A stretch of DNA of 64,000 nucleotides from assembly GCA_028709785.1 (NCBI GenBank), contig JAQUTK010000003.1, forward strand, positions 71,607 through 135,606, given 5' to 3'. This DNA is from Bacteroidales bacterium. Lineage in GTDB: Bacteria; Bacteroidota; Bacteroidia; Bacteroidales; JAQUTK01. A program made the translations under genes and the position numbers. Shown here one piece after another: positions 1 to 64,000 of this stretch (position 1 is its first letter; each line of letters opens with the position of its first letter). A model generated the notes under the pieces. That model worked only from the letters and a program-made list of their open reading frames with translations. It ran no database searches and had not been told where the DNA came from.

Positions 1-186
1 GTCATGTATCTTCGCAAAGAAGTTTTTCCTTTACCCGAGGCAATGCCAATCGGATATGTGTTGGTCTGCTATAAAGGATTTCCACTCGGTTTTGTAAAGA
101 ATCTGCAAGGGCGTGCCAATAACCTCTATCCTCAAGAGTGGAGGATCCGCTCTTCTTATCTTCCCGAACAGAATTTCACGTTATGA
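1..186 (+). CDS. rRNA cytosine-C5 methyltransferase (RsmF/NOL1 type), C-terminal end only
   Basis: The reading frame is open from the first base, so only the last 61 codons are present. The C-terminus reads GYVLVCYKGFPLGFVKN...RANNLYPQEWRIRSSYLPE. The NLYPQEWRIRS signature is what I know from the C-terminal RNA-binding tail of Bacteroidales NOL1/NOP2/Sun-type rRNA m5C methyltransferases. The catalytic domain with its two cysteines lies upstream of the window and cannot be checked. The stop overlaps the start of the next gene (ATGA at 183-186), so the two are probably co-translated. Confidence 0.75.
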   Translation, partial: VMYLRKEVFPLPEAMPIGYVLVCYKGFPLGFVKNLQGRANNLYPQEWRIRSSYLPEQNFTL

Positions 187-671
187 TACGAATAGGTTTA
201 CTTTCAGATACACATGCCTATTGGGACGACCGATATCAGATCTATTTCAATTCCTGTGATGAAGTATGGCATGCCGGAGACATCGGTTCGGATGAAGTCG
301 CTGATAAATTTGAACAATTCAAACCTTTCCGCGCCGTGTATGGTAATATCGATAGTTATGCCATGCGGTTGCGTTACCCTCAGTTCCAGCGTTTCACGGT
401 CGAAGGTGCTGATATACTCATGACTCACATCGGGGGATATCCGGAGAAATACGACAGACAAGTGATTCCCATGTTTTATAAACACGCTCCCAATCTATTC
501 ATATCCGGACATTCACACATTTTGAAAGTTGAGTATGACCGCCGATTTAAAATGTTGCATATCAATCCGGGTGCTGCCGGGAAATACGGATTTCATACAA
601 AGCGCACATTGATCCGGTTTTCTATCGAAGAGGGTACCTTTAAAGACCTTGAAGTGATTGAACTTTCATGA
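183..671 (+). CDS. YfcE/MJ0936-type calcineurin-like metallophosphoesterase
   Basis: The protein has 162 residues, the full length of small YfcE-like phosphodiesterases. All metal-binding motifs of the family are visible: D9-x-H11 (SDTH), D33 (HAGD), N55 (GNID), H82 (THIGG), and H110/H112 (SGHSH), followed by NPGA. The family hydrolyses phosphodiesters in the cytoplasm with Mn2+; the natural substrate is usually unknown. An upstream in-frame ATG at 138 would add 15 residues, but the start at 183 gives MIRIGLLSDTH, the normal family N-terminus, and makes a 4-base ATGA overlap with the preceding gene. Confidence 0.9.
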   Translation: MIRIGLLSDTHAYWDDRYQIYFNSCDEVWHAGDIGSDEVADKFEQFKPFRAVYGNIDSYAMRLRYPQFQRFTVEGADILMTHIGGYPEKYDRQVIPMFYKHAPNLFISGHSHILKVEYDRRFKMLHINPGAAGKYGFHTKRTLIRFSIEEGTFKDLEVIELS

Positions 672-739
672 ATCGTTGCCGTTGGATCTTTCAGTCCGGA
701 TCATGGTACCAAGCAAATATCTCTAAGAGGGCAGGAACT

Positions 740-3427
740 TTATGGATTTAGATTGATCTGTTGTCTCTGCGTGCCGATATGACCGTTCAAGTCAGTGCCT
801 TCGATTTCTAATTGAAGGTTGCCTTTCATATAAGCACCTACCGGGAAGGAGACTTCCACATCTTGCTCGCCGTTTGTCAGCAAGGTGGGATTCCAGAAAT
901 AGACCTGCTTTTTATCATAGTCGATCTGATCGATCGGATCTTTCGGATAGTATTTTGGCACGTAAAAGTTTTTAGGGATAGAACCTCCACGTATTTCTGA
1001 ATAATAGACAGTCGATGGTATTCTGCCACGTGGACCTTTTCCCGATCTGGTGGTGATTACAACCACAACACCGATTATACGGCCATATCTAGCCAGTGTT
1101 GGGAAAATATCTTCGTACCATAGAAGATTATCTTTTGTTGTCAGGACTTCAATGCCTCTGACATCATTCCCTGCAATCCTTGATAGTGTTTCATTATAAT
1201 AGATCATCCAACTATATTCTGTCGGAAAGATTATAGGATCCCGAGTTAGACATTCCGCATCCACCTGAAAAGAAACGATCTTTCCATCTATATTATAGTA
1301 ATCAAATTGACGGGGCTCATAGAAGCCATCAGAGTCTGCTAAAGTTCTGCTGTTCAAAACAAATCCCGGAACTTCGGCTTTAAGGATATCCAAAACATTG
1401 TTATAGGCATCGTATTGTCCGATTTGCACCGAGTCAATGAGGATGTCTGCCACTCCGCTGCCGTTTTTATTCCAGGACTTTTTGATTTTCTTTCGTTCAG
1501 TCACCGTGACTTCCGGGAGCAGGTTGATCCCTCTTTGCTTGCGGAGACTATCCATAAATGCTTTATCATCTTCTATGTTCTCCTGATATCCAAGCATCAG
1601 AGACTCTACTTCTTCTGATTCATAGAGATAATCTTCGATTGGAACGATAGGGAATTCAGGCTTCTCAAATATTGAGTCGAACTTAATGCCGAGTCCTGTG
1701 GTTCTTTTTTTCATCTCTTTCTCAATCTTCAGCCGTACCATGGAGGTTTCCCTGACATCCAGATTTGAGAATGCGAAACGTCCTTTGGGATCTGTTCGGG
1801 TCATATCATATATAAATTTTCCTCCCTGTACGATCAAACTGATCTTTCTATTTTGAACAGGTTTGCCGAGAAGGTTTGATACTTTCCCGGAAATTGTGAA
1901 GGCGGTGTCCGGGAGATGTGTGAATTTCTTTCTTGTGATGTCATCCCAGTCGTATCCTCTCCATCCATGGGTGAGGAGGAGTAGGTCGAGTTGTTTGCAG
2001 ATACTGTCATAGGGATTGTTGAAATAATATCCCGGTGTTTCTACAAAACCTTTCAGATCGGAAGAGAGGAGCATCTCTGATCGGAAAGTCTTCTGAATGG
2101 AATCTACAGGTACCCGGTTCTTGTTGGTGACGCTCAAAGCAAAGGCAGACTGAACAGTGGTTCCGTTCATCTGCGGACGGATCTTCAGAGTCATCATCTG
2201 ATCGGTGTCGGACTTGATTTCCCAGTTTGCTTTCACGTCAAACTTCAATTCGTCTTTCCGGTCGATATACACCAGTCGTTCACAGAGTGGCTGTCCGTTG
2301 GCAGTGAAGAGCGTGAGTCGGTTGATGCCGGACTTCAGATTCTCTTTGGGGATTCTGAGTAGGACACGGGACTTGTTCATCCGGATATTATATGCCTCTT
2401 TGGTAGGCAGTCCGCGGGATTCGGCAAGGAGGGTAAACTGTGTTTGGTTGGAGACAACTCCCGTAGAACCATTGACTGCAACAACCAGTGTATCAGAAGT
2501 TGGTTTGGATACAACCATGAGTGTGACTCCTTCCTTTTCGACAGCAGGCAGAGGGATGAGCTGGTCGTTAAAGAGACGGGCGGAGTACTGTTTGCCTGTG
2601 TCCGGCAGCAAGAGGAAGGATCCCATTCCTTTGTGTTCGGAGGTAAAGGAAACAATATCGTTGCCATGCTGATCGACAATAGTACCCTCTACAGGTACAC
2701 TTCTTCCATCGGGAAAGAGTGCTTTGTATGCCACCCGGTTGGCTACCCCTGCGATCAGTTTGCCTCCTTCGGGCAGGAATTGTACATCCAGTTCGAACTC
2801 CCGGTTAGCTCTCTTCTGTGCTTCCAGGAGTTTCTTTTCCTCTGTTTTCCGTTTTTGTTTCTGATATTGCCCTTGTGTGAGAAATCTATTTCCTTCGTAA
2901 ACAAACCGTTTATTCTCCTGTTCCTTGTCTTTGTCTCCCCAGATCGGAATGATCTTTTCGAAGAAGGCGGAGTCGCCAAAGTTCTTCTGCCAACGGGTAT
3001 AGGCACGGATACGATAGAGTCCTTTGTCTTGTATGGCTTTGGTGAGCACAAACTGTCCGTTGGCGCCTCCTCCTTTGAGATTATATTGAGCTTTTTGGGT
3101 CACACTGTCTTTTTCATTGATCAGATCCACATATACCAACCGACTCTTTTCGGTGGGAAGAAGTGTGCCTGCTTGCATCACCCACACCTTGTACCAAATG
3201 GTGTCGTTGAGGTTGTAGATGGGACGATCCGTCTGGATATAGATCTTCTCTTGATAGTTATCCCTCATCAGAGTAGCCATGCCGGTTATTCGCTGGCCCA
3301 GACTTATTTGGTTGTTTTCCGTATCACTATCATCGGGTAAACTATTGCTCCATCCGTTTATGCGTGTGATAAACAAGACAGTGATGAGTAATAGGGGGAA
3401 AATCCTTTTGTTATGAACTGTTTTCAT
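740..3427 (-). CDS. Large envelope protein: MG2-like domain, carboxypeptidase-regulatory-like domain and TonB-plug-like domain
   Basis: The protein has 895 residues and an N-terminal signal peptide (RIFPLLLITVLFIT). Residues about 60-150 look like an alpha-2-macroglobulin MG2 domain (KIYIQTDRPIYNLNDTIWYKV). A beta-sandwich like the carboxypeptidase regulatory domain follows near 515-570 (GKVSNLLGKPVQNRKISL). Residues about 670-790 resemble a TonB-receptor plug (VLDILKAEVPGF...GIEVLTTKD...VVVITTRSG), but no 22-strand barrel follows; the protein ends in another small beta domain. Related multi-domain proteins are common in Bacteroidota and usually have no assigned function. It probably sits in the periplasm or at the outer membrane. 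It stands alone, with a long repeat-rich spacer between it and topA and no recognisable promoter. The YfcE gene converges on it from the other side. Confidence 0.75.
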   Translation of the reverse strand: MKTVHNKRIFPLLLITVLFITRINGWSNSLPDDSDTENNQISLGQRITGMATLMRDNYQEKIYIQTDRPIYNLNDTIWYKVWVMQAGTLLPTEKSRLVYVDLINEKDSVTQKAQYNLKGGGANGQFVLTKAIQDKGLYRIRAYTRWQKNFGDSAFFEKIIPIWGDKDKEQENKRFVYEGNRFLTQGQYQKQKRKTEEKKLLEAQKRANREFELDVQFLPEGGKLIAGVANRVAYKALFPDGRSVPVEGTIVDQHGNDIVSFTSEHKGMGSFLLLPDTGKQYSARLFNDQLIPLPAVEKEGVTLMVVSKPTSDTLVVAVNGSTGVVSNQTQFTLLAESRGLPTKEAYNIRMNKSRVLLRIPKENLKSGINRLTLFTANGQPLCERLVYIDRKDELKFDVKANWEIKSDTDQMMTLKIRPQMNGTTVQSAFALSVTNKNRVPVDSIQKTFRSEMLLSSDLKGFVETPGYYFNNPYDSICKQLDLLLLTHGWRGYDWDDITRKKFTHLPDTAFTISGKVSNLLGKPVQNRKISLIVQGGKFIYDMTRTDPKGRFAFSNLDVRETSMVRLKIEKEMKKRTTGLGIKFDSIFEKPEFPIVPIEDYLYESEEVESLMLGYQENIEDDKAFMDSLRKQRGINLLPEVTVTERKKIKKSWNKNGSGVADILIDSVQIGQYDAYNNVLDILKAEVPGFVLNSRTLADSDGFYEPRQFDYYNIDGKIVSFQVDAECLTRDPIIFPTEYSWMIYYNETLSRIAGNDVRGIEVLTTKDNLLWYEDIFPTLARYGRIIGVVVVITTRSGKGPRGRIPSTVYYSEIRGGSIPKNFYVPKYYPKDPIDQIDYDKKQVYFWNPTLLTNGEQDVEVSFPVGAYMKGNLQLEIEGTDLNGHIGTQRQQINLNP

Positions 3428-3802
3428 GGGCTACTAATTACATTAGAGGTGAATATAGTCTTAAAGGCTCGTAAAAATATGCATTGTCTTTTAATGTTCA
3501 AAATATTTGTAGATAAAAATATGAATGAACGACAAAAGTCCTGAAGATCGGTTGGTTTTGCATTTCTGTTGTTTTTTTGAATTTCGAATTTGAAAACAGT
3601 AAAAAAGTACTATTTCTCTACACCCCTGCACCTTCGAACTGCCTCTCAGTATGCTGTATGCCTTGTCAGTTGTTCAAAAAAAAACTTGCTCCGCATAATT
3701 TGAATACAATTTTATTTGCTAAACAGCCCTTTTTGATACATTTCTGATAACCGGGAAGCAAAAAACGTCGAAAATGCAATCCTCTATACTCCCCACTTCA
3801 TC

Positions 3803-3850
3803 CTCATTGCGGATTTGACCAAGGAGATTGCGGGCTTGACCCGCAATCTC
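3803..3850. repeat. REP-like extragenic palindrome, copy 1
   Basis: A perfect 11-base stem GAGATTGCGGG (3824-3834) pairs with CCCGCAATCTC (3840-3850) around the loop CTTGA. It is preceded by a degenerate copy of the same unit (TCATTGCGGATTTGACC). A second copy of the motif with the same CTTGA loop and the same preceding degenerate unit lies at 29793-29841, so this is an interspersed repeat family. Confidence 0.85.
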
Positions 3851-4020
3851 ATCTGAAAAAGAATCGTGATGAATAAGTGTGTAACACTAAACCGTTTCGA
3901 ACCTGTGAACCAACCAAGAAGAAACTCTTTTAATCAGGGAACATAAATAACCCAAACCGGTAGATTAGTTGTCAGTATCTGCAACCATTGTTCATTTCAA
4001 ACCACGAAACAATCATTTCA

Positions 4021-4067
4021 AAGCACGGAATAGCTATTCCGTGCCGCAAAATAACTATTCCGTGCTT
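4021..4067. repeat. Three-arm inverted repeat with mutually exclusive hairpins
   Basis: Arm A (AAGCACGGAATAG, 4021-4033) is directly followed by its complement, arm B (CTATTCCGTGC, 4034-4044). Together they form the core of a perfect 22-base palindrome at 4023-4044. A third arm, C (CTATTCCGTGCTT, 4055-4067), is also fully complementary to arm A. A can therefore pair with B or with C, but not both. With a zero-base loop A-B is poor as RNA but possible as a DNA cruciform; A-C has a normal loop. Confidence 0.75.
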
Positions 4068-4097
4068 GAGAATGAAAAATGCACCTGTAAGCGATGA

Positions 4098-4146
4098 CTT
4101 TTGCTTTCTGATCAGGAATAGATGGCTTCCTGTCAGAAAGCAAAAG
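4098..4146 (-). terminator. Long hairpin downstream of topA
   Basis: Arm 4098-4118 (starting CTTTTGCTTTCTGA) pairs with arm 4127-4146 (ending TCAGAAAGCAAAAG). The stem is 20 base pairs with one bulged T and a loop of eight bases. It shares its last base or two with the next hairpin at 4145-4173. On the minus strand it would be the second structure met after topA, so it may back up termination. Confidence 0.6.
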
Positions 4147-4173
4147 AGATCAGGAAAGAAATTCCTGATCTCT
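4145..4173 (-). terminator. Probable Rho-independent terminator of topA
   Basis: A perfect 12-base-pair stem (AGAGATCAGGAA at 4145-4156 and its complement at 4162-4173) closes a five-base loop. On the minus strand it lies about 75 bases after the topA stop and is followed by a short run TTTTGC, which is the start of the next hairpin. Confidence 0.65.
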
Positions 4174-4249
4174 GAAATAGAATTTTATATAGCTTGTTTT
4201 GTATAGATGAAGAAACAGCAAGTTCGCTGGATTGGAAACTTTTCAGCTG

Positions 4250-6649
4250 TTATTTCGCTGCTTTTTTCCCTTTAGTCGCCTTAGTCTCTTTCACCCCTTT
4301 TGTCCCTTTGCTTCCTCTGGTCGCTTTGGCAGGTTTGGATGGTTTCGTGCCGGCTTCTTCAATGATTTGTTTGCATTCCTCAAATGAGAGGAGTGCCGGC
4401 TCTTTGGAGCCCTTCGGTATTTTGTAGTTTGTCCCTTTGTAGATGATATACGGACCAAAACGACCGTTGCAGATTTCCAGTTCGGCGTCTTCAGCAAAGA
4501 CCTTGATCTGTTTCTCTTTCTCTTTCTGACGTTTCAGATCAATCAGTTTGATGGACTCTTCCAGCGTGATTTCCAGCGGGTCAATATCTTTAGGGATGGA
4601 GACAAAGACATTATTGTGACGGATATAGGGGCCGAAGCGTCCTACGCCTACCGTAACTATTTTCTCTTCATAACTCCCAACTTGCCGGGGTAGTTTGAAT
4701 AGTTCAAGAGCCTCTTCCAGTGTGATCGTCTCGATGGATTGGTCTTTATTGATTGAGGCAAACTGAGGTTTCTCCTCGTCTGATCCGGCGCCAATCTGCG
4801 CAACTGCTCCAAAGCGGCCGATCTTGACAGACACGGGGCGTCCGCTTTTCGGGTCAATACCCAGCATTCGTTCGCCCACCTTATGTTCCGTTTTTGCTGC
4901 GACAGCTTCTAATACAGATTGGTGGAATTCCTCATAGAAGTTACGGATACACTCTTGCCATTTGATTTCTCCTTCGGCAATGCAGTCAAAGTCTTTTTCT
5001 GCTTTTGCGGTGAAGTTAAAGTTCAGAATCTTTGGGAAAGACTCCAGAAGATAGTCGTTCACAACCATTCCTATGTCAGTTGGCACGAGCTTTCCTTTCT
5101 CTGAACCGGTCGTTTCCGTTTGCTTCTTCTCCTTGATCTTACCCTCTTTCAGAGTGATCAGGATAAAAGAACGCTTTTCTCCTTCGCGCTCTCCTTTTTC
5201 TACATATTCCCGTTGTTGAATCGTAGAGATCGTAGGAGCGTAGGTAGAAGGGCGGCCGATGCCGAGTTCCTCCATTTTTCGCACCAGACTTGCCTCTGAA
5301 TAGCGGGAAGGTGCTTGTGAGAAACGTTCGGTAGCAGCAATCTGATCCATCTTCAGCACTTCTCCTATATGCAACGGAGGCAGGCTGGAGTCATTCTTAT
5401 CGTCTTCTCCATCGTCGTCCACCGACTCGATATACAATTTCAAGAAACCATCAAACTTGATGACCTCTCCGGTAGCAGTGAAATGCTCGTCTCTGGTAGA
5501 TATAGCGATGGTGGCAGTGGTTTTTTCAAACTGAGCCTCACTCATCTGTGAAGCAACCGTACGTTTCCATATCAATTGATAGAGACTCTTTTCCTGTGCG
5601 TTACCTTCGATGTGTGGCACGGCCAGGTTGGTCGGACGGATGGCCTCATGGGCTTCCTGAGCACCTTTGGTCTTGGTCTGATAGTTGCGTGGCTGTGAGT
5701 ATTCCTTACCCATGGCTTCTGTAATCACTTCCTGAGCTGCATGGATAGCAAAACCGGAGAGATTGACAGAGTCAGTACGCATATAGGTAATCTTTCCGGA
5801 CTCATACAATCGCTGTGCAATCATCATCGTCTGCGAAACGGAGTATCCCAGTTTGCGGGCGGCTTCTTGCTGCAAAGTAGAAGTGGTAAAGGGAGGTGCC
5901 GGAGATCTTTTTCCCGGTTTGGTAACAAGATCTTCAATGGTGAAGGATGCTGTATTGCAATCATTCAATATGTTCAAAGCCTCTTCTTTGTCCTTCGGCC
6001 GTTTGTTGAGTTCGGCTTTCAGTTCGATACTCTCACCCTGGGCAGAGCCGGGAAGAAGAAAGGAGGCTGTAATGCGGTAAGAAGATTCGGAAATGAAGCT
6101 TTTGATCTCACGTTCTCTCTCAACGATAAGCCGTACGGCTACAGATTGAACGCGTCCGGCAGATAAGGCCGGTTTGATTTTCCTCCAAAGTACCGGAGAA
6201 AGTTCAAATCCGACAATGCGGTCGAGTACTCTTCGTGCTTGTTGCGCGTTAACCAGATTATAATCAATAAAACGGGGATTCTCAATCGCTTCGAGTATGG
6301 CTGTTTTTGTGATTTCGTGGAAAACGATGCGCTTTGTGTTGTCTTTATTCAGATTCAGAACTTCATGGAGGTGCCAGGCTATTGCCTCTCCTTCGCGGTC
6401 CTCATCGGAAGCGAGCCATACCATGTTTGCTGTGGCAGCTTCTTTTTTCAGATCATCAACCAGTTTCTTTTTATCAGCGGGGATTTCGTATATGGGGTTG
6501 AAGTCTTTCTCGATGTCAATGCCCAATCCTTTCTTCTGCAGATCTCGGATATGACCGTAGCTTGAAAGAACCTTATATTCTTTCCCGAGAAACTTTTCGA
6601 TAGTTTTGGCTTTGGCAGGAGATTCGACAATCACTAAATTTTTTTGCAT
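4250..6649 (-). CDS. topA: DNA topoisomerase I (type IA)
   Basis: The protein has 799 residues and relaxes negative supercoils by single-strand passage. The Toprim domain opens with VIVESPAKAKTIEKFLG (catalytic Glu9) and carries SDEDREGEAIAWHL (acidic metal-binding cluster near 83-87). The active-site tyrosine is in GKITYMRTDS, about residue 289. After the core come topoisomerase C-terminal repeat units of the FGxYI type (VGVGRFGPYIRHNN; CNGRFGPYIIYKG). The tail is rich in Lys, Thr and Gly (KPAKATRGSKGTKGVKETKA), resembling histone-H1-like DNA-binding tails. I chose MQKNLVIVESP (6649) over an ATG at 6667 because a -7 element at 6676-6683 puts the transcription start almost on top of 6667. The gene has its own promoter after a terminator. 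Confidence 0.97.
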   Translation of the reverse strand: MQKNLVIVESPAKAKTIEKFLGKEYKVLSSYGHIRDLQKKGLGIDIEKDFNPIYEIPADKKKLVDDLKKEAATANMVWLASDEDREGEAIAWHLHEVLNLNKDNTKRIVFHEITKTAILEAIENPRFIDYNLVNAQQARRVLDRIVGFELSPVLWRKIKPALSAGRVQSVAVRLIVEREREIKSFISESSYRITASFLLPGSAQGESIELKAELNKRPKDKEEALNILNDCNTASFTIEDLVTKPGKRSPAPPFTTSTLQQEAARKLGYSVSQTMMIAQRLYESGKITYMRTDSVNLSGFAIHAAQEVITEAMGKEYSQPRNYQTKTKGAQEAHEAIRPTNLAVPHIEGNAQEKSLYQLIWKRTVASQMSEAQFEKTTATIAISTRDEHFTATGEVIKFDGFLKLYIESVDDDGEDDKNDSSLPPLHIGEVLKMDQIAATERFSQAPSRYSEASLVRKMEELGIGRPSTYAPTISTIQQREYVEKGEREGEKRSFILITLKEGKIKEKKQTETTGSEKGKLVPTDIGMVVNDYLLESFPKILNFNFTAKAEKDFDCIAEGEIKWQECIRNFYEEFHQSVLEAVAAKTEHKVGERMLGIDPKSGRPVSVKIGRFGAVAQIGAGSDEEKPQFASINKDQSIETITLEEALELFKLPRQVGSYEEKIVTVGVGRFGPYIRHNNVFVSIPKDIDPLEITLEESIKLIDLKRQKEKEKQIKVFAEDAELEICNGRFGPYIIYKGTNYKIPKGSKEPALLSFEECKQIIEEAGTKPSKPAKATRGSKGTKGVKETKATKGKKAAK

Positions 6650-6675
6650 CTTAGGTTCCTTTATCATTTAGCGGG

Positions 6676-6683
6676 CAAAAGTA
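6676..6683 (-). promoter_or_regulatory. Bacteroides-type -7 element of topA
   Basis: On the minus strand this reads TACTTTTG, an exact TAnnTTTG. It lies about 27 bases before the topA ATG. No TTTG box is found 19-20 bases upstream, where the terminator stem of the previous gene lies. Confidence 0.65.
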
Positions 6684-6685
6684 GC

Positions 6686-6723
6686 AAAAAAATTATTGTC
6701 CGACGTTCGATCGGACAATAATT
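6686..6723 (-). terminator. Rho-independent terminator after the barrel gene
   Basis: A perfect 13-base-pair stem (AATTATTGTCCGA at 6691-6703 and its complement at 6711-6723) with a seven-base loop is followed on the minus strand by a T run (6692-6686). It separates the barrel/TPR operon from topA. Confidence 0.8.
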
Positions 6724-6768
6724 TATTAATTCTTAGGCGATAAAGAGTTTTATCCCCGAAGACTTTTG

Positions 6769-8532
6769 TTAAAAGCGGTAACTTGCTCCAAGCATAAATC
6801 GAATTCCTTGTGTCGGATATCCCTGGAAAATTTCATATTTCCGGTTCAGGATATTGTTCACTTCGCCCCAGATCGAAAGCTTATCAAGCAAGGCATAGGT
6901 AGCATTCAGGTTCAGCTCGCTGATATCCTTCATCTTTTCCGGAATAAATTTTGTTGAGTTGCTGTTTAAAACTAAGCCTTCTCTGCCGGCTCCCAGATAA
7001 TAGTTGATGGCAAGATCCAACTTTGGTATAATTTGAGTGCTTGCGGAAAGGGTTAGTTCGGTGCCCGGACTGTTGAAGGGTTTTGACTCCTCAATTTTTG
7101 CTCCCGACCGATAGATCATTCCAGCATCAGTAAGGTCAGTCTCTTCATTGTTTTGAATGAAAGTGACAGATAAATCGATCATCTTCTGATATTGGTAGCG
7201 TACGGTTCCTCCCCAATAGAGATTCTTTAAATCTGCATAGACCGGATAATGTTCACTTCCTGTATTACCGCTGAGGGGGTTCATCAGGTTGAGGGCATAA
7301 TAATGCTGATTGTTTATTCTTTCGTATCCAATCAGCGGCTGTATGTAGAATCCGCTGAGTGGTGCGATCTTGAATCCCAGTTCGCCGTGGAACTGGGTAC
7401 GTGAGTCTTGAATCCGGATGTCAGGAGTTATATACAGATTTTCCCTTGAGACAGCTTCAAGAGAATGCTCATTGATCTGACCTTTCATGAAGCCATAGAG
7501 CTGAATTTGTTTCAGCAACTCAAGTTCACCTTCAATGTTTGGGGTCACGAGTGCCTTTTCTTCTTTATTGAAAGAATAGAAGGTATTGATTCCGACACGT
7601 AAACGAGACTTCTCTTTTTTAAATTCAATATACGGATTCATATGAATGAGGGTATAATCATTCAAATCCTTGTTGTCAAGCACTGTTGTGTTAGCGTTGG
7701 TCTGGTTGCTGTAAAGGTAATTGGACATAGCTCCGTTGATACCAATGATCACGTCCTCCTGAAAGAATGAAAAAATACCGCCTTCTGTCCGGAAATGATT
7801 CTCTTTAAAACCGTCTGCACGATTCACATCAAACTTATTCCAGAACGAATTATACCCGGTACGCAGGAAATAATTAAAACCTTCCGGTACAATGGATGAA
7901 CGCACTCCGATATTCATATCAAATCCGCGTTGTACCTGATTTGAATGTTTGTCAAGAAAGGTGTAATAGGTGTCTCCAAAGTAATTGAAGCCCCGATTAA
8001 GGAAACCTCCGTCAACGGTCAGCTCCAATGCTTTGAACTGATGTCTGTAATCCAGAGAGAGTTCTTCCTTGTTCAGCTTCATCTTGGAGTCTTTGTCACT
8101 CTTTGCAAGATGAACATCGCCATACGTGGAGTTGTGATCAAATCCGACATAGAGATTGTCTGTGGAGGTGGAAAGGATCGAATAGCCGGCTTGAGCGACT
8201 GTGTTGAGATGGTTGCCTGCTCCTAAACGGACGAATCCTTTTTCATTTCCCGAAGAGTTGACTCTCGGAACAATAGCGTTAAGCACAGGAAACTCGCCTT
8301 TCGGTTTGACAGGGATAGAGAAGCTACTGTATTCGATGGCCGACTTGGTTACTTTGGGCTCGGTTACAGTCGGCAAAGAATTGATCTTTCCAGCATCCCG
8401 GAAGATGGGATCAAAATCTTTTTCCAACGTCATTTCTCTGATTAGACGGGTGGAGTCTTTCTTTGACTGAGCGTTTGCAGTTGTACAGCACAATCCTGCA
8501 AGAAGGAGGAAATATATCGTTTGAAGTCTCAT
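6769..8532 (-). CDS. Plugless TonB-receptor-like outer-membrane beta-barrel protein
   Basis: The protein has 587 residues with a signal peptide ending in TTANAQ. A periplasmic stretch follows with the phrase MTLEKDFDPIFRDAGKIN, which I recognise as recurrent in Bacteroidota proteins of this type. The rest is a run of amphipathic beta-strands ending in the outer-membrane C-terminal signature GASYRF. The barrel part resembles TonB-dependent receptors, but there is no plug domain, so classical TonB-driven transport is doubtful. Its start overlaps the stop of the TPR gene by one base (TAATG), indicating translational coupling and a shared job. Function unknown. Confidence 0.75.
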   Translation of the reverse strand: MRLQTIYFLLLAGLCCTTANAQSKKDSTRLIREMTLEKDFDPIFRDAGKINSLPTVTEPKVTKSAIEYSSFSIPVKPKGEFPVLNAIVPRVNSSGNEKGFVRLGAGNHLNTVAQAGYSILSTSTDNLYVGFDHNSTYGDVHLAKSDKDSKMKLNKEELSLDYRHQFKALELTVDGGFLNRGFNYFGDTYYTFLDKHSNQVQRGFDMNIGVRSSIVPEGFNYFLRTGYNSFWNKFDVNRADGFKENHFRTEGGIFSFFQEDVIIGINGAMSNYLYSNQTNANTTVLDNKDLNDYTLIHMNPYIEFKKEKSRLRVGINTFYSFNKEEKALVTPNIEGELELLKQIQLYGFMKGQINEHSLEAVSRENLYITPDIRIQDSRTQFHGELGFKIAPLSGFYIQPLIGYERINNQHYYALNLMNPLSGNTGSEHYPVYADLKNLYWGGTVRYQYQKMIDLSVTFIQNNEETDLTDAGMIYRSGAKIEESKPFNSPGTELTLSASTQIIPKLDLAINYYLGAGREGLVLNSNSTKFIPEKMKDISELNLNATYALLDKLSIWGEVNNILNRKYEIFQGYPTQGIRFMLGASYRF

Positions 8533-11500
8533 TATTGTTCGGTATTTGTTTCAGTTTTCTTTCCGTTATTCAACTTTGCCAGACGGGTATTGATCATCTC
8601 GGCAATATCATCCTGACCTTTGTAGCTCTCTTGTAAAGAGGTCAGGTATTCTTTTGCCTGAAATTTGTCACCCTTCTTGATATAGATATCAGACAGAAGG
8701 ATAAAGCTGCGCGCCATCCAGTATTGATGGGGCGTGCTCTTTTCAATGAAAGCAAAGATGGTTTTCTCCGCTTCAGCTGAATTATTTTTGATAAAATAGA
8801 CATTAGCCAATAAGAAGTTTGCCTCCGCACCATACACGGTCCGGGTCTCTGAGACTATTTTCTTTAAGTCACTGATCGCCTTTTCTTCCTGACTCAAAGC
8901 CAGCAATGATTTGGCGCGGATGTAATAGGCTTCCTGTTTGATTTCCGGAGAAGCTTTGGTATCATCAATCCAGGCAGTCGCTGCAACGACAGCTTCCTGG
9001 TGTCTGTTGAGCAGATGGGTGCATCGCAGGATACCCAGTTTGGACGCTTCTTTGTGCTCTTTCTTCTCTGCTTTTGCCTGTAAGCGGTTGAAGTATCCCA
9101 GAGCCTCTTCATAATTCCCGCTGGTGTATGTAATATCCGCACATTCGACCAATGCATCTTCCGTGAACTTATTTTCATTCTCAACCACTTTCTTGTATTC
9201 TTGTAAAGCCTCTTGTTTTTTGTTTCCGGAGAGGTAGATATTTCCAAGGTAGTAATGAGCATGCGTGCTGAAAGATCCTTTTGGGAAGTTTTGCAGGTAG
9301 TTTTCCAGACTTCGTTGTGCCTTTGTCTTGTCGCCACGTAAAAACAATCGTTCGGCTGATAAGTAGGTAAGAGAATCTTGTTCGTTTACGTTGAAGTTTC
9401 CGTTTCCATCCACCGTGCGGATATAGGAGGCAAACTCGTCGATCTTATCCAGTTCCATATAGACACTTTTCAGATCCTCAACCGAAACTTTGGCCTCCTC
9501 GCTGCCCGGGTATTTATTAATGACCTTTTTGTAGGCAGTAATCGCTTCGTCCAGATTGTTGTTGTTAAAGTATAGCAAGCCGATCTGATTGCCTGCTTTG
9601 CGGCTCAGACTACTTTCCGGAAACTTGTTCATCAACTCCTGAAACACACGGATCGCTTCACTGTTTTTCTCTTGCATCACATAAGAGCGCCCTTTTTCAA
9701 AGTATGCATCATCCAGGTAATCCGAGTTGGGATAGGTACGAATGAGCTGATCCAGCAGTGTAATCTTTTGGTTATATTCTTTCCGGAGCCCTGCAACAAA
9801 GGCACGTTGATAAGTGGAATAATCACCCGCTTCCGGATGGTTTTCCAATGCCCTGCCATAAAAATCGTCAGCAGACTGCCAGTCGCGTTGATAGAAGTAA
9901 CAGTCACCTATGCGGTTGAGTGCATCGGAAAAAGTAGGCTTTGCCTTTTCAGCGGTGAAGCCGATGTACCGGTTGAAATAGGTCAGCGCGTTTGTTATGT
10001 TCTGCTGCTTAAAATAAGAATAAGCAAGGTTGTAGTGAGCGAGGGGGAAGTATTCGTTATCAGTTGATCTGTTTGTGGAGAAATAGGATTGATAATCTTT
10101 GACCGCAGCGGCAAAGTTGTCAAGCCGGTAGTACGATTCTCCTCGCCAGAAGTAGGTCTCCGCCTTTATTTGCGGGTTGTAATCCCCATTCTTCAGACTT
10201 TCATTAAAATGTTGAATGGCAGTCTGGAAGTCCGAGTTTGCAAACTTCTGAGCTCCCAACTGAAACAGTATGTTTTGTTTGGCCTGAAGTATTTTTGAAC
10301 CCGGCCGTGAAATCTTACTGATAGAAAGCAAAGCGGCGTCATAATTCTTGGTGGTAAGATAGGTATCTACCAGATAGTCGTTCACCTTGTCCGCATATCT
10401 TGAGTTTGGAAACAGATTCAGGAATTTCTCGAAAACGACCAGTGATTCGTTGAAAGGAGAGAAGGACGTTTCATGGATGATCAGTCCGTAGTTATACATC
10501 GCCTGTTCCTTGACCTCTTTGTCAAAATCAAATCGGGAGGCGGCCTGGAAAGAGATACGGGCTTTGTTCTTGTCTCCCAGTTTCAGTGCGGACTGTCCGA
10601 CGAGCAGATACGCATTTTGTGCCACAGCATCGTTGCTGTTGACCGCCTTACTCAGGTTGTCAATCGCATTGTTATAATCTCCCTGATTATAATAGGAAAG
10701 ACCAAGAAGATACATATCATTATTCAGCGGATTGCTGTTCAGTGATTTGTATTTCGTGAGATTAGTAATGGCTTCGGAATTTTTCCCCTGGTGAAATGAA
10801 GAGGCTCCGATAACCCGGTAAACTTCATCGATGGATTTGTGCTGCGGGTATGTTTTCAGGATACTCTTTCCGAGACTTACCGCTTCGCCATACTCTTTCT
10901 GAATGTATTTTATCTGCATCGTGTAGAATGCGATATCTTGTTCGTATGCAGCAACATTTTTTACCTCGCTGAATCCTTCCAGTGCCTCGTCGTAGTTTGC
11001 TTCGCAATAATTGATATAGGCATCGTAGTAGGTCGCGTCTTTGCGGTATTGCACACTGTTTTGTTTCAGTAGTTTAAAGAGGCTGGATGCTATTTCGTAA
11101 TCTTTCTGCTGTAAGTATGAATAGGCAGACCGGTAAAAGAAACAACCCTGTTCATCGGAGGAAAGCTGATCAATATCCGTCTCTCCAAACCAGTGTATGG
11201 CCTCTGTGTACGCTCCATTCATATAATACGAGGAGGCTAACAGATATTTCAACCGATTGGTGTGAATGGTGACCGGATAGTCGCGCATATAGGTCAGAAT
11301 CTCCTCTCTGACACCTTCCTTATTCAGCTCTGTGGCAGCATAAAGCATCATGAATTCAGCTTCAGCCACCAATGATTCTTCTTCACTCTCCTCCACAAAA
11401 GCCTTCAGCGACTGGATGCTTCCTTCGTAGATTTTCTCATTGAAAAAAGCCTTCCCTGTTTCGAACAACGCGTTGGGATAAATCTCTTTTTGATTGTTTT

Positions 11501-11564
11501 GCGATAAAACAGGAGCTGTTATTCCTAGAAATAACAGCCCGCATGCCATAAGTTGTTTTCTCAT
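8532..11564 (-). CDS. Large secreted/periplasmic tetratricopeptide-repeat protein
   Basis: The protein has 1010 residues. A signal peptide (MACGLLFLGITAPVLSQ) is followed by TPR units over essentially the whole length, for example DYNNAIDNLSKAVNSNDAVAQNAYLLVG, SEAIRVFQELMNKFPES and LDEAITAYKKVINKYPGS. Such solenoids bind other proteins. With the coupled plugless barrel gene downstream it forms a conserved-looking TPR-plus-barrel pair, so it plausibly scaffolds or feeds that barrel from the periplasm. The pair is transcribed from a promoter at 11584-11614 and ends at the terminator at 6686-6723. No enzymatic motif is visible. The name-level call is firm; the biological role is unknown. Confidence 0.85.
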   Translation of the reverse strand: MRKQLMACGLLFLGITAPVLSQNNQKEIYPNALFETGKAFFNEKIYEGSIQSLKAFVEESEEESLVAEAEFMMLYAATELNKEGVREEILTYMRDYPVTIHTNRLKYLLASSYYMNGAYTEAIHWFGETDIDQLSSDEQGCFFYRSAYSYLQQKDYEIASSLFKLLKQNSVQYRKDATYYDAYINYCEANYDEALEGFSEVKNVAAYEQDIAFYTMQIKYIQKEYGEAVSLGKSILKTYPQHKSIDEVYRVIGASSFHQGKNSEAITNLTKYKSLNSNPLNNDMYLLGLSYYNQGDYNNAIDNLSKAVNSNDAVAQNAYLLVGQSALKLGDKNKARISFQAASRFDFDKEVKEQAMYNYGLIIHETSFSPFNESLVVFEKFLNLFPNSRYADKVNDYLVDTYLTTKNYDAALLSISKISRPGSKILQAKQNILFQLGAQKFANSDFQTAIQHFNESLKNGDYNPQIKAETYFWRGESYYRLDNFAAAVKDYQSYFSTNRSTDNEYFPLAHYNLAYSYFKQQNITNALTYFNRYIGFTAEKAKPTFSDALNRIGDCYFYQRDWQSADDFYGRALENHPEAGDYSTYQRAFVAGLRKEYNQKITLLDQLIRTYPNSDYLDDAYFEKGRSYVMQEKNSEAIRVFQELMNKFPESSLSRKAGNQIGLLYFNNNNLDEAITAYKKVINKYPGSEEAKVSVEDLKSVYMELDKIDEFASYIRTVDGNGNFNVNEQDSLTYLSAERLFLRGDKTKAQRSLENYLQNFPKGSFSTHAHYYLGNIYLSGNKKQEALQEYKKVVENENKFTEDALVECADITYTSGNYEEALGYFNRLQAKAEKKEHKEASKLGILRCTHLLNRHQEAVVAATAWIDDTKASPEIKQEAYYIRAKSLLALSQEEKAISDLKKIVSETRTVYGAEANFLLANVYFIKNNSAEAEKTIFAFIEKSTPHQYWMARSFILLSDIYIKKGDKFQAKEYLTSLQESYKGQDDIAEMINTRLAKLNNGKKTETNTEQ

Positions 11565-11583
11565 ACGGATCTATTTATTTGGA

Positions 11584-11614
11584 CAAAGATATGTCTTTAT
11601 GTCCGAATGAAAAA
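11584..11614 (-). promoter_or_regulatory. Promoter of the TPR/barrel operon
   Basis: On the minus strand, TATCTTTG (11591-11584) matches TAnnTTTG. A TTTT box (11614-11611) lies exactly 19 bases upstream, in the place of the usual TTTG. The start codon is about 20 bases downstream. Confidence 0.6.
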
Positions 11615-11653
11615 AGAACATTTGCTAAATTGTGCTACAAAGAGTGCTCTTTT

Positions 11654-12358
11654 TCAGGCTTCTGCGAAATAATTTTCCAATTCTACTTCCGCTTTTTGAT
11701 CCGAATTATCAAAATCGCGCAGTAATTCACCTTTTGAAAGCAGCAAGATCCGTGGACAGATATGAGTGACATGATTCAGATTATGACTGGATATCAGTAC
11801 GGTTGCACCTGTCTCCTTGCAATAGTTGGAGAGTATTGTCGTCATCAATAGCTGAGACGAAGGATCCAGAAAGTTAAAAGGCTCATCCAGAATCAATAGA
11901 TCCGGTCGGGAAAGGAGAGCGCCTATAATGCCGATCTTCTGTTTGTTACCGGCGGAGAAGTCCCGGATATACTTTTTCTGTCCTAATACTTCTTCAGACA
12001 TCAGTTTGGAATAGCTCGCCAATCTTTCTTCCAGATCTGCTTTGCTGATTTTATACAGCTTGGCAATGAAAGCGAAATATTCTTCCGGAGTAAGAAACTC
12101 AATCAGAAATCCGGAGTCAATAAAAGCTCCGCATCGCTCTTTCCATGTATCTTCTTTCCCTACGTCTTCTCCATCGAAACGAACGCTTCCGCTGTCTCCT
12201 TTAATCAGGTTGAGCATCAGGCGGAAAAGAGTCGTCTTACCTGCACCGTTATTCCCAACGATGCCAATCAGTTCACCGCTTTTAATATTGAGTTCCTGGA
12301 TGTTCAGGGCTGTTTTAGTCCCGAATGTTTTTACTAAGTTTTCGATCTGTATATTCAT
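11654..12358 (-). CDS. ABC transporter ATP-binding protein (partner of the DUF5687 permease)
   Basis: The protein has 234 residues, a single ABC ATPase domain. Walker A is GNNGAGKTT, the signature loop is FSAGNKQK (a variant of LSGGQ), Walker B is LLILDEPFNFLD, and the H-loop is LISSHN. The frame is open further upstream to 12769, but MNIQIENLVKTFG at 12358 is the normal ABC N-terminus and the extension would overlap the permease gene. It is the last gene of the six-gene operon and lies 20 bases after the permease, so the two should form one exporter at the cytoplasmic membrane. Substrate unknown. Confidence 0.93.
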   Translation of the reverse strand: MNIQIENLVKTFGTKTALNIQELNIKSGELIGIVGNNGAGKTTLFRLMLNLIKGDSGSVRFDGEDVGKEDTWKERCGAFIDSGFLIEFLTPEEYFAFIAKLYKISKADLEERLASYSKLMSEEVLGQKKYIRDFSAGNKQKIGIIGALLSRPDLLILDEPFNFLDPSSQLLMTTILSNYCKETGATVLISSHNLNHVTHICPRILLLSKGELLRDFDNSDQKAEVELENYFAEA

Positions 12359-12378
12359 GATTGTTTCTGTTTTTGATT

Positions 12379-13851
12379 TTATTTTCTGAAAGTCGCGGCA
12401 ATAGTATACATCTTCTTTACGAAACGTCTGTAGATGAAAGTAAGCCAGTAGTTGGATAGAAGGACAGAAAAGACACCGATGACGATGATGACACCATATA
12501 CGTTTGCTTCTCCGACCTTTTGGGCCAATAGTCCGATTAGAAACACGGGAATGAAGGTGACAAACGCAAGTATAGTCTGGTAACCGGACATTGTAGAGGC
12601 AGGCTTTTCTGTCAGTTCGATACGTCCTTTGCCGAACAGGATGGAAATAAGATCTTGCAAGGATTGGATACCAATGACATAAAAGATGGCTCCAAGCCAG
12701 ACCCATATAGAGGCATATCCTAAGACAATCATCGGAATAAAGGCAAGTGACATAACCAGTGTACCGCATACATACAGAAAGTATTTTGCTTTCAGCAGTG
12801 AGAAAATGGCTGAACGATGCATCATCAGGAGATCAAAGAAAGTGGATTCAAGGGCAAAGCCAAATTGAGTGAATGTTTTCCCAAAGAACTGCATGCCAAG
12901 TACCAACCAAAAGAAAGTGAAGAAGACCATATGGTTGCTTCCCCCCCTGAATTGGTTGACTTGAAAATAAGCCATGACAGTAAATGCAATCAGACCGATC
13001 AGTACCCGTTTGATCTTTCCGCTGGTCTGTAGTTTTAATTCGAGAATCATAAACTGTCCGACTTCGCCAAACTTATCCAGAAAGCCAAATTGAAGGTTTT
13101 TCCCATTCTGTATCCTCGACGTTTGCTCGATCTCATCAAGCAGACTCTGGTTTACTACTCTGCTATTCAGATGGTAGAGCAGGTAATTCAGAAGAAGAAG
13201 TGCTGCGAAGAGAAGCACGTTCCCATGAAAGATGGCCAGTCCCAGTTGGATGGATAGCTCTTCAAAAGAGCCGGTCAGCAGTTTGGCTGTGCCTCCGAGC
13301 AGAAGAATCAGCAGATAGGGAAGAGCCTCCAGAATGGGAAAGCTGATCTTGACTTTATGTACCAGAAAGGCCAGTGAGTTGTTGGTCAGGATCAGTAGTG
13401 AACAACCCAGAAACAGGAAAAGGGCTTGATAGACTGTAAACTTGTCTGCAATGATATTCTGTATAAGAAACGGGAGTATCAGCGCATAGAAATAAAAATT
13501 GAACGGCGAGTAAAGTGATCGCAACTGCAGGAAATGGCATATCGCCTTTTTTCTGATGGGAAGACACAGATAGGATGCCATTTTCCCTCCCGGTGATCGT
13601 TGAAAGAAGAGGCGGACGATCAGGTCCGTGACTAACGCGTAAAGAATATAGGAGCTGAAACTCTCAATAATGCTTCTCTCTGGATAAAGCTTTCCCAGTA
13701 GGTAGCTAGCCATGATCCCATAAGAAAAGAGTGAGAACACCATTATTCCGAGTGAGATTCCCATAAAGATACGGGCAGTCCGGTTAACGCCGAGCATCGG
13801 ACTGCGGCGCATTTCCTTCAGATAGATACGGTTTAAGATTGTTAGTATCAT
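12379..13851 (-). CDS. DUF5687-type ABC-2 family permease
   Basis: The protein has 490 residues, is very hydrophobic and has about ten or more predicted membrane segments, e.g. IFMGISLGIMVFSLFSYGI, GLAIFHGNVLLFAALLLL and GVIIVIGVFSVLLSNYWL. Length, the N-terminus (ILNRIYLKEMRRSP) and the adjacent ATPase fit the Bacteroidota DUF5687 family, which I recall as permeases paired with ABC ATPases. No substrate can be inferred. It follows the aspartic-protease-like gene by 20 bases in the same operon. Confidence 0.8.
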   Translation of the reverse strand: MILTILNRIYLKEMRRSPMLGVNRTARIFMGISLGIMVFSLFSYGIMASYLLGKLYPERSIIESFSSYILYALVTDLIVRLFFQRSPGGKMASYLCLPIRKKAICHFLQLRSLYSPFNFYFYALILPFLIQNIIADKFTVYQALFLFLGCSLLILTNNSLAFLVHKVKISFPILEALPYLLILLLGGTAKLLTGSFEELSIQLGLAIFHGNVLLFAALLLLNYLLYHLNSRVVNQSLLDEIEQTSRIQNGKNLQFGFLDKFGEVGQFMILELKLQTSGKIKRVLIGLIAFTVMAYFQVNQFRGGSNHMVFFTFFWLVLGMQFFGKTFTQFGFALESTFFDLLMMHRSAIFSLLKAKYFLYVCGTLVMSLAFIPMIVLGYASIWVWLGAIFYVIGIQSLQDLISILFGKGRIELTEKPASTMSGYQTILAFVTFIPVFLIGLLAQKVGEANVYGVIIVIGVFSVLLSNYWLTFIYRRFVKKMYTIAATFRK

Positions 13852-13871
13852 TGTTATGTGTATGAAGTTAA

Positions 13872-14948
13872 TTATCTGATGAAATAATTCAAGGAGTCAA
13901 AATTCACTAATTTCAGAACGCCATTTATTGATTCCGTTACTCTATCTGGTTGCTCCGAAGATTTTATCAAACTAAATTTCTTGTGTTTGGGATCAAAATA
14001 GACTCGATCAAATCTACGCATGAATCCACATGTGATGACTCCGATACCTCTTATCTCTTTCTTTGTCCCAAAGGAAAGTTCAGATGGGCGTGCTTTACGA
14101 AATGAGCTGTCTATTTGGATCACTACAAATGATGTAGGTGTCAAATAACCACCTGTTTTGACATTTTTAAGAAAGTATCCCTTGAACTCTCTCCCTCCTG
14201 AATACAAAGAAATCCTTTCTGAAATCTTATTAGAGTAAGATTTTAAGTAGTTATGCACTGAATCTAAATCGGTGTTATCCCAGAGAGCAAAGAATAAATC
14301 AGGCATTAAGGATTCTTTGTCAACCCCAATGCCCAGACATCCGGAATTAAAAAGGAAACGATCTTGAATGGTATCGTTAATCGTTATTTTACAATACGGA
14401 CTTGTCTCAGAAGTAATGAGCTCTAGTTCGTAAAGTTGCTCCATAGCTCCGATTTGTATCGTTTGTTTCTTTTTTGAGATTGTTACTGAGTCTTTTAGAA
14501 AGTCAAACGACCAGCTATACTTTCCAATAATATCCTCACCTAATATCCCATCCACCTCTTGGTTTTTGTCTTTAATTTGAAGAGATTGTTTGATTTCAAA
14601 ATCTCCCAACTTTAAAGATGCCCTTTCGAAAAGATCTTGAGATCTGGTTTTTTCCGAATTCAAGGAGTTAAACTCTTTTTTCTGACTGGTGGAGTCCATC
14701 TCAATGCTATCGACTGCTTGCTGTGATATAGAAGAGTGTGATGATCCGGTATCCCATAAAAAATGGAATACTTTTCCTTTGATTTCTATCGGGAGTATTA
14801 CTCCCAAAGATTTGGTCGGGATCAGATTCACTGCTGTGGATCTGTTATACTGAGTTGAATATAAATAATTGATTGATAAGAAAGTGAATACTATTCCCAG
14901 AATAACATAAATCAGGAGAAAAAGAGTGCTTTTCTTTATTGGTTTCAT
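13872..14948 (-). CDS. Membrane-anchored retropepsin/pepsin-like aspartic protease homologue
   Basis: The protein has 358 residues. One N-terminal membrane segment (LFLLIYVILGIVFTFLSI) should leave the rest outside the cytoplasmic membrane. Lobe 1 has the active-site motif FLWDTGSSHSS (Asp66) and the downstream DGILGEDII motif typical of bacterial retropepsin-like proteins. A second, parallel lobe begins near residue 187, but its motif reads FLFNSGCLG (Asn201), so the second catalytic Asp is gone. It may be inactive, or work as a homodimer through lobe 1. Its ATG overlaps the GntR stop (ATGA), tying it to the regulator and to both ABC systems. Target unknown. Confidence 0.75.
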   Translation of the reverse strand: MKPIKKSTLFLLIYVILGIVFTFLSINYLYSTQYNRSTAVNLIPTKSLGVILPIEIKGKVFHFLWDTGSSHSSISQQAVDSIEMDSTSQKKEFNSLNSEKTRSQDLFERASLKLGDFEIKQSLQIKDKNQEVDGILGEDIIGKYSWSFDFLKDSVTISKKKQTIQIGAMEQLYELELITSETSPYCKITINDTIQDRFLFNSGCLGIGVDKESLMPDLFFALWDNTDLDSVHNYLKSYSNKISERISLYSGGREFKGYFLKNVKTGGYLTPTSFVVIQIDSSFRKARPSELSFGTKKEIRGIGVITCGFMRRFDRVYFDPKHKKFSLIKSSEQPDRVTESINGVLKLVNFDSLNYFIR

Positions 14949-15319
14949 AACTTCTGTTGTTTTTTGATGGATGTATGATATAACTCATTTAGCTCTTCCA
15001 TTGAGATGTCCAGCAATTTTATGTAGTTGAACATTTGAGGAAGGTTTTTTTCGATAAACTGTTTTTTCAGATATTCCGTTGCTTTGTCTTTTGAATGATC
15101 GGCAACGAATAATCCGATACCCCGTTTGTTTACGACCAATTCCATAGACTGTAATTGTTCGTAGGTTCGTGCGATTGTATTGGGATTTACTTCCAATTCG
15201 ACCGCCAATTCACGTACACTGGGTATTTTATCCCCGGTGTTCCAGACTTGAAGAATGATCTGCTCACAGATCCATTCCACGATCTGAAGATAAATGGCTT
15301 GAGTTTCGCGGAAGTCCAT
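14945..15319 (-). CDS. GntR-family (YtrA subfamily) transcriptional repressor
   Basis: The protein has 124 residues. The N-terminal winged helix is clear (IYLQIVEWICEQIILQVW..GDKIPSVRELAVELEVNPNTIARTYEQL). The effector domain is very short (about 50 residues), as in the YtrA subfamily, which typically represses its own ABC-transporter operon in response to envelope-active compounds. Here the gene is third in the operon, between the first permease and the protease homologue, not first as usual. A palindromic YtrA-like operator overlaps the start site upstream of the operon (16992-17011), so autorepression is expected. Confidence 0.9.
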   Translation of the reverse strand: MDFRETQAIYLQIVEWICEQIILQVWNTGDKIPSVRELAVELEVNPNTIARTYEQLQSMELVVNKRGIGLFVADHSKDKATEYLKKQFIEKNLPQMFNYIKLLDISMEELNELYHTSIKKQQKL

Positions 15320-15320
15320 C

Positions 15321-16124
15321 TTATTTTACCTCCTTTTCCTTAAGTAGATAATAGGTTGCAATAACCATACACGTCATGAGTGAGATACTCGAAAGAAAAT
15401 AGAACGGCGAATGGTATATCGTTGCCATTTTTCCATTCACATACTCTGATCCTTTTGGAATGAAAAATTCGTTGAAAGCTTCCCACTCGCTGAAGGCATC
15501 CCAGTTTGGGTCCAAAAAATAGAAGATAGCAACTGTAATTGCAACACAAACTGCAGAGTAGACAATAGAAGCTAAGATCGTCTTGATCCACGGGCTCCGC
15601 TTAAAAAACAACCCACCCCAAAGAAAAAGAACCGGTGTGCCAATAAAGGTCCCGATGATTGAAATCCAACCCATTCCGATTGGATCGAGATTGAAAAACC
15701 GAAGATCATGGCTCCTGAAAAATGGGAGTGTGGAGAAGTAGCTTGCTAAAGAGATAAGTGAATATGCGACTGGAAATGCAATCATGGTTACTATTACCGC
15801 ACTTAACAATCGCTCAATTGCATTGCAAGGCAATGAGAGCGCGGAAATGTTTCCCGGTTTCATCCAAAGCGTGCTAAAATAGTGGACCGCGAGGATGGAA
15901 CTGATCAGATAGATACAGCCGATTTGCAGGCTGTATTGTAAGATGTCGTTTTGCCTGCCAATTTCCCCATATCGCTTAAATAATAAGAGGGTGCAAAACA
16001 GAAACAGAAAAAGAGCAATCGAAGAAATGAACAATGTCTTCTTGTTTCGATGATAATACTCAAGTATCAAAGAGATAACTCTATGAAAATTGAACGATTG
16101 TATTTGTGAAATAATTGATTTCAT
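15321..16124 (-). CDS. ABC-2 type permease, six membrane segments
   Basis: The protein has 267 residues. It has about six hydrophobic segments, including LFISSIALFLFLFCTLLLF, GCIYLISSILAVHYFSTLW, AVIVTMIAFPVAYSLISLA, GWISIIGTFIGTPVLFLWG and ILASIVYSAVCVAITVAIF. The start MKSIISQIQSF at 16124 lies four bases after the ATPase stop; a longer frame to 16238 would overlap that gene. It ends one base before the GntR gene. It is most likely the membrane partner of the ATPase upstream. Family assignment rests on context and topology and not on a motif. Confidence 0.8.
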   Translation of the reverse strand: MKSIISQIQSFNFHRVISLILEYYHRNKKTLFISSIALFLFLFCTLLLFKRYGEIGRQNDILQYSLQIGCIYLISSILAVHYFSTLWMKPGNISALSLPCNAIERLLSAVIVTMIAFPVAYSLISLASYFSTLPFFRSHDLRFFNLDPIGMGWISIIGTFIGTPVLFLWGGLFFKRSPWIKTILASIVYSAVCVAITVAIFYFLDPNWDAFSEWEAFNEFFIPKGSEYVNGKMATIYHSPFYFLSSISLMTCMVIATYYLLKEKEVK

Positions 16125-16128
16125 AGCT

Positions 16129-16971
16129 TTATTTGTTTGGTTTGAATAGTTGACTGAATTTGGCTTGTTGTGCGACAATACCATTGAACAGAACTTCCAG
16201 ATTAATCTTCCCTTCTTCATTCGAATTGTTTGGAACAATGCCTATGTGTCCTGTAAATGATTTCTCGTAGTACAAAGTTTCATTCTCGGCAGGTCTTGAC
16301 GAGAAGGGAACAAAACATATCTTTTGAGCGATTGTTGAAATCGACTCGTTCAACAGAAGTTTGTTTTTGGAGATAACCACCAAATGATCCAGCAGGTTTT
16401 CCAAATCGTGCACCTGGTGTGTGGAGATGATGAAGCAACGTTCCGGTGTAGCCGCCGCGGCAATAAGTTTGCGCAAAGTCTTCTTGGATGGAATGTCCAG
16501 CCCGTTGGTCGGTTCATCGAGCAGTAATACACGAACGTTGGTTGCCAGTCCGAAAGAGAGCAATACTTTCTTCTTGTTTCCATACGACAGTTTCTGCAAC
16601 TTCTCTTCCGGACTGATCTCAAACTCTTTCAGACAGGTCTCAAACTGGTCGGCTGAGAAAGCTTCATAAAAAGGAGCATAAATCCTCACATAGCTTGCTA
16701 TTGTCATATCCGGCAGATCAAACTCTTCCGGAATGATGTATAAGTTACGTAAGTAATTGTAGTTTCTCTCTTTGCTGTTTATGCCATTCACAACACAATT
16801 TCCGGAATCGGGATAGATAAGTCCGGCGATAATTTTCATCAATGTACTTTTACCTGATCCGTTTTGCCCCAGCAGTCCATAGATCTGTCCACTCTTAAAA
16901 TGGATGGAAAACTGCTCATAAAGGTTCTCTTTTCGAGCGTACCCAAAGGATAAATCATTAATTTCTACCAT
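16129..16971 (-). CDS. ABC transporter ATP-binding protein, first gene of the YtrA-type operon
   Basis: The protein has 280 residues. Motifs in order are Walker A (GQNGSGKST), signature LSYGNKKK (degenerate LSGGQ, common in drug/lantibiotic-type exporters), Walker B (VLLLDEPTNGLD) and the H-loop (ISTHQ). About 70 extra residues follow the ATPase core. It is the promoter-proximal gene of the six-gene operon, whose order is ATPase, permease, GntR, protease homologue, DUF5687 permease, ATPase. YtrA-type operons elsewhere export or sense antibiotics and peptides that act on the envelope; the same role here is inference. Confidence 0.93.
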   Translation of the reverse strand: MVEINDLSFGYARKENLYEQFSIHFKSGQIYGLLGQNGSGKSTLMKIIAGLIYPDSGNCVVNGINSKERNYNYLRNLYIIPEEFDLPDMTIASYVRIYAPFYEAFSADQFETCLKEFEISPEEKLQKLSYGNKKKVLLSFGLATNVRVLLLDEPTNGLDIPSKKTLRKLIAAAATPERCFIISTHQVHDLENLLDHLVVISKNKLLLNESISTIAQKICFVPFSSRPAENETLYYEKSFTGHIGIVPNNSNEEGKINLEVLFNGIVAQQAKFSQLFKPNK

Positions 16972-16991
16972 ATTGCTTTGATGTATTATAC

Positions 16992-17011
16992 TGTTCTAAT
17001 TAAATAGTACA
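16992..17011 (-). promoter_or_regulatory. Probable YtrA/GntR operator
   Basis: The sequence TGTTCTAATTAAATAGTACA is an imperfect palindrome. Half-sites TGTTCTAAT and TGTACTATT (read on opposite strands) agree at seven of nine positions. It starts four bases after the -7 element and covers the expected transcription start, so a bound repressor would block the promoter. The form TGTnCTA...TAGnACA matches what I know of YtrA-subfamily boxes. Confidence 0.7.
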
Positions 17012-17014
17012 CCG

Positions 17015-17045
17015 CAAAGGTAAAGCATGTTTTCTAATAACCAAA
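17015..17045 (-). promoter_or_regulatory. Promoter of the six-gene ABC/GntR/protease operon
   Basis: On the minus strand TTTG (17045-17042), a spacer of exactly 19 bases, and TACCTTTG (17022-17015) form a complete Bacteroides-type promoter. A second overlapping TTTG lies just upstream (17049-17046). Confidence 0.8.
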
Positions 17046-17187
17046 CAAATTGATATTTTTTTTTCATTTTCGTTTTGTTTGTTGATTCCTCTTTCCGATG
17101 AGGCAGCTTGTTTCTTTATTCTTCTTCTCTTTTTGCATAAAAAATCAGAAAAGAGATCATTCCTGCATGAATAAGGAAAAATGTTTC

Positions 17188-17195
17188 TAATTTTG
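17188..17195 (+). promoter_or_regulatory. -7 element of the DUF6242-like gene
   Basis: TAATTTTG matches TAnnTTTG and lies 27 bases before the chosen ATG. No good -33 box is seen. Confidence 0.55.
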
Positions 17196-17222
17196 CATCT
17201 TATTAATTTTATAATAGTCAGA

Positions 17223-18686
17223 ATGTTTAGTAAGAAATTAGTTGTCTCAATACCTTGTTTGTCGCTATTCGCGTGCATGGCTTTTCTTTTTACTTCTTGC
17301 CTGAATGACGACCAAGAATCACTTTCCGGTGATGCAGCGATTTATAAATTCTATTTTATCGACAATGATTCAATAGAGGGTTTATCGGATTATAAGTTTA
17401 CCATAGACCAGGTAAATAATAGAATATTTAATCAGGACTCGCTGCCGTATCATTCGGACGTGACTCACTTGGTGCCTTCTATCTCCTTTTTTGCTACTCC
17501 CAAAGGATGGCTCTTTAATGATTCACTCACATGGAATACGAAAGATTCATTGGATTTCTCGTCTCCGATGACATTGACCATCTTCTCTTCGGACGGATCG
17601 TCTTCAAAGAAATACACCATTACCGTAAATGTGCATCAGGTTGACCCTGATTCTATTGCCTGGACCAAGACTGTACCCTCTTATTCTCCGGCTATAGGTA
17701 TCTCCGGGGCGGGCGCATATACTCAAAATACCAAGACGATTAACTGGAATGGGAATCTCTGGATGTATAGCTATTCTTCATCGACAACTCCTCAGCTCTA
17801 TGTTTCGGGCGATAAAGGAAATACCTGGACACAAAACGCCCTGAGTGGATTGGCACTTGGAACTCAGTTTGGAGGACTTTCTGTGGCAGGAAATAAACTT
17901 TATGTGTATAACACATTAAACAAGAGTTTGCATGTGTCGGGCGATGGATCCAACTGGTCTAACGTTGATATGACAGCTGTAAAAGACTCATTCTGTTATC
18001 TTGTCGGTGCTGTGGATGGGAAGGTTTGCGGTATAGCAGAAGATGCTGCCGGTTATCTTCGCTTCTTCACTACTCCTGATTTCGTGACAATAGAATATAG
18101 CAAAAGCGTGGTTCCACTCGGATTTCCTGTGCGGGGACAAGCCACAGCCAATTATACAACCAGCACCGGGGTATCGGTACTGACGACCGGCTTGGGCTAT
18201 GGAATAAGTTACCCCTCCTACGATGGCAAGTTTATCTTTAACAGTACATCTACGGATAATGTATATACGACGATGTTTTGGAGTACTCAGGATGGGTTGA
18301 ATTGGGCCAATCTGACCAGCAATAAGGCTACAGAGATCTTAACCGTTGATGAATGGAACGCTTTGATAGCTAAGGAAGTGCCTTATGGACGAAGAACCGG
18401 AGCAAGCTTGTATCAATACGACAAGGTCTTATATCTTGCAGGCGGAATCAAGAGTCAGTCTGCAACCAGTGACGGAACGGTCTGGTATTCACGGGATGGT
18501 GGATCAAACTGGATAGAAGCAGAAACCAAAAAAATATTTCCGCCCAATTATGATCCTCGAATGAATGCTTCGTTCATTGTGGATGAAAATAATGTAATTT
18601 CGGTTTATGGGGGCTCGAAAGACTATGCTACTCCATTGACAGATATTTGGCGTGGAAGAATGAATAAGTATGGTTTTTCTCTATAG
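17223..18686 (+). CDS. DUF6242-like surface lipoprotein with a beta-propeller-like body
   Basis: The protein has 487 residues. The signal peptide ends in a lipobox with Asp residues close behind (FTSC-LNDD), as in exported Bacteroidota lipoproteins. An N-terminal beta domain (about residues 30-130) precedes repeated blades containing W/Y and GxxW motifs (LYVSGDKGNTWTQN, LHVSGDGSNWSNV, WSTQDGLNWANL, WYSRDGGSNWIEA). These resemble sialidase/BNR Asp-box repeats (SxDxGxxW). I recall this architecture as DUF6242. The start at 17223 is preferred over 17181 because the latter lies upstream of the predicted transcription start. No catalytic residues can be named, so it may only bind a ligand. Confidence 0.75.
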   Translation: MFSKKLVVSIPCLSLFACMAFLFTSCLNDDQESLSGDAAIYKFYFIDNDSIEGLSDYKFTIDQVNNRIFNQDSLPYHSDVTHLVPSISFFATPKGWLFNDSLTWNTKDSLDFSSPMTLTIFSSDGSSSKKYTITVNVHQVDPDSIAWTKTVPSYSPAIGISGAGAYTQNTKTINWNGNLWMYSYSSSTTPQLYVSGDKGNTWTQNALSGLALGTQFGGLSVAGNKLYVYNTLNKSLHVSGDGSNWSNVDMTAVKDSFCYLVGAVDGKVCGIAEDAAGYLRFFTTPDFVTIEYSKSVVPLGFPVRGQATANYTTSTGVSVLTTGLGYGISYPSYDGKFIFNSTSTDNVYTTMFWSTQDGLNWANLTSNKATEILTVDEWNALIAKEVPYGRRTGASLYQYDKVLYLAGGIKSQSATSDGTVWYSRDGGSNWIEAETKKIFPPNYDPRMNASFIVDENNVISVYGGSKDYATPLTDIWRGRMNKYGFSL

Positions 18687-18730
18687 GTTGTGAAATTTTA
18701 AGTAGTGCTATGTAATTTTGATTCGATTTG

Positions 18731-18738
18731 TACGTTTG
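18731..18738 (+). promoter_or_regulatory. -7 element before the DUF6089-like gene
   Basis: TACGTTTG matches TAnnTTTG and lies 27 bases before the TTG start. It probably drives the DUF6089/uppS/bamA/skp cluster. Confidence 0.6.
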
Positions 18739-18765
18739 CATACAGTATAGAATGTAACTTCGTTA

Positions 18766-19473
18766 TTGAAATTGAAACCACTACACCATATTAAGAAATT
18801 CACAGCTCTGCTTCTGCTGTTGATTTTTCCTGTAATGCTTCAGGCACAGGAAGAGTACATGATGGAGTTGGGCGTGCATGGAGGTGGTAGCTTCTATATG
18901 GGAGATGCCAATACAACCGGTTTTTTCCGGAATACAGAGTCTGCATTTGGCGTGCTGTGGAGATATAATTTCAATCCACGCTATTCACTGAAAGTGGATG
19001 CTACGCGGGCGAAAGTATCGGGTGATACAAAAACTTCTGGGAATGCTTTCCCTCTTGGACAAGAGATCTCTTTTGGGAAAGATATTTATAATGTGGGAGG
19101 GCAGTTTGAATTTAACTTCAATGGTTATGGTTATAATCTGCGAAACTGCAAGCGGTTTTCTCCCTATATTTTTGCAGGGCTGGGCGTAGCTCTTGCAACC
19201 GGAGAAAATAGTACCGGTTTTGGAGTCAATCTTCCGTTTGGAGCGGGAGTGAAATATAAGTTGGCTCCACGGCTGAATATCGGATTGGAATTTTCCATGC
19301 ATAAATTCTTTTCCGATAAGCTGGATGATGTGAAAGGATCAAACCGGCTATCTCTGGCAGACCCGTATGAGATAAAAAGTTCATGGTTAAAGAATAAAGA
19401 CTGGTATTCGTTTACGATGATTTCTATCTCTTACGATTTTATGTCCCGGATTAGAAGATGTAATAATAACTAA
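18766..19473 (+). CDS. DUF6089-like outer-membrane beta-barrel protein
   Basis: The protein has 235 residues. The signal peptide (FTALLLLLIFPVMLQAQ) is followed by about eight beta-strands of a small barrel, starting MELGVHGGGSFYMGD. It sits directly before uppS and bamA, where Bacteroidales genomes usually carry a DUF6089 gene, so an envelope-assembly role is plausible but unproven. The start codon appears to be TTG (18766). An in-frame stop at 18748 rules out earlier starts, and the first in-frame ATG lies inside the signal peptide. Confidence 0.75.
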   Translation: MKLKPLHHIKKFTALLLLLIFPVMLQAQEEYMMELGVHGGGSFYMGDANTTGFFRNTESAFGVLWRYNFNPRYSLKVDATRAKVSGDTKTSGNAFPLGQEISFGKDIYNVGGQFEFNFNGYGYNLRNCKRFSPYIFAGLGVALATGENSTGFGVNLPFGAGVKYKLAPRLNIGLEFSMHKFFSDKLDDVKGSNRLSLADPYEIKSSWLKNKDWYSFTMISISYDFMSRIRRCNNN

Positions 19474-19485
19474 AAGGATTGATGA

Positions 19486-20223
19486 ATGTCGTATAAAAAT
19501 CAGATCGACTGTTCCGTTTTGCCAAAGCATGTGGCCATCATTATGGATGGCAACGGGCGTTGGGCGAAAGAGAAAGGAATGGAACGTTATAAAGGACATA
19601 TCGAGGGTGTAGAATCTGTGCGGTCTATAGCAGAAACTGCTGCAGAGCTAGGCATCAGATACCTTACTTTATATACTTTTTCGACAGAAAACTGGAATCG
19701 TCCCAAGGAGGAGGTTGATGCGCTGATGTCTTTACTGATCACGCAGATTGAACGTGAATCGCCAACCTTCAAAAAGAATAATATCAGCTTGCGGGCTATT
19801 GGCGATTTATCACGCTTGCCAATTCCGGTGAGAGAAAGACTAGAGAATTGCATGCGTGAGACTGCTTCCCATACGGGAATGACGTTGATACTCGCATTAA
19901 GCTACTCTTCACGTTGGGAAATAACCAATGCGGCAAAAGAGATTGCTCTGCAAGTGAAGGAGGGGACACTGAATGTGGAGGCAATTGATGAGGCCACTTT
20001 TTCTGCTCATCTTTCAACCAGTGAAATACCTGATCCGGATTTGTTGATCCGTACCGGAAAAGAATATCGTATCAGTAATTACCTGCTTTGGCAGGCAGCA
20101 TATACAGAACTGTTTTTCCCTGACTTGTACTGGCCTGATTTTCGTGCGGAAGATTTTTATAAAATTATTTGTGATTATCAAAAGAGAGAACGCCGCTTCG
20201 GGAAGACGAGCGAGCAAATATAG
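19486..20223 (+). CDS. uppS: Undecaprenyl diphosphate synthase-type cis-prenyltransferase
   Basis: The protein has 245 residues. It condenses isopentenyl diphosphate onto farnesyl diphosphate to give the C55 carrier for peptidoglycan and O-antigen. Family motifs are MDGNGRWAK (catalytic Asp21), FSTENWNRP and the IPP-binding motif [17 protein letters not shown] with Arg189 and Arg195. In most relatives that motif is RT(G/S)GE; here the Gly before Glu193 is Lys192. The second site SYSSRWEI replaces GGR, which I recall as normal in Bacteroidales. It lies 12 bases after the DUF6089-like gene and one base before bamA, so the group is one operon for envelope building. Confidence 0.96.
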
Positions 20224-20224
20224 T

Positions 20225-22825
20225 ATGAAGAAACCAAGTATTTACAAGCTAATAGCTGCGGTTATTTGTTTTACCTTGTTTGATTTTTCCCTGGCAGCAC
20301 AGATCGTTTCCGATTCTTTGCCTGTGATTGATTATACAGTAGCGGATAAGAGATATATCATTGAAGATATAACTGTATCAGGTGTTCCGGATTATGATAA
20401 TCAGGTGGTTATTGGTATTTCCGGACTCGAAAAGGGAGAAGAGATTGTACTTCCGGGAGGAACTGAAATCTCAAAGGCTGTGCGTAACTATTGGAAAAAC
20501 GGTCTTTTCTCTGATGTTGGTATTGAAGCAACAAAGATTGTGGGAAACAGAATCTGGTTGAATATCCGTCTCCAGCGATCACCCCGTATCTCAGAGATCG
20601 TCTTTGAAGGATTAAAAAAGTCCGAGCGAGAGGAGCTTGAACCACAGATCGGTCTTTATAAAGGAAGTCAGATTACTCCAAACTTGATAGGACTGGCCAA
20701 AGCTAGAATTCAAAAGTATTTTGAAGATAAAGGATTCAAGAATGTTGAAGTGAATATTTCACAGAAAGATGATTTATCTAAAGAGAACGAACAGATTGTC
20801 ACGATCAACGTCGATAAGAAGACAAAGATCAAAGTACACGAGATAATCATTGTCGGCAACAAAGCTTTGTCTGAGAATAAGATCGAAAAAGCGATGAAGA
20901 AGACCAGTGAGAAAGGAAAGCTCCGCAATATATTCAAGTCAAAGAAATTTATTCCGGAAGAGTATGAGAATGACAAAAACCTGATCATCGAAAAATACAA
21001 CGAATTGGGATATCGTGATGCGCAGATAGTGAAAGACAGTGTTTTCCCGTTCAGTGAGAAGACTGTAGACATTTTTATGAAGATTGAAGAAGGAGAGAAG
21101 TATTATATCCGCGATATAAAATGGGTCGGTAATACTGTTTATGATACAGCACTCTTGTCTGCCCTGCTGCGTCTCAAGCCGAAGGATGTCTATAATCAGA
21201 AATTACTTTGGGAACGTCTGAAGGGAGGTCCGAAAGATCAGGATGCGGTAGCCAATATGTATACAAACAACGGTTATCTGATGGCTCACATTATGCCTGT
21301 AGAAGTAAATGTGGAAAATGATTCGGTGGATCTGGAGTTGCGTGTTTTCGAAGGCAAGCAGTTTCCGATCAATAAAATTGAGATTCAGGGTAATGACCGG
21401 TTGTATGAACATGTGATCCGTCGGGAGCTTCGTACAAAGCCGGGAGAAATGTATGACCAGTCGCAATTGGTACGTTCTTTGCAAGAACTTGCTCAGACAG
21501 GCCAGTTTAACCCGGAAACGCTCGGACAAGAATTTAAAGTAAATGAAGAAGATGGCAATGTGGACATCATTTATAAACTTGAGTCGAAAGCTAATGACCA
21601 GGTAGAGTTGTCGTTCGGATGGGGAAATACGGGTGTGATTGGTCAGCTGGGATTTAAGTTTTCCAATTTTGCAATCCAAAATCTCTTTAAGAAAGAAAAC
21701 CGAAAAGGAATTATTCCGCAGGGAGAAGGTCAGACTTTCCGAATCAGTGCTCAGACAAACGGTGTCTATTACCAATCATACAGCGTTTCATTTTTGGAAC
21801 CATGGTTAGGAGGCAAACGTCCGAACTCGCTTTCGATTAATGCGCACTATACGTATCAGACGGATGTGAGTTCGCGATACTACAACAGTAGTAATAACTT
21901 GTACTATTATAACTATCTTTATGGAGGTTACAACAGCGATTACAGTTCCAACCTGGCAGCGATGGAGTCGGATCCGGATAAGTATATCAGACTGTTTGGT
22001 GTATCCGTCGGATCAGGACGGCGTTTAAGCTGGCCGGATGACTTCTTTACTTTTTATTCCGAACTTGCCTATCAGAACTATAAGTTGAGCAACTGGCAAT
22101 ATTTTCTCATCACGGATGGTTCTTGCCACAATATCAATCTGAATTTCACACTTGGTCGTAATTCTGTGTTTAATCCTATTTACCCGCGTGATGGTTCCAC
22201 TTTCTCTCTCTCTTTGCAAGTGACCCCTCCTTATTCTTTATTTGACGGCAAAGATTATTCAGACCCCAAAATGTCCAACAAAGAGAAGTTTAAGTTTATT
22301 GAATATCATAAGTGGAAATTCCTTTCAAAGACTTTTACCTCCTTGTCTAACAACGAGAAGCTGGTGTTGATGACTCGTGCGGATTTTGGTTTTGTCGGCT
22401 ATTTCAATAAGAATAAAAAGTCGCCGTTCGAAACATTCAGTGTCGGTGGTGATGGAATGACAGGATATGGTTCGACGTATGCAGTGGAAACGGTGGGACT
22501 CAGAGGTTATGAAAATGGATCTTTGACGTCTAAAGGATATGGTAATGCCTATTCAAGATTGGCGCTTGAGCTCAGGTATCCACTGATGCTGTCTAATGCT
22601 TCGAATATTTATGCATTGGGATTTGTCGAAGCAGGTAATGCGTGGACAAGCTTTAAAAATTTCAATCCATTTGAGTTGAAACGGTCTGCCGGTATTGGTT
22701 TGCGTATCATGCTCCCGATGGTCGGAATGCTTGGTATTGACTATGGATATGGATTTGATAAGATCAACAACAGCTATGATAATAGCAAGAGTCAGTTCCA
22801 CTTTGTAATTGGACAAGAGTTTTAA
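20225..22825 (+). CDS. bamA: Outer-membrane protein assembly factor BamA (Omp85 family)
   Basis: The protein has 866 residues. The signal peptide (KLIAAVICFTLFDFSLAAQ) is followed by five POTRA-type modules up to about residue 440 (e.g. YIIEDITVSGVPDYDN, KVHEIIIVGNKALSENKIEKAM, FPINKIEIQGNDRLYEHVIRREL). A 16-strand Omp85 barrel then carries the conserved loop-6 motif (VGLRGYENGS) and ends in HFVIGQEF. It folds and inserts other outer-membrane proteins. The ATG at 20225 follows the uppS stop by one base; a frame extended back to 20144 would lie inside uppS. Two Skp-like chaperone genes follow, a typical partner arrangement. Confidence 0.97.
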   Translation: MKKPSIYKLIAAVICFTLFDFSLAAQIVSDSLPVIDYTVADKRYIIEDITVSGVPDYDNQVVIGISGLEKGEEIVLPGGTEISKAVRNYWKNGLFSDVGIEATKIVGNRIWLNIRLQRSPRISEIVFEGLKKSEREELEPQIGLYKGSQITPNLIGLAKARIQKYFEDKGFKNVEVNISQKDDLSKENEQIVTINVDKKTKIKVHEIIIVGNKALSENKIEKAMKKTSEKGKLRNIFKSKKFIPEEYENDKNLIIEKYNELGYRDAQIVKDSVFPFSEKTVDIFMKIEEGEKYYIRDIKWVGNTVYDTALLSALLRLKPKDVYNQKLLWERLKGGPKDQDAVANMYTNNGYLMAHIMPVEVNVENDSVDLELRVFEGKQFPINKIEIQGNDRLYEHVIRRELRTKPGEMYDQSQLVRSLQELAQTGQFNPETLGQEFKVNEEDGNVDIIYKLESKANDQVELSFGWGNTGVIGQLGFKFSNFAIQNLFKKENRKGIIPQGEGQTFRISAQTNGVYYQSYSVSFLEPWLGGKRPNSLSINAHYTYQTDVSSRYYNSSNNLYYYNYLYGGYNSDYSSNLAAMESDPDKYIRLFGVSVGSGRRLSWPDDFFTFYSELAYQNYKLSNWQYFLITDGSCHNINLNFTLGRNSVFNPIYPRDGSTFSLSLQVTPPYSLFDGKDYSDPKMSNKEKFKFIEYHKWKFLSKTFTSLSNNEKLVLMTRADFGFVGYFNKNKKSPFETFSVGGDGMTGYGSTYAVETVGLRGYENGSLTSKGYGNAYSRLALELRYPLMLSNASNIYALGFVEAGNAWTSFKNFNPFELKRSAGIGLRIMLPMVGMLGIDYGYGFDKINNSYDNSKSQFHFVIGQEF

Positions 22826-22838
22826 ACAATAATAGTAT

Positions 22839-23360
22839 ATGATTATGAGACGATTATTTATTGCTTTGTTTGTGATGATGGCAATGTCTTTTTCGGCTTC
22901 CGCCCAGAAAATAGCATTGATTGATATGGAATATATTTTGAAGAATATTCCGGCGTATGAGATGGCTAACGAACAGCTGGCACAGGTCTCCAAGAAATGG
23001 GAAGCAGAAGTTCAGGTACAGCTTGAAGCGGTGCAGACAATGTATAAAGAGTATCAGGCGGAACAAGTCTTCTTGTCTGCCGAGATGAAAAAGAAGAAAG
23101 AAGATGCCATTATTGCCAAAGAGAAAGAAGCTCAGGAGCTCAAAAGAAAATACTTTGGTTCGGACGGTGAACTCTACAAAAAGAGAGAAAGTCTGATGAA
23201 ACCGATACAGGATGAGATTTATGAAGCTGTAAAAACACTTTCTGAGGACAAAGGATATCAGTTGATCCTGGACAGAGCCTCCGGAGTGAATATCATTTTC
23301 GCCTCTCCCAAGATTGATATTAGTAATGAGGTACTTGTAAAACTAGGTTATTCAAAATAA
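22839..23360 (+). CDS. OmpH/Skp-family periplasmic chaperone, copy 1
   Basis: The protein has 173 residues. After a signal peptide ending in SASAQ comes KIALIDMEYILKNIPAYEMA, the Skp/OmpH start. A long charged coiled-coil follows (residues about 45-125: VQVQLEAVQTMYKEYQAEQ, KKKKEDAIIAKEKEAQELKRK), then the C-terminal beta strand region. Skp trimers hold unfolded outer-membrane proteins for BamA, whose gene is 13 bases upstream. The ATG at 22839 or 22845 (MRRLFIALF) could be used. Confidence 0.92.
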   Translation: MIMRRLFIALFVMMAMSFSASAQKIALIDMEYILKNIPAYEMANEQLAQVSKKWEAEVQVQLEAVQTMYKEYQAEQVFLSAEMKKKKEDAIIAKEKEAQELKRKYFGSDGELYKKRESLMKPIQDEIYEAVKTLSEDKGYQLILDRASGVNIIFASPKIDISNEVLVKLGYSK

Positions 23361-23365
23361 ATAAG

Positions 23366-23373
23366 TACATTTG
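23366..23373 (+). promoter_or_regulatory. -7 element before the second skp-like gene
   Basis: TACATTTG matches TAnnTTTG, 47 bases before the ATG. The second chaperone gene may thus also be transcribed separately. Confidence 0.5.
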
Positions 23374-23420
23374 CAGCCAATATAATTGAACCAGATAATT
23401 ACATTTTAAAGATTAATAGT

Positions 23421-23927
23421 ATGTTGAAGAAAATTTTAGTTGTTCTTTTCTGTGTGTTAACCACAGGAAGTTATGCACAAACTGCAGAGTTGAAGTTTGG
23501 ACATTTAGACACAGGAACTTTTATGGAAAGTCTTCCTGAAACCAAAGAAGTGCAGAAGAAACTGGCAGATCTGCAAAATAAATATGAAGCGGAGTTGTCT
23601 AAACTTAACGAAGAGTTTAATAAAAAATATACAGAACTTGCTACGCAATCAGATACACTTCCTCCAACAATTAAATCGAGAAGAACCCAGGAGATCACTG
23701 AATTGCAACAGAAGATTACTAACTTCCGTGAACAAGCCTATCAAGATCTTCAGACTCAGAGCGAATCATTGATAGCTCCGATCAAGGAGAAAGTTCGCGT
23801 GGCTATCAAGGATGTAGCAGCGGAACAAGGATTGATCTATGTTTTTGAAGCACCGGCATTACTCTATTATTCAGATAAGAGTATCGATTTGACGCCTCTG
23901 ATGAAGAAGAAATTCAATTTGCAATAA
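23421..23927 (+). CDS. OmpH/Skp-family periplasmic chaperone, copy 2
   Basis: The protein has 168 residues. The signal peptide (ILVVLFCVLTTGSYAQ) is followed by ELKFGHLDTGTFMESLPE, the equivalent of the Skp opening strand, and by a coiled coil (QKKLADLQNKYEAELSKLNE and onward to about residue 115). It is clearly a paralogue of the gene before it, with the same layout but well diverged. Two or more tandem skp-like genes after bamA are usual in Bacteroidota. A hairpin at 23944-23978 follows. Confidence 0.92.
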   Translation: MLKKILVVLFCVLTTGSYAQTAELKFGHLDTGTFMESLPETKEVQKKLADLQNKYEAELSKLNEEFNKKYTELATQSDTLPPTIKSRRTQEITELQQKITNFREQAYQDLQTQSESLIAPIKEKVRVAIKDVAAEQGLIYVFEAPALLYYSDKSIDLTPLMKKKFNLQ

Positions 23928-23943
23928 CAGTCAGAAGATAATT

Positions 23944-23978
23944 CAAAGAGGCTGTCTCCGGTGGGGATAGCCTCTTTG
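23944..23978. terminator. Hairpin after the skp genes, possible terminator
   Basis: CAAAGAGGCT (23944-23953) pairs perfectly with AGCCTCTTTG (23969-23978) around a 15-base loop. There is no long T run after the stem, so termination may be partial, with read-through into murI. Confidence 0.55.
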
Positions 23979-24011
23979 CGCTTAAAGGAAACGTTTCAAA
24001 AAGTGATTAAC

Positions 24012-24848
24012 ATGATGAGCAATTCCACAAAAACGCCCATTGGTGTGTTTGACTCCGGCTATGGAGGACTGACTATCTTGCGTCAGTTTCTTGCTTCCAT
24101 GCCTGAATATGACTTTATTTATTTGGGTGATAATGCCCGTGCACCCTATGGCACCCGTTCTTTTGAGGTCGTGTATGAATTTACCTGGCAGGCAGTGCGC
24201 CGTCTTTTTGAGATGGGATGTCCGCTCGTTATACTTGCATGCAATACAGCCTCCGCCAAAGCACTGCGTTCTATTCAGCAAATCAATCTGCCTCATACAG
24301 CTCCTGAAAACAGAGTGCTGGGCGTGATACGTCCCACCGTTGAGGCTATCGGAGAGGTTACCCGCAATGGTCATGTTGGTATTCTTGGTACGGAAGGAAC
24401 CATTCGTTCCGGTTCTTATGTCATAGAAATAGGAAAACTCTTTCCTTCCATTTCGCTGCAAAGCGAATTTTGTCCGATGTGGGTGCCGTTGGTTGAGAAT
24501 CGTGAATTTGATCAGCCCGGAGCTGATTATTTTGTCCGTAAGGATCTGGACAGACTTCTGCAGAAAGATCCTTTGATTGATACCATAATACTCGGTTGTA
24601 CGCACTATCCCTTGTTGATCAATAAGATTAGTCAATATGTACCGGAGCATGTCCGGCTCTTGGAACAGGGAGAGTATGTCTCACGCAGCCTCGCCGATTA
24701 TCTCCATCGTCATCCCGAGATGGACAAACGTTGTTCAAAGGGAGGCACCTGTTCGTTCTTTACCACCGAATCGGAAGAGAAGTTCAGTGATTCTGCTTCT
24801 GTTTTCTTACACGAGGAAATACATGTACAACACATTACTTTGGAGTAA
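24012..24848 (+). CDS. murI: Glutamate racemase
   Basis: The protein has 278 residues and makes D-glutamate for peptidoglycan. The catalytic pair of cysteines is present: Cys77 in LACNTASA and Cys196 in LGCTHYPLL. The N-terminal motif is IGVFDSGYGGLT. The frame is open from 23961 with a GTG that lies inside the hairpin loop; MMSNSTKTPIGVFDSG (24012, or the next ATG at 24015) is the proper start. It follows the skp genes in the envelope cluster, as in other Bacteroidales. Confidence 0.97.
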   Translation: MMSNSTKTPIGVFDSGYGGLTILRQFLASMPEYDFIYLGDNARAPYGTRSFEVVYEFTWQAVRRLFEMGCPLVILACNTASAKALRSIQQINLPHTAPENRVLGVIRPTVEAIGEVTRNGHVGILGTEGTIRSGSYVIEIGKLFPSISLQSEFCPMWVPLVENREFDQPGADYFVRKDLDRLLQKDPLIDTIILGCTHYPLLINKISQYVPEHVRLLEQGEYVSRSLADYLHRHPEMDKRCSKGGTCSFFTTESEEKFSDSASVFLHEEIHVQHITLE

Positions 24849-24940
24849 TCTTTTTTTTTCATTGCTTTAGCCCGGGATTACTTCCTTTGTGTTCTGTTAT
24901 AAATAATGAAGAAGAATAGGTTGATCTTGAAAAAATAGTA

Positions 24941-24948
24941 TATATTTG
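24941..24948 (+). promoter_or_regulatory. -7 element before the PorT-like gene
   Basis: TATATTTG matches TAnnTTTG, 56 bases before the ATG. TTG occurs 17 bases upstream as a weak -33 box. Confidence 0.55.
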
Positions 24949-25004
24949 CGGATATAATAGTTTCAAGATATTAACCTGATTAGTCACAAATAAAACAGAA
25001 AGGT

Positions 25005-25679
25005 ATGAGAAAATCAAAAGCATTACTTGCGGCTTTCGCAATGGTCCTGATAGCAGTTGTTCCCGCTCACGCACAATTTTCGCGGGGTATAAAAGGAGGA
25101 TTGAATCTGACGAACAATTATTTGTCTGATTTTAGTGCATCCGGTGTGAGTAACACATTGAGTGCTAAAAACATGACCGGCTTCTTTATCGGCCCTTCAG
25201 TTGAATACATGATCCCGGTGATCGGACTTGGCCTCGAAGCTTCTTTATTATATTCTCAAAAAGGAAGCAACTACGACATTGATCTTGGTGCCGCTTCATT
25301 TTCTGTAAAGGATAAGGTTCATTATCTTGATCTTCCTGTCAATCTGAAATACAAGTTCTCGCTGTTGGTTGCCGGAGCTTATGTATCTGCGGGGCCTTAT
25401 CTGAGCTACGCGATTTCCGGTAAACGTTCACTGTCAGATATGGTAGGAATAACTTCCAGCGAGATTAACAAATCGAACTTCTACAATGACCTGGATCTCG
25501 GTGTAAATCTGGGTGCCGGCGTCGAACTGTTGAGCCATCTTCAGGTGGGTATTCAATACAGCTGGGGTTTGAAAGATGCTGCTAAGAAAGAGATTACAAA
25601 CGGTAACTTAGGAGGAGCAGTGAGCAGTTTTAGCGCTAAGAACAGAGTCTTCTCTGTAAGTGCGGCATATTATTTCTGA
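25005..25679 (+). CDS. PorT-like outer-membrane beta-barrel protein
   Basis: The protein has 224 residues. A signal peptide ends in PAHAQ, followed by FSRGIKGGLNLTNNY, the start of the OMP_b-brl_2/PorT-type barrel. About eight strands follow, with periodic LDLPVNLKYKF and GPYLSYAISGK, ending in FSVSAAYYF. Such proteins are numerous in Bacteroidota; some assist type IX secretion, but nothing here proves that. It is a single-gene unit with its own promoter and a strong terminator. Confidence 0.85.
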   Translation: MRKSKALLAAFAMVLIAVVPAHAQFSRGIKGGLNLTNNYLSDFSASGVSNTLSAKNMTGFFIGPSVEYMIPVIGLGLEASLLYSQKGSNYDIDLGAASFSVKDKVHYLDLPVNLKYKFSLLVAGAYVSAGPYLSYAISGKRSLSDMVGITSSEINKSNFYNDLDLGVNLGAGVELLSHLQVGIQYSWGLKDAAKKEITNGNLGGAVSSFSAKNRVFSVSAAYYF

Positions 25680-25701
25680 TTTGAGACTATTTAAAATAAC
25701 G

Positions 25702-25736
25702 GTCACTGCAAGTACTGTCTTGCAGTGACTTTTTTT
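25702..25736 (+). terminator. Strong Rho-independent terminator of the PorT-like gene
   Basis: A perfect 11-base-pair stem (GTCACTGCAAG at 25702-25712 and its complement at 25719-25729) with a six-base loop is followed by seven Ts. It ends only six bases before the priA start. Confidence 0.93.
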
Positions 25737-25742
25737 CTATCC

Positions 25743-28196
25743 GTGCAAAAGTTTATTGACGTTATATTGCCCCTCCCGCTTGCCGGTAGTTATACCTATG
25801 CGGTGACAGATCCTGAGATACCTCTGGAAGAAGGTTTCAGGGTTGTTGTGCCTTTTGGAAAGAAGTTTTATACCGGTATAGTCCTTCGTGTTCATCAACA
25901 GTACCCCTCAGGAATTCAAACCAAACCATTACTTGCCGTGCTGGATGATAAGCCGGTGGTCACACGTCAGCAACTACGCTTCTGGCAATGGATGGCTACT
26001 TATTATCTATGTACGACAGGAGATGTCTATAAAGCTGCATTCCCGTCCGGTCTGCGCATTGAAAGTGAAACGTCGGTCATGTACAATATGGATTTTGATC
26101 CGGAGACAAATCTCACAGAGAAAGAATCAATGCTGCTGGAACTCCTTGAAACTCATGATGAAATGAAGATCGCTGAGCTTCAAAAAGAGAGTGGAATAAA
26201 AAACCTCCTTCCTCTGCTCCGTTCGTTGATCGAGAAAGGGGCAATCATCGTCAGTGAAGAGCTGAAAGAGGGCTTTCAGCAAAAGACAGAACAATACATT
26301 GCTCTTGCAGCGACCTACAGAGATGAATCTTCCATGAAAGAGCTCTTTGACACCTTGGGCAGAGCTCCCAGGCAACTCAGTTTGCTGATGGGATATATCA
26401 GTTGCTCCGGTTATTTCTCCTCAGCTGAGCCCAAAGAGGTGAGCAGAAAAGAGCTGCTCCAGAAGGTCAATGGCTCTTCTTCCATTCTTCGCACTCTCGT
26501 AAACAAAGGTGTATTCGAACTGTATAAAAAAGAGATACCGCGGCTGGAGTCGCTTGAAGCCGAAGAACAGCAAGCTCTTTCGTTGAATGAGATTCAACAG
26601 GAAGCCTTGCAATCCATACATAGTGCGTTCAAGGAAAAAGAGGTGGTGCTCCTTCATGGAGTAACATCCAGCGGAAAGACTGAGATTTATATCCATCTTA
26701 TGCAGGAGTACCTGCGAAAAGGCAAACAGGTGCTTTATCTGTTGCCCGAGATCGCACTCACCACTCAGATCACAGAGCGTCTCCTTCGTGTGTTCGGTTC
26801 GGATCTTGCGGTGTATCATTCCAAATTCTCAGACAATGAACGCGTGGAGATATGGAATAATCTGCTTCATCAGAAAGGGAGCCGGGTCATAGTCGGTGTA
26901 CGATCCTCTTTGTTTCTTCCATTTACCAATCTGGGACTTATCATTGTGGACGAGGAACATGAGACCAGTTACAAGCAGAACGATCCTGCGCCGCGCTACC
27001 ATGCGCGCAATGCCGCGATCATGCTTGCGCATCAGTTGCAGGCGAAAGTGCTGCTCGGTACTGCCACTCCCTCACTCGAAACCTATCATAATGTGAAGAA
27101 CGGGAAGTATGGACTTGTCGAACTTTTCCAGCGATTTCAGGAGATAGCCTTGCCCAAGATTACGACAGTGGATATGCAGGAGCAGCGCAGGAAGAAAATG
27201 GCAAGAGGAATCTTTTCCGAACCTCTTCTGGATGGAATAAAAGAGGCGCTTACCCACAAGGAACAGGTGATCCTGTTTCAGAACCGCAGAGGGTTTGCAC
27301 CAATGGTGGAATGTCCTTCCTGCTCCTGGGTGCCTAAATGTGATCATTGCGATGTATCGCTGACCTATCACAAAGGGATCAATCAGCTGGTCTGTCACTA
27401 CTGTGGATCGGTCTATCCGGTGCCCCGGAGTTGTCCTTCCTGCGACAACAAGACACTGAGTTATAAAGGATACGGCACCGAAAAGATTGAAGATGATATA
27501 CAACTGTTATTTCCGGATGCCCGCTTGGGACGTATGGATACGGATACGACCCGAAGCCGTAAATCCTATCAGAAGATCCTGTCCGACTTTGAAAACGGAG
27601 AGATTGATATCCTTATCGGCACGCAGATGATATCCAAAGGACTTGACTTTGATAACGTAAGCATTGTGGGGGTGGTAAATGCGGATCAGTTACTTAACTA
27701 TCCCGATTTTCGCGCGCATGAACGTGCTTTTCAATTGATGGCGCAGGTGTCGGGGCGTGCGGGAAGAAAAAACAAACAAGGTAATGTCATTGTGCAAACC
27801 AATCAGCCAAACCATCAGATCATCGGTCAGGTGCGCAACAATGATTATTCCGGCATGTATCTGGCGCAGATGGAAGACAGAAAGAAGTTCAATTATCCTC
27901 CTTTCTGTCGCATGGTCAATGTGTACATCAAGAATAAAGATCGCGAATTGTCAATGACTCAAGCCGAAGTAGTTGCGCAAAAGTTACGCGCTGTTTTTGG
28001 TGCCAGAATACTGGGACCCGATCAACCTCCTGTTGGACGGGTGCAAACCTATTATATTCAGAAAATAGTCATAAAGATCGAACCGGAGGCCTCGTTGGAG
28101 AAGATCCGCCTCTATCTCGGACGAACCATTGATGAGTTGCGCAGGGAGCAGGGATTTAAATCCTTTGTTGTCTATTACGATGTTGATCCGATGTAA
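25743..28196 (+). CDS. priA: Primosomal protein N' / replication restart helicase PriA
   Basis: The protein has 817 residues and reloads the replisome at stalled forks. The N-terminal 3'-DNA-binding domain begins FIDVILPLPLAGSYTY. The superfamily 2 helicase core has Walker A (GVTSSGKTE, about 306-314) and the DEEH box (IIVDEEHETSYKQND). The PriA zinc region shows eight cysteines in CxxC pairs (CPSCSWVPKCDHC, CHYCG, CPSCD). The start is probably GTG at 25743, giving VQKFIDVILPLP. An earlier GTG at 25725 lies within the terminator stem. The 3' end overlaps the converging glycosyltransferase gene by 41 bases. Confidence 0.97.
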   Translation: MQKFIDVILPLPLAGSYTYAVTDPEIPLEEGFRVVVPFGKKFYTGIVLRVHQQYPSGIQTKPLLAVLDDKPVVTRQQLRFWQWMATYYLCTTGDVYKAAFPSGLRIESETSVMYNMDFDPETNLTEKESMLLELLETHDEMKIAELQKESGIKNLLPLLRSLIEKGAIIVSEELKEGFQQKTEQYIALAATYRDESSMKELFDTLGRAPRQLSLLMGYISCSGYFSSAEPKEVSRKELLQKVNGSSSILRTLVNKGVFELYKKEIPRLESLEAEEQQALSLNEIQQEALQSIHSAFKEKEVVLLHGVTSSGKTEIYIHLMQEYLRKGKQVLYLLPEIALTTQITERLLRVFGSDLAVYHSKFSDNERVEIWNNLLHQKGSRVIVGVRSSLFLPFTNLGLIIVDEEHETSYKQNDPAPRYHARNAAIMLAHQLQAKVLLGTATPSLETYHNVKNGKYGLVELFQRFQEIALPKITTVDMQEQRRKKMARGIFSEPLLDGIKEALTHKEQVILFQNRRGFAPMVECPSCSWVPKCDHCDVSLTYHKGINQLVCHYCGSVYPVPRSCPSCDNKTLSYKGYGTEKIEDDIQLLFPDARLGRMDTDTTRSRKSYQKILSDFENGEIDILIGTQMISKGLDFDNVSIVGVVNADQLLNYPDFRAHERAFQLMAQVSGRAGRKNKQGNVIVQTNQPNHQIIGQVRNNDYSGMYLAQMEDRKKFNYPPFCRMVNVYIKNKDRELSMTQAEVVAQKLRAVFGARILGPDQPPVGRVQTYYIQKIVIKIEPEASLEKIRLYLGRTIDELRREQGFKSFVVYYDVDPM

Positions 28197-29061
28197 GCTG
28201 ACAGAGGTAGGCCAGTTTGTAATAGGCGAAGAGCTTCAACGAAGGATGTTTCCCTAACAGATTTAATTCCATGAGAATCTTTCCGGCTCTGAAAGTGAGA
28301 GCCAAAAGAGAGTTAAGTCTCAGTTTGCAGATCCTTTGATGTGTATTCAGCAGACGCACATGTCCGACAAAAAGATCGTAATGTACAGCCAGATTCTCTA
28401 TTCCTCTCTCTGTTTTCAACAGAAAAGCGCGGTTAGTATCCGGAACCTCATGAAACACCGGATTGTTGATATATCTGTATGTAATTCCATTTTGTTGCAG
28501 CTGTATGCCGTAAAGCGTATCTTCGTGTCCATAGCCAGAAAAGGCTTCGTCAAAGTGATATTGCTCAAACAGCGCTTTGGAGATTGAAAAATTGATTGAA
28601 ATGAAAGGGACGGAAGAAGATCGCTCTCCCTTCTCACAGATATTCTGTTCCACATTGATGCCATATTTGTAACGCAGCGTACGGTCCGGCAGGGGTGTCT
28701 TCACCCGATAACGAACGCCACCACAAGCCACAACATCCTTCATAGGCCAATCCAGATACCGCCGTAAAAAGGAAGCGTCGCAGGGTATTGTATCTGCGTC
28801 AAGAAACACGAGAAGGGGATATTTTGCTTCCCGTCCGAGAAAGTTACGAATCCGGCCACTTCCAAGATTCTCTTTCAGTTCGATGAAACGACAATGCTCC
28901 AGGCAATTGATCTGCCGGTTTGCGGTTTTGTGTGGTTCAGGCGAAGCATCATCTGCGACGAGAATTTCAAAAAGCACACCCAGAGCAGTTGCCTGCCGGT
29001 GAAGCTCTTCAACGAGAGTGTAGCACGCTTGTTTGTAGGTTGGGATCAGGATAGAGATCAT
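28156..29061 (-). CDS. Family 2 (GT-A) glycosyltransferase
   Basis: The protein has 301 residues. The GT-A opening ISILIPTYKQ is followed by the nucleotide-binding DDAS (37-40), the metal-binding motif LDAD (87-90) and the acceptor-side motif GYGHEDTLYG (about 177-186). This fits chondroitin/LPS-type family 2 transferases. There is no membrane segment, so it acts in the cytoplasm, probably on a polysaccharide or LPS acceptor. It has no glycan-locus neighbours, which makes the substrate hard to guess. It runs against priA and their ends overlap. Confidence 0.9.
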   Translation of the reverse strand: MISILIPTYKQACYTLVEELHRQATALGVLFEILVADDASPEPHKTANRQINCLEHCRFIELKENLGSGRIRNFLGREAKYPLLVFLDADTIPCDASFLRRYLDWPMKDVVACGGVRYRVKTPLPDRTLRYKYGINVEQNICEKGERSSSVPFISINFSISKALFEQYHFDEAFSGYGHEDTLYGIQLQQNGITYRYINNPVFHEVPDTNRAFLLKTERGIENLAVHYDLFVGHVRLLNTHQRICKLRLNSLLALTFRAGKILMELNLLGKHPSLKLFAYYKLAYLCQLTSDQHRNRQQRI

Positions 29062-29167
29062 ATCTGTAACTGTTGTAAGAAGGAAGTTAAAATCTTTTCG
29101 GCGTTCATTCCGTCCGAAGATTACCTCTCTTTAACCAAAGAAACGGTTCCGACAATGATTTATTTTA

Positions 29168-29175
29168 TACTTTTG
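29168..29175 (+). promoter_or_regulatory. -7 element of the low-Mr phosphatase gene
   Basis: TACTTTTG matches TAnnTTTG and lies 20 bases before the ATG. Confidence 0.6.
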
Positions 29176-29195
29176 AGCGCTATTGAACGATTTGT

Positions 29196-29684
29196 ATGAA
29201 TAAAATTGAGAAGAAACCGGTCAAGATCCTCTTTGTGTGTCTTGGAAATATTTGCCGCTCCCCATCGGCGGAAGCCATTATGAAAGCATTGGTAGAGCAA
29301 GCTGAAATGGAACAGTGTGTTGAAATTGACTCCGCAGGCTTATTGAGTTATCATCAGGGCTCCTTGCCGGATGAACGGATGCGTATCCATGCGAGAAAAC
29401 GTGGCTATGAGTTGATCTCACGTTCCAGACCCATTGAAACAGAAGATTTCTTCTCCTTTGATCTGATCATCGGTATGGATGATGCCAACATCGAGGAACT
29501 TCAACAGCGTGCTCCGGGCCTGGAAGAAGCGAAAAAGATTCGTCGAATGACAGATTACTGCCGGCGGATACAGATGGATCATGTGCCTGATCCCTATTAC
29601 GGAGGTCATTCCGGCTTTGAGATGGTGCTGGATCTGTTGGAAGATGCCTGTGATGGTCTCTTAGAGGAACTTCGCAAGAGCTAA
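29196..29684 (+). CDS. Low molecular weight protein-tyrosine phosphatase
   Basis: The protein has 162 residues, the standard size. The P-loop Cx5R is Cys15 to Arg21 (VCLGNICRSP) and the general-acid Asp132 sits in PDPYYGG. It removes phosphate from tyrosine residues in the cytoplasm; in other bacteria such enzymes act on BY-kinases controlling capsule export. No kinase or capsule gene is next to it here, so the target is open. It is transcribed alone from its own promoter, divergently from the glycosyltransferase. Confidence 0.94.
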   Translation: MNKIEKKPVKILFVCLGNICRSPSAEAIMKALVEQAEMEQCVEIDSAGLLSYHQGSLPDERMRIHARKRGYELISRSRPIETEDFFSFDLIIGMDDANIEELQQRAPGLEEAKKIRRMTDYCRRIQMDHVPDPYYGGHSGFEMVLDLLEDACDGLLEELRKS

Positions 29685-29792
29685 AACGGATTACTCTCTA
29701 TTTTGCACCCTCTGTACGTTTTTCGCACGCTCCCCGTAAGCTTTCGCCCATCCGCGATATGTGCTCCGCATGCCAAAGCACTTTCCTCTGTG

Positions 29793-29841
29793 CGTCATTG
29801 CGAACCTTTTGAACGTCATTGCGGGCTTGACCCGCAATCTC
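29793..29841. repeat. REP-like extragenic palindrome, copy 2
   Basis: The core ATTGCGGG (29818-29825), loop CTTGA, and CCCGCAAT (29831-29838) repeat the palindrome at 3824-3850. A degenerate unit (CGTCATTGCGAACC) comes just before, as in the first copy. Confidence 0.85.
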
Positions 29842-29926
29842 CTTTTTGTTTTTAAAAAGCGGCCGTATGTCTTGATTTTTTCGTCCTGAAGGGTTTGCAA
29901 AATCATACGGAAGTCTTTAAACTTTT

Positions 29927-29978
29927 ATACGGATTGCTTCATCGTTTCACAACTGTGAAACGATGAAGCAATCCGTAT
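29927..29978. terminator. Perfect 24-base-pair hairpin between convergent genes
   Basis: Bases 29927-29950 pair without mismatch with 29955-29978 around the four-base loop AACT. Its site, 21 bases after the stop of the minus-strand HD gene, suggests a bidirectional terminator, although neither side has more than four Ts after the stem. Confidence 0.65.
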
Positions 29979-29999
29979 CGTTTTGAATCAGGATAGGAA

Positions 30000-32069
30000 T
30001 CAGACTGTCCGCTTTTCTTTCAGTTCGGGATACTTGATACGTGTGTGATAAATAATCTTCAGACGTTTCTTGAACACATTCTTGACACGTTCCACATCCT
30101 TGAATGTGATCGGAGAGTTTTTAAAAGCACCTTCGGCAATCTGTGTGTCAATCGTGTTTTCCACCAGCGATGAGATAGACTCATCGGTATATTCCTGCAA
30201 ACTCCGGGAAGTTGCTTCTACCGCGTCGGCCATCATTAAAATCGCTGTTTCCTTGGAGAAAGGAATCGGACCGGGATAGGTAAATAACGATTCGTCGATC
30301 TCCTTGTCCGGATATTTGTTCTTAAAGGAGTTATAGAAGAAGCGAACTTTGTTTGCCCCATGATGTGTTCGTATAAAATCGATCAACGGGAGGGGCAGAT
30401 TGTATTTCTCAGCCAGTTTGACACCGTCATTCACATGGCTGATAATAATTTGGGCACTCTCATCGAAGGAAAGTTCGTTGTGTGGGTTAATCCCGACCTG
30501 GTTTTCTGCGAAGAAAGCGGGATTCTTCATTTTCCCGAGATCGTGGTAAAAAGCTCCGGTACGTACCATCTGTGCATTCGCATTGATATGTCGCGCGGCT
30601 TCATACGCCAGTGTTCCCACTTGCAAAGAGTGCTGGAACGTGCCCGGACACTCTTCTGAGAGTTTGCGTAAAGCCGGATTGTTGATATTCTGCAATTCAA
30701 TAAGCGTTACCGTGGAAAGATATCCGAATGTGCGCTCGAAGATGTATATCAAGACATAAGCAAACATGATAAGCGCGGAATTGATACCCAGAGCACCATA
30801 CATACTGATATTGATCTTTGACCAGTCGCCCTCCTGAATCAGAGAGACACCGGTATAGATGAGACAATAGGTGAGAAAGATATACATGGCAGAGGTAACG
30901 AGTTGCGAACGCTGGGTCAGATCGCGCAGACTGAATACCGCAGTCATACCTGCTGCAATCTGCATAGTCAGAAATTCAAAGGGAAAAGGCGTGATAAATG
31001 AGGCAGTCATTACCGTTACCATATGTGTGAAGAGTGCCGTGCGCGAGTCGAAGAAGGTACAAAGGATAATCGGCAAAATAGAAAAAGGAATCAGATAGAC
31101 CGTCAAAAACCGCGTCGATACCGCAATGCAGGTAACCACAATAAGTACGACGACCAGCATCAGAATGAAAGAAATATCGCGCACGCTTCTGAACAACTCT
31201 ATGCGGAACAGCAGCAGAAACAGATAGAGCGAAAATAGCATTATCCCGATTATAAACAGCTGTCCGATAAACACAGTATAGAGATGAGTCTTCGAACTCT
31301 TTTGTGAATCGGAGACCTGTTTTAACGAGTGTAAGATGGAATAGGTCGTCGGACTGATGATTTCACCTTTGTCCACGATACGTTCGCCCGATTGTACCAG
31401 TCCACTCGCCAGCGAGATGTGTTCTAACATAGCCTGAAGCATCTTTTCCGAAGTCTTGCTGTCCAGAAAGAGATTCTCATGAATGTAATTATTCAGGTTG
31501 CAGGATTTAAGCAGCTCTTTGTCAAGTGTGGCGGGAGCTTCGTTTATAATAGTTTCATAGGCTGAAGTTGCCGTGTACATCTGATTTATCGCATGGCTTT
31601 TGTAAATGTTATCCTCAGCAAGACGCACAAGTTTCTTTCCGGAGCGGATCAACGAATCTGAAGTTGCCGCGTGAATGATCCCTTTATTGTATATTTCAGT
31701 TAATTGTTTTTCTATGTAATTCAAGTACGATAGTGGTATCGTCCTGTGCAGTGTGGCGAAGTAATCGGCCCGTAATTGCTTCAGATTGTCGGTCTGTATC
31801 TGTTTCTCTATCCTGAAGTATGGGTTGAAACCATCTGTTATACTGTCTTTTTCGTTTTTCAAAACCTCTTCCGATTTATAGATCGGAAAATCGAAAGGAG
31901 CAGTGAGAAACTCGTATTTCCACGGTTTGCCTTCTATAAAGGTGTATCTGAATTGTATATCCCGAGGGAAGAAATAGGCTATTAATATGGCTGAACTGAC
32001 AAAAAGAACAATCCTTTTAATGATTTTATTCCTTTTCCGTCCAGTATTTGTCTGTATTGTCTGTTCCAT
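30000..32069 (-). CDS. 7TM-HD cyclic-dinucleotide phosphodiesterase (PgpH-like)
   Basis: The protein has 689 residues. An N-terminal membrane segment (RIVLFVSSAILIAYFF) is followed by a large extracytoplasmic 7TMR-HDED-like domain (about 45-265) and seven membrane helices (about 270-460). The cytoplasmic HD domain has Tyr-His-Asp in AFYHDLGKMKNP and further His residues in INPHNELS, ISHVNDGV and IRTHHGAN. In Firmicutes the family (PgpH) degrades c-di-AMP; the same reaction here is inferred from family membership. No diadenylate cyclase is in the window. The gene is divergent from gltX. On the minus strand a TACTTTTC upstream is a near match to the -7 consensus. Confidence 0.92.
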   Translation of the reverse strand: MEQTIQTNTGRKRNKIIKRIVLFVSSAILIAYFFPRDIQFRYTFIEGKPWKYEFLTAPFDFPIYKSEEVLKNEKDSITDGFNPYFRIEKQIQTDNLKQLRADYFATLHRTIPLSYLNYIEKQLTEIYNKGIIHAATSDSLIRSGKKLVRLAEDNIYKSHAINQMYTATSAYETIINEAPATLDKELLKSCNLNNYIHENLFLDSKTSEKMLQAMLEHISLASGLVQSGERIVDKGEIISPTTYSILHSLKQVSDSQKSSKTHLYTVFIGQLFIIGIMLFSLYLFLLLFRIELFRSVRDISFILMLVVVLIVVTCIAVSTRFLTVYLIPFSILPIILCTFFDSRTALFTHMVTVMTASFITPFPFEFLTMQIAAGMTAVFSLRDLTQRSQLVTSAMYIFLTYCLIYTGVSLIQEGDWSKINISMYGALGINSALIMFAYVLIYIFERTFGYLSTVTLIELQNINNPALRKLSEECPGTFQHSLQVGTLAYEAARHINANAQMVRTGAFYHDLGKMKNPAFFAENQVGINPHNELSFDESAQIIISHVNDGVKLAEKYNLPLPLIDFIRTHHGANKVRFFYNSFKNKYPDKEIDESLFTYPGPIPFSKETAILMMADAVEATSRSLQEYTDESISSLVENTIDTQIAEGAFKNSPITFKDVERVKNVFKKRLKIIYHTRIKYPELKEKRTV

Positions 32070-32177
32070 ATGAACGATTTATTGCCGAAAAGTACTAAAT
32101 AATGTAGAGATAGCGTCCTTTTTTCTTCGAAAAATCATTGAATCTCTTAAAATCATTCATAGTAGAGGAAAAAAGAG

Positions 32178-32185
32178 TATTTTTG
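32178..32185 (+). promoter_or_regulatory. -7 element of gltX
   Basis: TATTTTTG matches TAnnTTTG and lies 24 bases before the chosen gltX ATG. This also argues against the upstream ATG at 32138. Confidence 0.6.
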
Positions 32186-32209
32186 CACCCTATAATTCAG
32201 TTGTACAGC

Positions 32210-33724
32210 ATGGAAAGAAAAGTCAGAGTTCGTTTTGCTCCCAGTCCTACCGGACCATTACATATTGGCGGTGTACGTACCGCATTGTATAATTATCTGT
32301 TTGCGAAGCAATCGGGTGGTGAGTTTATCCTTCGGATAGAAGACACCGATTCGACCCGTTTTGTTCCGGGAGCGGAAGAGTATATCATTGAATCATTCAA
32401 ATGGTTGGGTATAACATTTGACGAAGGTGTGGGCATAGGAGGCCCGTTTGCGCCCTATCGTCAATCCGAAAGACGTTCTGTTTACAAAACTTACGTGGAT
32501 CAGTTGTTGGAGAGCGGACATGCCTATATTGCTTTTGACACTCCCGCCGAACTGGATGCGAAACGTGCAGAGATGCCCAACTTTCAATATGATGCCTCTA
32601 CCCGGATGATGATGCGCAATTCGTTGACTCTTACGAAAGAGGAGGTGGATCAGCTTGTTGCCAACGGACAACAGTATGTGGTTCGCGCAAAAGTGGAACC
32701 GAACGAAGATATCGAAGTGAACGATCTGATCCGCGGCAAAGTGGTGATCAATTCTTCTGTGCTTGATGATAAAGTGTTATATAAATCTGCGGACGAACTG
32801 CCGACTTATCACCTGGCAAATATCGTGGATGATCATTTGATGGAAATAAGCCATGTCATCCGCGGCGAAGAATGGCTTCCTTCAGCTCCCTTGCATGTAC
32901 TTCTTTACAGATATTTTGGCTGGTCGGATACCATGCCTCAATTTGCACATCTCTCTCTCTTGCTGAAACCTGATGGAAATGGAAAGCTGAGTAAACGCGA
33001 TGGAGACCGCCTTGGTTTCCCTGTTTTCCCTCTGAACTGGAAGGATTCTAAAACAGGAGAACTCTCATCCGGTTATCGTGAAGCAGGCTATTTTCCTGAA
33101 GCTGTTGTTAATTTCCTTGCACTGCTTGGCTGGAATCCGGGTAATGATGAAGAACTATTTTCAATGGATGACCTGATTAAACTTTTTTCCATTGAACGGT
33201 GTAGCAAGAACGGTGCCCGCTTTGATTATGAGAAGGGTAAGTGGTTTAATCATAAATACCTTCTGATGAAGGATAACGATGAAGTGGCACGGATGATGTT
33301 GCCCCAACTTCAGGCTCACAATGTGGAAGCTCCTTTTGAAATGGTCGTGAAAGTGGCGGCATTAATGAAAGATCGTGTCTCTTTTGTAAAAGACTTGTGG
33401 GAGCCGTGTGCTTTCTTTTTTGTAGCTCCTGTCGAGTACGATGAAAAGACGATCAAGAAAAGATGGAAGGAAGATACTCCGGCTCAGATGAGAGAATTAG
33501 TTGCTCTTTTACAAGGCATTGATGATTTTTCCATTCAAAAGACAGAAGAAGTTGTGATGAACTGGGTTACCACGAATCAATATCATCTGGGGAATGTTAT
33601 GAATGCTTTTCGCCTGACTCTGGTCGGCGAGGGGAAGGGACCTCATATCTTTGAAATAACAGATATTCTCGGTAAAGAGGAAACGATCAGACGGATTGAG
33701 CGGGCTGTTGCAACTATTGGATGA
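32210..33724 (+). CDS. gltX: Glutamyl-tRNA synthetase
   Basis: The protein has 504 residues, a class I synthetase. The HIGH-type motif is [14 protein letters not shown] (His18) and the KMSKS-type motif is KLSKR (259-263). Further catalytic-domain signatures are [14 protein letters not shown] and [11 protein letters not shown]. The C-terminal helical anticodon-binding half is complete. The true start is [13 protein letters not shown] at 32210; the 24-residue extension in the longer frame begins before the promoter. It overlaps the next gene by four bases (ATGA), so the downstream outer-membrane protein and the Kdo transferase are likely in its operon. Confidence 0.97.
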
Positions 33725-34776
33725 AAATAAAATTTATTTCAGGAGTATTGATTGCTCTCATCGTTGGTTTTTCACAGAGAGCTTATCCCCAAAAAACAGA
33801 GTGGGGGGTCACTACTTTTGGTTTTTTTGATAATCAGGAATATGATTCTCCCAATCGTATTTCTCAGACAATGGCTGGAATGTGGATTCAACCGCATCTC
33901 GGCTGGCAGCTGAATAAGAAGCAGTCTTTGCATGTTGGAATCGGTGGCTTGTTGGAGTGGGGGGCACCTGATCTTTTTCAGAAGGGTTTAGTTACTGCCT
34001 ATTATCAATATACAGTTCCTTCTTTCCGGTTTTCTTTGGGCTCTTTCTCCAGAGATTATCTACGAGGTGAGTATTCCAATGCGTTTTTCTCTGATTCTAT
34101 TCGTTATTATCGTCCGAATATTCAGGGATTAACTTTCCAGTGGGGTAATTCCCGTGATTACGCCGAACTGTTTCTGGATTGGACTTCCCGTCAGACCCTC
34201 ACTCAAAGAGAGCAATTTATGGTTGGAGGGGCTGCTAAGTATAATTATAAGTTACTGTTTGGCGGCATGCGTGGCTATTACTATCACTATGCGAAAGTCA
34301 AGAATCCACCGGCAAGCATGTCTATTCAGGATTATGGTGTGTCCAGCCTTTTTGTAGGTATAGACTTGTCAGGAAAGAGCTCTTTCGATTCTTTGCTGTT
34401 TCAGATTGGTCCACTTGCCGGTTTGGAACGTAACCGTGCAATCGGCGACTGGAAACTTCCCATCGGAATGTTGGCTGAGTTTCGCCTGGGATGGAAAAAG
34501 ATTCTCTTCGAAGAGACACTTTATCTGGGAGATAGTCAGCAACGATTTGGCGATTTGGGTGCCGGTGCGTATTACTGGAACGACGCCTTTTACCGCTCAA
34601 CATCCTATAGCCGGACTGATATATACTACAAACTGATAAACAATCGGTTTGCCCGGTGTAATATAGGAGCAACATTCCATTGTCAGGGAGGTACTGTCAG
34701 TTGGCAGCAAAAACTTGTTCTTCAGGTTCAGCTGGACAACGGCAAGCTTCATAATAAGAGAAAATACACTTTTTAG
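33721..34776 (+). CDS. Predicted outer-membrane beta-barrel protein, unknown function
   Basis: The protein has 351 residues. A signal peptide ([20 protein letters not shown]) leads into a chain of aromatic-rich amphipathic strands ([57 protein letters not shown]), about 14-16 in number. I do not recognise the family. Its start overlaps the gltX stop and it lies 25 bases before waaA, so it could take part in lipid A/LPS or envelope maturation; that is context only. Confidence 0.65.
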
Positions 34777-34801
34777 AACGACTCGAAATAAATCAAATAT
34801 C

Positions 34802-36043
34802 ATGTATAATTTCGGTATTGTATTGTATGGCCTTACTATTCGCTTTGCGTCGCTTTTTAACAAAAAAGCGAGAAAGATGATCAAAGGTCAGCATGCCACA
34901 TGGGGGATCCTGAAATCGAAAGTAAACAAGGAAGACCGTTATATCTGGGTACACGCTGCCTCTTTGGGTGAGTTTGAACAGGGGCGTCCCCTGATTGAGA
35001 AGATCAAAGCAGAACATCCGGAATATAAGATTTTGTTGACCTTCTTCTCTCCTTCCGGTTATGAAGTAAGAAAAGAGTATTCCAAAGCCGATATTATATG
35101 CTATCTGCCCTTTGATACCTTACTCAATGTGCTCCGTTTTTTTCTGTTAGTACGTCCGGAGAAAGCTCTTTTCATCAAATATGAGTTCTGGCCCAACTAT
35201 TTTATGTATATGAAGATGTTGGGGATTCAGTTGTATAGTGTTTCATCGATTTTCCGTCCCGGACAGATCTTTTTTAAGAAACACGGACTGATCGCCCGAA
35301 GGATGTTGATGCAAGTGACACATTTCTTTGTACAGGATCAGCGTTCTAAGGAACTTCTTGCCGGATTGGGCCTGACTGATAATGTGACTATTGTGGGAGA
35401 TACCCGTTTTGACCGGGTAAAAGCGATTATGCAACAGTCTAAGTCTCTTCCTTTAGTAGAATCCTTTATTCAAAGAAGAGATTCTGAAAAAGAGAATGTG
35501 TTTACTCTTGTTGCCGGTAGCAGTTGGCCAAAAGATGAAGATCTGTTGATTGAGTATTTTAATAATCATCCCGAGATGAGGCTGATTATTGCTCCTCACG
35601 AGATTCATGAAGAGCATCTCTCTCTCATCATATCCAAGATTACACGTCCCTTTGTCCGTTATACTCAGTCCAATGAGGAAGATATAGCTCATGTGGACTG
35701 TCTGATCGTCGATTGCTTTGGAGTGCTCTCTTCCATTTATCGCTATGGTCAGGTTGCTTATATCGGAGGAGGTTTCGGTGCCGGCATACATAATATTATA
35801 GAGGCGGCAGTCTATGGTGTGCCTGTCATCTTTGGACCCAATCATGATAAGTTTCGTGAGGCGAAAGAATTGATGGCCATGGGAGGCGGACACAGTATCG
35901 GAAATTATGAGGAACTGTCCGGTTTGCTTGATCGATATATAAGAGAGGAAGGTGCAATCAAAAAGGATGGCAACGCTTCCTCTGACTATGTAAAAGCAAA
36001 TCTCGGAGCTACGGAAACGATTATTTCTGCTTTGAATTTGTAA
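34802..36043 (+). CDS. waaA: 3-deoxy-D-manno-octulosonic acid (Kdo) transferase
   Basis: The protein has 413 residues, GT30 family. It transfers Kdo from CMP-Kdo to lipid IVA at the inner face of the cytoplasmic membrane. The N-terminus has a membrane-anchoring segment (YNFGIVLYGLTIRFASLF). Family motifs are WVHAASLGEFEQGRP, IKYEFWPNYF, GDTRFDR, LVAGSSWPKDE and GGGFGAGIHNIIEAAVYGVPVIFGP. The start at 34802 (MYNFG) fits the family; a longer frame to 34715 would overlap the gene before it. It converges on the hexapeptide-repeat gene with only 12 bases between. Confidence 0.95.
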   Translation: MYNFGIVLYGLTIRFASLFNKKARKMIKGQHATWGILKSKVNKEDRYIWVHAASLGEFEQGRPLIEKIKAEHPEYKILLTFFSPSGYEVRKEYSKADIICYLPFDTLLNVLRFFLLVRPEKALFIKYEFWPNYFMYMKMLGIQLYSVSSIFRPGQIFFKKHGLIARRMLMQVTHFFVQDQRSKELLAGLGLTDNVTIVGDTRFDRVKAIMQQSKSLPLVESFIQRRDSEKENVFTLVAGSSWPKDEDLLIEYFNNHPEMRLIIAPHEIHEEHLSLIISKITRPFVRYTQSNEEDIAHVDCLIVDCFGVLSSIYRYGQVAYIGGGFGAGIHNIIEAAVYGVPVIFGPNHDKFREAKELMAMGGGHSIGNYEELSGLLDRYIREEGAIKKDGNASSDYVKANLGATETIISALNL

Positions 36044-36055
36044 AAAAAGACGATA

Positions 36056-36592
36056 TTACTTCTCCCCTTTTGCCTCTTCCTTGTCGTACCAGGACGCATA
36101 CATCAGATAGTTGTTGGCTATCTTCTGATTCAACTCTTTTGATTGTTGCGGATCTACTTTCTTTACAAATCGGGCAGGAACTCCGGCATAGATACTTCCG
36201 GGTTCGACAATCGTGTTGGCCAGGACTAGTGCTCCTGCTGCAATTATTGCTCCTTCTCCAATCACTGCATGATCCAGAACAGTGGCTCCGATACCAATCA
36301 AAGCTCCATCTTTGATATCTGCTCCATGGATAGTAACGTTGTGTGCAATGCTCACATCGTTTCCAATCTCAATAACTGACTTTTCGTAAAGGGTATGCAA
36401 AACGGCTCCATCCTGAATATTTACCCGATTACCAATTTTGATCGTGTTTACGTCTCCGCGAAGTACGGTGTTAAACCATAAACTACAGTCATTGCCAATG
36501 GTGACATCTCCAACGATTGTTGCGTTTTCTGCGATATAACAGTTGGCTCCTATTTGTGGTGTAAAGCCTCTGACAGATTTTATAAGTGCCAT
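36056..36592 (-). CDS. Gamma-carbonic-anhydrase-like hexapeptide-repeat protein
   Basis: The protein has 178 residues. Left-handed beta-helix repeats run through residues about 12-145 (IAENATIVGDVTIGNDCSLW). The three zinc-binding histidines of gamma-class carbonic anhydrases are in place: His66 (AVLHT), His84 and His89 (AHNVTIHG). Members such as YrdA/PaaY bind metal, but hydratase activity is often not demonstrated. It is the third gene of a minus-strand operon after the aminopeptidase P and thioredoxin-like genes, four bases behind the latter. Confidence 0.92.
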   Translation of the reverse strand: MALIKSVRGFTPQIGANCYIAENATIVGDVTIGNDCSLWFNTVLRGDVNTIKIGNRVNIQDGAVLHTLYEKSVIEIGNDVSIAHNVTIHGADIKDGALIGIGATVLDHAVIGEGAIIAAGALVLANTIVEPGSIYAGVPARFVKKVDPQQSKELNQKIANNYLMYASWYDKEEAKGEK

Positions 36593-36596
36593 ATTC

Positions 36597-37952
36597 CTAG
36601 TTTTTTGAGTATATATTTGTTAGTAATTTGATAAGTGCTTGTACTTCGATCTTTTTAGCAATAATTGTTCCTTTACTGTCCAAAAGATAAATAGCCGGTG
36701 TGCGGGATATGTCGTAGTATTCCCAGAAATAGGATGTGCGCTCGGGGTCCCACACATTGATCCATTTATGACAATCGTGCTGATTAATGAACGCTTCCCA
36801 TTCTTCTTTTAGATCACTCAGACAGATAGCAACAACTTGTAATCCGGCTTGCTGAAACTGTTCAAAGCCTTCCTTATATAATATAGGTGCAGACTCATGG
36901 CAATGGGCACAATCCGGTTCGTAAAAAAACAAAACCGTGTGACTGGCTTTGATGGTGTCTGTTTGGATGGGATTGTCATTGAAGTCATACAGTCGGAGCG
37001 GCTTGGCAATCTGTCCGATGCGACAGGATCGGATCCGATCCTTTTCTTCTTCCATCCTTAATACGAAAGGCTCAAAAGGGAATATCTCTTTTAGCTGAGC
37101 TACGTATTTCTCTTCTAAATTGTAACGCAGATTCTCCATTTCAATCAAAGGACTTTCTTCGGCAAATACGAAAATCTTTTCAATCAGATACCGTTCGCAA
37201 AGTTTGTTACCTTTTGCCCTGTCTATCAGCCATGTGCATTTCTGCTCGAATGCTTCGGGTTTGCTTCCCAGTTCCATTTTTAGCCATCGGTTTACCTTCT
37301 GCGGTACAAAAAAAGTATTCCATAATCGTTCATCACTCAGGTCAATAGCTGCAAAATATGCTTCAGGTTCTGAATTAGAAGGGGCGATAATGGCTTGTAT
37401 GAATGTGGCCAGAAAACTTCCTCTGTTTTCATTTATGAGTTTATTCATTGCGGAGAGCATCTTTTGATCCGTATCCTTCACTTTCCGGATCAGGCGCTCT
37501 CTCTTTTTCTTATCCCGGGTAATGGTTAGTTCCTTTGTAAGAGACTCTTTTTTCTCTTTTTGTTTGCTTAGAAGAGTTTTAAACGAGGCGAATAGAGATG
37601 ATTCTCTGGCTCCTTTGATGCGGGTATTGTCCAGACGGGACGTGTCGCTCATACTGATCGTTAGTATCTGTTCTTGCCCGACAAGAACATCATAACTGAG
37701 TGATGGCGTTAGTTTGATAAAACAGAAACGATCTTTTAGAGATTTCTCTCCTTCAAAAAGACCTACTCCCCGTTTGTTGGTGGTCAGTGTATCTACAGGA
37801 AAAAGCTTTCCTCCAATACATTCCGAAAGAATAATTCTTTTCTCAGGTAGTTGAGGGCACTTTATTTCAATCCGATATCCTTCAGGTTGATCAGCAGTAG
37901 CCCGAAATCCAAAGAAAAGGATGAAAAATAAAATAATCAGCCCCTCTTTCAT
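36597..37952 (-). CDS. Thioredoxin-like (TlpA/ResA-type) envelope protein with long N-terminal domain
   Basis: The protein has 451 residues. A signal segment (GLIILFFILFFGF) is followed by a DUF4369/DUF5106-like N-terminal region to about residue 300. The C-terminal thioredoxin fold has the active site CAHC (Cys348, Cys351) in YEPDCAHCHES and the cis-proline motif SRTPAIYLL. It should act in the periplasm as a thiol reductase or oxidase. The ATG at 37952 overlaps the aminopeptidase stop (ATGA); an upstream ATG at 37979 would lie inside that gene. The His in CxHC differs from the TlpA CxPC but is common in Bacteroidales members. Confidence 0.88.
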   Translation of the reverse strand: MKEGLIILFFILFFGFRATADQPEGYRIEIKCPQLPEKRIILSECIGGKLFPVDTLTTNKRGVGLFEGEKSLKDRFCFIKLTPSLSYDVLVGQEQILTISMSDTSRLDNTRIKGARESSLFASFKTLLSKQKEKKESLTKELTITRDKKKRERLIRKVKDTDQKMLSAMNKLINENRGSFLATFIQAIIAPSNSEPEAYFAAIDLSDERLWNTFFVPQKVNRWLKMELGSKPEAFEQKCTWLIDRAKGNKLCERYLIEKIFVFAEESPLIEMENLRYNLEEKYVAQLKEIFPFEPFVLRMEEEKDRIRSCRIGQIAKPLRLYDFNDNPIQTDTIKASHTVLFFYEPDCAHCHESAPILYKEGFEQFQQAGLQVVAICLSDLKEEWEAFINQHDCHKWINVWDPERTSYFWEYYDISRTPAIYLLDSKGTIIAKKIEVQALIKLLTNIYSKN

Positions 37953-39733
37953 AAAACGTCTGTTTGCTTCTTGAGCCATTCTTTTTCTTCCTCATTTAAG
38001 AAGGGGGAAAGTTTGTCGAATACCATCTGATGATAGTTATTCAACCAGTTCAATTCTTCTTGATTCAGAAGTTCCTTAGCAATCAGGTTCTTATCAATAG
38101 GGAAAAGTGTTATGGTTTCACATTGGAAAAACTTGCCAAACGCTGTCTCTTCCTTTTCTTTAATAAGAATCATATTTTCGATACGAAGTCCATATTCTCC
38201 GTTCCTGTAGATCCCCGGTTCATTTGACATAACCATCCCCGGCTCCAGTACTACCGGATTTTCTTCCATGCGAATACTTTGTGGTCCTTCGTGCACATTT
38301 AAAAAGTGTCCGACTCCATGTCCGGTACCATGCAAGTAGTTGATTCCATTCTCCCACATTACTTTACGCGCCAGGATGTCAATTTGCGAACCGCGTGTCT
38401 TTTGCGGAAAGACAGCTGTGCCCAAAGCAATATTCCCTTTGAGAATAATTGTAAAATCTTTTTTCTGTTTTTCTGAGGGAGTACTTAATGCAATAGTACG
38501 GGTGATGTCGGTGGTTCCTTTGAAATACTGACCGCCTGAATCAATCAGTAAAGTGCCGCAGCGTGCAATGGTATATGCATTGTCCGGAGTTGGAATATAG
38601 TGAATGACTGCACCGTGGTCGTTGTAGCCGGTTATTGTGCCAAATCCTTCTCCGGCAAAATAAGGTTGCTGACTTCTGAACTCTTTCAGCATCTCTCCGA
38701 CAGTATATTCTGTAACGGTTCCCTTGTCGACATTTTCTTCCAGCCACATGAAAAACCGGGTTAAAGCAATTCCATCGTAAACCATGGCTTGCTTGTATCC
38801 TTCGATTTCAACCTCGTTCTTGATTGATTTTAATCTGTTGGCCGGCGAAACCTGATTCGCAATCTCACATTCAGCCGGAATTGAGTTGTAAAGAGAAAGA
38901 TTTGTTTTGGATGCGTCAAGCATGATTTTGCACCCTGCAGGTAAACGGGACAAGAAGTGCGCTATTTTACTGTATTCGGCCAGTTGGATTTGCTCCTCTT
39001 TGAAGTATTCCAGATCCTCTTTGTTGATTTTTGCAGGAGATATGAATAAAATGCTTTCATCCTTCGAAATCAAAGCGTATGAAATTGCGACCGGATTATA
39101 TTTTACATCGTTCCCACGAATATTAAATGTCCAGGCAATTTCATCCAAAGCTGAAAGGAGCAGGTAGTCGCAACATTCTTGTGCAATAATTGTACGAAGT
39201 TGGTCAATCTTTTCTTTTGAAGATCGTCCACTGAATTCAACAGGGAAAATAAAGATTGGGTCTGAAGGAAGTTTGGGCCTCTCTTCCCAGACTTTTGAGA
39301 TGAGATCTGTTTTCCAATTTAAGAAAAGCCCTTTTTTCAGGAGTGCTTTCTCTAAAGCAAAAGCATCAGATGCAGCATATACCCATGCGTCTATGCCCAC
39401 AGATGATCCTTTTGGTAACTTCATGGTGAGCCACTCGGCGAAAGAAGGGGAGTCTGGCAATCCCATTTTTACAAGGGTAATTCCCGTCTTTTCCAATTGG
39501 CTTGTTGCCTGAAGAAAGTAACGCGAATCGGTAAATAAGGCTGCTTCTTTTAAGGTAATAATAACTGTTCCGAACGAACCGTCAAAACCGCTGATCCAAC
39601 CTCTGGCTTTCCAATGCGCAGCCGGGTATTCACTTAGATGAGGATCGCTACTGGGTATAATATAGCCACTCAGGCTATTTTCTTTCATTTCTTTGCGGAT
39701 GGACGCTATTCTTTGCGATATGGACAGACTCAT
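37949..39733 (-). CDS. Xaa-Pro aminopeptidase (aminopeptidase P, M24B)
   Basis: The protein has 594 residues and cleaves the residue before proline at the N-terminus of peptides. It has the long three-domain layout of eukaryote-like aminopeptidase P: two creatinase-like N-terminal domains and a C-terminal pita-bread fold. The dinuclear metal site is visible in LLIDSGGQYF, GTTDITRT, LHGTGHGVGH, MSNEPGIY and LRIENM. There is no signal peptide, so it is cytoplasmic. The start MSLSISQRIASIRK (39733) suits the family and lies 28 bases after the -7 element. It is the first gene of the operon. Confidence 0.95.
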   Translation of the reverse strand: MSLSISQRIASIRKEMKENSLSGYIIPSSDPHLSEYPAAHWKARGWISGFDGSFGTVIITLKEAALFTDSRYFLQATSQLEKTGITLVKMGLPDSPSFAEWLTMKLPKGSSVGIDAWVYAASDAFALEKALLKKGLFLNWKTDLISKVWEERPKLPSDPIFIFPVEFSGRSSKEKIDQLRTIIAQECCDYLLLSALDEIAWTFNIRGNDVKYNPVAISYALISKDESILFISPAKINKEDLEYFKEEQIQLAEYSKIAHFLSRLPAGCKIMLDASKTNLSLYNSIPAECEIANQVSPANRLKSIKNEVEIEGYKQAMVYDGIALTRFFMWLEENVDKGTVTEYTVGEMLKEFRSQQPYFAGEGFGTITGYNDHGAVIHYIPTPDNAYTIARCGTLLIDSGGQYFKGTTDITRTIALSTPSEKQKKDFTIILKGNIALGTAVFPQKTRGSQIDILARKVMWENGINYLHGTGHGVGHFLNVHEGPQSIRMEENPVVLEPGMVMSNEPGIYRNGEYGLRIENMILIKEKEETAFGKFFQCETITLFPIDKNLIAKELLNQEELNWLNNYHQMVFDKLSPFLNEEEKEWLKKQTDVL

Positions 39734-39760
39734 TACATGAAAACTTTTGATTTTGAGGTA

Positions 39761-39768
39761 CAAAACTA
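39761..39768 (-). promoter_or_regulatory. -7 element of the aminopeptidase P operon
   Basis: On the minus strand this reads TAGTTTTG, matching TAnnTTTG. Confidence 0.6.
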
Positions 39769-39862
39769 CTCATAATATATGAGCGAACATAACCTTTCAG
39801 TCAATTATTGGACAATAGAAAACTTCAATTATCCCTTTTTAAAAGAATTGTTGTCTGAAAGT

Positions 39863-39893
39863 TTTGATAATAACCAAACAATTGATACTTTTG
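39863..39893 (+). promoter_or_regulatory. Promoter of rpsU-xerC-hpf
   Basis: TTTG (39863-39866), a spacer of exactly 19 bases, and TACTTTTG (39886-39893) make a full Bacteroides-type promoter. The rpsU ATG is 46 bases downstream. Confidence 0.85.
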
Positions 39894-39939
39894 CAGGCTC
39901 AAATATGAAATAACTAACTACTAATTAAATAACAAGAGT

Positions 39940-40131
39940 ATGATCATTGTACCTGTAAAAGAAGGTGAGAACATCGAGAAATGTTTGAAGAAGTTCAAAA
40001 GAAAATTTGAAAAGACCGGCGTAGTTAAAGAACTCAGAAGACGCCAGTGCTTTGACAAACCTTCTGTTGTTAAGAGAATTCAAAAGGAACGTGCCGTATA
40101 CGTACAAAATTTGCAAAGAATAGAAGAATAA
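39940..40131 (+). CDS. rpsU: 30S ribosomal protein bS21
   Basis: The protein has 63 residues: MIIVPVKEGENIEKCLKKF followed by the basic tail typical of bS21. In Bacteroidota ribosomes bS21, with bS18 and bS6, is known to cover the anti-Shine-Dalgarno end of 16S rRNA. Upstream of this ATG I see no strong Shine-Dalgarno, only AAGAG directly adjoining the start. It is the first gene of the rpsU-xerC-hpf unit with its own strong promoter. Confidence 0.97.
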   Translation: MIIVPVKEGENIEKCLKKFKRKFEKTGVVKELRRRQCFDKPSVVKRIQKERAVYVQNLQRIEE

Positions 40132-40195
40132 TCACCTTTCTCTTGCTTATTTCCTTTTTTTCTCTTACATTCGTTGCTCAGAACTAAAGTGATGA

Positions 40196-41080
40196 ATGAT
40201 GCTTAAAGATTCTTTTTTGACATACCTGACTTATGAGAGGTGCTATTCACGGCACACGGTCATTTCCTATCGGAATGACTTAGAACAGTTCGGGGATTAT
40301 GTTGAGAAAGAATTTGGCGTGTCTGATAATAGCGAATTTAGCAGTCAGATAATAAGGCAATGGATAATTCATTTGATGGACAATGGTTATACTCCAGCTT
40401 CTGTCAATAGAAAATTAAGCTCGCTCCGTAGTTTCTTTACTTATTTAGTCAAAGAAGGAAGTATTCAGACCAGCCCGATGAGCAAGATCGAAAGTGTGAA
40501 GGCTGTGAAAAGACTCCCCTCTTTTGTAAAAGAGCCGGAAATGGATCGTTTGTTGGATGAAGCATCTTTCCCTTCCGATTTTAGAGGAATGCGTGACAAA
40601 CTTATCATTTCATTCTTTTATGAGACTGGAGTCAGAAGCTCTGAATTGATTGGTCTGAAGGAGTCTGATATCGATTTTAATAAGATGCAAATCAAAGTTG
40701 ATGGTAAACGGAATAAGCAGCGGCTGATTCCATTTGGACATCATCTGAGATCGTTTCTTTTGAACTATATTGAAGCCAAGAAGGTTGCTTCCCCGGTACA
40801 AAGTGAATATCTTTTTGTTACTGAAAAGGGGGAAAGGCTTTATCCTATGCTTGTGTATAAGATTGTCAAAAATCAGCTTTCTCTGGTCACTTCTCTCTCA
40901 AAAAGAAGCCCGCATGTTATTCGTCATTCATTTGCAACCGCGTTACTGAATCATGGCGCTGCAATTAATTCCGTAAAGGAGTTGCTTGGCCATGAATCGC
41001 TTTCCACGACACAGATTTACACACATGTGTCTTTTGAAAAAATGAAGAAAGAGTACAAACAGGCCCATCCGAGGGCGTAA
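40196..41080 (+). CDS. xerC: Chromosomal tyrosine recombinase XerC/XerD
   Basis: The protein has 294 residues. The SAM-like core-binding domain (about 1-90) precedes the catalytic domain with the full set of residues: Arg147 (TGVRSSEL), Lys171 or nearby, His240 and Arg243 (HVIRHSFAT), His266 (LGHESLSTTQ) and nucleophile Tyr275 (IYTHV). It resolves chromosome dimers at dif. Placement between rpsU and hpf is the normal Bacteroidales core position, so this is a housekeeping Xer and not a mobile-element integrase. XerC and XerD cannot be told apart with certainty by eye. Confidence 0.93.
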   Translation: MMLKDSFLTYLTYERCYSRHTVISYRNDLEQFGDYVEKEFGVSDNSEFSSQIIRQWIIHLMDNGYTPASVNRKLSSLRSFFTYLVKEGSIQTSPMSKIESVKAVKRLPSFVKEPEMDRLLDEASFPSDFRGMRDKLIISFFYETGVRSSELIGLKESDIDFNKMQIKVDGKRNKQRLIPFGHHLRSFLLNYIEAKKVASPVQSEYLFVTEKGERLYPMLVYKIVKNQLSLVTSLSKRSPHVIRHSFATALLNHGAAINSVKELLGHESLSTTQIYTHVSFEKMKKEYKQAHPRA

Positions 41081-41082
41081 AA

Positions 41083-41089
41083 AAGGAGG
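41083..41089 (+). promoter_or_regulatory. Perfect Shine-Dalgarno before hpf
   Basis: AAGGAGG, followed by T, stands five bases before the hpf ATG. It is fully complementary to the usual 16S 3' end. Strong Shine-Dalgarno sites are rare in this phylum and almost absent elsewhere in the window. Confidence 0.85.
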
Positions 41090-41094
41090 TTATT

Positions 41095-41394
41095 ATGGAA
41101 ATTAAAATCAAAGCAATCCATTTTGATGCATCTCAGCAACTGGAGTCTTTTATTATGAAGAAGGTATCCAAGCTGGAACAATATTATGATGGAATATTAA
41201 CTGCAGAAGTAGCATTAAAGGTTGTAAAACCTGAAACTGTTGAGAATAAAGAGGCGCAAATTAAGTTGCTTATTGCGAGCAATGAGATCTTTGCAAGTAA
41301 GATAAGTAATACATTTGAAGAGTCAATTGACGAATCGGTTGAAGCTTTGACGAAACAATTGCTGAAGTACAAGGAAAAAATGAGGCAAAAGTGA
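41095..41394 (+). CDS. hpf: Short ribosome hibernation-promoting factor (HPF/YfiA family)
   Basis: The protein has 99 residues, the size of short HPF, with no long C-terminal dimerisation domain. The beta-alpha-beta-beta-beta-alpha fold is recognisable (EIKIKAIHFDASQQLESFIMKKVSKLEQYYDG ... VEALTKQLLKYKEK). It binds the 30S decoding centre and silences ribosomes in stationary phase. It lies 14 bases after xerC and has an unusually strong Shine-Dalgarno (41083-41089). This suggests separate translational control from its operon partner rpsU. Confidence 0.93.
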   Translation: MEIKIKAIHFDASQQLESFIMKKVSKLEQYYDGILTAEVALKVVKPETVENKEAQIKLLIASNEIFASKISNTFEESIDESVEALTKQLLKYKEKMRQK

Positions 41395-41412
41395 AAAAAT
41401 AAGCTCAAAAGC

Positions 41413-41443
41413 TTTTACGGTTCGGAATTAATCCCTAAATTTG
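41413..41443 (+). promoter_or_regulatory. Promoter of the tRNA-tuf operon
   Basis: TAAATTTG (41436-41443) matches TAnnTTTG, and TTTT (41413-41416) lies exactly 19 bases upstream in the -33 position. The first tRNA begins 41 bases after the -7 element. Confidence 0.65.
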
Positions 41444-41477
41444 CAGCCGTTTCGCTCGGTAAATAGTGAAACGGCTG
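41444..41477 (+). promoter_or_regulatory. Leader hairpin of the tRNA-tuf transcript
   Basis: CAGCCGTTTC (41444-41453) pairs perfectly with GAAACGGCTG (41468-41477) around a 14-base loop. The 5' arm begins right after the -7 element, so the predicted transcription start falls within that arm. Confidence 0.55.
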
Positions 41478-41483
41478 TTAAAA

Positions 41484-41557
41484 GCCTCTTTAGCTCAGTT
41501 GGCCAGAGCACGTGATTTGTAATCTCGGGGTCGTTGGTTCGAATCCGACAAGAGGCT
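41484..41557 (+). tRNA. tRNA-Thr (anticodon TGT)
   Basis: The acceptor stem GCCTCTT pairs with AAGAGGC and the anticodon loop is TTTGTAA. The T-arm GTTGG-TTCGAAT-CCGAC is normal. The anticodon stem (CGTGA/TCTCG) has one T-T mismatch. The 3' CCA is not encoded. It is the first of four tRNAs in front of tuf. Confidence 0.95.
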
Positions 41558-41572
41558 CAATATGAACAGAAC

Positions 41573-41654
41573 GGGTAGTTACCAGAGTGGCCAAATGGGG
41601 CAGACTGTAAATCTGCTGGCTTCGCCTTCGGTGGTTCGAATCCATCACTACCCA
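41573..41654 (+). tRNA. tRNA-Tyr (anticodon GTA)
   Basis: The acceptor stem GGGTAGT pairs with ACTACCC. The anticodon arm CAGACTGTAAATCTG gives GTA. The long variable arm is as expected for a class II tRNA-Tyr. Confidence 0.97.
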
Positions 41655-41662
41655 CTAATATT

Positions 41663-41735
41663 GCGGGAATAGCTCAGTTGATAGAGCATTAGCCTTCCAA
41701 GCTGAGGGTCGCGGGTTTGAGTCCCGTTTCCCGCT
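41663..41735 (+). tRNA. tRNA-Gly (anticodon TCC)
   Basis: The acceptor stem GCGGGAA pairs with TTCCCGC. The anticodon loop CTTCCAA gives TCC. The T-arm is GCGGG-TTTGAGT-CCCGT. Confidence 0.96.
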
Positions 41736-41741
41736 CTTTTT

Positions 41742-41813
<72 letters not shown>

Positions 41814-41864
41814 CATGCTGATTTGTAATATTGCTATCATTATAAACATTAAATAAGTAAAGCT

Positions 41865-43052
41865 ATGGCTAAAGAGAAATTTGATCGTTCGAAACCACAT
41901 GTGAACATTGGTACCATTGGTCACGTTGACCACGGTAAAACTACTTTGACTGCTGCTATCACAATGGTATTGGCAAAGAAAGGTCTTTCAGAATTGCGTT
42001 CATTCGATTCTATTGATAACGCTCCTGAAGAAAAAGAAAGAGGTATTACTATTAACACTTCTCACGTAGAGTATCAGACTGCAATTCGTCACTATGCTCA
42101 TGTTGACTGTCCGGGTCACGCTGACTACGTTAAGAACATGGTTACTGGTGCTGCTCAGATGGATGGTGCTATTATTGTAGTTGCGGCTACTGACGGTCCG
42201 ATGCCGCAGACTCGCGAACACATTCTGTTGGCTCGTCAGGTGAACGTACCTAAATTGGTTGTTTTCCTGAACAAATGCGATAGTGTTGATGACGAAGAGA
42301 TGTTGGAGTTGGTTGAAATGGAAATGAGAGAACTTCTTTCATTTTATGATTTTGACGGTGATAATACACCGATCATCCGTGGATCTGCTCTTGGCGCTTT
42401 GAATGGTGTTGCTGAATGGGAAGATAAAGTAATGGAGTTGATGAATGCAGTTGATACTTGGATTGACCTTCCTCCACGTGCTATCGATAAACCTTTCTTG
42501 ATGCCTGTTGAGGATGTGTTCTCAATCACAGGTCGTGGTACTGTTGCTACAGGTCGTATTGAAACAGGTGTGATCAAAGTGGGTGAAGAGGTTCAGATTA
42601 TCGGTCTTGGTGCAGAAGGAAAGAAGTCTGTTATTACCGGTGTTGAGATGTTCCGTAAGCTACTTGATCGTGGTGAAGCTGGTGACAATGTTGGTTTGTT
42701 GCTTCGTGGTATTGATAAAACTGAAATCAAACGTGGTATGGTAATTTGCCATCCGGGCCAGGTGAAGCCTCACACAAAGCTTAAAGCAACTGTGTATATT
42801 CTGAAGAAAGAAGAAGGTGGTCGTCACACGCCGTTCCATAACAAATATCGTCCTCAGTTCTATATTCGTACTTTGGATGTAACTGGTGAAATTTCTTTAC
42901 CGGAAGGAACTGAGATGGTTATGCCTGGTGATAACCTCGAAATCGCTGTTGAATTAATTTATCCGGTAGCTTGTAGTGTAGGTCTTCGTTTTGCAATCCG
43001 CGAAGGTGGACGTACAGTAGGTTCTGGTCAGATTACTGAAATTGTTGAATAA
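41865..43052 (+). CDS. tuf: Elongation factor Tu
   Basis: The protein has 395 residues and delivers aminoacyl-tRNA to the ribosome. GTPase motifs are G1 GHVDHGKTT, the switch I Thr in RGITINT, G3 DCPGHADY, G4 NKCD and G5 GSALG. Domains 2 and 3 are complete. The gene is in the tRNA-tuf-tRNA transcript. Codon use is strongly biased (e.g. GGT, CGT), as expected for a very highly expressed gene. Confidence 0.99.
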
Positions 43053-43094
43053 TAAATAATTGGTGGTTGTCTATTTGTGGATAACCACCAATCT

Positions 43095-43167
43095 ACGGGT
43101 CTAGCTCAGTTGGTAGAGCATCGGTCTCCAAAACCGAGTGTCGGGAGTTCGAGTCTCTCGACCCGTG
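43095..43167 (+). tRNA. tRNA-Trp (anticodon CCA)
   Basis: The acceptor stem ACGGGTC pairs with GACCCGT and the discriminator base is G. The anticodon loop CTCCAAA gives CCA. It lies between tuf and secE, the standard place. Confidence 0.97.
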
Positions 43168-43184
43168 CAAAAAGTATATATCTT

Positions 43185-43391
43185 ATGAAAAATTTTTTTG
43201 GTAGATTAGGAACATCTGTAAAAGAGTCTTATAGTGAGTTGGTTTACAAAGTATCTTGGCCAACAATTCCGGAACTAAGCAGTAGCGCCGTAGTTGTGAT
43301 GTTTGCATCACTAATTATTGCTCTCATTGTTTTCATTATGGATTTATGCTTTGAGCACGTAATGCTTCTTTTCTATAAATCTATTCTGTAA
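43185..43391 (+). CDS. secE: Preprotein translocase subunit SecE
   Basis: The protein has 68 residues, a small single-span SecE of the Bacteroidota type. The amphipathic helix contains [14 protein letters not shown], the conserved SecE segment, followed by one membrane helix ([19 protein letters not shown]). The open frame extends back to 43077, but that part is the tRNA-Trp gene; MKNFFGRLG at 43185 is the start. It is followed by nusG, as in most bacteria. Confidence 0.95.
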
Positions 43392-43396
43392 AATCC

Positions 43397-43401
43397 GGAG
43401 G
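43397..43401 (+). promoter_or_regulatory. Shine-Dalgarno before nusG
   Basis: GGAGG lies four bases before the nusG ATG. It is the second strong Shine-Dalgarno in the window, a rarity for this phylum. Confidence 0.7.
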
Positions 43402-43405
43402 AAAA

Positions 43406-43948
43406 ATGTCAGGAATAGAAAAAAAATGGTATGTACTTAGGGCTATAAGTGGTAAAGAGCCAAAAGTAAGAGAAGCACTTGAAGCGGAGATGAAAAATAC
43501 CTCTTTGGGTGATTATATCTCTCAGGTTCTTATACCTACCGAGAAAGTCTATCAGGTTCGTAATGGGAAAAAAGTGATGAAGGAACGTAGCTATTTACCT
43601 GGCTATGTTTTAATCGAAGCTTCTCTAAACGGAGAAGCAATTCATGCGCTCTCTAACCTTACAAATGTGATTGGGTTTTTAGGTGGCAATATCAAACCGA
43701 TTCCACTTCGTCAATCCGAGGTTAACCGGATTTTGGGTAAAGTGGATGAACTTAAAGATGTGGAAGAAGAAGTTATGATTCCATATCTTGTTGGAGAAAG
43801 TGTAAAAGTAAATGTTGGACCATTCAGCGGTTTCAGTGGAATTATTGAGGAAGTCAATAATGAAAAGAAGAAGCTGAAAGTTATGGTGAAAATTTTTGGA
43901 CGCAAAACTCCTCTTGAATTAGGCTTCACTCAAGTTGAAAAAGAATAG
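43406..43948 (+). CDS. nusG: Transcription termination/antitermination factor NusG
   Basis: The protein has 180 residues. The NGN domain begins [21 protein letters not shown] and contains [28 protein letters not shown]. The KOW motif is [25 protein letters not shown]. It binds RNA polymerase and links transcription with translation or Rho. The gene lies between secE and rplK. Confidence 0.98.
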
Positions 43949-44011
43949 ATTGTGTGTTACGACATAATCACCGTTCTTCTTCGAATATTTTAATAATTAA
44001 ATAATTTAGAA

Positions 44012-44458
44012 ATGGCTAAAGAAATTGCTGGATCAATTAAATTGCAGATCAAAGGAGGTGCAGCAAACCCTTCTCCGCCAGTAGGACCGGCTTTAGGATC
44101 TAAAGGCGTGAATATAATGGAGTTTTGCAAGCAATTTAATGCCAGAACTCAAGACAAAGCAGGTAAAATTTTACCTGTAATTATCACTTACTATGCTGAT
44201 AAGTCTTTCGATTTCATTGTCAAAACACCACCGGTAGCGATCCAATTGCTTGAGGCGGCAAAATTGAAGTCTGGTTCTGCTGAACCAAACAGAAAAAAAG
44301 TCGCTCAAATCACTTGGGATCAGGTACGTGTAATTGCAGAAGACAAAATGGTTGATATGAACTGTTTTGAGTTAGACTCTGCGATGACAATGGTTGCCGG
44401 AACGGCTAGAAGTATGGGTATTGCTGTGACAGGAGAATTTCCTGGTAAAACTAATTAA
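44012..44458 (+). CDS. rplK: 50S ribosomal protein uL11
   Basis: The protein has 148 residues. The N-terminal domain has the conserved [20 protein letters not shown] motif, which interacts with release and elongation factors. The C-terminal domain binds the GTPase-associated region of 23S rRNA ([12 protein letters not shown]). It is followed by rplA after 12 bases; the rplKAJL order is standard. Confidence 0.99.
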
Positions 44459-44470
44459 ACTTCAATTCAA

Positions 44471-45169
44471 ATGGGTAAACTTACAAAAAATCAAAAGTTA
44501 GCTTTAGAAAAAGTTGAAGCTGGGAAATCTTATTCTCTGATAGATGCAGCCCGATTAGTTAAAGAAATTACTTTTACAAAATTTGATTCTTCTGTGGACA
44601 TTGATGTTCGTTTAGGAGTAGATCCCCGGAAGGCAAATCAAATGATTAGAGGTGTCGTTTCTTTACCTCATGGAACCGGTAAACAAGTTCGTGTATTGGT
44701 GCTTTGTACTGCTGATCAGGAAGTAGCTGCGAAAGAAGCTGGAGCTGATTATGTCGGTTTGGACGATTATATTGAGAAAATCAAAAGTGGTTGGACCGAT
44801 ATTGATGTAATCATAACTATGCCTTCAATCATGGGTAAAATTGGTGCTTTAGGACGTGTTCTCGGACCTCGCGGTTTGATGCCTAATCCAAAAAGCGGTA
44901 CTGTTACTCAAGATGTGGCGAAAGCTGTGAAAGAGGTTAAGCAGGGTAAGATTGACTTTAAAGTTGATAAGAGCGGTATTGTTCATACTTCAATTGGAAA
45001 ATCTTCGTTTGAAGCTGAACAACTTCGTGACAATGCAAAAGAATTTATCAGTACTTTGATTAAAATGAAACCGTCTTCTGCAAAAGGTACTTATGTAAAG
45101 AGCATTTTCCTTTCCAGTACAATGAGCGCTGGAGTGAAAGTTGATCCTAAGAGTATAGAAGCGATTTAA
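44471..45169 (+). CDS. rplA: 50S ribosomal protein uL1
   Basis: The protein has 232 residues with motifs [40 protein letters not shown] and GTVTQDV, all typical of L1. It forms the mobile L1 stalk and in many bacteria represses its own rplKA mRNA. No obvious L1-binding mimic was identified here. Confidence 0.99.
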
Positions 45170-45181
45170 ACAGATGCAATT

Positions 45182-45700
45182 ATGAAAAAGGAAGATAAAA
45201 CCGCAATTATTGAACAGATCACTGCTACTCTTAAGGAGTATAGTCACTTCTATCTGACAGATATCAGTTCTTTGAACGCAGAGAAAACCAGTGAACTGAG
45301 AAGAAACTGCTATAAGAATGATATAAAACTGGTAGTCGTAAAGAATACTTTACTGAAAAAGGCATTAGAAAGTCTTGACAGTGATTTTTCTCCCTTGTAT
45401 GATTCGATGAAAGGATCAACTTCTTTGATGTTTTGCAATACAGGGAATACTCCTGCAAAGATATTAGAGACTTATAAAAAACAGGGAGTTCCCGCATTAA
45501 AAGCTGCATATGTAGAGGAGAGCTTCTACGTTGGGGCAGATCAATTGGATGCTCTCGTCCATATTAAGAGTAAAAATGAACTTATTGCTGATGTGGTTGC
45601 TTTGTTGCAATCTCCGGCGAAGAATGTTATTTCTGCCCTCCAATCCGGTGGAAATACTTTACACGGAGTTCTTAAAACTCTTTCTGAAAGAGAACAATAA
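45182..45700 (+). CDS. rplJ: 50S ribosomal protein uL10
   Basis: The protein has 172 residues. The N-terminal rRNA-binding domain shows YLTDISSLNAEKTSELRRNC and VVKNTLLKKALE. The C-terminal helix that binds L7/L12 dimers is VALLQSPAKNVISALQSGG. It lies 12 bases after rplA and 34 bases before rplL. Confidence 0.98.
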   Translation: MKKEDKTAIIEQITATLKEYSHFYLTDISSLNAEKTSELRRNCYKNDIKLVVVKNTLLKKALESLDSDFSPLYDSMKGSTSLMFCNTGNTPAKILETYKKQGVPALKAAYVEESFYVGADQLDALVHIKSKNELIADVVALLQSPAKNVISALQSGGNTLHGVLKTLSEREQ

Positions 45701-45734
45701 TTTTTGTATATTAACATTTAAAACGTAGAATAAA

Positions 45735-46109
45735 ATGGCAGATTTGAAAGCATTTGCAGAGCAATTAGTTAATTTGACTGTAAAAGAAGTAAACGAATTA
45801 GCTGGAATTTTGAAAGACGAGTATGGTATTGAACCTGCTGCTGCAGCTGTCGCTGTTGCTGCTTCTGGTGCTGCCGCAGCGCCTGAAGCTGAAGAAAAAA
45901 CATCTTTTGATGTAATTTTGAAAGCTGCCGGTGCAAACAAACTTGCAATCGTCAAATTGGTTAAAGAACTGACAGGTCTTGGCTTGAAAGAGGCTAAAGA
46001 TTTGGTAGATGGTGCACCTAATCCAATAAAAGAAGGTTTGGCAAAAGCTGACGCTGAAGGTCTGAAAAAACAACTTGAAGAGGCAGGAGCTGAAGTTGAA
46101 CTTAAATAA
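45735..46109 (+). CDS. rplL: 50S ribosomal protein bL12 (L7/L12)
   Basis: The protein has 124 residues. The N-terminal dimerisation domain binds L10. An Ala-rich hinge ([19 protein letters not shown]) leads to the globular factor-binding domain with [20 protein letters not shown]. It is followed by the attenuator-like hairpin before rpoB. Confidence 0.99.
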
Positions 46110-46132
46110 GAAATCCTGATTTTCAGGTATTT

Positions 46133-46170
46133 GGTTAAGATTCCTCCATTGGAGGATTCTTAACCTTTTT
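46133..46170 (+). terminator. Attenuator/terminator between rplL and rpoB
   Basis: A 15-base-pair stem with one mismatch (46133-46147 with 46151-46165, starting GGTTAAGA) has a three-base loop and is followed by TTTTT. It lies 24 bases after rplL and 41 bases before rpoB. As in E. coli, partial termination here would keep rpoBC expression below that of the ribosomal genes; the degree of read-through is not visible. Confidence 0.8.
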
Positions 46171-46210
46171 GTGTCTATATCAATTTTTAAGTTCAAAAAA
46201 TACGTTTACA

Positions 46211-49200
46211 ATGTCTTCAAATACAGAAAATCAACGCATTACTTTTGCTTCAACTAAAAATCCGTTGTCTTATCCGGATTTTCTTGAAGTTCAATTGAAG
46301 TCATTTCAAGACTTTCTACAACTTGAGACTCCTTCTGAAAAAAGAAATATTGAAGGTCTTTACAAGGTGTTTGCTGAGAACTTCCCAATAGCAGATACTA
46401 GAAATAACTTTGTTCTGGAGTTCCTTGACTATTATATTGACCCACCTCGTTATAGTATTAGCGAGTGTTTAGAAAGAGGACTTACCTATAGCGTACCTCT
46501 AAAAGCGAAATTAAAACTTTATTGCACAGATCCTGAGCATGAGGATTTTGACACTGTTATTCAAGATGTATATCTGGGACCTATCCCTTATATGACCGAC
46601 AAGGGAACTTTTGTCATAAACGGTGCTGAACGTGTAGTAGTTTCCCAATTGCATAGATCTCCAGGTGTGTTCTTCGGGCAAAGTGTCCATGCGAATGGAA
46701 CAAAGCTCTATTCTGCCAGAATTATTCCTTTCAAAGGCTCGTGGATCGAATTTGCAACAGACATTAATAATGTCATGTATGCATATATCGACCGAAAGAA
46801 AAAATTACCGGTCACAACCTTACTAAGAGCGATAGGCTTTGAGAATGATAAAGATATTCTCGAGATTTTTGATCTTGCTGAAGAGATTCCCGTTTCTAAA
46901 AAATCGTTGAAAGACATGGTTGGACGCAAGTTGGCAGCACGTGTTCTGAACACGTGGATGGAAGACTTCGTTGATGAAGATACCGGTGAAGTTGTTTCAA
47001 TTGAAAGAAATGATGTCATAATAGACCGTGAGACTATTCTTGAAGAAGATCATATCGATGAAATTCTTTCTTCCGGAGTACAAACGATTCTCGTTCATAA
47101 GAACGAGCAGGTTGTATCCGACTATGCAATTATTTACAATACCCTGCAAAAAGATCCGAGTAATTCGGAGAAGGAGGCAGTCCTCTATATTTACAGACAG
47201 TTGAGGAATGCAGAACCTGCTGACGATGCCTCTGCAAGAGAAGTTATAAATAATCTTTTCTTTTCAGAGAAGAGATATGATCTTGGTGAGGTAGGCCGTT
47301 ATAGAATTAATAAAAAGTTAAATCTTTCAACAGAGATGTCTGTTAAGGTTCTAACGAAAGAAGATATCATTGAAATTATTAAATATCTGATTCAGCTGAT
47401 TAATTCCAAAGCTGAAGTAGATGACATTGACCATTTAAGTAATAGACGTATTCGTACTGTTGGTGAGCAGTTATACGCTCAGTTCGGAGTTGGATTGGCA
47501 AGAATGTCGAGAACAATTCGCGAACGTATGAATGTACGAGATAATGAAGTTTTCACTCCGATTGATCTGATAAATGCCAAAGTTATTTCTTCCGTAATCA
47601 ATTCTTTTTTTGGAACGAATGCTTTGTCTCAGTTTATGGATCAAACAAACCCGTTAGCTGAAGTAACACACAAACGCCGTATTTCTGCATTAGGCCCCGG
47701 AGGACTCTCCCGCGATCGTGCCGGATTTGAGGTTCGTGACGTTCACTATACTCACTACGGCAGACTCTGTCCAATTGAAACGCCAGAAGGTCCGAATATT
47801 GGATTGATTTCATCTCTTTGTGTGTTTGCAAAGATTAATGAACTTGGTTTTATCTCTACTCCGTACCGTCAGGTAAATGATTCAGTTGTAAATCTCAACA
47901 ATGAAGAGATTACCTATTTGACAGCAGAAGAGGAAGAAGGTCTGATTATTGCTCAAGGAAATGCCCCCTTGAATGATGAGGGTGGTTTCATTCGTTCAAA
48001 AGTAAAATCAAGACAAGATAGCGATTTCCCTGTTGTCCTTTCCGATCAGGTTCAGCTGATGGATGTTTCTCCCCAGCAAATAGCTTCTATTGCAGCAGCT
48101 TTGATTCCGTTCTTGGAACATGATGATGCTAACCGTGCGCTAATGGGCTCAAACATGATGCGCCAGGCTGTGCCCTTGTTGAGAACCGAAGCTCCTATTG
48201 TAGGAACTGGCATTGAAGCTCGTATAGTACAGGATTCCCGTACTCAAATTATGGCAGAACGGTCTGGTATAGTTGAATATGTAGATGCTTCAAAAATAGT
48301 CATACGATATGACCGGACAGAGGAAGAGGAGTTTGTAAGTTTTGACTCATCCATTAAAGAATATGATATTCCAAAGTTTGTCAGAACAAACCAGTCTACG
48401 ACTATTGACCTCCGTCCACTCTGTAAAAAAGGAGATCGTGTTGTTCCTGGACAGATCCTTACGGAAGGTTATTCGACTGAAGGTGGTGAATTAGCGATTG
48501 GAAAGAATCTTAAAGTGGCTTTCATGCCATGGAAAGGATACAACTTCGAGGATGCTATCGTTATTAATGAGAAGGTAGTACGCGATGATATCTTTACTTC
48601 GATTCATGTAGATGAATATATTCTGGAAGTTCGTGAAACAAAACGAGGAATGGAGGAACTTACTTCTGATATTCCAAATGTCAGTGAAGAAGCTACAAAA
48701 GATTTGGATGCAGATGGAATTGTTCGTATTGGAGCGTATATAGAACCGGGAGATATCCTGATTGGAAAGATAACTCCAAAAGGAGAATCTGATCCTTCTC
48801 CTGAAGAAAAGCTTTTACGTGCCATTTTTGGTGATAAAGCCGGTGATGTAAAAGATGCCTCATTGAAAGCATCGCCTTCTTTGCGCGGAGTGGTTATTGA
48901 TAGAAAATTGTTTTCAAAAGCTCAGAAAAACAAAAAAGGCCGTATGTCAGATAAGGCAAGATTGCCTTTGATTGACGATAAATTTGAAAAAGCAACCGAT
49001 GATCTGAAAAGAAGGCTGGTTGACAAATTGCTGATTCTCACTGAAGGAAAGAACTCAGCCGGAGTGAAAGATTATTTAGGTACAGACGTTGTTCCGAAAG
49101 GTGCGCGATTTACGTCATCAGTCTTGCAAAAACTGGATTATATGTCAGTATATACAAGTAAGTGGACAACTGATGCTGTAAAAAATGATATGATCCGTGA

Positions 49201-50023
49201 TGTAATCCTGAATTACATCAGAAAATACAAAGAGTTGGATGCAGAAATGCGTCGTGAGAAGCTGAATATTACTATCGGAGATGAATTACCTTCGGGTATC
49301 ATGCAAATGGCTAAAGTTTATGTCGCCAAAAAACGTAAAATACGTGTTGGTGATAAGATGGCCGGACGACATGGTAATAAAGGTATTGTTTCTCGGATAG
49401 TTCGTGCGGAAGATATGCCTTTCCTTGAAGATGGAACTCCGGTGGATATTTGTTTGAATCCTCTTGGTGTACCTTCCCGAATGAATCTTGGTCAGATCTT
49501 TGAAACTGTTCTTGGTTGGGCAGGCAAAGAGCTGGGTTTGAAGTTCGCCACACCGATATTTGACGGAGCATCCCTTGATGATCTTACTGAATGGACGAAT
49601 AAGGCCGGTGTTCCCCAGTATGGTAAAACATACCTGTATGATGGAGGAACCGGAGATCGATTCGACCAACCCGCAACAGTTGGTGTCATTTATATGTTGA
49701 AATTGGGTCACATGGTTGATGACAAAATGCATGCACGTTCCATCGGACCGTATTCATTGATAACGCAGCAACCTTTAGGTGGTAAGGCTCAGTTTGGTGG
49801 TCAGCGATTCGGAGAAATGGAAGTCTGGGCACTGGAAGCTTTTGGTGCAGCTCATATCTTGCAAGAAATACTTACTGTTAAGTCAGATGATGTTGCAGGA
49901 CGTTCTAAGGCCTACGATTCAATCGTTAAGGGTGATCCGATGCCTCAAGCAGGTATTCCTGAATCACTGAATGTTTTGTTACATGAATTGAGAGGTCTCG
50001 GTTTAAGTATTAACCTGGAGTAG
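46211..50023 (+). CDS. rpoB: RNA polymerase beta subunit
   Basis: The protein has 1270 residues. The rifampicin-binding region is [33 protein letters not shown] in outline, with the wild-type-looking pattern at the known resistance sites (QFMDQ, HKRR). The active-site link and flap regions follow, and the C-terminal clamp segment [18 protein letters not shown] is intact. The start [12 protein letters not shown] at 46211 is preferred over a 14-residue extension running towards the attenuator. It is followed by rpoC after 67 bases. Confidence 0.99.
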
Positions 50024-50090
50024 TTTTTTCTTTGAATAGAAGGTTTTTTCCCTTCTATTCTTACACATTAACTCTTTATAAATTATTAAT

Positions 50091-53000
50091 ATGGCTTTTA
50101 GAAAAGAAAACAAGATAAAGAGTAGCTTTTCAAAGATTTCCATTGGTTTGGCTTCTCCTGAAGAGATACTGGAAAACTCAAGTGGCGAGGTTCTGAAACC
50201 TGAAACCATTAATTATCGTACGTACAAACCGGAACGTGATGGTTTGTTTTGTGAAAGAATTTTTGGACCGGTAAAGGATTATGAATGTCATTGTGGAAAA
50301 TATAAAAGAATCCGTTACAAAGGAATCGTTTGCGACCGATGCGGTGTTGAAGTAACTGAGAAGAAAGTTCGTCGTGAACGTACCGGACATATCCAATTGG
50401 TTGTTCCTGTTGCTCATATCTGGTATTTTCGCTCTCTACCCAATAAAATAGGTTATCTGCTGGGTCTGCCTTCCAAGAAGTTAGATTCAATTATCTATTA
50501 TGAGAAATATGTTGTTGTTCAACCTGGTATTCTTCTCGATTCTATCGGTGTGAATGACTTGCTCTCAGAAGAGGAGTATCTGGAAATTCTTGAATCTCTT
50601 CCGAAGGGTAATCAGGCATTGGATGACACTGATCCGAACAAGTTCATTGCAAAGATGGGAGCGGAAGCTATTTATGATTTGCTATCCCGTCTGAATCTGG
50701 AAGAGTTGTCTTATGAGTTGCGCGATCGTGCCAATAATGAAACGGCTCAGCAAAGAAAGAATGAGGCTTTAAAACGTTTGCAGGTTGTTGAATCTTTTGT
50801 TTCTTCCAAAGAAAGGAATAAACCTGAATGGATGATACTGAAGATTATTCCGGTTATACCTCCAGAGTTGCGCCCCTTGGTTCCTTTGGATGGCGGACGC
50901 TTTGCTACTTCCGACTTGAATGATTTATATAGACGTGTTATTATTCGTAATAACCGTTTGAAAAGACTGATTGAAATCAAAGCTCCTGAAGTAATTCTTC
51001 GTAACGAGAAACGTATGTTACAGGAAGCTGTTGATTCATTGTTGGATAATTCTCGCAAATCAAGCGCTGTTAAGACAGAATCTAATCGTCCTTTGAAATC
51101 TTTATCCGATAGTTTAAAAGGAAAACAGGGCCGATTCCGTCAAAATCTTTTAGGAAAACGTGTCGACTATTCTGCTCGTTCAGTTATTGTTGTTGGTCCT
51201 GAGTTGCGAATGCATGAGTGTGGTTTGCCAAAAGATATGGCAGCAGAGCTTTATAAGCCGTTTGTAATCCGTAAGCTCATTGAACGTGGCATTGTAAAGA
51301 CTGTGAAGTCAGCTAAGAAGATTGTGGATCGCAAGGAACCTGTGGTTTGGGATATTCTGGAATATGTAATGAAAGGACATCCGGTTTTACTTAACCGTGC
51401 TCCTACGTTGCACCGTTTAGGTATTCAGGCTTTCCAGCCCAAAATGATTGAAGGAAAAGCTATTCAATTGCACCCGTTGGCTTGTACTGCGTTCAATGCC
51501 GACTTTGATGGTGACCAGATGGCAGTCCATTTGCCGCTTAGCAATGAGGCTGTATTGGAAGCTCAATTGTTGATGCTGGCTTCTCATAATATTTTGAATC
51601 CAGCTAATGGAGCTCCGATTACCGTTCCTTCTCAGGATATGGTACTGGGTCTTTATTATATAACGAAACTCCGTAAAGGAACGAAAGGTGAAGGATTGAC
51701 ATTCTACGGTCCTGAAGAAGCTTTCATCGCTTATAATGAAGGTAAAGTGGATATTCATGCTCCGATCTCTGTCTATGTGAAAGATCTCAACGAAAAAGGT
51801 GAGATTGTTGATGTCTTACGTCATAACACATCTGTTGGTCGTGTAATGGTGAATGAGATTGTACCGGCGGAAGTTGGATATATCGATGAAATATTGACTA
51901 AAAAGTCTCTTCGTGATATCGTTGGTCGTGTTATTCGTCGATGCGGTGTCGCAAGAACAGCAGATTTCCTCGATGACATCAAGAACCTTGGTTACAAGAT
52001 GGCATTTTTGGGTGGACTATCTTTCAATTTGTTTGATGTGATAATCCCGAAAGAGAAAGAAGGTCTTGTAAAAGAAGGAAATGAGGAGGTTGATAAAATC
52101 CTTTCTGACTATAATATGGGATTCATTACTTTCAATGAACGTTACAATCAGATCATTGATACCTGGACTCATGTCAATTCACGTCTTTCCAAAATCCTTA
52201 TGGAGACTATTTCTTCTGACAATCAAGGATTTAATTCTGTGTTCATGATGCTTGATTCAGGTGCTCGTGGATCCAAAGAACAGATTTCTCAGTTGTCAGG
52301 TATGCGTGGTTTGATGTCCAAGCCTCAGAAGGCTGGTTCAGAAGGGGCGCAAATCATTGAAAACCCGATTTTGGCAAACTTTAAAGAAGGCCTTTCTGTA
52401 CAGGAATATTTTATCTCAACCCATGGTGCCCGTAAAGGTCTTGCCGATACTGCGTTAAAGACTGCTGATGCCGGTTATCTGACACGTCGTCTGGTTGACG
52501 TATCTCACGATGTGATTATAACAGAAGAAGATTGTGGAACTCTTCGTGGCTTGATTTGTACAGAGCTTAAGAACAATAAAGAAGTAGTTTCCTCTCTTTA
52601 TGATCGTATATTGGGTCGTGTGTCTGTTCATGATATTTATCACCCGTTGACAAACGAGTTGCTTGTTGAGTCAGGTGAAGAAATAACGGAAGAGATTGCA
52701 CAGAAGATTCAGACTTCTCCGATCGAACGTGTTGAAATTCGTTCCGTCTTGACCTGTGAATCGAAGAAAGGTGTGTGTGCAAAATGTTACGGTCGTAATC
52801 TTGCAACCAGTCGCATGGTTGAAAAAGGAGAAGCCGTTGGAGTTATTGCAGCACAGTCTATCGGTGAACCGGGAACTCAGCTTACATTGCGTACTTTCCA
52901 CGTCGGTGGTGTTGCATCTAATGTTGCTGCTGAAAATAGCATTGTATCTCGTTACAACGGATACACTGAAATCGACGAATTGAAAACTGTTGATTCTGTT

Positions 53001-54428
53001 GATGATTCAGGAAAAGTAGTTAAGATTGTTGTGAGCCGTCTGTCTGAACTTAGAATTGTTGACCCGAATACAAAAATTGTGTTGACGACGAATAACATTC
53101 CATACGGTTCGAAGTTATATATCAACAATGGAGATCCGGTTGAAAAGAACCAGACTATTTGCGAATGGGATCCGTTTAACGCTGTGATTATCTCGGAAGC
53201 TGCAGGTAAAATTTCGCTGGAAGGCTTGATTGAAAATACAACTTACAAGGTTGAATATGATGATAAGACCGGTTTACGCGAGAAGATAATTATTGAGTCG
53301 AAAGACAGATCTATTCTTCCGGTTGCTCATATTTTGGATGCTGCCGGTGAAATTATTCGTTCATACAATCTTCCGGTGGGCGCACACCTTATTAAAGATG
53401 ACGGCGATGAGATTGGCATCGGTCAAACTATTATCAAGACACCTCGTGCTGTCGGTAAGGCAGGTGATATCACCGGAGGTCTTCCTCGTGTAACAGAACT
53501 TTTTGAGGCAAGAAATCCATCTAATCCGGCTATTGTATCTGAAATTGATGGTGAGATTACTTTTGGAAAAATCAAAAGAGGTAACCGTGAAATTTCTGTT
53601 ACTTCTAAAACCGGAGAAGAGAAGAAGTATCTTGTACCACTCTCAAAACAGTTATTAGTACAGGAGAACGATTATGTGCGTGCAGGAACAGCTCTTTCTG
53701 ATGGAGCAGTAACTCCCGCTGATATCTTAGCTATTAAAGGACCGACGAGCGTTCAGGAGCACATTGTGAATGAAGTTCAGGATGTGTACCGTATGCAGGG
53801 TGTGAAGATAAACGATAAGCACTTTGAAGTTATCGTTCGTCAGATGTTGCGTAAGGTTGAAATTGTCGATCCGGGTGATACTCGTTTTCTTGAACAGCAA
53901 GTTGTTGATAAGAATGATTTCAGAGAAGAGAATGATCGTATCTGGGGTAAGAAAGTGATAACTGATCCGGGAAATTCAACCGTTCTCAAAAGAGGACAGA
54001 TTGTTACTGCCCGAAAACTCAGAGATGAAAATAGCGGATTGATTCGTAAAGACTTAAAACCGGTTGAAGCACGTGATGCCATTGCTGCTACTTCCCGACA
54101 AATACTTCAGGGTATTACCCGGTCTGCGCTGCAAACAAGAAGCTTCTTCTCGGCTGCATCCTTCCAGGAAACGACAAAAGTTCTGAACGAAGCAGCGATA
54201 AGTGGCAAGGTGGATTTACTTGAAGGAATGAAAGAGAATGTAATCTGTGGCCATTTGATTCCGGCAGGCTCCGGATTGAGAGAATACGAGAAGATCGTTG
54301 TCGGATCGAAAGAAGATTTTGATCGGTTGACTGCTAATCGTAGAAATATTGTAGAAATCAAAGAGGAAGAGACTGAACTGGAAAGTAAGCCTGAACTCAA
54401 GATTGAATCTCAAATTTCGGCTGAGTAA
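50091..54428 (+). CDS. rpoC: RNA polymerase beta' subunit
   Basis: The protein has 1445 residues. The N-terminal zinc site is [20 protein letters not shown], the catalytic Mg-binding loop [15 protein letters not shown] is intact, and the second zinc site is [16 protein letters not shown]. The trigger loop/bridge helix region [18 protein letters not shown] is normal. The long form with SBHM insertions agrees with Bacteroidota. It ends the transcription unit at the terminator at 54460-54501. Confidence 0.99.
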
Positions 54429-54459
54429 AATGTAAAAAAGGTATTTACATATTATTCCC

Positions 54460-54501
54460 AAAAGAGGCTGACTCCTGATCATAGAGTCGGCCTCTTTTTT
54501 T
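54460..54501 (+). terminator. Rho-independent terminator after rpoC
   Basis: AAAAGAGGCTGACTC (54460-54474) pairs with 54484-54498 (one G-U) around a nine-base loop and runs into a T tract. Confidence 0.93.
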
Positions 54502-54688
54502 ATAATTTCAGGACTAAATTTCTTCACGACAGCATCGGTAGCTAATTTTGCTTCTAGTAATCCGAAAATCAATTGGATGGACTTGTTTTTTGTTGTACTA
54601 ACAGGATGGGTATGAGAGGTTGAGCGAGAGGCGCTTTTTCTATCGTATTTTTCCGATAGGCAGACCGTTTTGTGAGGCTTTTGGTGTG

Positions 54689-54777
54689 CGGAAAGTTAGG
54701 GATTCGAACCCCAGGAACCACATAAGCAGTTCAGCAGATTTCGAGTCTGCCCCGATCGACCACTCCGGCAACTTTCC
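54689..54777 (-). tRNA. tRNA-Ser (anticodon CGA)
   Basis: On the minus strand the acceptor stem is GGAAAGT with ACTTTCC and discriminator G. The anticodon arm CAGACTCGAAATCTG gives CGA. The long variable arm is as expected for tRNA-Ser. The tRNA is transcribed towards rpoC and is the last core gene before the accessory locus; a tRNA end at this point would be a usual integration target, but I found no duplicated 3' end. Confidence 0.96.
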
Positions 54778-54789
54778 TTTCTTGTGCTG

Positions 54790-54797
54790 CAAAGATA
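54790..54797 (-). promoter_or_regulatory. -7 element of tRNA-Ser
   Basis: On the minus strand this reads TATCTTTG, matching TAnnTTTG, 12 bases before the tRNA. Confidence 0.65.
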
Positions 54798-55071
54798 TAC
54801 TCTTTTCTTTATTCCTGTCTGAGATAAACGAACAAATTACACAATAGGCTCTCTTTTTCAAAGTTCATGCAGATTCCTTCTCTGTTTTTACCCTCTCTCA
54901 CGCATTCTAAAATAGCCGATCCCGACAAACAGATAATCCTCTGTTTTTCAAAAACCTTTTCGCTTCGTTTCCTTTTCTGGAAATGACCTTACAGGCTTAT
55001 CCCTAAATGTTAAAACTGCAATTCTGAAAATATTTACTTGAATTTAATAGTTGATTTGAATTAAATGTTTT

Positions 55072-55079
55072 TACATTTG
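55072..55079 (+). promoter_or_regulatory. -7 element of the FAS1-SusC-SusD-FAS1 operon
   Basis: TACATTTG matches TAnnTTTG. TTG lies 18 bases upstream as a partial -33 box. The leader before the first ATG is about 155 bases, long enough for post-transcriptional control, but no clear structure was recognised. Confidence 0.65.
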
Positions 55080-55239
55080 CAAGATTATAAATGTTATATT
55101 CACCTTAAAATTGTGCCATTTTGGAAAATGTTTTAAAGAATAATGCCCTAAAATGTTAGCAGCTAATGGCTTAACATTATTTTAAAGTGAAAATGTTTGG
55201 AAAGAAACAACTTAATTAATAACCATAAAAAAAAGACCT

Positions 55240-57795
55240 ATGACAAAAGTGTTCTATTACAAAACGAGGAAGCTATATCGCTTCGCGTTAGTATTTTTAT
55301 TGGGCACAGTTTTGGTAACTGGTTGTAAAGACGACTTTGATGGATATTTTGATTATCCGTCGAACATTGAAGGTCCGATTTACGAACAGCTATCTTCGCG
55401 CTCCAATCTGAGCGAATTCGTCAAAGCAATTGACAAAGTTCCGCTTATGAAGTCTATTATTAACACCTCTGGTTTGTATACCGTTTTTGCGCCAACAAAT
55501 GAGGCTATTAAAGCCTATTTCCTGACGCAGACGAGATACCCGGGAAAGTCAGGAATTGAAGACTTTGATGTGGAGAAAAAAGATGCATCCGGCGTAAAAA
55601 CGGACTCTATTCTTTTGTGCCAGTTTATTGAGGCGCACATTGCAATAGATATGTATTTCCATTACGATTTCAAACGATTCATACCTGATGAATCTGCCAA
55701 TTCGGCTGAAATAGGTGGTGCTTCCGATCGTAACCGATATTCTACTCGTTACCGCGATCAAAAGTATTTAGATACAGTTCCGGGAAAATACGTTCTTAAT
55801 AATAAAACAAATGAACGTACCCCTAGAATTTATAAGGTAAGATCAAACTCCAAGTCCGTTACTATCTATCCCTATAAGTATCTGAGACGTCATAGTATTG
55901 TCAATGAGTTTGCAGCGATGTATGGTCTGAAATCGACACCAAGGGGAGAAGATCTCTACGTAAATGGTGTGAAGGTGATTGAAGCGGATATTCCGGCTGT
56001 CAATGGTGCCATCCATATTATTGACGGAGTTATTGAGCCCAAGGATAATCTGGATATGATGATCAAACGACTCAATCCTACCATGTGGTCTATTCTTCAG
56101 AAAGAGGAGTTTTGTAAATATACACCTAATTACGATGCAACAGAAACTGAGGGTATTAGTAAGTTTGATACCATTTGGAACAAACGCTATTCGCTTGGCA
56201 TTGACATTGCCAATGAATACTCGAACAATCTGTATACTGTGTTACTTCCGGGTAAAGGCTTTGAGGATTTTGTAAGAGATAGTATTTTGCCGGCCTACAA
56301 TATTGTGATGGATAGTAGGGGTGTTTTGAAGACTCCAATGGATTCCATTCCTGTAGAAGTAGCGCGGGCTCTGCTTCAACAATTCCTGGTTGGCGGAACC
56401 TTGTGGGAAACTCAGCTGAAATATGGTTTTACAAATGAATCTCGTGATACCTTACAGACGGAGAATCAGACGAAAAGGCCCAAAAACCTTACTGTTACTG
56501 GAACTCTGATTTCCAGCAACGGGTTGGTTTATACGCTTCCCGATAATGTAAGTAACATTTCCAATGTGTTCCGCACAGTGGCCAAAGTTCCGATGATGGA
56601 TCGAAAATACAAATGGTATCTTGATTTAGCAACACGAAATGCCGGTAGCACATCCCCATTTGATGTAATAAAACGTCATTATAGAAAGTTTACGGTGTTT
56701 ATGCCAACTCGTGAGGCGTTTCGTACGCAACCTTGTATGATATACGAAATGAAAGACGAGTATGATAAAATTGATCTGTATCGCAACGGTGAAACGATCT
56801 ATCCGATTGTGACAGACTCTATATTGAAGAATCTAATCATTCCGGACGTTATCCTGACTCCGGACAGTCTGAAACATTTCCAGTTTAGAAAAACATTTAT
56901 GGGAGGATATCTGCAGATTGCAAATAACCAGATTCTCTTCTCTTACAATGATCCGACTACTAAGGTAACTACTGATTATGTATCAACAATACCTACAGTA
57001 GCTCGCGATGCTGCCAATCCGAATGGATACATTCGCACTGAAAATGGTATTGTTTATCCGTTGGATGATCGTGTTCCAATGCCAGCTAGTTTGACCTTAA
57101 GCGGTTATCTGTCAAAAAACAGATCAGAAGCTGGTAATAATCTTTTTTACAAGATTTTGTTCAATACGAAGGTAAATTCTGACCTGATTGCTGAAGATCT
57201 GAAGGTGTCGCCTGTTGTTATTGCCGATAAAAATGATAAAGGTAATATTACTGATCCAAATGAAAAATTGTGGGGAATGTTGATATCAGAAGGCAATGAT
57301 CCGCAGGAAATTTATACTGTATTTTATCCGACGGATGCTGCATTGAAAGCGTATGCGAAAGCATGTAATGTGAAAACAACGATTTTACCTAATGCCTACG
57401 ATGGAGGTGATCCATATTGGGCGAAGATAGCTCGTCAGTTGATCATTAAGACGCGTGTCTATAGTGACGGAACCCGGGTTCAAAACTTCTATGATATTTA
57501 TTCTAATCCGGTGGAAGGAAAAGATAATCTCTTCCAGACACTTAATTACAAGAAAATTGTCAAAGTTACGGACTATTTCAATGATAATGAATATACCAAT
57601 CTGAACCTCTCTTTTGAGAATGGAACGATCACGCTTACAGATCCGATTTCCGGAAGAACAGCTAAAACAACGTCCGTGAAAAATGTGGAGTGCGTGAACG
57701 GTGTGTTCCATGAGATTGATGATATTCCCTTCCCTGTAATGACGACCAAAGCAGAATGGGATAATTTCATTTCAAGACCAATTCCGGCGGAATGA
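55240..57795 (+). CDS. Multi-domain fasciclin (FAS1) surface lipoprotein
   Basis: The protein has 851 residues. The lipobox VTGC (Cys29) is followed directly by KDD, the lipoprotein-export signal known to send Bacteroidota lipoproteins to the cell surface. About four FAS1-like modules follow. Their H1 boxes read LYTVFAPTNEAIKAYF (near 78), LYTVLLPGKGFEDFV (near 330), FTVFMPTREAF (near 485) and IYTVFYPTDAALKAY (near 690); H2-type ends are AVNGAIHIIDGVIEP and CVNGVFHEIDDIPFPV. FAS1 domains mediate adhesion to proteins or glycans. It is first in an operon with SusC, SusD and another FAS1 lipoprotein. The ligand is unknown. Confidence 0.85.
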   Translation: MTKVFYYKTRKLYRFALVFLLGTVLVTGCKDDFDGYFDYPSNIEGPIYEQLSSRSNLSEFVKAIDKVPLMKSIINTSGLYTVFAPTNEAIKAYFLTQTRYPGKSGIEDFDVEKKDASGVKTDSILLCQFIEAHIAIDMYFHYDFKRFIPDESANSAEIGGASDRNRYSTRYRDQKYLDTVPGKYVLNNKTNERTPRIYKVRSNSKSVTIYPYKYLRRHSIVNEFAAMYGLKSTPRGEDLYVNGVKVIEADIPAVNGAIHIIDGVIEPKDNLDMMIKRLNPTMWSILQKEEFCKYTPNYDATETEGISKFDTIWNKRYSLGIDIANEYSNNLYTVLLPGKGFEDFVRDSILPAYNIVMDSRGVLKTPMDSIPVEVARALLQQFLVGGTLWETQLKYGFTNESRDTLQTENQTKRPKNLTVTGTLISSNGLVYTLPDNVSNISNVFRTVAKVPMMDRKYKWYLDLATRNAGSTSPFDVIKRHYRKFTVFMPTREAFRTQPCMIYEMKDEYDKIDLYRNGETIYPIVTDSILKNLIIPDVILTPDSLKHFQFRKTFMGGYLQIANNQILFSYNDPTTKVTTDYVSTIPTVARDAANPNGYIRTENGIVYPLDDRVPMPASLTLSGYLSKNRSEAGNNLFYKILFNTKVNSDLIAEDLKVSPVVIADKNDKGNITDPNEKLWGMLISEGNDPQEIYTVFYPTDAALKAYAKACNVKTTILPNAYDGGDPYWAKIARQLIIKTRVYSDGTRVQNFYDIYSNPVEGKDNLFQTLNYKKIVKVTDYFNDNEYTNLNLSFENGTITLTDPISGRTAKTTSVKNVECVNGVFHEIDDIPFPVMTTKAEWDNFISRPIPAE

Positions 57796-57831
57796 AAAAT
57801 GATGATTCAATAATGATAAACAAAGGAATCT

Positions 57832-60800
57832 ATGAAACAGTTTAAATATATTAGTTGTATAGTAGTGGCACTGTTTTGTGCTCTTTCCGTCAATGTACAA
57901 GCCCAAGGTGGCCGCTGGATATTGAAAGGAGTCATAACTGACAGTCCGGATAATTTTCCGGTTGGGGGAGCCAGTGTCATCTTAGAGACGTCAAACGGAC
58001 GTAATGTCAAAGGTATTTCTACCGATATGGACGGTAATTATATGATAGAGATTACCGTGAATGATCCACAGCTCCGTGTCCGTTTTATTGGTTATAAGGA
58101 ACAGGTCGTTAAGATCAAAAAAGGAGAAACGGTCAAGAATATCGTGCTTCAACCTGACGTGAAGGTCTTGGGTGAAGTTGTGATCTCTGAAAAAGCAAAT
58201 GAAAAGACAACAGACCCTTATTTGGGTCTTGATAAACGTATGACGGCCGCTTCCACCACTTCGGTGAAAATTGAGGATATTGCAGCTTCTCCGGCTTCTT
58301 CTGTTACGGAGATGATGCAGGGGCGTGCATCCGGAGTTCAGATTGTGGCAAATTCCGGTGACCCGGGTTCCGCTTATACGATTCGAGTTCGTGGTAATGC
58401 TTCCATTAATGGTTCGAGCGATCCATTGATTGTGATTGACGGTGTTCCTTACGATGTGGAATTGAATGGTGCGAATATCAATGACCTTACCAGTTCACAT
58501 TCACCCCTTCAGAATGTCAATCCGGCGGATATCGCATCCATTGAAATTTTGAAAGATGCAGCTTCCACCGCGATTTATGGAACGAAAGGAGCGAATGGTG
58601 TTGTATTAATCACAACAAAGCGTGGATCCAAAAACGAGAAAATCGTCAATTTCAACAGTGTTTTCTCCATCAGCCAGGCACCAACCGAGATCCCTTTGTT
58701 GAGTGGTAATAGTCAGAAGACTTTTATCCTTGAGGGAGACCAGCATTCACGCGATGGAGAATCATCAACAGGAGGTTCGTCCAATCTGGATAACCTGACC
58801 TATCAGCAATTGCGTGATGACCCTAACCGTGCCGACTTTTACTATTACAACAATAATACCGATTGGGTGGATTTAGTGACCAGAACCGGTTATTCCTGGA
58901 ATAACAATGTTTCGCTTCGTGGTGGTGGTAATACGACCCGCTATAGCTTCAGTACTGGTTATCGTACAGACCGTGGTACTACAATTGGTGCCACCTATAA
59001 CCAGTTTACAGCTAATTTCACTCTGGATTATAATATTGCAAACAACCTGTCTTTTAAAACTACGATTGGTTACAGCCGTTCGACTACCGGTCGTGATGGA
59101 ACATTAGGTGCAATATATTCAAGTCCTGGAGATCCTTATGATGATGTTAATCCTTTGGGAATGGCCCGTCAGTATCCCGCCTTTCTTTCTGTCTATGAAA
59201 AAGATGCAGTTGGAAAAGATCTGGATGCCTATTATATACCCCGTCCGCTACATGATAATGTTATTTATAGCAGATATCATTACAATCCACTTGCTTGGAC
59301 AAAGTACACTTCACGTGAAATTTTGAATAACGATTTTCGTAGTAATGTTTCGATTGACTGGGAGATTTTCAAGGGCATTCGTTTAACCAGTCTTGTAGCT
59401 TTCAACTTTGGTAATAGCGGTGATCAGAAGTTTATTCCCAGTGAGGCGACTAACCGTGACTGGAATGATCAGTATGTGAATTACACCAGTAAGAGTAACA
59501 GAAACTCGCAGACAATCAATCAGGAGAATATCTTGTCTTTTAAGAAGACCATCCGCGATATTCACGCTATAACAGGTAGCCTCATATCGCGTATACGTTA
59601 CGACTCCAATAGCTCGATCTCCATGAGCGCGACCAATACCGGCTCTCCTTTTGCCAATGGTGTGGATGCTTCCAACAGATGGCAGGGCCTTTCAGGTGGT
59701 GAAGGCCATGGAGGTAGCCTTTCCGGTATCGGATCTTTGCACTATGCCTTGTTGGACCGATATATTGTACAGACAACGATCAACCGAACCGGAAGTTCAA
59801 AGTTTGGACCGGCTCAACGTTGGGGTACATTCCCTACCATTGCGGTTCGTTACCGTATTTCCGGCGAGCCCTTTATGGCTTTCGCAAACGAATGGTTGAG
59901 CGAACTTAGTTTAGTTTACTCCTATGGTTACAGTGGTAATGAGCCAAGGAGTACGGCTTCCTATATCTCCAGATATTCGCAATCAGGTTCTTATCTTGGA
60001 GAATATGGTATTACTGCAAATAACCTCTTGTTGAGTTCATTAAAGTGGGAGAAATCGCGTACCAATAATTACACCGTTAATCTCGGTTTGTTTCAGGATC
60101 GCGTTACCCTGAAGGCGGAATACTACGATAAACTGACTACAGATCTTTTGACAGATCGTATAATGCCAAGTACTTCCGGCTATGAATCGCGTGAGACAAA
60201 CTTTGGTTCGTTAAGTAACAAAGGTTATGAATTTGAGTTCGGTGCTGATATTTTAAGATCCAAACTCAGATGGAATGTCTATGGCAATCTGGCTATGAAT
60301 AGAAACAAGATTACCTACTGGCCGGAAGAGTTGATTCAGAATGAGGATGGAGATATTTCATGGTCTGCAGGGAATGAGAATACGGGATATCCTGCGCTGA
60401 TTCGCGAAGGTGATCCGCTCGGCTCTTTTTACGGCTTTAAGTTTAAAGGGGTATTTGCGCAGGATGCCGATGCTGTCGCACGTGATGCACAGGGCAATGT
60501 GATGCTTGACCTGGATGGAACTGCAAAACGGTTGACCTGGAACGATAGTTATGACTTTACAGGTGGTGATGCCATCTATGAAGACTTGAATCATGATGGT
60601 ATCATTAGTAACCGTGACCGTACGCTGATCGGTGATGCAAATCCTGATTTCTTTGGTGGTATCGGCTCCAAATTAGCATGGAATCGCTGGCGACTGGATG
60701 TCTTCTTCCAATTCCAGGTCGGGAATGATATTATCAATGCTGCCCGAAAGGATCTCGAAGCTCAAAACGGAGGAACAAATAAAAATGTTAATCAGGCTCA

Positions 60801-61149
60801 GTCCGTGATGCGTCGCTGGAGAAAACAAGGCGATGTGACTGATATGCCTCGTGTCGTTTTTGCAACACATTACAATTCAGCAGGTAGCGATAAATATGTG
60901 GAAGATGGTTCTTATATTCGCTTAAAAAGTTTGGCGTTAACCTATGACATATCACAGAACTTCTGTAAGAAAATCGGTATGCGTAATGCAAGTTTAACGT
61001 TCAATGCGTATAATCTTCTTACCGTTACCAACTACAAAGGGCAGGACCCTGAAATATCCATTGGTGGAGGAGTCGGAAATATGGGTGTGGATGGAAGCCG
61101 TACCGCTGTACCCCGTTCATATACCCTTGCGCTTGCTTTAACCTTCTAA
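57832..61149 (+). CDS. SusC/RagA-type TonB-linked outer-membrane transporter
   Basis: The protein has 1105 residues. A signal peptide (VVALFCALSVNVQAQ) is followed by a carboxypeptidase-D regulatory-like domain (about 30-115: LKGVITDSPDNFPVGGASV). The plug domain (about 130-260) has MMQGRASGVQIV, IRVRGNASING, DPLIVIDGVP and VLKDAAS-type text (IEILKDAASTAIYGTKGANGVVLITTKRG). The 22-strand barrel then runs to the C-terminal PRSYTLALALTF. With SusD it forms a pedal-bin importer for glycans or peptides too large for porins. It lies between the FAS1 lipoprotein and SusD. No degradative enzyme is visible in the locus, so the substrate cannot be inferred. Confidence 0.97.
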   Translation: MKQFKYISCIVVALFCALSVNVQAQGGRWILKGVITDSPDNFPVGGASVILETSNGRNVKGISTDMDGNYMIEITVNDPQLRVRFIGYKEQVVKIKKGETVKNIVLQPDVKVLGEVVISEKANEKTTDPYLGLDKRMTAASTTSVKIEDIAASPASSVTEMMQGRASGVQIVANSGDPGSAYTIRVRGNASINGSSDPLIVIDGVPYDVELNGANINDLTSSHSPLQNVNPADIASIEILKDAASTAIYGTKGANGVVLITTKRGSKNEKIVNFNSVFSISQAPTEIPLLSGNSQKTFILEGDQHSRDGESSTGGSSNLDNLTYQQLRDDPNRADFYYYNNNTDWVDLVTRTGYSWNNNVSLRGGGNTTRYSFSTGYRTDRGTTIGATYNQFTANFTLDYNIANNLSFKTTIGYSRSTTGRDGTLGAIYSSPGDPYDDVNPLGMARQYPAFLSVYEKDAVGKDLDAYYIPRPLHDNVIYSRYHYNPLAWTKYTSREILNNDFRSNVSIDWEIFKGIRLTSLVAFNFGNSGDQKFIPSEATNRDWNDQYVNYTSKSNRNSQTINQENILSFKKTIRDIHAITGSLISRIRYDSNSSISMSATNTGSPFANGVDASNRWQGLSGGEGHGGSLSGIGSLHYALLDRYIVQTTINRTGSSKFGPAQRWGTFPTIAVRYRISGEPFMAFANEWLSELSLVYSYGYSGNEPRSTASYISRYSQSGSYLGEYGITANNLLLSSLKWEKSRTNNYTVNLGLFQDRVTLKAEYYDKLTTDLLTDRIMPSTSGYESRETNFGSLSNKGYEFEFGADILRSKLRWNVYGNLAMNRNKITYWPEELIQNEDGDISWSAGNENTGYPALIREGDPLGSFYGFKFKGVFAQDADAVARDAQGNVMLDLDGTAKRLTWNDSYDFTGGDAIYEDLNHDGIISNRDRTLIGDANPDFFGGIGSKLAWNRWRLDVFFQFQVGNDIINAARKDLEAQNGGTNKNVNQAQSVMRRWRKQGDVTDMPRVVFATHYNSAGSDKYVEDGSYIRLKSLALTYDISQNFCKKIGMRNASLTFNAYNLLTVTNYKGQDPEISIGGGVGNMGVDGSRTAVPRSYTLALALTF

Positions 61150-61160
61150 ATGTAACGAAT

Positions 61161-62855
61161 ATGAATACAATTTTTAAAATATCAAGAATAAAACTCTTAT
61201 TGCTTTCCGCATTTGTCACAGGAATGGGTAGTTGCAGTCTTCTCGATCCGAATCTGGATAATGAAATCACTTTGGATGACATGTGGAAGAAAAAAGAAGA
61301 CGTTGATAAAGCGCTTGTCGCAGCTTATGATCAAGTTCAAAATTGCACGTCACGGTTTTATGCGTGGGGTGAGCTGGGTGGCGAACTTTTGAATTCCGAG
61401 GTCAATGAGTATCGTGACATTTTCAATCATGTTTTAACAGAAAATATGTCCGTAGCAAGTTGGTCTTCTGTCTATGGAGCAATCAGTAAGATCAATCTCG
61501 TGTATGCTTATGCACCTGCAGCTCAGGCTGTAGATGCCACTTTCGATATGCGAGATCTGCAATATATGATGGGTGAGTGTATTGCTTTGCGCTCCATGTG
61601 CTATTTTTATCTGGCACGCACCTATCTGGAAGCTCCCTATGTGGAAGAGGCTTCTTTGACGGACTTACAGAATTATATTGTACCTCCGATGGATCGTTAC
61701 AAAATGTTGGATACGGTTCGACTCGGTCTTTTAAAAGCATTGCCGCTTGTTCGTGAGTCGTGGCCTTCTCCAGATAACTTCTCTGATCCCGCGATGCGTG
61801 CTCCTACTGTTAAAGGCCGTATATCCAAACCTGTTGTTTATGCTCTTTTGGCAGATGTCTATCTGACAATGGCATCTGAAGTAGATAATCTTAATGCAGC
61901 AGGAAAGATCAAGATCAATGGAACCAGCACGGAGTTTTATGAAAAAGCGAATGCCTATGCGGATTCCGTAATTAACTATAAAACTCAGTATGACTCTTAT
62001 GGCTTGACAAGCGGTGATCAATGGCTCACTAACTTTTATCCGGGCAATGTCAATGAAACGATCTTTGCTATTCAGTACATGAGAAACACCACCACCTCTT
62101 TTGCTGATATTGGCTGGATGTGGGATAAGTTTCGTAATGGTGGACTTGTTTGGCAGAGAAACAGGTACACTGAAACCTATAAGCAGTGGCAAGGAGAGAA
62201 AGTAGATCAACCTCTTGATGATGATGATCGTGGTCAGGGTATTTCTTACGTCTTGACGTCAAGTGGATCCGGTTCTACAGCCAGTGGATCTGTTATCTGG
62301 AAGTTTATCGCCATTCGCGAAGATGAACAGGGGGCTGATGAAAACCGCCGGACTATCGGTGTAAATGATGCCATCAACTTTACAATCTATCGTGTTGCTG
62401 AAATGTATCTGATTAAAGCGGAAGCCTTGAATTGTCTGGAACGTCGTTCAGAGGCTGCAGACGCGCTTTTAAAAGTTCGTCAGCGTGGTGTTCCGGCTAT
62501 TTCGGATTTGCGGACCGACAGAGACTTCTTAAGGCAACCTGTTCTCGCCTCCAAGACCCTTGTAGAATTTGAGGATGAGATACTTGCTGAAAGAGCTTCT
62601 GAACTTGGTGCTGAAGGCAAAAGGTGGTTTGATCTTGTCCGATTTGCGAAGCGCAGACTGAATACAGATCCGGGAAATGCCAAATATATCATTATTGACC
62701 GTATTGTAGAAGCCCGCGCTGATCAGTCAGAGAAACCAAAATGGGAGGCAAAACTCTTCCGTGAAGATTCCTGGTTCTTCCCTATTGCCCGCAAGGAGTT
62801 GGATAATAATAAACTGTTAAAACAGAATGCTTACTATTCTACTGATTTTAAGTAA
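61161..62855 (+). CDS. SusD/RagB-type surface substrate-binding lipoprotein
   Basis: The protein has 564 residues. The lipobox is MGSC-SLLDP. The SusD TPR scaffold is evident (DDMWKKKEDVDKALVAAYDQ; CIALRSMCYFYLARTYLEAP) and so is the C-terminal signature (RVAEMYLIKAEALNCL, LAERASELGAEGKRWFDLVRF). It covers the SusC barrel and binds the substrate. It starts 11 bases after SusC. Confidence 0.96.
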   Translation: MNTIFKISRIKLLLLSAFVTGMGSCSLLDPNLDNEITLDDMWKKKEDVDKALVAAYDQVQNCTSRFYAWGELGGELLNSEVNEYRDIFNHVLTENMSVASWSSVYGAISKINLVYAYAPAAQAVDATFDMRDLQYMMGECIALRSMCYFYLARTYLEAPYVEEASLTDLQNYIVPPMDRYKMLDTVRLGLLKALPLVRESWPSPDNFSDPAMRAPTVKGRISKPVVYALLADVYLTMASEVDNLNAAGKIKINGTSTEFYEKANAYADSVINYKTQYDSYGLTSGDQWLTNFYPGNVNETIFAIQYMRNTTTSFADIGWMWDKFRNGGLVWQRNRYTETYKQWQGEKVDQPLDDDDRGQGISYVLTSSGSGSTASGSVIWKFIAIREDEQGADENRRTIGVNDAINFTIYRVAEMYLIKAEALNCLERRSEAADALLKVRQRGVPAISDLRTDRDFLRQPVLASKTLVEFEDEILAERASELGAEGKRWFDLVRFAKRRLNTDPGNAKYIIIDRIVEARADQSEKPKWEAKLFREDSWFFPIARKELDNNKLLKQNAYYSTDFK

Positions 62856-62910
62856 AGTAATAAACAAGATGAGTGAATTGAAATAGTAACATTACGAAAA
62901 ACAAAGAAAT

Positions 62911-64000
62911 ATGAAACGAATATTCAATATAGTATTAGCCGGCATGTTAATCTGTCTTGCGTTTTCTTTCTCATCCTGCAAAGAGGATTATGTAGAAAGA
63001 CCAGTAACGAAGAAATCTCAGATGATGATTGCCGAATATCTAAATTCCAGAGCTGATTTGAGCCTTTTCAAGGAGATCGCAGACAAGGCGAAAAAAAGCA
63101 GAAGTTACAAAGACGCGACCGGAGCGTGGGATACCATTCTGAATGTGCCCGATTCGGTAGCAGGCTATATCCGTTATGGCGCTCTTCTGAATTCTTATGG
63201 TACATATACCGTGTTTGTACCGAACAATGATGCAATCATGGAGTATCTGAAATCAATTAATTGTACCTCTGTCAGTCAAATGGACAGTGTGCAACTCGAA
63301 GAGTTTATGGCTGCTCACCTGGTTCAGCAGCAGGTAACTTTGCGTGCCTATATATCAGGTACGATGAAAATTTCCGACTCTACAACTACCGGTGTACGTC
63401 ACTATGTGGATGTTCCCGGATTTGGTCAAGATATTATTCTAGATAAAGTGGCAAGCGTTAAAAACAATGCGATGCCGAAAGAGACATTCAATGGATATGT
63501 TTATGAGATAACGAAAGTACTGCCTCCGCATGCCAACTATCTGGAAGGATACTTGAAGGACGCGGGAAAATATACAGAATCGGACGGATCCCGTTTTACG
63601 GTGATGCTCAAAGCCTTTGAAGAGGCGGGAATGACTAAATCTGTGTTGCGTACGATCAGAACTCCTCACAGAGATTCCGTGATGCGTACAAAGGCAGCTT
63701 ATGAAATCTTTTTTCCAACAGTACTTGCTGTTTCAGATTCTGCGTATGCTGCAAAAGGAATTACAGATGTTGCCGGACTTATCTCATACATTAAGAGCTC
63801 TACTGACCTTACCGCCGATACAGCCTGGACCAATCATTATTCTTCGGATAAAGATCTGTTGAAAGCCTATTTGTTGTATCATATTGTACCGGGTAAAAAA
63901 GATTATGATCGAAGTGGTAGTAACTTGTATTACTATGGACAGTCTTGCTATCAATTCTGTGAAAGAACTGCTGTGATGCCAACCACTCTCCGTGATTCCT
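62911..64000 (+). CDS. Second fasciclin (FAS1) surface lipoprotein, C-terminus outside the window
   Basis: The frame is open from 62911 to the end of the window (363 codons). The signal peptide (IVLAGMLICLAFSF) ends in the lipobox SSC (Cys23), followed by KED, again a surface-export signal. FAS1 H1 box GTYTVFVPNNDAIMEYL is near residue 97. A second module seems to begin near 215 (GRFTVMLKAFEEAG-like, read SRFTVMLKAFEEAG), and its helices ITDVAGLISYIKSS precede the window end. It is a paralogue of the first FAS1 gene of the operon, 55 bases after SusD. Total length and domain number are unknown. Confidence 0.85.
   Translation, partial: MKRIFNIVLAGMLICLAFSFSSCKEDYVERPVTKKSQMMIAEYLNSRADLSLFKEIADKAKKSRSYKDATGAWDTILNVPDSVAGYIRYGALLNSYGTYTVFVPNNDAIMEYLKSINCTSVSQMDSVQLEEFMAAHLVQQQVTLRAYISGTMKISDSTTTGVRHYVDVPGFGQDIILDKVASVKNNAMPKETFNGYVYEITKVLPPHANYLEGYLKDAGKYTESDGSRFTVMLKAFEEAGMTKSVLRTIRTPHRDSVMRTKAAYEIFFPTVLAVSDSAYAAKGITDVAGLISYIKSSTDLTADTAWTNHYSSDKDLLKAYLLYHIVPGKKDYDRSGSNLYYYGQSCYQFCERTAVMPTTLRDS

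Follow-up and report, generated by a model that had tools for sequence, protein, structure and literature searches.

What is the large palindrome next to topA, and does it serve that gene? The window, a 64,000-nucleotide stretch of a Bacteroidales genome, contains three complementary arms (4021–4033, 4034–4044 and 4055–4067) beside topA, the gene for a type I topoisomerase (4250–6667, minus strand). A sequence-only reading had described these arms as a palindrome able to fold in two exclusive ways and had proposed a conformational switch, a cruciform or a dyad protein-binding site, favoring a supercoiling-sensitive cruciform linked to topA. All three arms are indeed present. The first (AAGCACGGAATAG) is the exact reverse complement of 4055–4067 over all 13 bases; its pairing with 4034–4044, also described as full, extends to 11 of 13 bases (4023–4033). 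The window contains a single 11-mer with two reverse-complement partners no more than 60 bp downstream of it, and forty 64-kb sequences simulated from a first-order Markov model contain none.

The arms are the middle part of a larger feature, a 96-bp imperfect inverted repeat (3986–4081), which resolves into four adjacent 21-bp dyad units (3992–4075). Unit 1 (TCATTTCAAACCACGAAACAA, 3992–4012) and unit 2 (4013–4033, containing the first arm) read on the plus strand, and units 3 (4034–4054, second arm) and 4 (4055–4075, third arm) on the minus strand. Flanks common to other copies lie on either side, namely a plus-strand ‘head’ seen in alignments (3940–3991) and a plus-strand ‘tail’ (4070–4169) that matches profile R1 with an E value of 3.1e-20. 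The topA gene ends 174 bp from the array, and its intrinsic terminator, found by a terminator search (4145–4173, minus strand), overlaps the tail and is separate from the array. The array itself lacks an intrinsic terminator, i.e. a GC stem with a T run; the terminator-like sites on 3400–4300 are 4173–4145 and 4229–4216. On the other side of the array is a minus-strand gene for a protein of 895 aa (740–3427), with an MG2 domain match (30.8 bits) below the Pfam cut-off of 32.8.

Other repeats occur in the window. A palindrome at 3824–3850 (GAGATTGCGGG-5-CCCGCAATCTC) recurs, by eye, upstream of several element copies. A second dispersed repeat (3545–3760) has 23 matches in the same genome and 9 in a genome of the same genus (E≤1e-4); it is found with and without the array and also near genes on contigs C51 and C17 for HU-wHTH proteins, in which an HU domain is fused to a winged helix. 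A scan of the window for perfect inverted repeats with spacers of up to 60 gave as its longest hit one with 25-bp arms and a 2-nt spacer, far from topA at 29927–29978.

The topA-proximal array is one of many. When the 96-bp repeat was searched against its own genome (G000; 3.55 Mb in 70 contigs), 51 matching pieces were obtained at E≤10, and 19 distinct places at E<1e-3. Alignment of the copies revealed a common plan of head, array and a tail of ∼100 bp. A profile built from 20 tails gave 32 matches at E≤1e-4, corresponding to ∼31 elements, because two of these matches (on C2) flank one array on both sides. This count may be low, since at least one array known from the 96-bp search, L015, is missing from the profile matches, and of 2558 first-look candidates only 150 were scored against the profile. 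Among 30 loci inspected, the number of units is four in 26, five in one, two in one and zero in two. L117 and L130 are one array read from both sides, and are counted apart in the unit, promoter-box, palindromy and head/tail figures.

At five of the 30 loci, the tail leads into an open reading frame that begins MAKYIKQE, 145 bp after the start of the array; the remaining 25, the window copy included, are without this gene start. The encoded protein matches PF18291 (HU-HIG) at 64.6 bits against a cut-off of 26.2, one of 17 PF18291 matches in the genome, all above cut-off. Pfam describes this family as an HU domain fused to a wHTH, an Ig or a glycine-rich motif. Three proteins fell short of the NCBIfam model TIGR01201 HU_rel (64.2, 68.1 and 48.3 bits; cut-off 68.6), and two proteins tested against defense-system models gave no match. 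In a structure model of the protein (mean pLDDT 82, pTM 0.51), an HU-like part is followed by C-terminal helices with two strands, which we read as a probable winged helix. The best solved Foldseek match is BVU_2165 of Bacteroides vulgatus (4fmr; E 8.2e-6, TM 0.43), followed by HU proteins; BVU_2165 is thus the nearest solved fold by structural comparison, the PF18291 match being that of our own protein. The gene-bearing copies have up to ∼620 bp upstream and the open reading frame in common, with in-register homology stopping at the stop codon. Downstream of that codon, two HU-wHTH loci of this genome, L187 and L188, have another ∼340 bp in common (84% identity), which runs in opposite directions at the two loci.

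The leader of a second HU-wHTH gene of this genome (MAATYDFK...) also contains an array, with 22-bp units; by eye, it is preceded by a promoter-like box and followed by the start codon. This array recurs at four places that lack the MAATYDFK start, each within ∼710 bp of a contig end. A presumed orthologue in the same-genus genome G001 has 22-bp units at the same position; by eye, the geometry is kept and the sequence is changed. In addition, 22-bp periodic sequence precedes the genes of three other HU-HIG paralogues of the own genome, L029, L031 and L037 (scores 0.75, 0.57 and 0.54).

We then asked how general the association is. Using short peptides, MAKYIKQE among them, we found 60 loci encoding relatives of the protein, several from the same genome. 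Nearly all come from metagenome-assembled Bacteroidales, with titles naming Bacteroidaceae, Bacteroides, Mediterranea, Parabacteroides, Prevotella and others. Arrays were sought at 56 of these loci (L064 and L089, with short upstream sequence, and L101 and L103 were set aside). An array lies upstream of the gene in 45 of the 56, whereas of 498 control windows taken at these loci 15 reach the score used; at the other 11, the expected place is without one. The period is 21 bp in 35 arrays, 22 in nine and 23 in one, and the best array stretch begins 141–186 bp before the gene in 41 of the 45. Of the 15 positive control windows, seven have period 22, six of them in loci without a directly upstream array; 22-bp arrays lie ∼980–2460 bp upstream of the HU-wHTH genes of L090, L093, L073, L081, L083 and L091, which lack an adjacent one. 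Palindromy beyond that expected from periodicity (60 permutations each) was seen in 38 of the 44 arrays tested, which came from all array-bearing loci but L076.

In these genomes, too, arrays occur away from the gene. Those of L060, L077 and L095 recur at 13, 7 and 11 further places in their respective genomes (E<1e-5), although some of these places are at contig ends and may be double-counted. Of these 31 places, 27 (9, 7 and 11) were retrieved, and all 27 lack the HU-wHTH start (MAKYIKQ or AKYIKQE). Gene-less copies have no common position relative to genes. Simple ORF calls at 48 of them gave 22 tandem, 12 convergent and 5 divergent neighbor pairs, with nine left unassigned. This count comprises own-genome loci other than L130 and the five HU-linked ones, three of four places of the second family in that genome, and 7/13, 7/7 and 7/11 further places of G002, G003 and G004. 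The idea that arrays as a rule stay out of divergent gene pairs was considered and rejected: such pairs number 0/28 in the own genome and G002, where both neighbors were called, but 5/11 in G003 and G004.

Array sequence is far less uniform than array geometry. Most gene-linked arrays are very different from one another, but the TTTC-7-GAAA units of our genome are also found at L056, L060 and L106. Two paralogues of this genome, 91% identical in the HU part and 79% in the wHTH part, have arrays with a 6-mer overlap of 0.00. Across 31 loci, array similarity is related to wHTH identity with a Mantel rho of 0.13 (P = 0.02) and to HU-part identity with a rho of 0.06 (P = 0.15); these 31 derive from 40 proteins, of which 33 had an array and two (L012 and L100) were dropped as cut or frame-shifted. 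The correlation is too weak for array sequence to be a simple read-out of the wHTH, and we rejected that idea. The array sequence turns over faster than the protein. Given this turnover and the weak Mantel correlation, base-specific reading of the arrays by HU-wHTH is at most putative.

To describe the units themselves, we analyzed 27 of the 30 own-genome loci (all but L128, L132 and L134) for pairing and folding. Each unit has a central dyad. Within-unit pairing averages 6.64 of 10, compared to 5.75 (sd 0.15) for shuffled partners, over 108 units with one array counted twice. Positions 6/16 and 7/15 show paired changes, being T-A or C-G in 82 and 85 of the 108. The unit junctions are near-palindromic as well, with Watson–Crick combinations in 69, 54, 33 and 81 of 81 at four pairs, figures that stand without a control comparison. 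Dyads at both units and junctions imply half-sites every 10.5 bp. Units within one array are more complementary to each other than are units across arrays, least so units 1 and 4. Mean folding energy of the 27 arrays was unchanged when unit order was permuted and was altered when units were swapped between arrays. These results indicate that arrays are coherent in half-site type and give no sign of selection for one long hairpin.

Palindromy is the same with and without the gene: 6.64 in 22 gene-less arrays and 6.65 in five HU-linked ones. Promoters behave otherwise. The −7 box consensus of Bacteroides is TAnnTTTG, and by a strict pattern this box is present at 5/5 HU-linked loci versus 1/25 gene-less loci. 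The window tail lacks both this box and the HU-wHTH start codon. With the box missing in 24 of 25, we discarded the notion that gene-less copies act as promoters.

The palindrome in the window is thus one of the gene-less copies of a dispersed element with four 21-bp dyad units as its core. Taken together, these data make it probable that this core is a binding platform for the HU-wHTH protein, autoregulatory at the gene and dispersed elsewhere. Points against this reading are the fast turnover of array sequence, the 11 of 56 HU-wHTH loci without an array and the lack of a shared gene-relative position among gene-less copies. That scattered arrays and protein belong together is suggested by their co-occurrence. 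Of the functions first offered for the palindrome, a dyad protein-binding site thus fits best, with binding itself a matter of inference. One HU-wHTH dimer would occupy each unit, with a winged helix on each of two half-sites spaced 10.5 bp, or one helical turn, apart, and the HU part would bend the DNA; four dimers would in this way assemble into a single compact nucleoprotein complex. Where the array lies just upstream of the promoter of an HU-wHTH gene, it might mediate autoregulation. Scattered promoter-less copies such as 3992–4075 would offer the protein additional sites, and so either titrate it or influence chromosome structure locally.

Alternatively, a non-autonomous mobile element, a BrickBuilt-like MITE spread by a transposase, may carry the arrays along as passengers; the HU-wHTH gene would then happen to lie inside one form of it, and binding would be beside the point. 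The ∼31 copies with common head and tail accord with this, as do the long shared segment of the gene-bearing copies, ending at the stop codon, and the patchy presence of the gene subfamily (2 of 198 genomes; see below). The BrickBuilt element has the same overall plan, as far as the parts of its description used here go (PMC4596501). To the eye, head and tail seem inversely related, and this inverse similarity reaches P<0.05 in 6 of 27 readings, where one or two are expected, but terminal inverted repeats are absent in the other 21, the window copy has a P value of 0.36, none of seven G002 elements reaches P<0.05, and the element ends are undefined. Moreover, a slipping minisatellite would not be expected to hold to four units, as 26 of 30 loci do, and this account leaves unexplained why arrays of different sequence are linked to the gene in other genomes. 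We regard the mobile-element account as unlikely, albeit with some claim to attention.

Two further accounts fare worse. Gene-less copies could be decayed duplicates of HU-wHTH loci in which the array survived by chance; a likeness to the gene’s leader and its first codons is indeed retained in their tails. Yet their dyads and unit number match those of gene-linked copies despite the near-universal absence of the promoter box, making decay quite improbable. Alternatively, the array may act as RNA, forming a hairpin within a leader or small RNA. In 20 of 27 arrays, the minus strand gives the more stable fold of the two. Folded as RNA, 3980–4090 of the window has predicted energies of −46.5 kcal/mol (z −7.6) for minus and −28.5 kcal/mol (z −4.3) for plus. 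The leader position of the MAATYDFK array would also suit an RNA. However, at the MAKYIKQE-type genes examined the promoter box comes after the array, between it and the gene, all 13 Rfam 15 matches on 3300–4400 are below the gathering score, and folding is indifferent to unit order. A role as RNA is accordingly very improbable.

Finally, a cruciform that responds to supercoiling, or a two-state switch, linked in either case to topA, is almost certainly not the explanation: 3986–4081 does fold strongly as single-stranded DNA (z −5.2 plus, −6.5 minus), but the same element sits at ∼31 places beside other ORFs, and the topA region of G001 is without the array. In that genome, the one relative in which the region downstream of topA was compared, the topA 3′ region is kept, and the upstream repeat and terminator region align. 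It is the one comparable site for target duplications or a filled/empty test, but it is not cleanly empty: where the array would be, an unrelated palindrome was seen by eye (L047, ∼590–840; arms of ∼21 bp). A topA-specific function was rejected in view of the copies elsewhere and this absence, and the intrinsic terminator at 4173–4145 separates topA from the array; the topA-linked cruciform is not supported. As for the switch, pairing of unit 1 with unit 4 (12.78 of 21) is barely above the between-array control (12.33, sd 0.44). Together with the irrelevance of unit order, this led us to reject an end-to-end hairpin as the selected form. Two exclusive folds are possible, as they are in any array of near-palindromic units.

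The binding-platform reading can be extended, more tentatively. HU proteins are mostly seen as recognizing the shape of DNA and not specific sites, and HU/IHF clades were reportedly surveyed by Burroughs and colleagues in 2017. It is possible that HU-wHTH proteins and arrays form orthogonal, genome-specific pairs, in which a nucleoid-type protein has dedicated multi-dimer landing sites across the chromosome. Species, and even paralogues, would come to differ in sequence code but not in geometry, which is mostly that of four 21–22 bp units with a central dyad; BrickBuilt may be a relative. The subfamily is patchy within the order, being found (E≤1e-35) in 2 of 198 genomes drawn at random, one of them our own. 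In G001, a single genome that is 86% complete and was searched with the tail model and, at the topA site, for the array, there is one partial tail match and no MAKYIKQE-type gene, the best HU-wHTH match having 31% identity. An HU-winged-helix family that has dispersed palindromic arrays of its own would provide HU-type proteins with addresses and account for a class of Bacteroidales intergenic repeats. The idea is testable with one protein and one array. The openly licensed PMC literature yielded no description of an array for PF18291 HU-HIG proteins and no account of HU-wHTH genes paired with such arrays.

Several known systems bear comparison. RAYT is a transposase, unlike HU-wHTH, which we take not to be one. 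The likeness to REP/REPIN–RAYT systems, going by the portion of that work considered here, lies in genome-specific dispersed palindromes and a linked gene (PMC2817692). The nearest known element is BrickBuilt of Porphyromonas gingivalis, judging from the sections of its description drawn on, which report 19 intergenic copies with 23-nt tandem units between a leader and a tail, and predicted long stem-loops (PMC4596501). Common to both are intergenic copies with short tandem units between flanks; BrickBuilt unit number varies from 1 to 22.8, whereas our element has 21-bp units, four in most loci, and IS5-like terminal repeats are reported for BrickBuilt (PMC4596501). According to Table 1 of that paper, the shortest copy, BrickBuilt_14, has as its neighbor a gene whose product is a DNA-binding protein of the HU type (PF00216); those sections make no pairing of HU and array, and the likeness is one of description, not of unit sequence (PMC4596501). 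The nearest functional case, as far as the excerpted account goes, is at the P. gingivalis capsule locus, where the HU protein PG0121 and a 77-bp inverted repeat were studied together (PMC3969353). PG0121 differs in being, as described there, an HU without a wHTH, with one inverted repeat and non-discriminating binding; what the two systems share, on that description, is an HU-type protein and a large inverted repeat belonging to one locus (PMC3969353).

Follow-up and report, generated by a model that had tools for sequence, protein, structure and literature searches.

Proteins with FAS1 modules encoded beside SusC and SusD raise two questions: what such proteins do at an outer-membrane transporter, and what that transporter carries. 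Both arise at the end of the window, the whole stretch of 64,000 nucleotides analysed here (positions 71607-135606 of contig C67), which comes from a Bacteroidales source genome of 3.55 Mb in 70 contigs that is 99.8% complete.

The window locus and its continuation

The first cassette gene, F1 (55240..57795, + strand), encodes a lipoprotein of 851 aa with four FAS1 stretches (Pfam Fasciclin, 2.4e-23). It is followed after 36 bases by C1 (57832..61149, +), a SusC/RagA TonB-linked outer-membrane transporter of 1105 aa (TIGR04056, 4.4e-212, 707 bits, against a curated SusC cut-off of 368 bits), and after a further 11 bases by D1 (61161..62855, +), a SusD/RagB lipoprotein of 564 aa (Pfam SusD_RagB, 2e-27). 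The FAS1 lipoprotein gene F2 begins 55 bases after D1 and is cut by the window end (62911..64000, +; Pfam Fasciclin, 2.8e-13). The Fasciclin scores of F1 and F2 are 83.1 and 50.6 bits, with the PF02469 cut-off at 22 bits. These matches bear out the description in the earlier note of FAS1 lipoproteins flanking a complete SusCD pair at 55240-64000.

The window end splits the cassette. Open reading frames beyond it give the entire F2 gene (L004:9518-11452, +; 644 aa overall) and F3 (L004:11449-13329, +), which encodes a putative, divergent FAS1-type lipoprotein of 626 aa. C2, a second SusC of 1089 aa (L004:13366-16635, +; TIGR04056, 687 bits), is directly followed by D2, a second SusD of 571 aa (L004:16656-18371, +; SusD match, 3.4e-18), just as C1 is directly followed by D1. 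The whole locus thus has two SusCD pairs and, with the putative F3, three lipoproteins of FAS1 type, and a reading as a single SusCD pair was rejected on account of C2-D2. After D2 come a lipoprotein-like gene of 535 aa (open reading frame L007:396-2003, +; no Pfam or NCBIfam match) and a gene of 226 aa that is MORN-like by eye (open reading frame L007:2029-2709, +; no family match). Past the latter, ribosomal protein genes (rplI, rpsR/rpsF region) were read by eye on the opposite strand. Upstream of the cassette rpoB and rpoC were recognised by eye, and a tRNA-Ser (CGA) gene lies between rpoC and F1 (54688-54777, - strand). A possible Bacteroidales-type promoter (TTTG ... TACATTTG; 55055..55079, +), a pattern match about 160 bases upstream of F1, is suggestive only, and the pattern is not enriched in the window (7 matches vs 5.1 in shuffles). 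The locus is also carried by the MAG STD2_256, a named relative of the Bacteroidales host, with 88% identity in D1.

Reading by eye of the open reading frame translations of the locus and of about 13 kb downstream showed no carbohydrate-active enzyme, in agreement with the earlier note, which had reported none visible. The downstream genes, read as F3, C2, D2 and the 535-aa and 226-aa genes, likewise include no glycoside hydrolase recognisable by eye, and neither an HTCS regulator nor a rhamnogalacturonan-I (RG-I) enzyme was seen among the open reading frames at the window locus.

Conservation of the seven-gene cassette

Scans of 295 Bacteroidales genomes and of 296 Bacteroidia genomes with the F1 profile gave matches at 1e-15 or better in 29 and 11 of them, respectively. 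Forty regions with an F1 match were read and labelled with slot profiles. Since F1 was the only selection criterion, the other cassette genes in these regions are independent evidence. F1-C1-D1-F2-F3-C2-D2 is complete, in this order and on one strand, in 32 of the 40. L087 holds all seven genes with F2 shifted ahead of F1, and six loci (L053, L064, L070, L071, L083, L086) are cut by the contig or the fetched end and are consistent so far. L062 is the one failing locus, with F1 and a short F2 and no SusCD. The F2 profile, for its part, matches 122 of 199 genomes of an apparently Bacteroidaceae-like family (that of G237); 17 of the 20 F2-picked Bacteroidaceae regions that were read hold the complete cassette, and the remaining three (L148, L152, L153) have F2-type genes alone or in tandem. 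The idea of a FAS1-based uptake system had been exposed beforehand to refutation by a survey of FAS1 genes next to susCD, and it is upheld by these counts, in which FAS1 genes co-occur with the SusCD clade in fixed order in dozens of loci. Accidental gene adjacency was rejected on the same ground.

When the window was removed from the slot profiles, its F1, C1, D1 and F2 scored 233.7, 1013.9, 321.9 and 195.9 bits, and every window gene except F3 found its own slot profile best among the slots, well above chance. In trees of 52 loci, C1+D1 and C2+D2 have 35 of 49 splits in common, which indicates that the unit is inherited together, and the three copies of G491 (L057, L058, L063) take matching positions in both trees. 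The seven genes are one conserved outer-membrane import cassette. Several genomes hold three copies that belong to different clades, and in both trees the window cassette branches off deeply and alone.

FAS1-type lipoproteins and known SusCD systems

F1 and F2 carry a lipobox-like signal followed by acidic residues (CKDDFDG and CKEDYVE, respectively). At least two acidic residues are found at +2 to +6 after the lipobox cysteine in 26/40 F1 (65%), 32/44 F2 (73%) and 31/47 F3 (66%) proteins, against a background rate of 12%. We take this pattern to resemble the Bacteroidetes surface lipoprotein signal, for which a literature search found no paper, and from these residues the three proteins are predicted to lie at the cell surface. 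By profile comparison F2 aligns with F3 over nearly the full length, and F1 aligns with both. The Fasciclin profile (PF02469) matches 41/41 F2-slot and 35/41 F3-slot proteins. DUF5108 is specific to F2, where it matches 18/41 slot proteins, and among the 296 Bacteroidia genomes it occurs in three, every time at the cassette (compare L090, L089 and L092). The window F2 has no DUF5108 match above threshold, and the window F3, with no Pfam or NCBIfam match, is found by the F3-slot profile (5.4e-15) with filters off only. An AlphaFold model of F1 from two sequences reached a mean pLDDT of 27.5 and was unusable.

FAS1 genes also occur apart from SusCD. F2-type genes stand without it at L148:8529-15507, L153:9482-18828 and L152:8502-10577, in tandem arrays of three to five in two of these genomes, and at L062:13640-17011 F1 and the short F2 lie on opposite strands.

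The layout of two SusCD pairs is already known from the RG-I polysaccharide utilization locus (PUL) of Bacteroides thetaiotaomicron (BT4145-BT4183), whose primary substrate is RG-I (PMC3243724). Its core, BT4164-BT4169, has the pairs BT4164/65 and BT4168/69 (PMC8002723) with two lipoproteins between them, one of them the DUF5108 protein of this group (PMC10434189), and the window locus likewise has two pairs with lipoproteins between. BT4167 is a surface RG-I-binding protein and BT4170 a surface lyase (PMC8002723); in L137, from the Bacteroidaceae, a Pel9A-like protein comes after the full cassette, in the position that BT4170 has after BT4169. By analogy BT4163 would correspond to F1, the putative slot-by-slot homology being drawn from published annotation. 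Unlike this PUL, the window cassette has no linked enzyme or HTCS regulator and no DUF5108 match in F2, and it stands between rpoBC and the rplI-rpsR-rpsF genes. What is new is the proposed role of FAS1 and the sole, unlinked form of the system.

The levan and dextran utilisomes (SusCD + SGBP + GH; PMC7618045) share with the cassette a SusC/D core with lipoproteins, predicted in the cassette to lie at the surface, but they contain only one kind of SusCD pair, lack FAS1 proteins and include a surface GH. BT2261-2264 (5fq6-8) resembles the cassette in that SusCD is accompanied by two extra lipoproteins whose role is unclear; however, C1 matches BT2264 (5fq6) at a mere 2.1e-31, and no SusCD-associated chain was matched when F1 was compared with the PDB. 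The best PDB match of C1 is the dextran SusC 8aa4 (3.4e-107), followed by RagA 6sli (1.7e-64).

The FAS1 domains may keep the complex together or bind glycan. Protein-protein interaction is a known function of FAS1 modules. A purely structural role, in which they bridge both SusCD pairs into a larger complex and have no contact with the cargo, would suit the fixed order of three FAS1 proteins around two pairs; we consider it unlikely, as BT4167, in the F2/F3 position, is described as an RG-I-binding protein of the surface (PMC8002723). It is a tentative possibility that the FAS1 lipoproteins are scaffolds of a separate class, which capture glycan and link two different SusCD pairs in a double transport complex for pectin, the sole SusCD system of the organism. 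A search of the open literature that paired FAS1 with SusC/SusD, with PULs or with pectin returned nothing relevant, and neither a structure of FAS1 with SusCD nor a binding experiment came to light.

Cargo of the cassette and catabolic genes of the source genome

The flanks of 20 loci contain GH28, PL11, pectate lyase, GH88, GH106, RhaA and RhaT, and also GH5 and GH26. The pectin families that recur across clades are GH28, PL11, PL9-like, pectate lyase, pectinesterase, GH88 and GH106. Of 47 cassettes, 7 have GH106 at a distance of 15 kb or less, vs 1.5 expected, and 3 have PL11 in that range, vs 2.0 expected, which for PL11 is no excess; these 47 include some F1 matches at which the cassette itself was unread. 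At the level of genomes, PL11 is present in 19/29 F1-positive and 18/266 F1-negative Bacteroidales genomes, an odds ratio of 26 (p 5e-13) in which kinship and overall richness in glycan enzymes are not fully controlled, and it is absent from 10 of the 29. When genomes are collapsed to families, 13 of the 16 F1-bearing families also have PL11, a strong association at assumed totals of 60-150 families. A family of 718-aa proteins with no Pfam or NCBIfam match, possibly an unnamed enzyme, occurs near the cassette in 4 of the 20 loci (e.g. L121:9781-11937).

In addition to pectin families, the flanks hold GH5, GH9, GH26, GH95, GH116 and GH29. They would fit a cassette that imports plant glycans in general, with a cargo that varies by clade, as would the genomes with three copies in different clades. 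The deep, lone position of the window cassette adds to this, since a branch of this kind may have shifted its substrate to, for example, mannan, xyloglucan or arabinogalactan. The recurrence of pectin families across clades and the PL11 association speak against such a general cassette, as does a source genome that has a complete set of RG-I and rhamnose genes but no other SusC, and we regard it as rather unlikely.

A role of FAS1 as matrix ligand, in adhesion or in the import of peptides or of fragments of matrix proteins, has other points in its favour. Some SusCD-type systems (RagAB) take peptides, the cassette of the window has no linked carbohydrate enzyme, and F1 matches TGFBIp and periostin among the animal, algal and other FAS1 proteins in the PDB, animal FAS1 being a binder of matrix proteins. 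However, apart from a few prolyl-oligopeptidase-type matches, which would also fit esterases, no peptidase recurs in the flanks of the cassette, and C1 is nearest to the dextran SusC, well ahead of BT2264, though RagA lies between. Adhesion to, or fragment import from, a protein or host/biofilm matrix had been the suggestion of the earlier note. It is left unsupported by the layout of the RG-I locus, the PL11 association, the GH106 linkage and the RG-I catabolism genes in the genome; the evidence favours pectin, in particular rhamnogalacturonan, and we consider such adhesion, or import of peptides or matrix fragments, very improbable.

In the source genome, no SusC other than C1 and C2 matches over the cut-off. 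Contig C51 holds PL11, a GDSL esterase, a mannitol-dehydrogenase-type oxidoreductase and altronate dehydratase; C43 a second PL11; C14 a GH28-GH106 fusion; and C27 GH106, a class II aldolase, RhaT, RhaA and a sugar kinase. The stretches read around these RG-I and rhamnose catabolism genes contained no cassette-type gene. With RG-I enzymes elsewhere in the genome, the lack of linked enzymes does not mean an organism without enzymes, and the genome encodes RG-I breakdown together with one candidate import system.

From these associations we infer that the cargo is probably a pectin-derived oligosaccharide, above all rhamnogalacturonan, taken up with surface FAS1 partners by what is here the sole SusCD system. 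In such a pectin system, oligosaccharides would enter through two SusC barrels, each of which has its own SusD as a lid, and TonB would supply the energy. At the cell surface, the three FAS1-type lipoproteins would be glycan-capturing or scaffolding partners and would fill the place of the SGBPs (SusE/F-like) of other loci. The imported fragments would then be finished by the unlinked PL11 lyase, GDSL esterase, GH28-GH106 fusion and GH106 rhamnosidase, and the products would pass into RhaT/A/B/D and the altronate route.

The cassette ties FAS1 and DUF5108, domains of unclear bacterial role, to a defined and widespread transport unit, and names three putative surface proteins as candidate partners of two SusCD pairs. 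In a genome with just one SusCD system, the cargo may be assigned by elimination. Should the FAS1 proteins prove to bridge the pairs or to bind RG-I, the arrangement of the RG-I system of the gut would become testable by structure.
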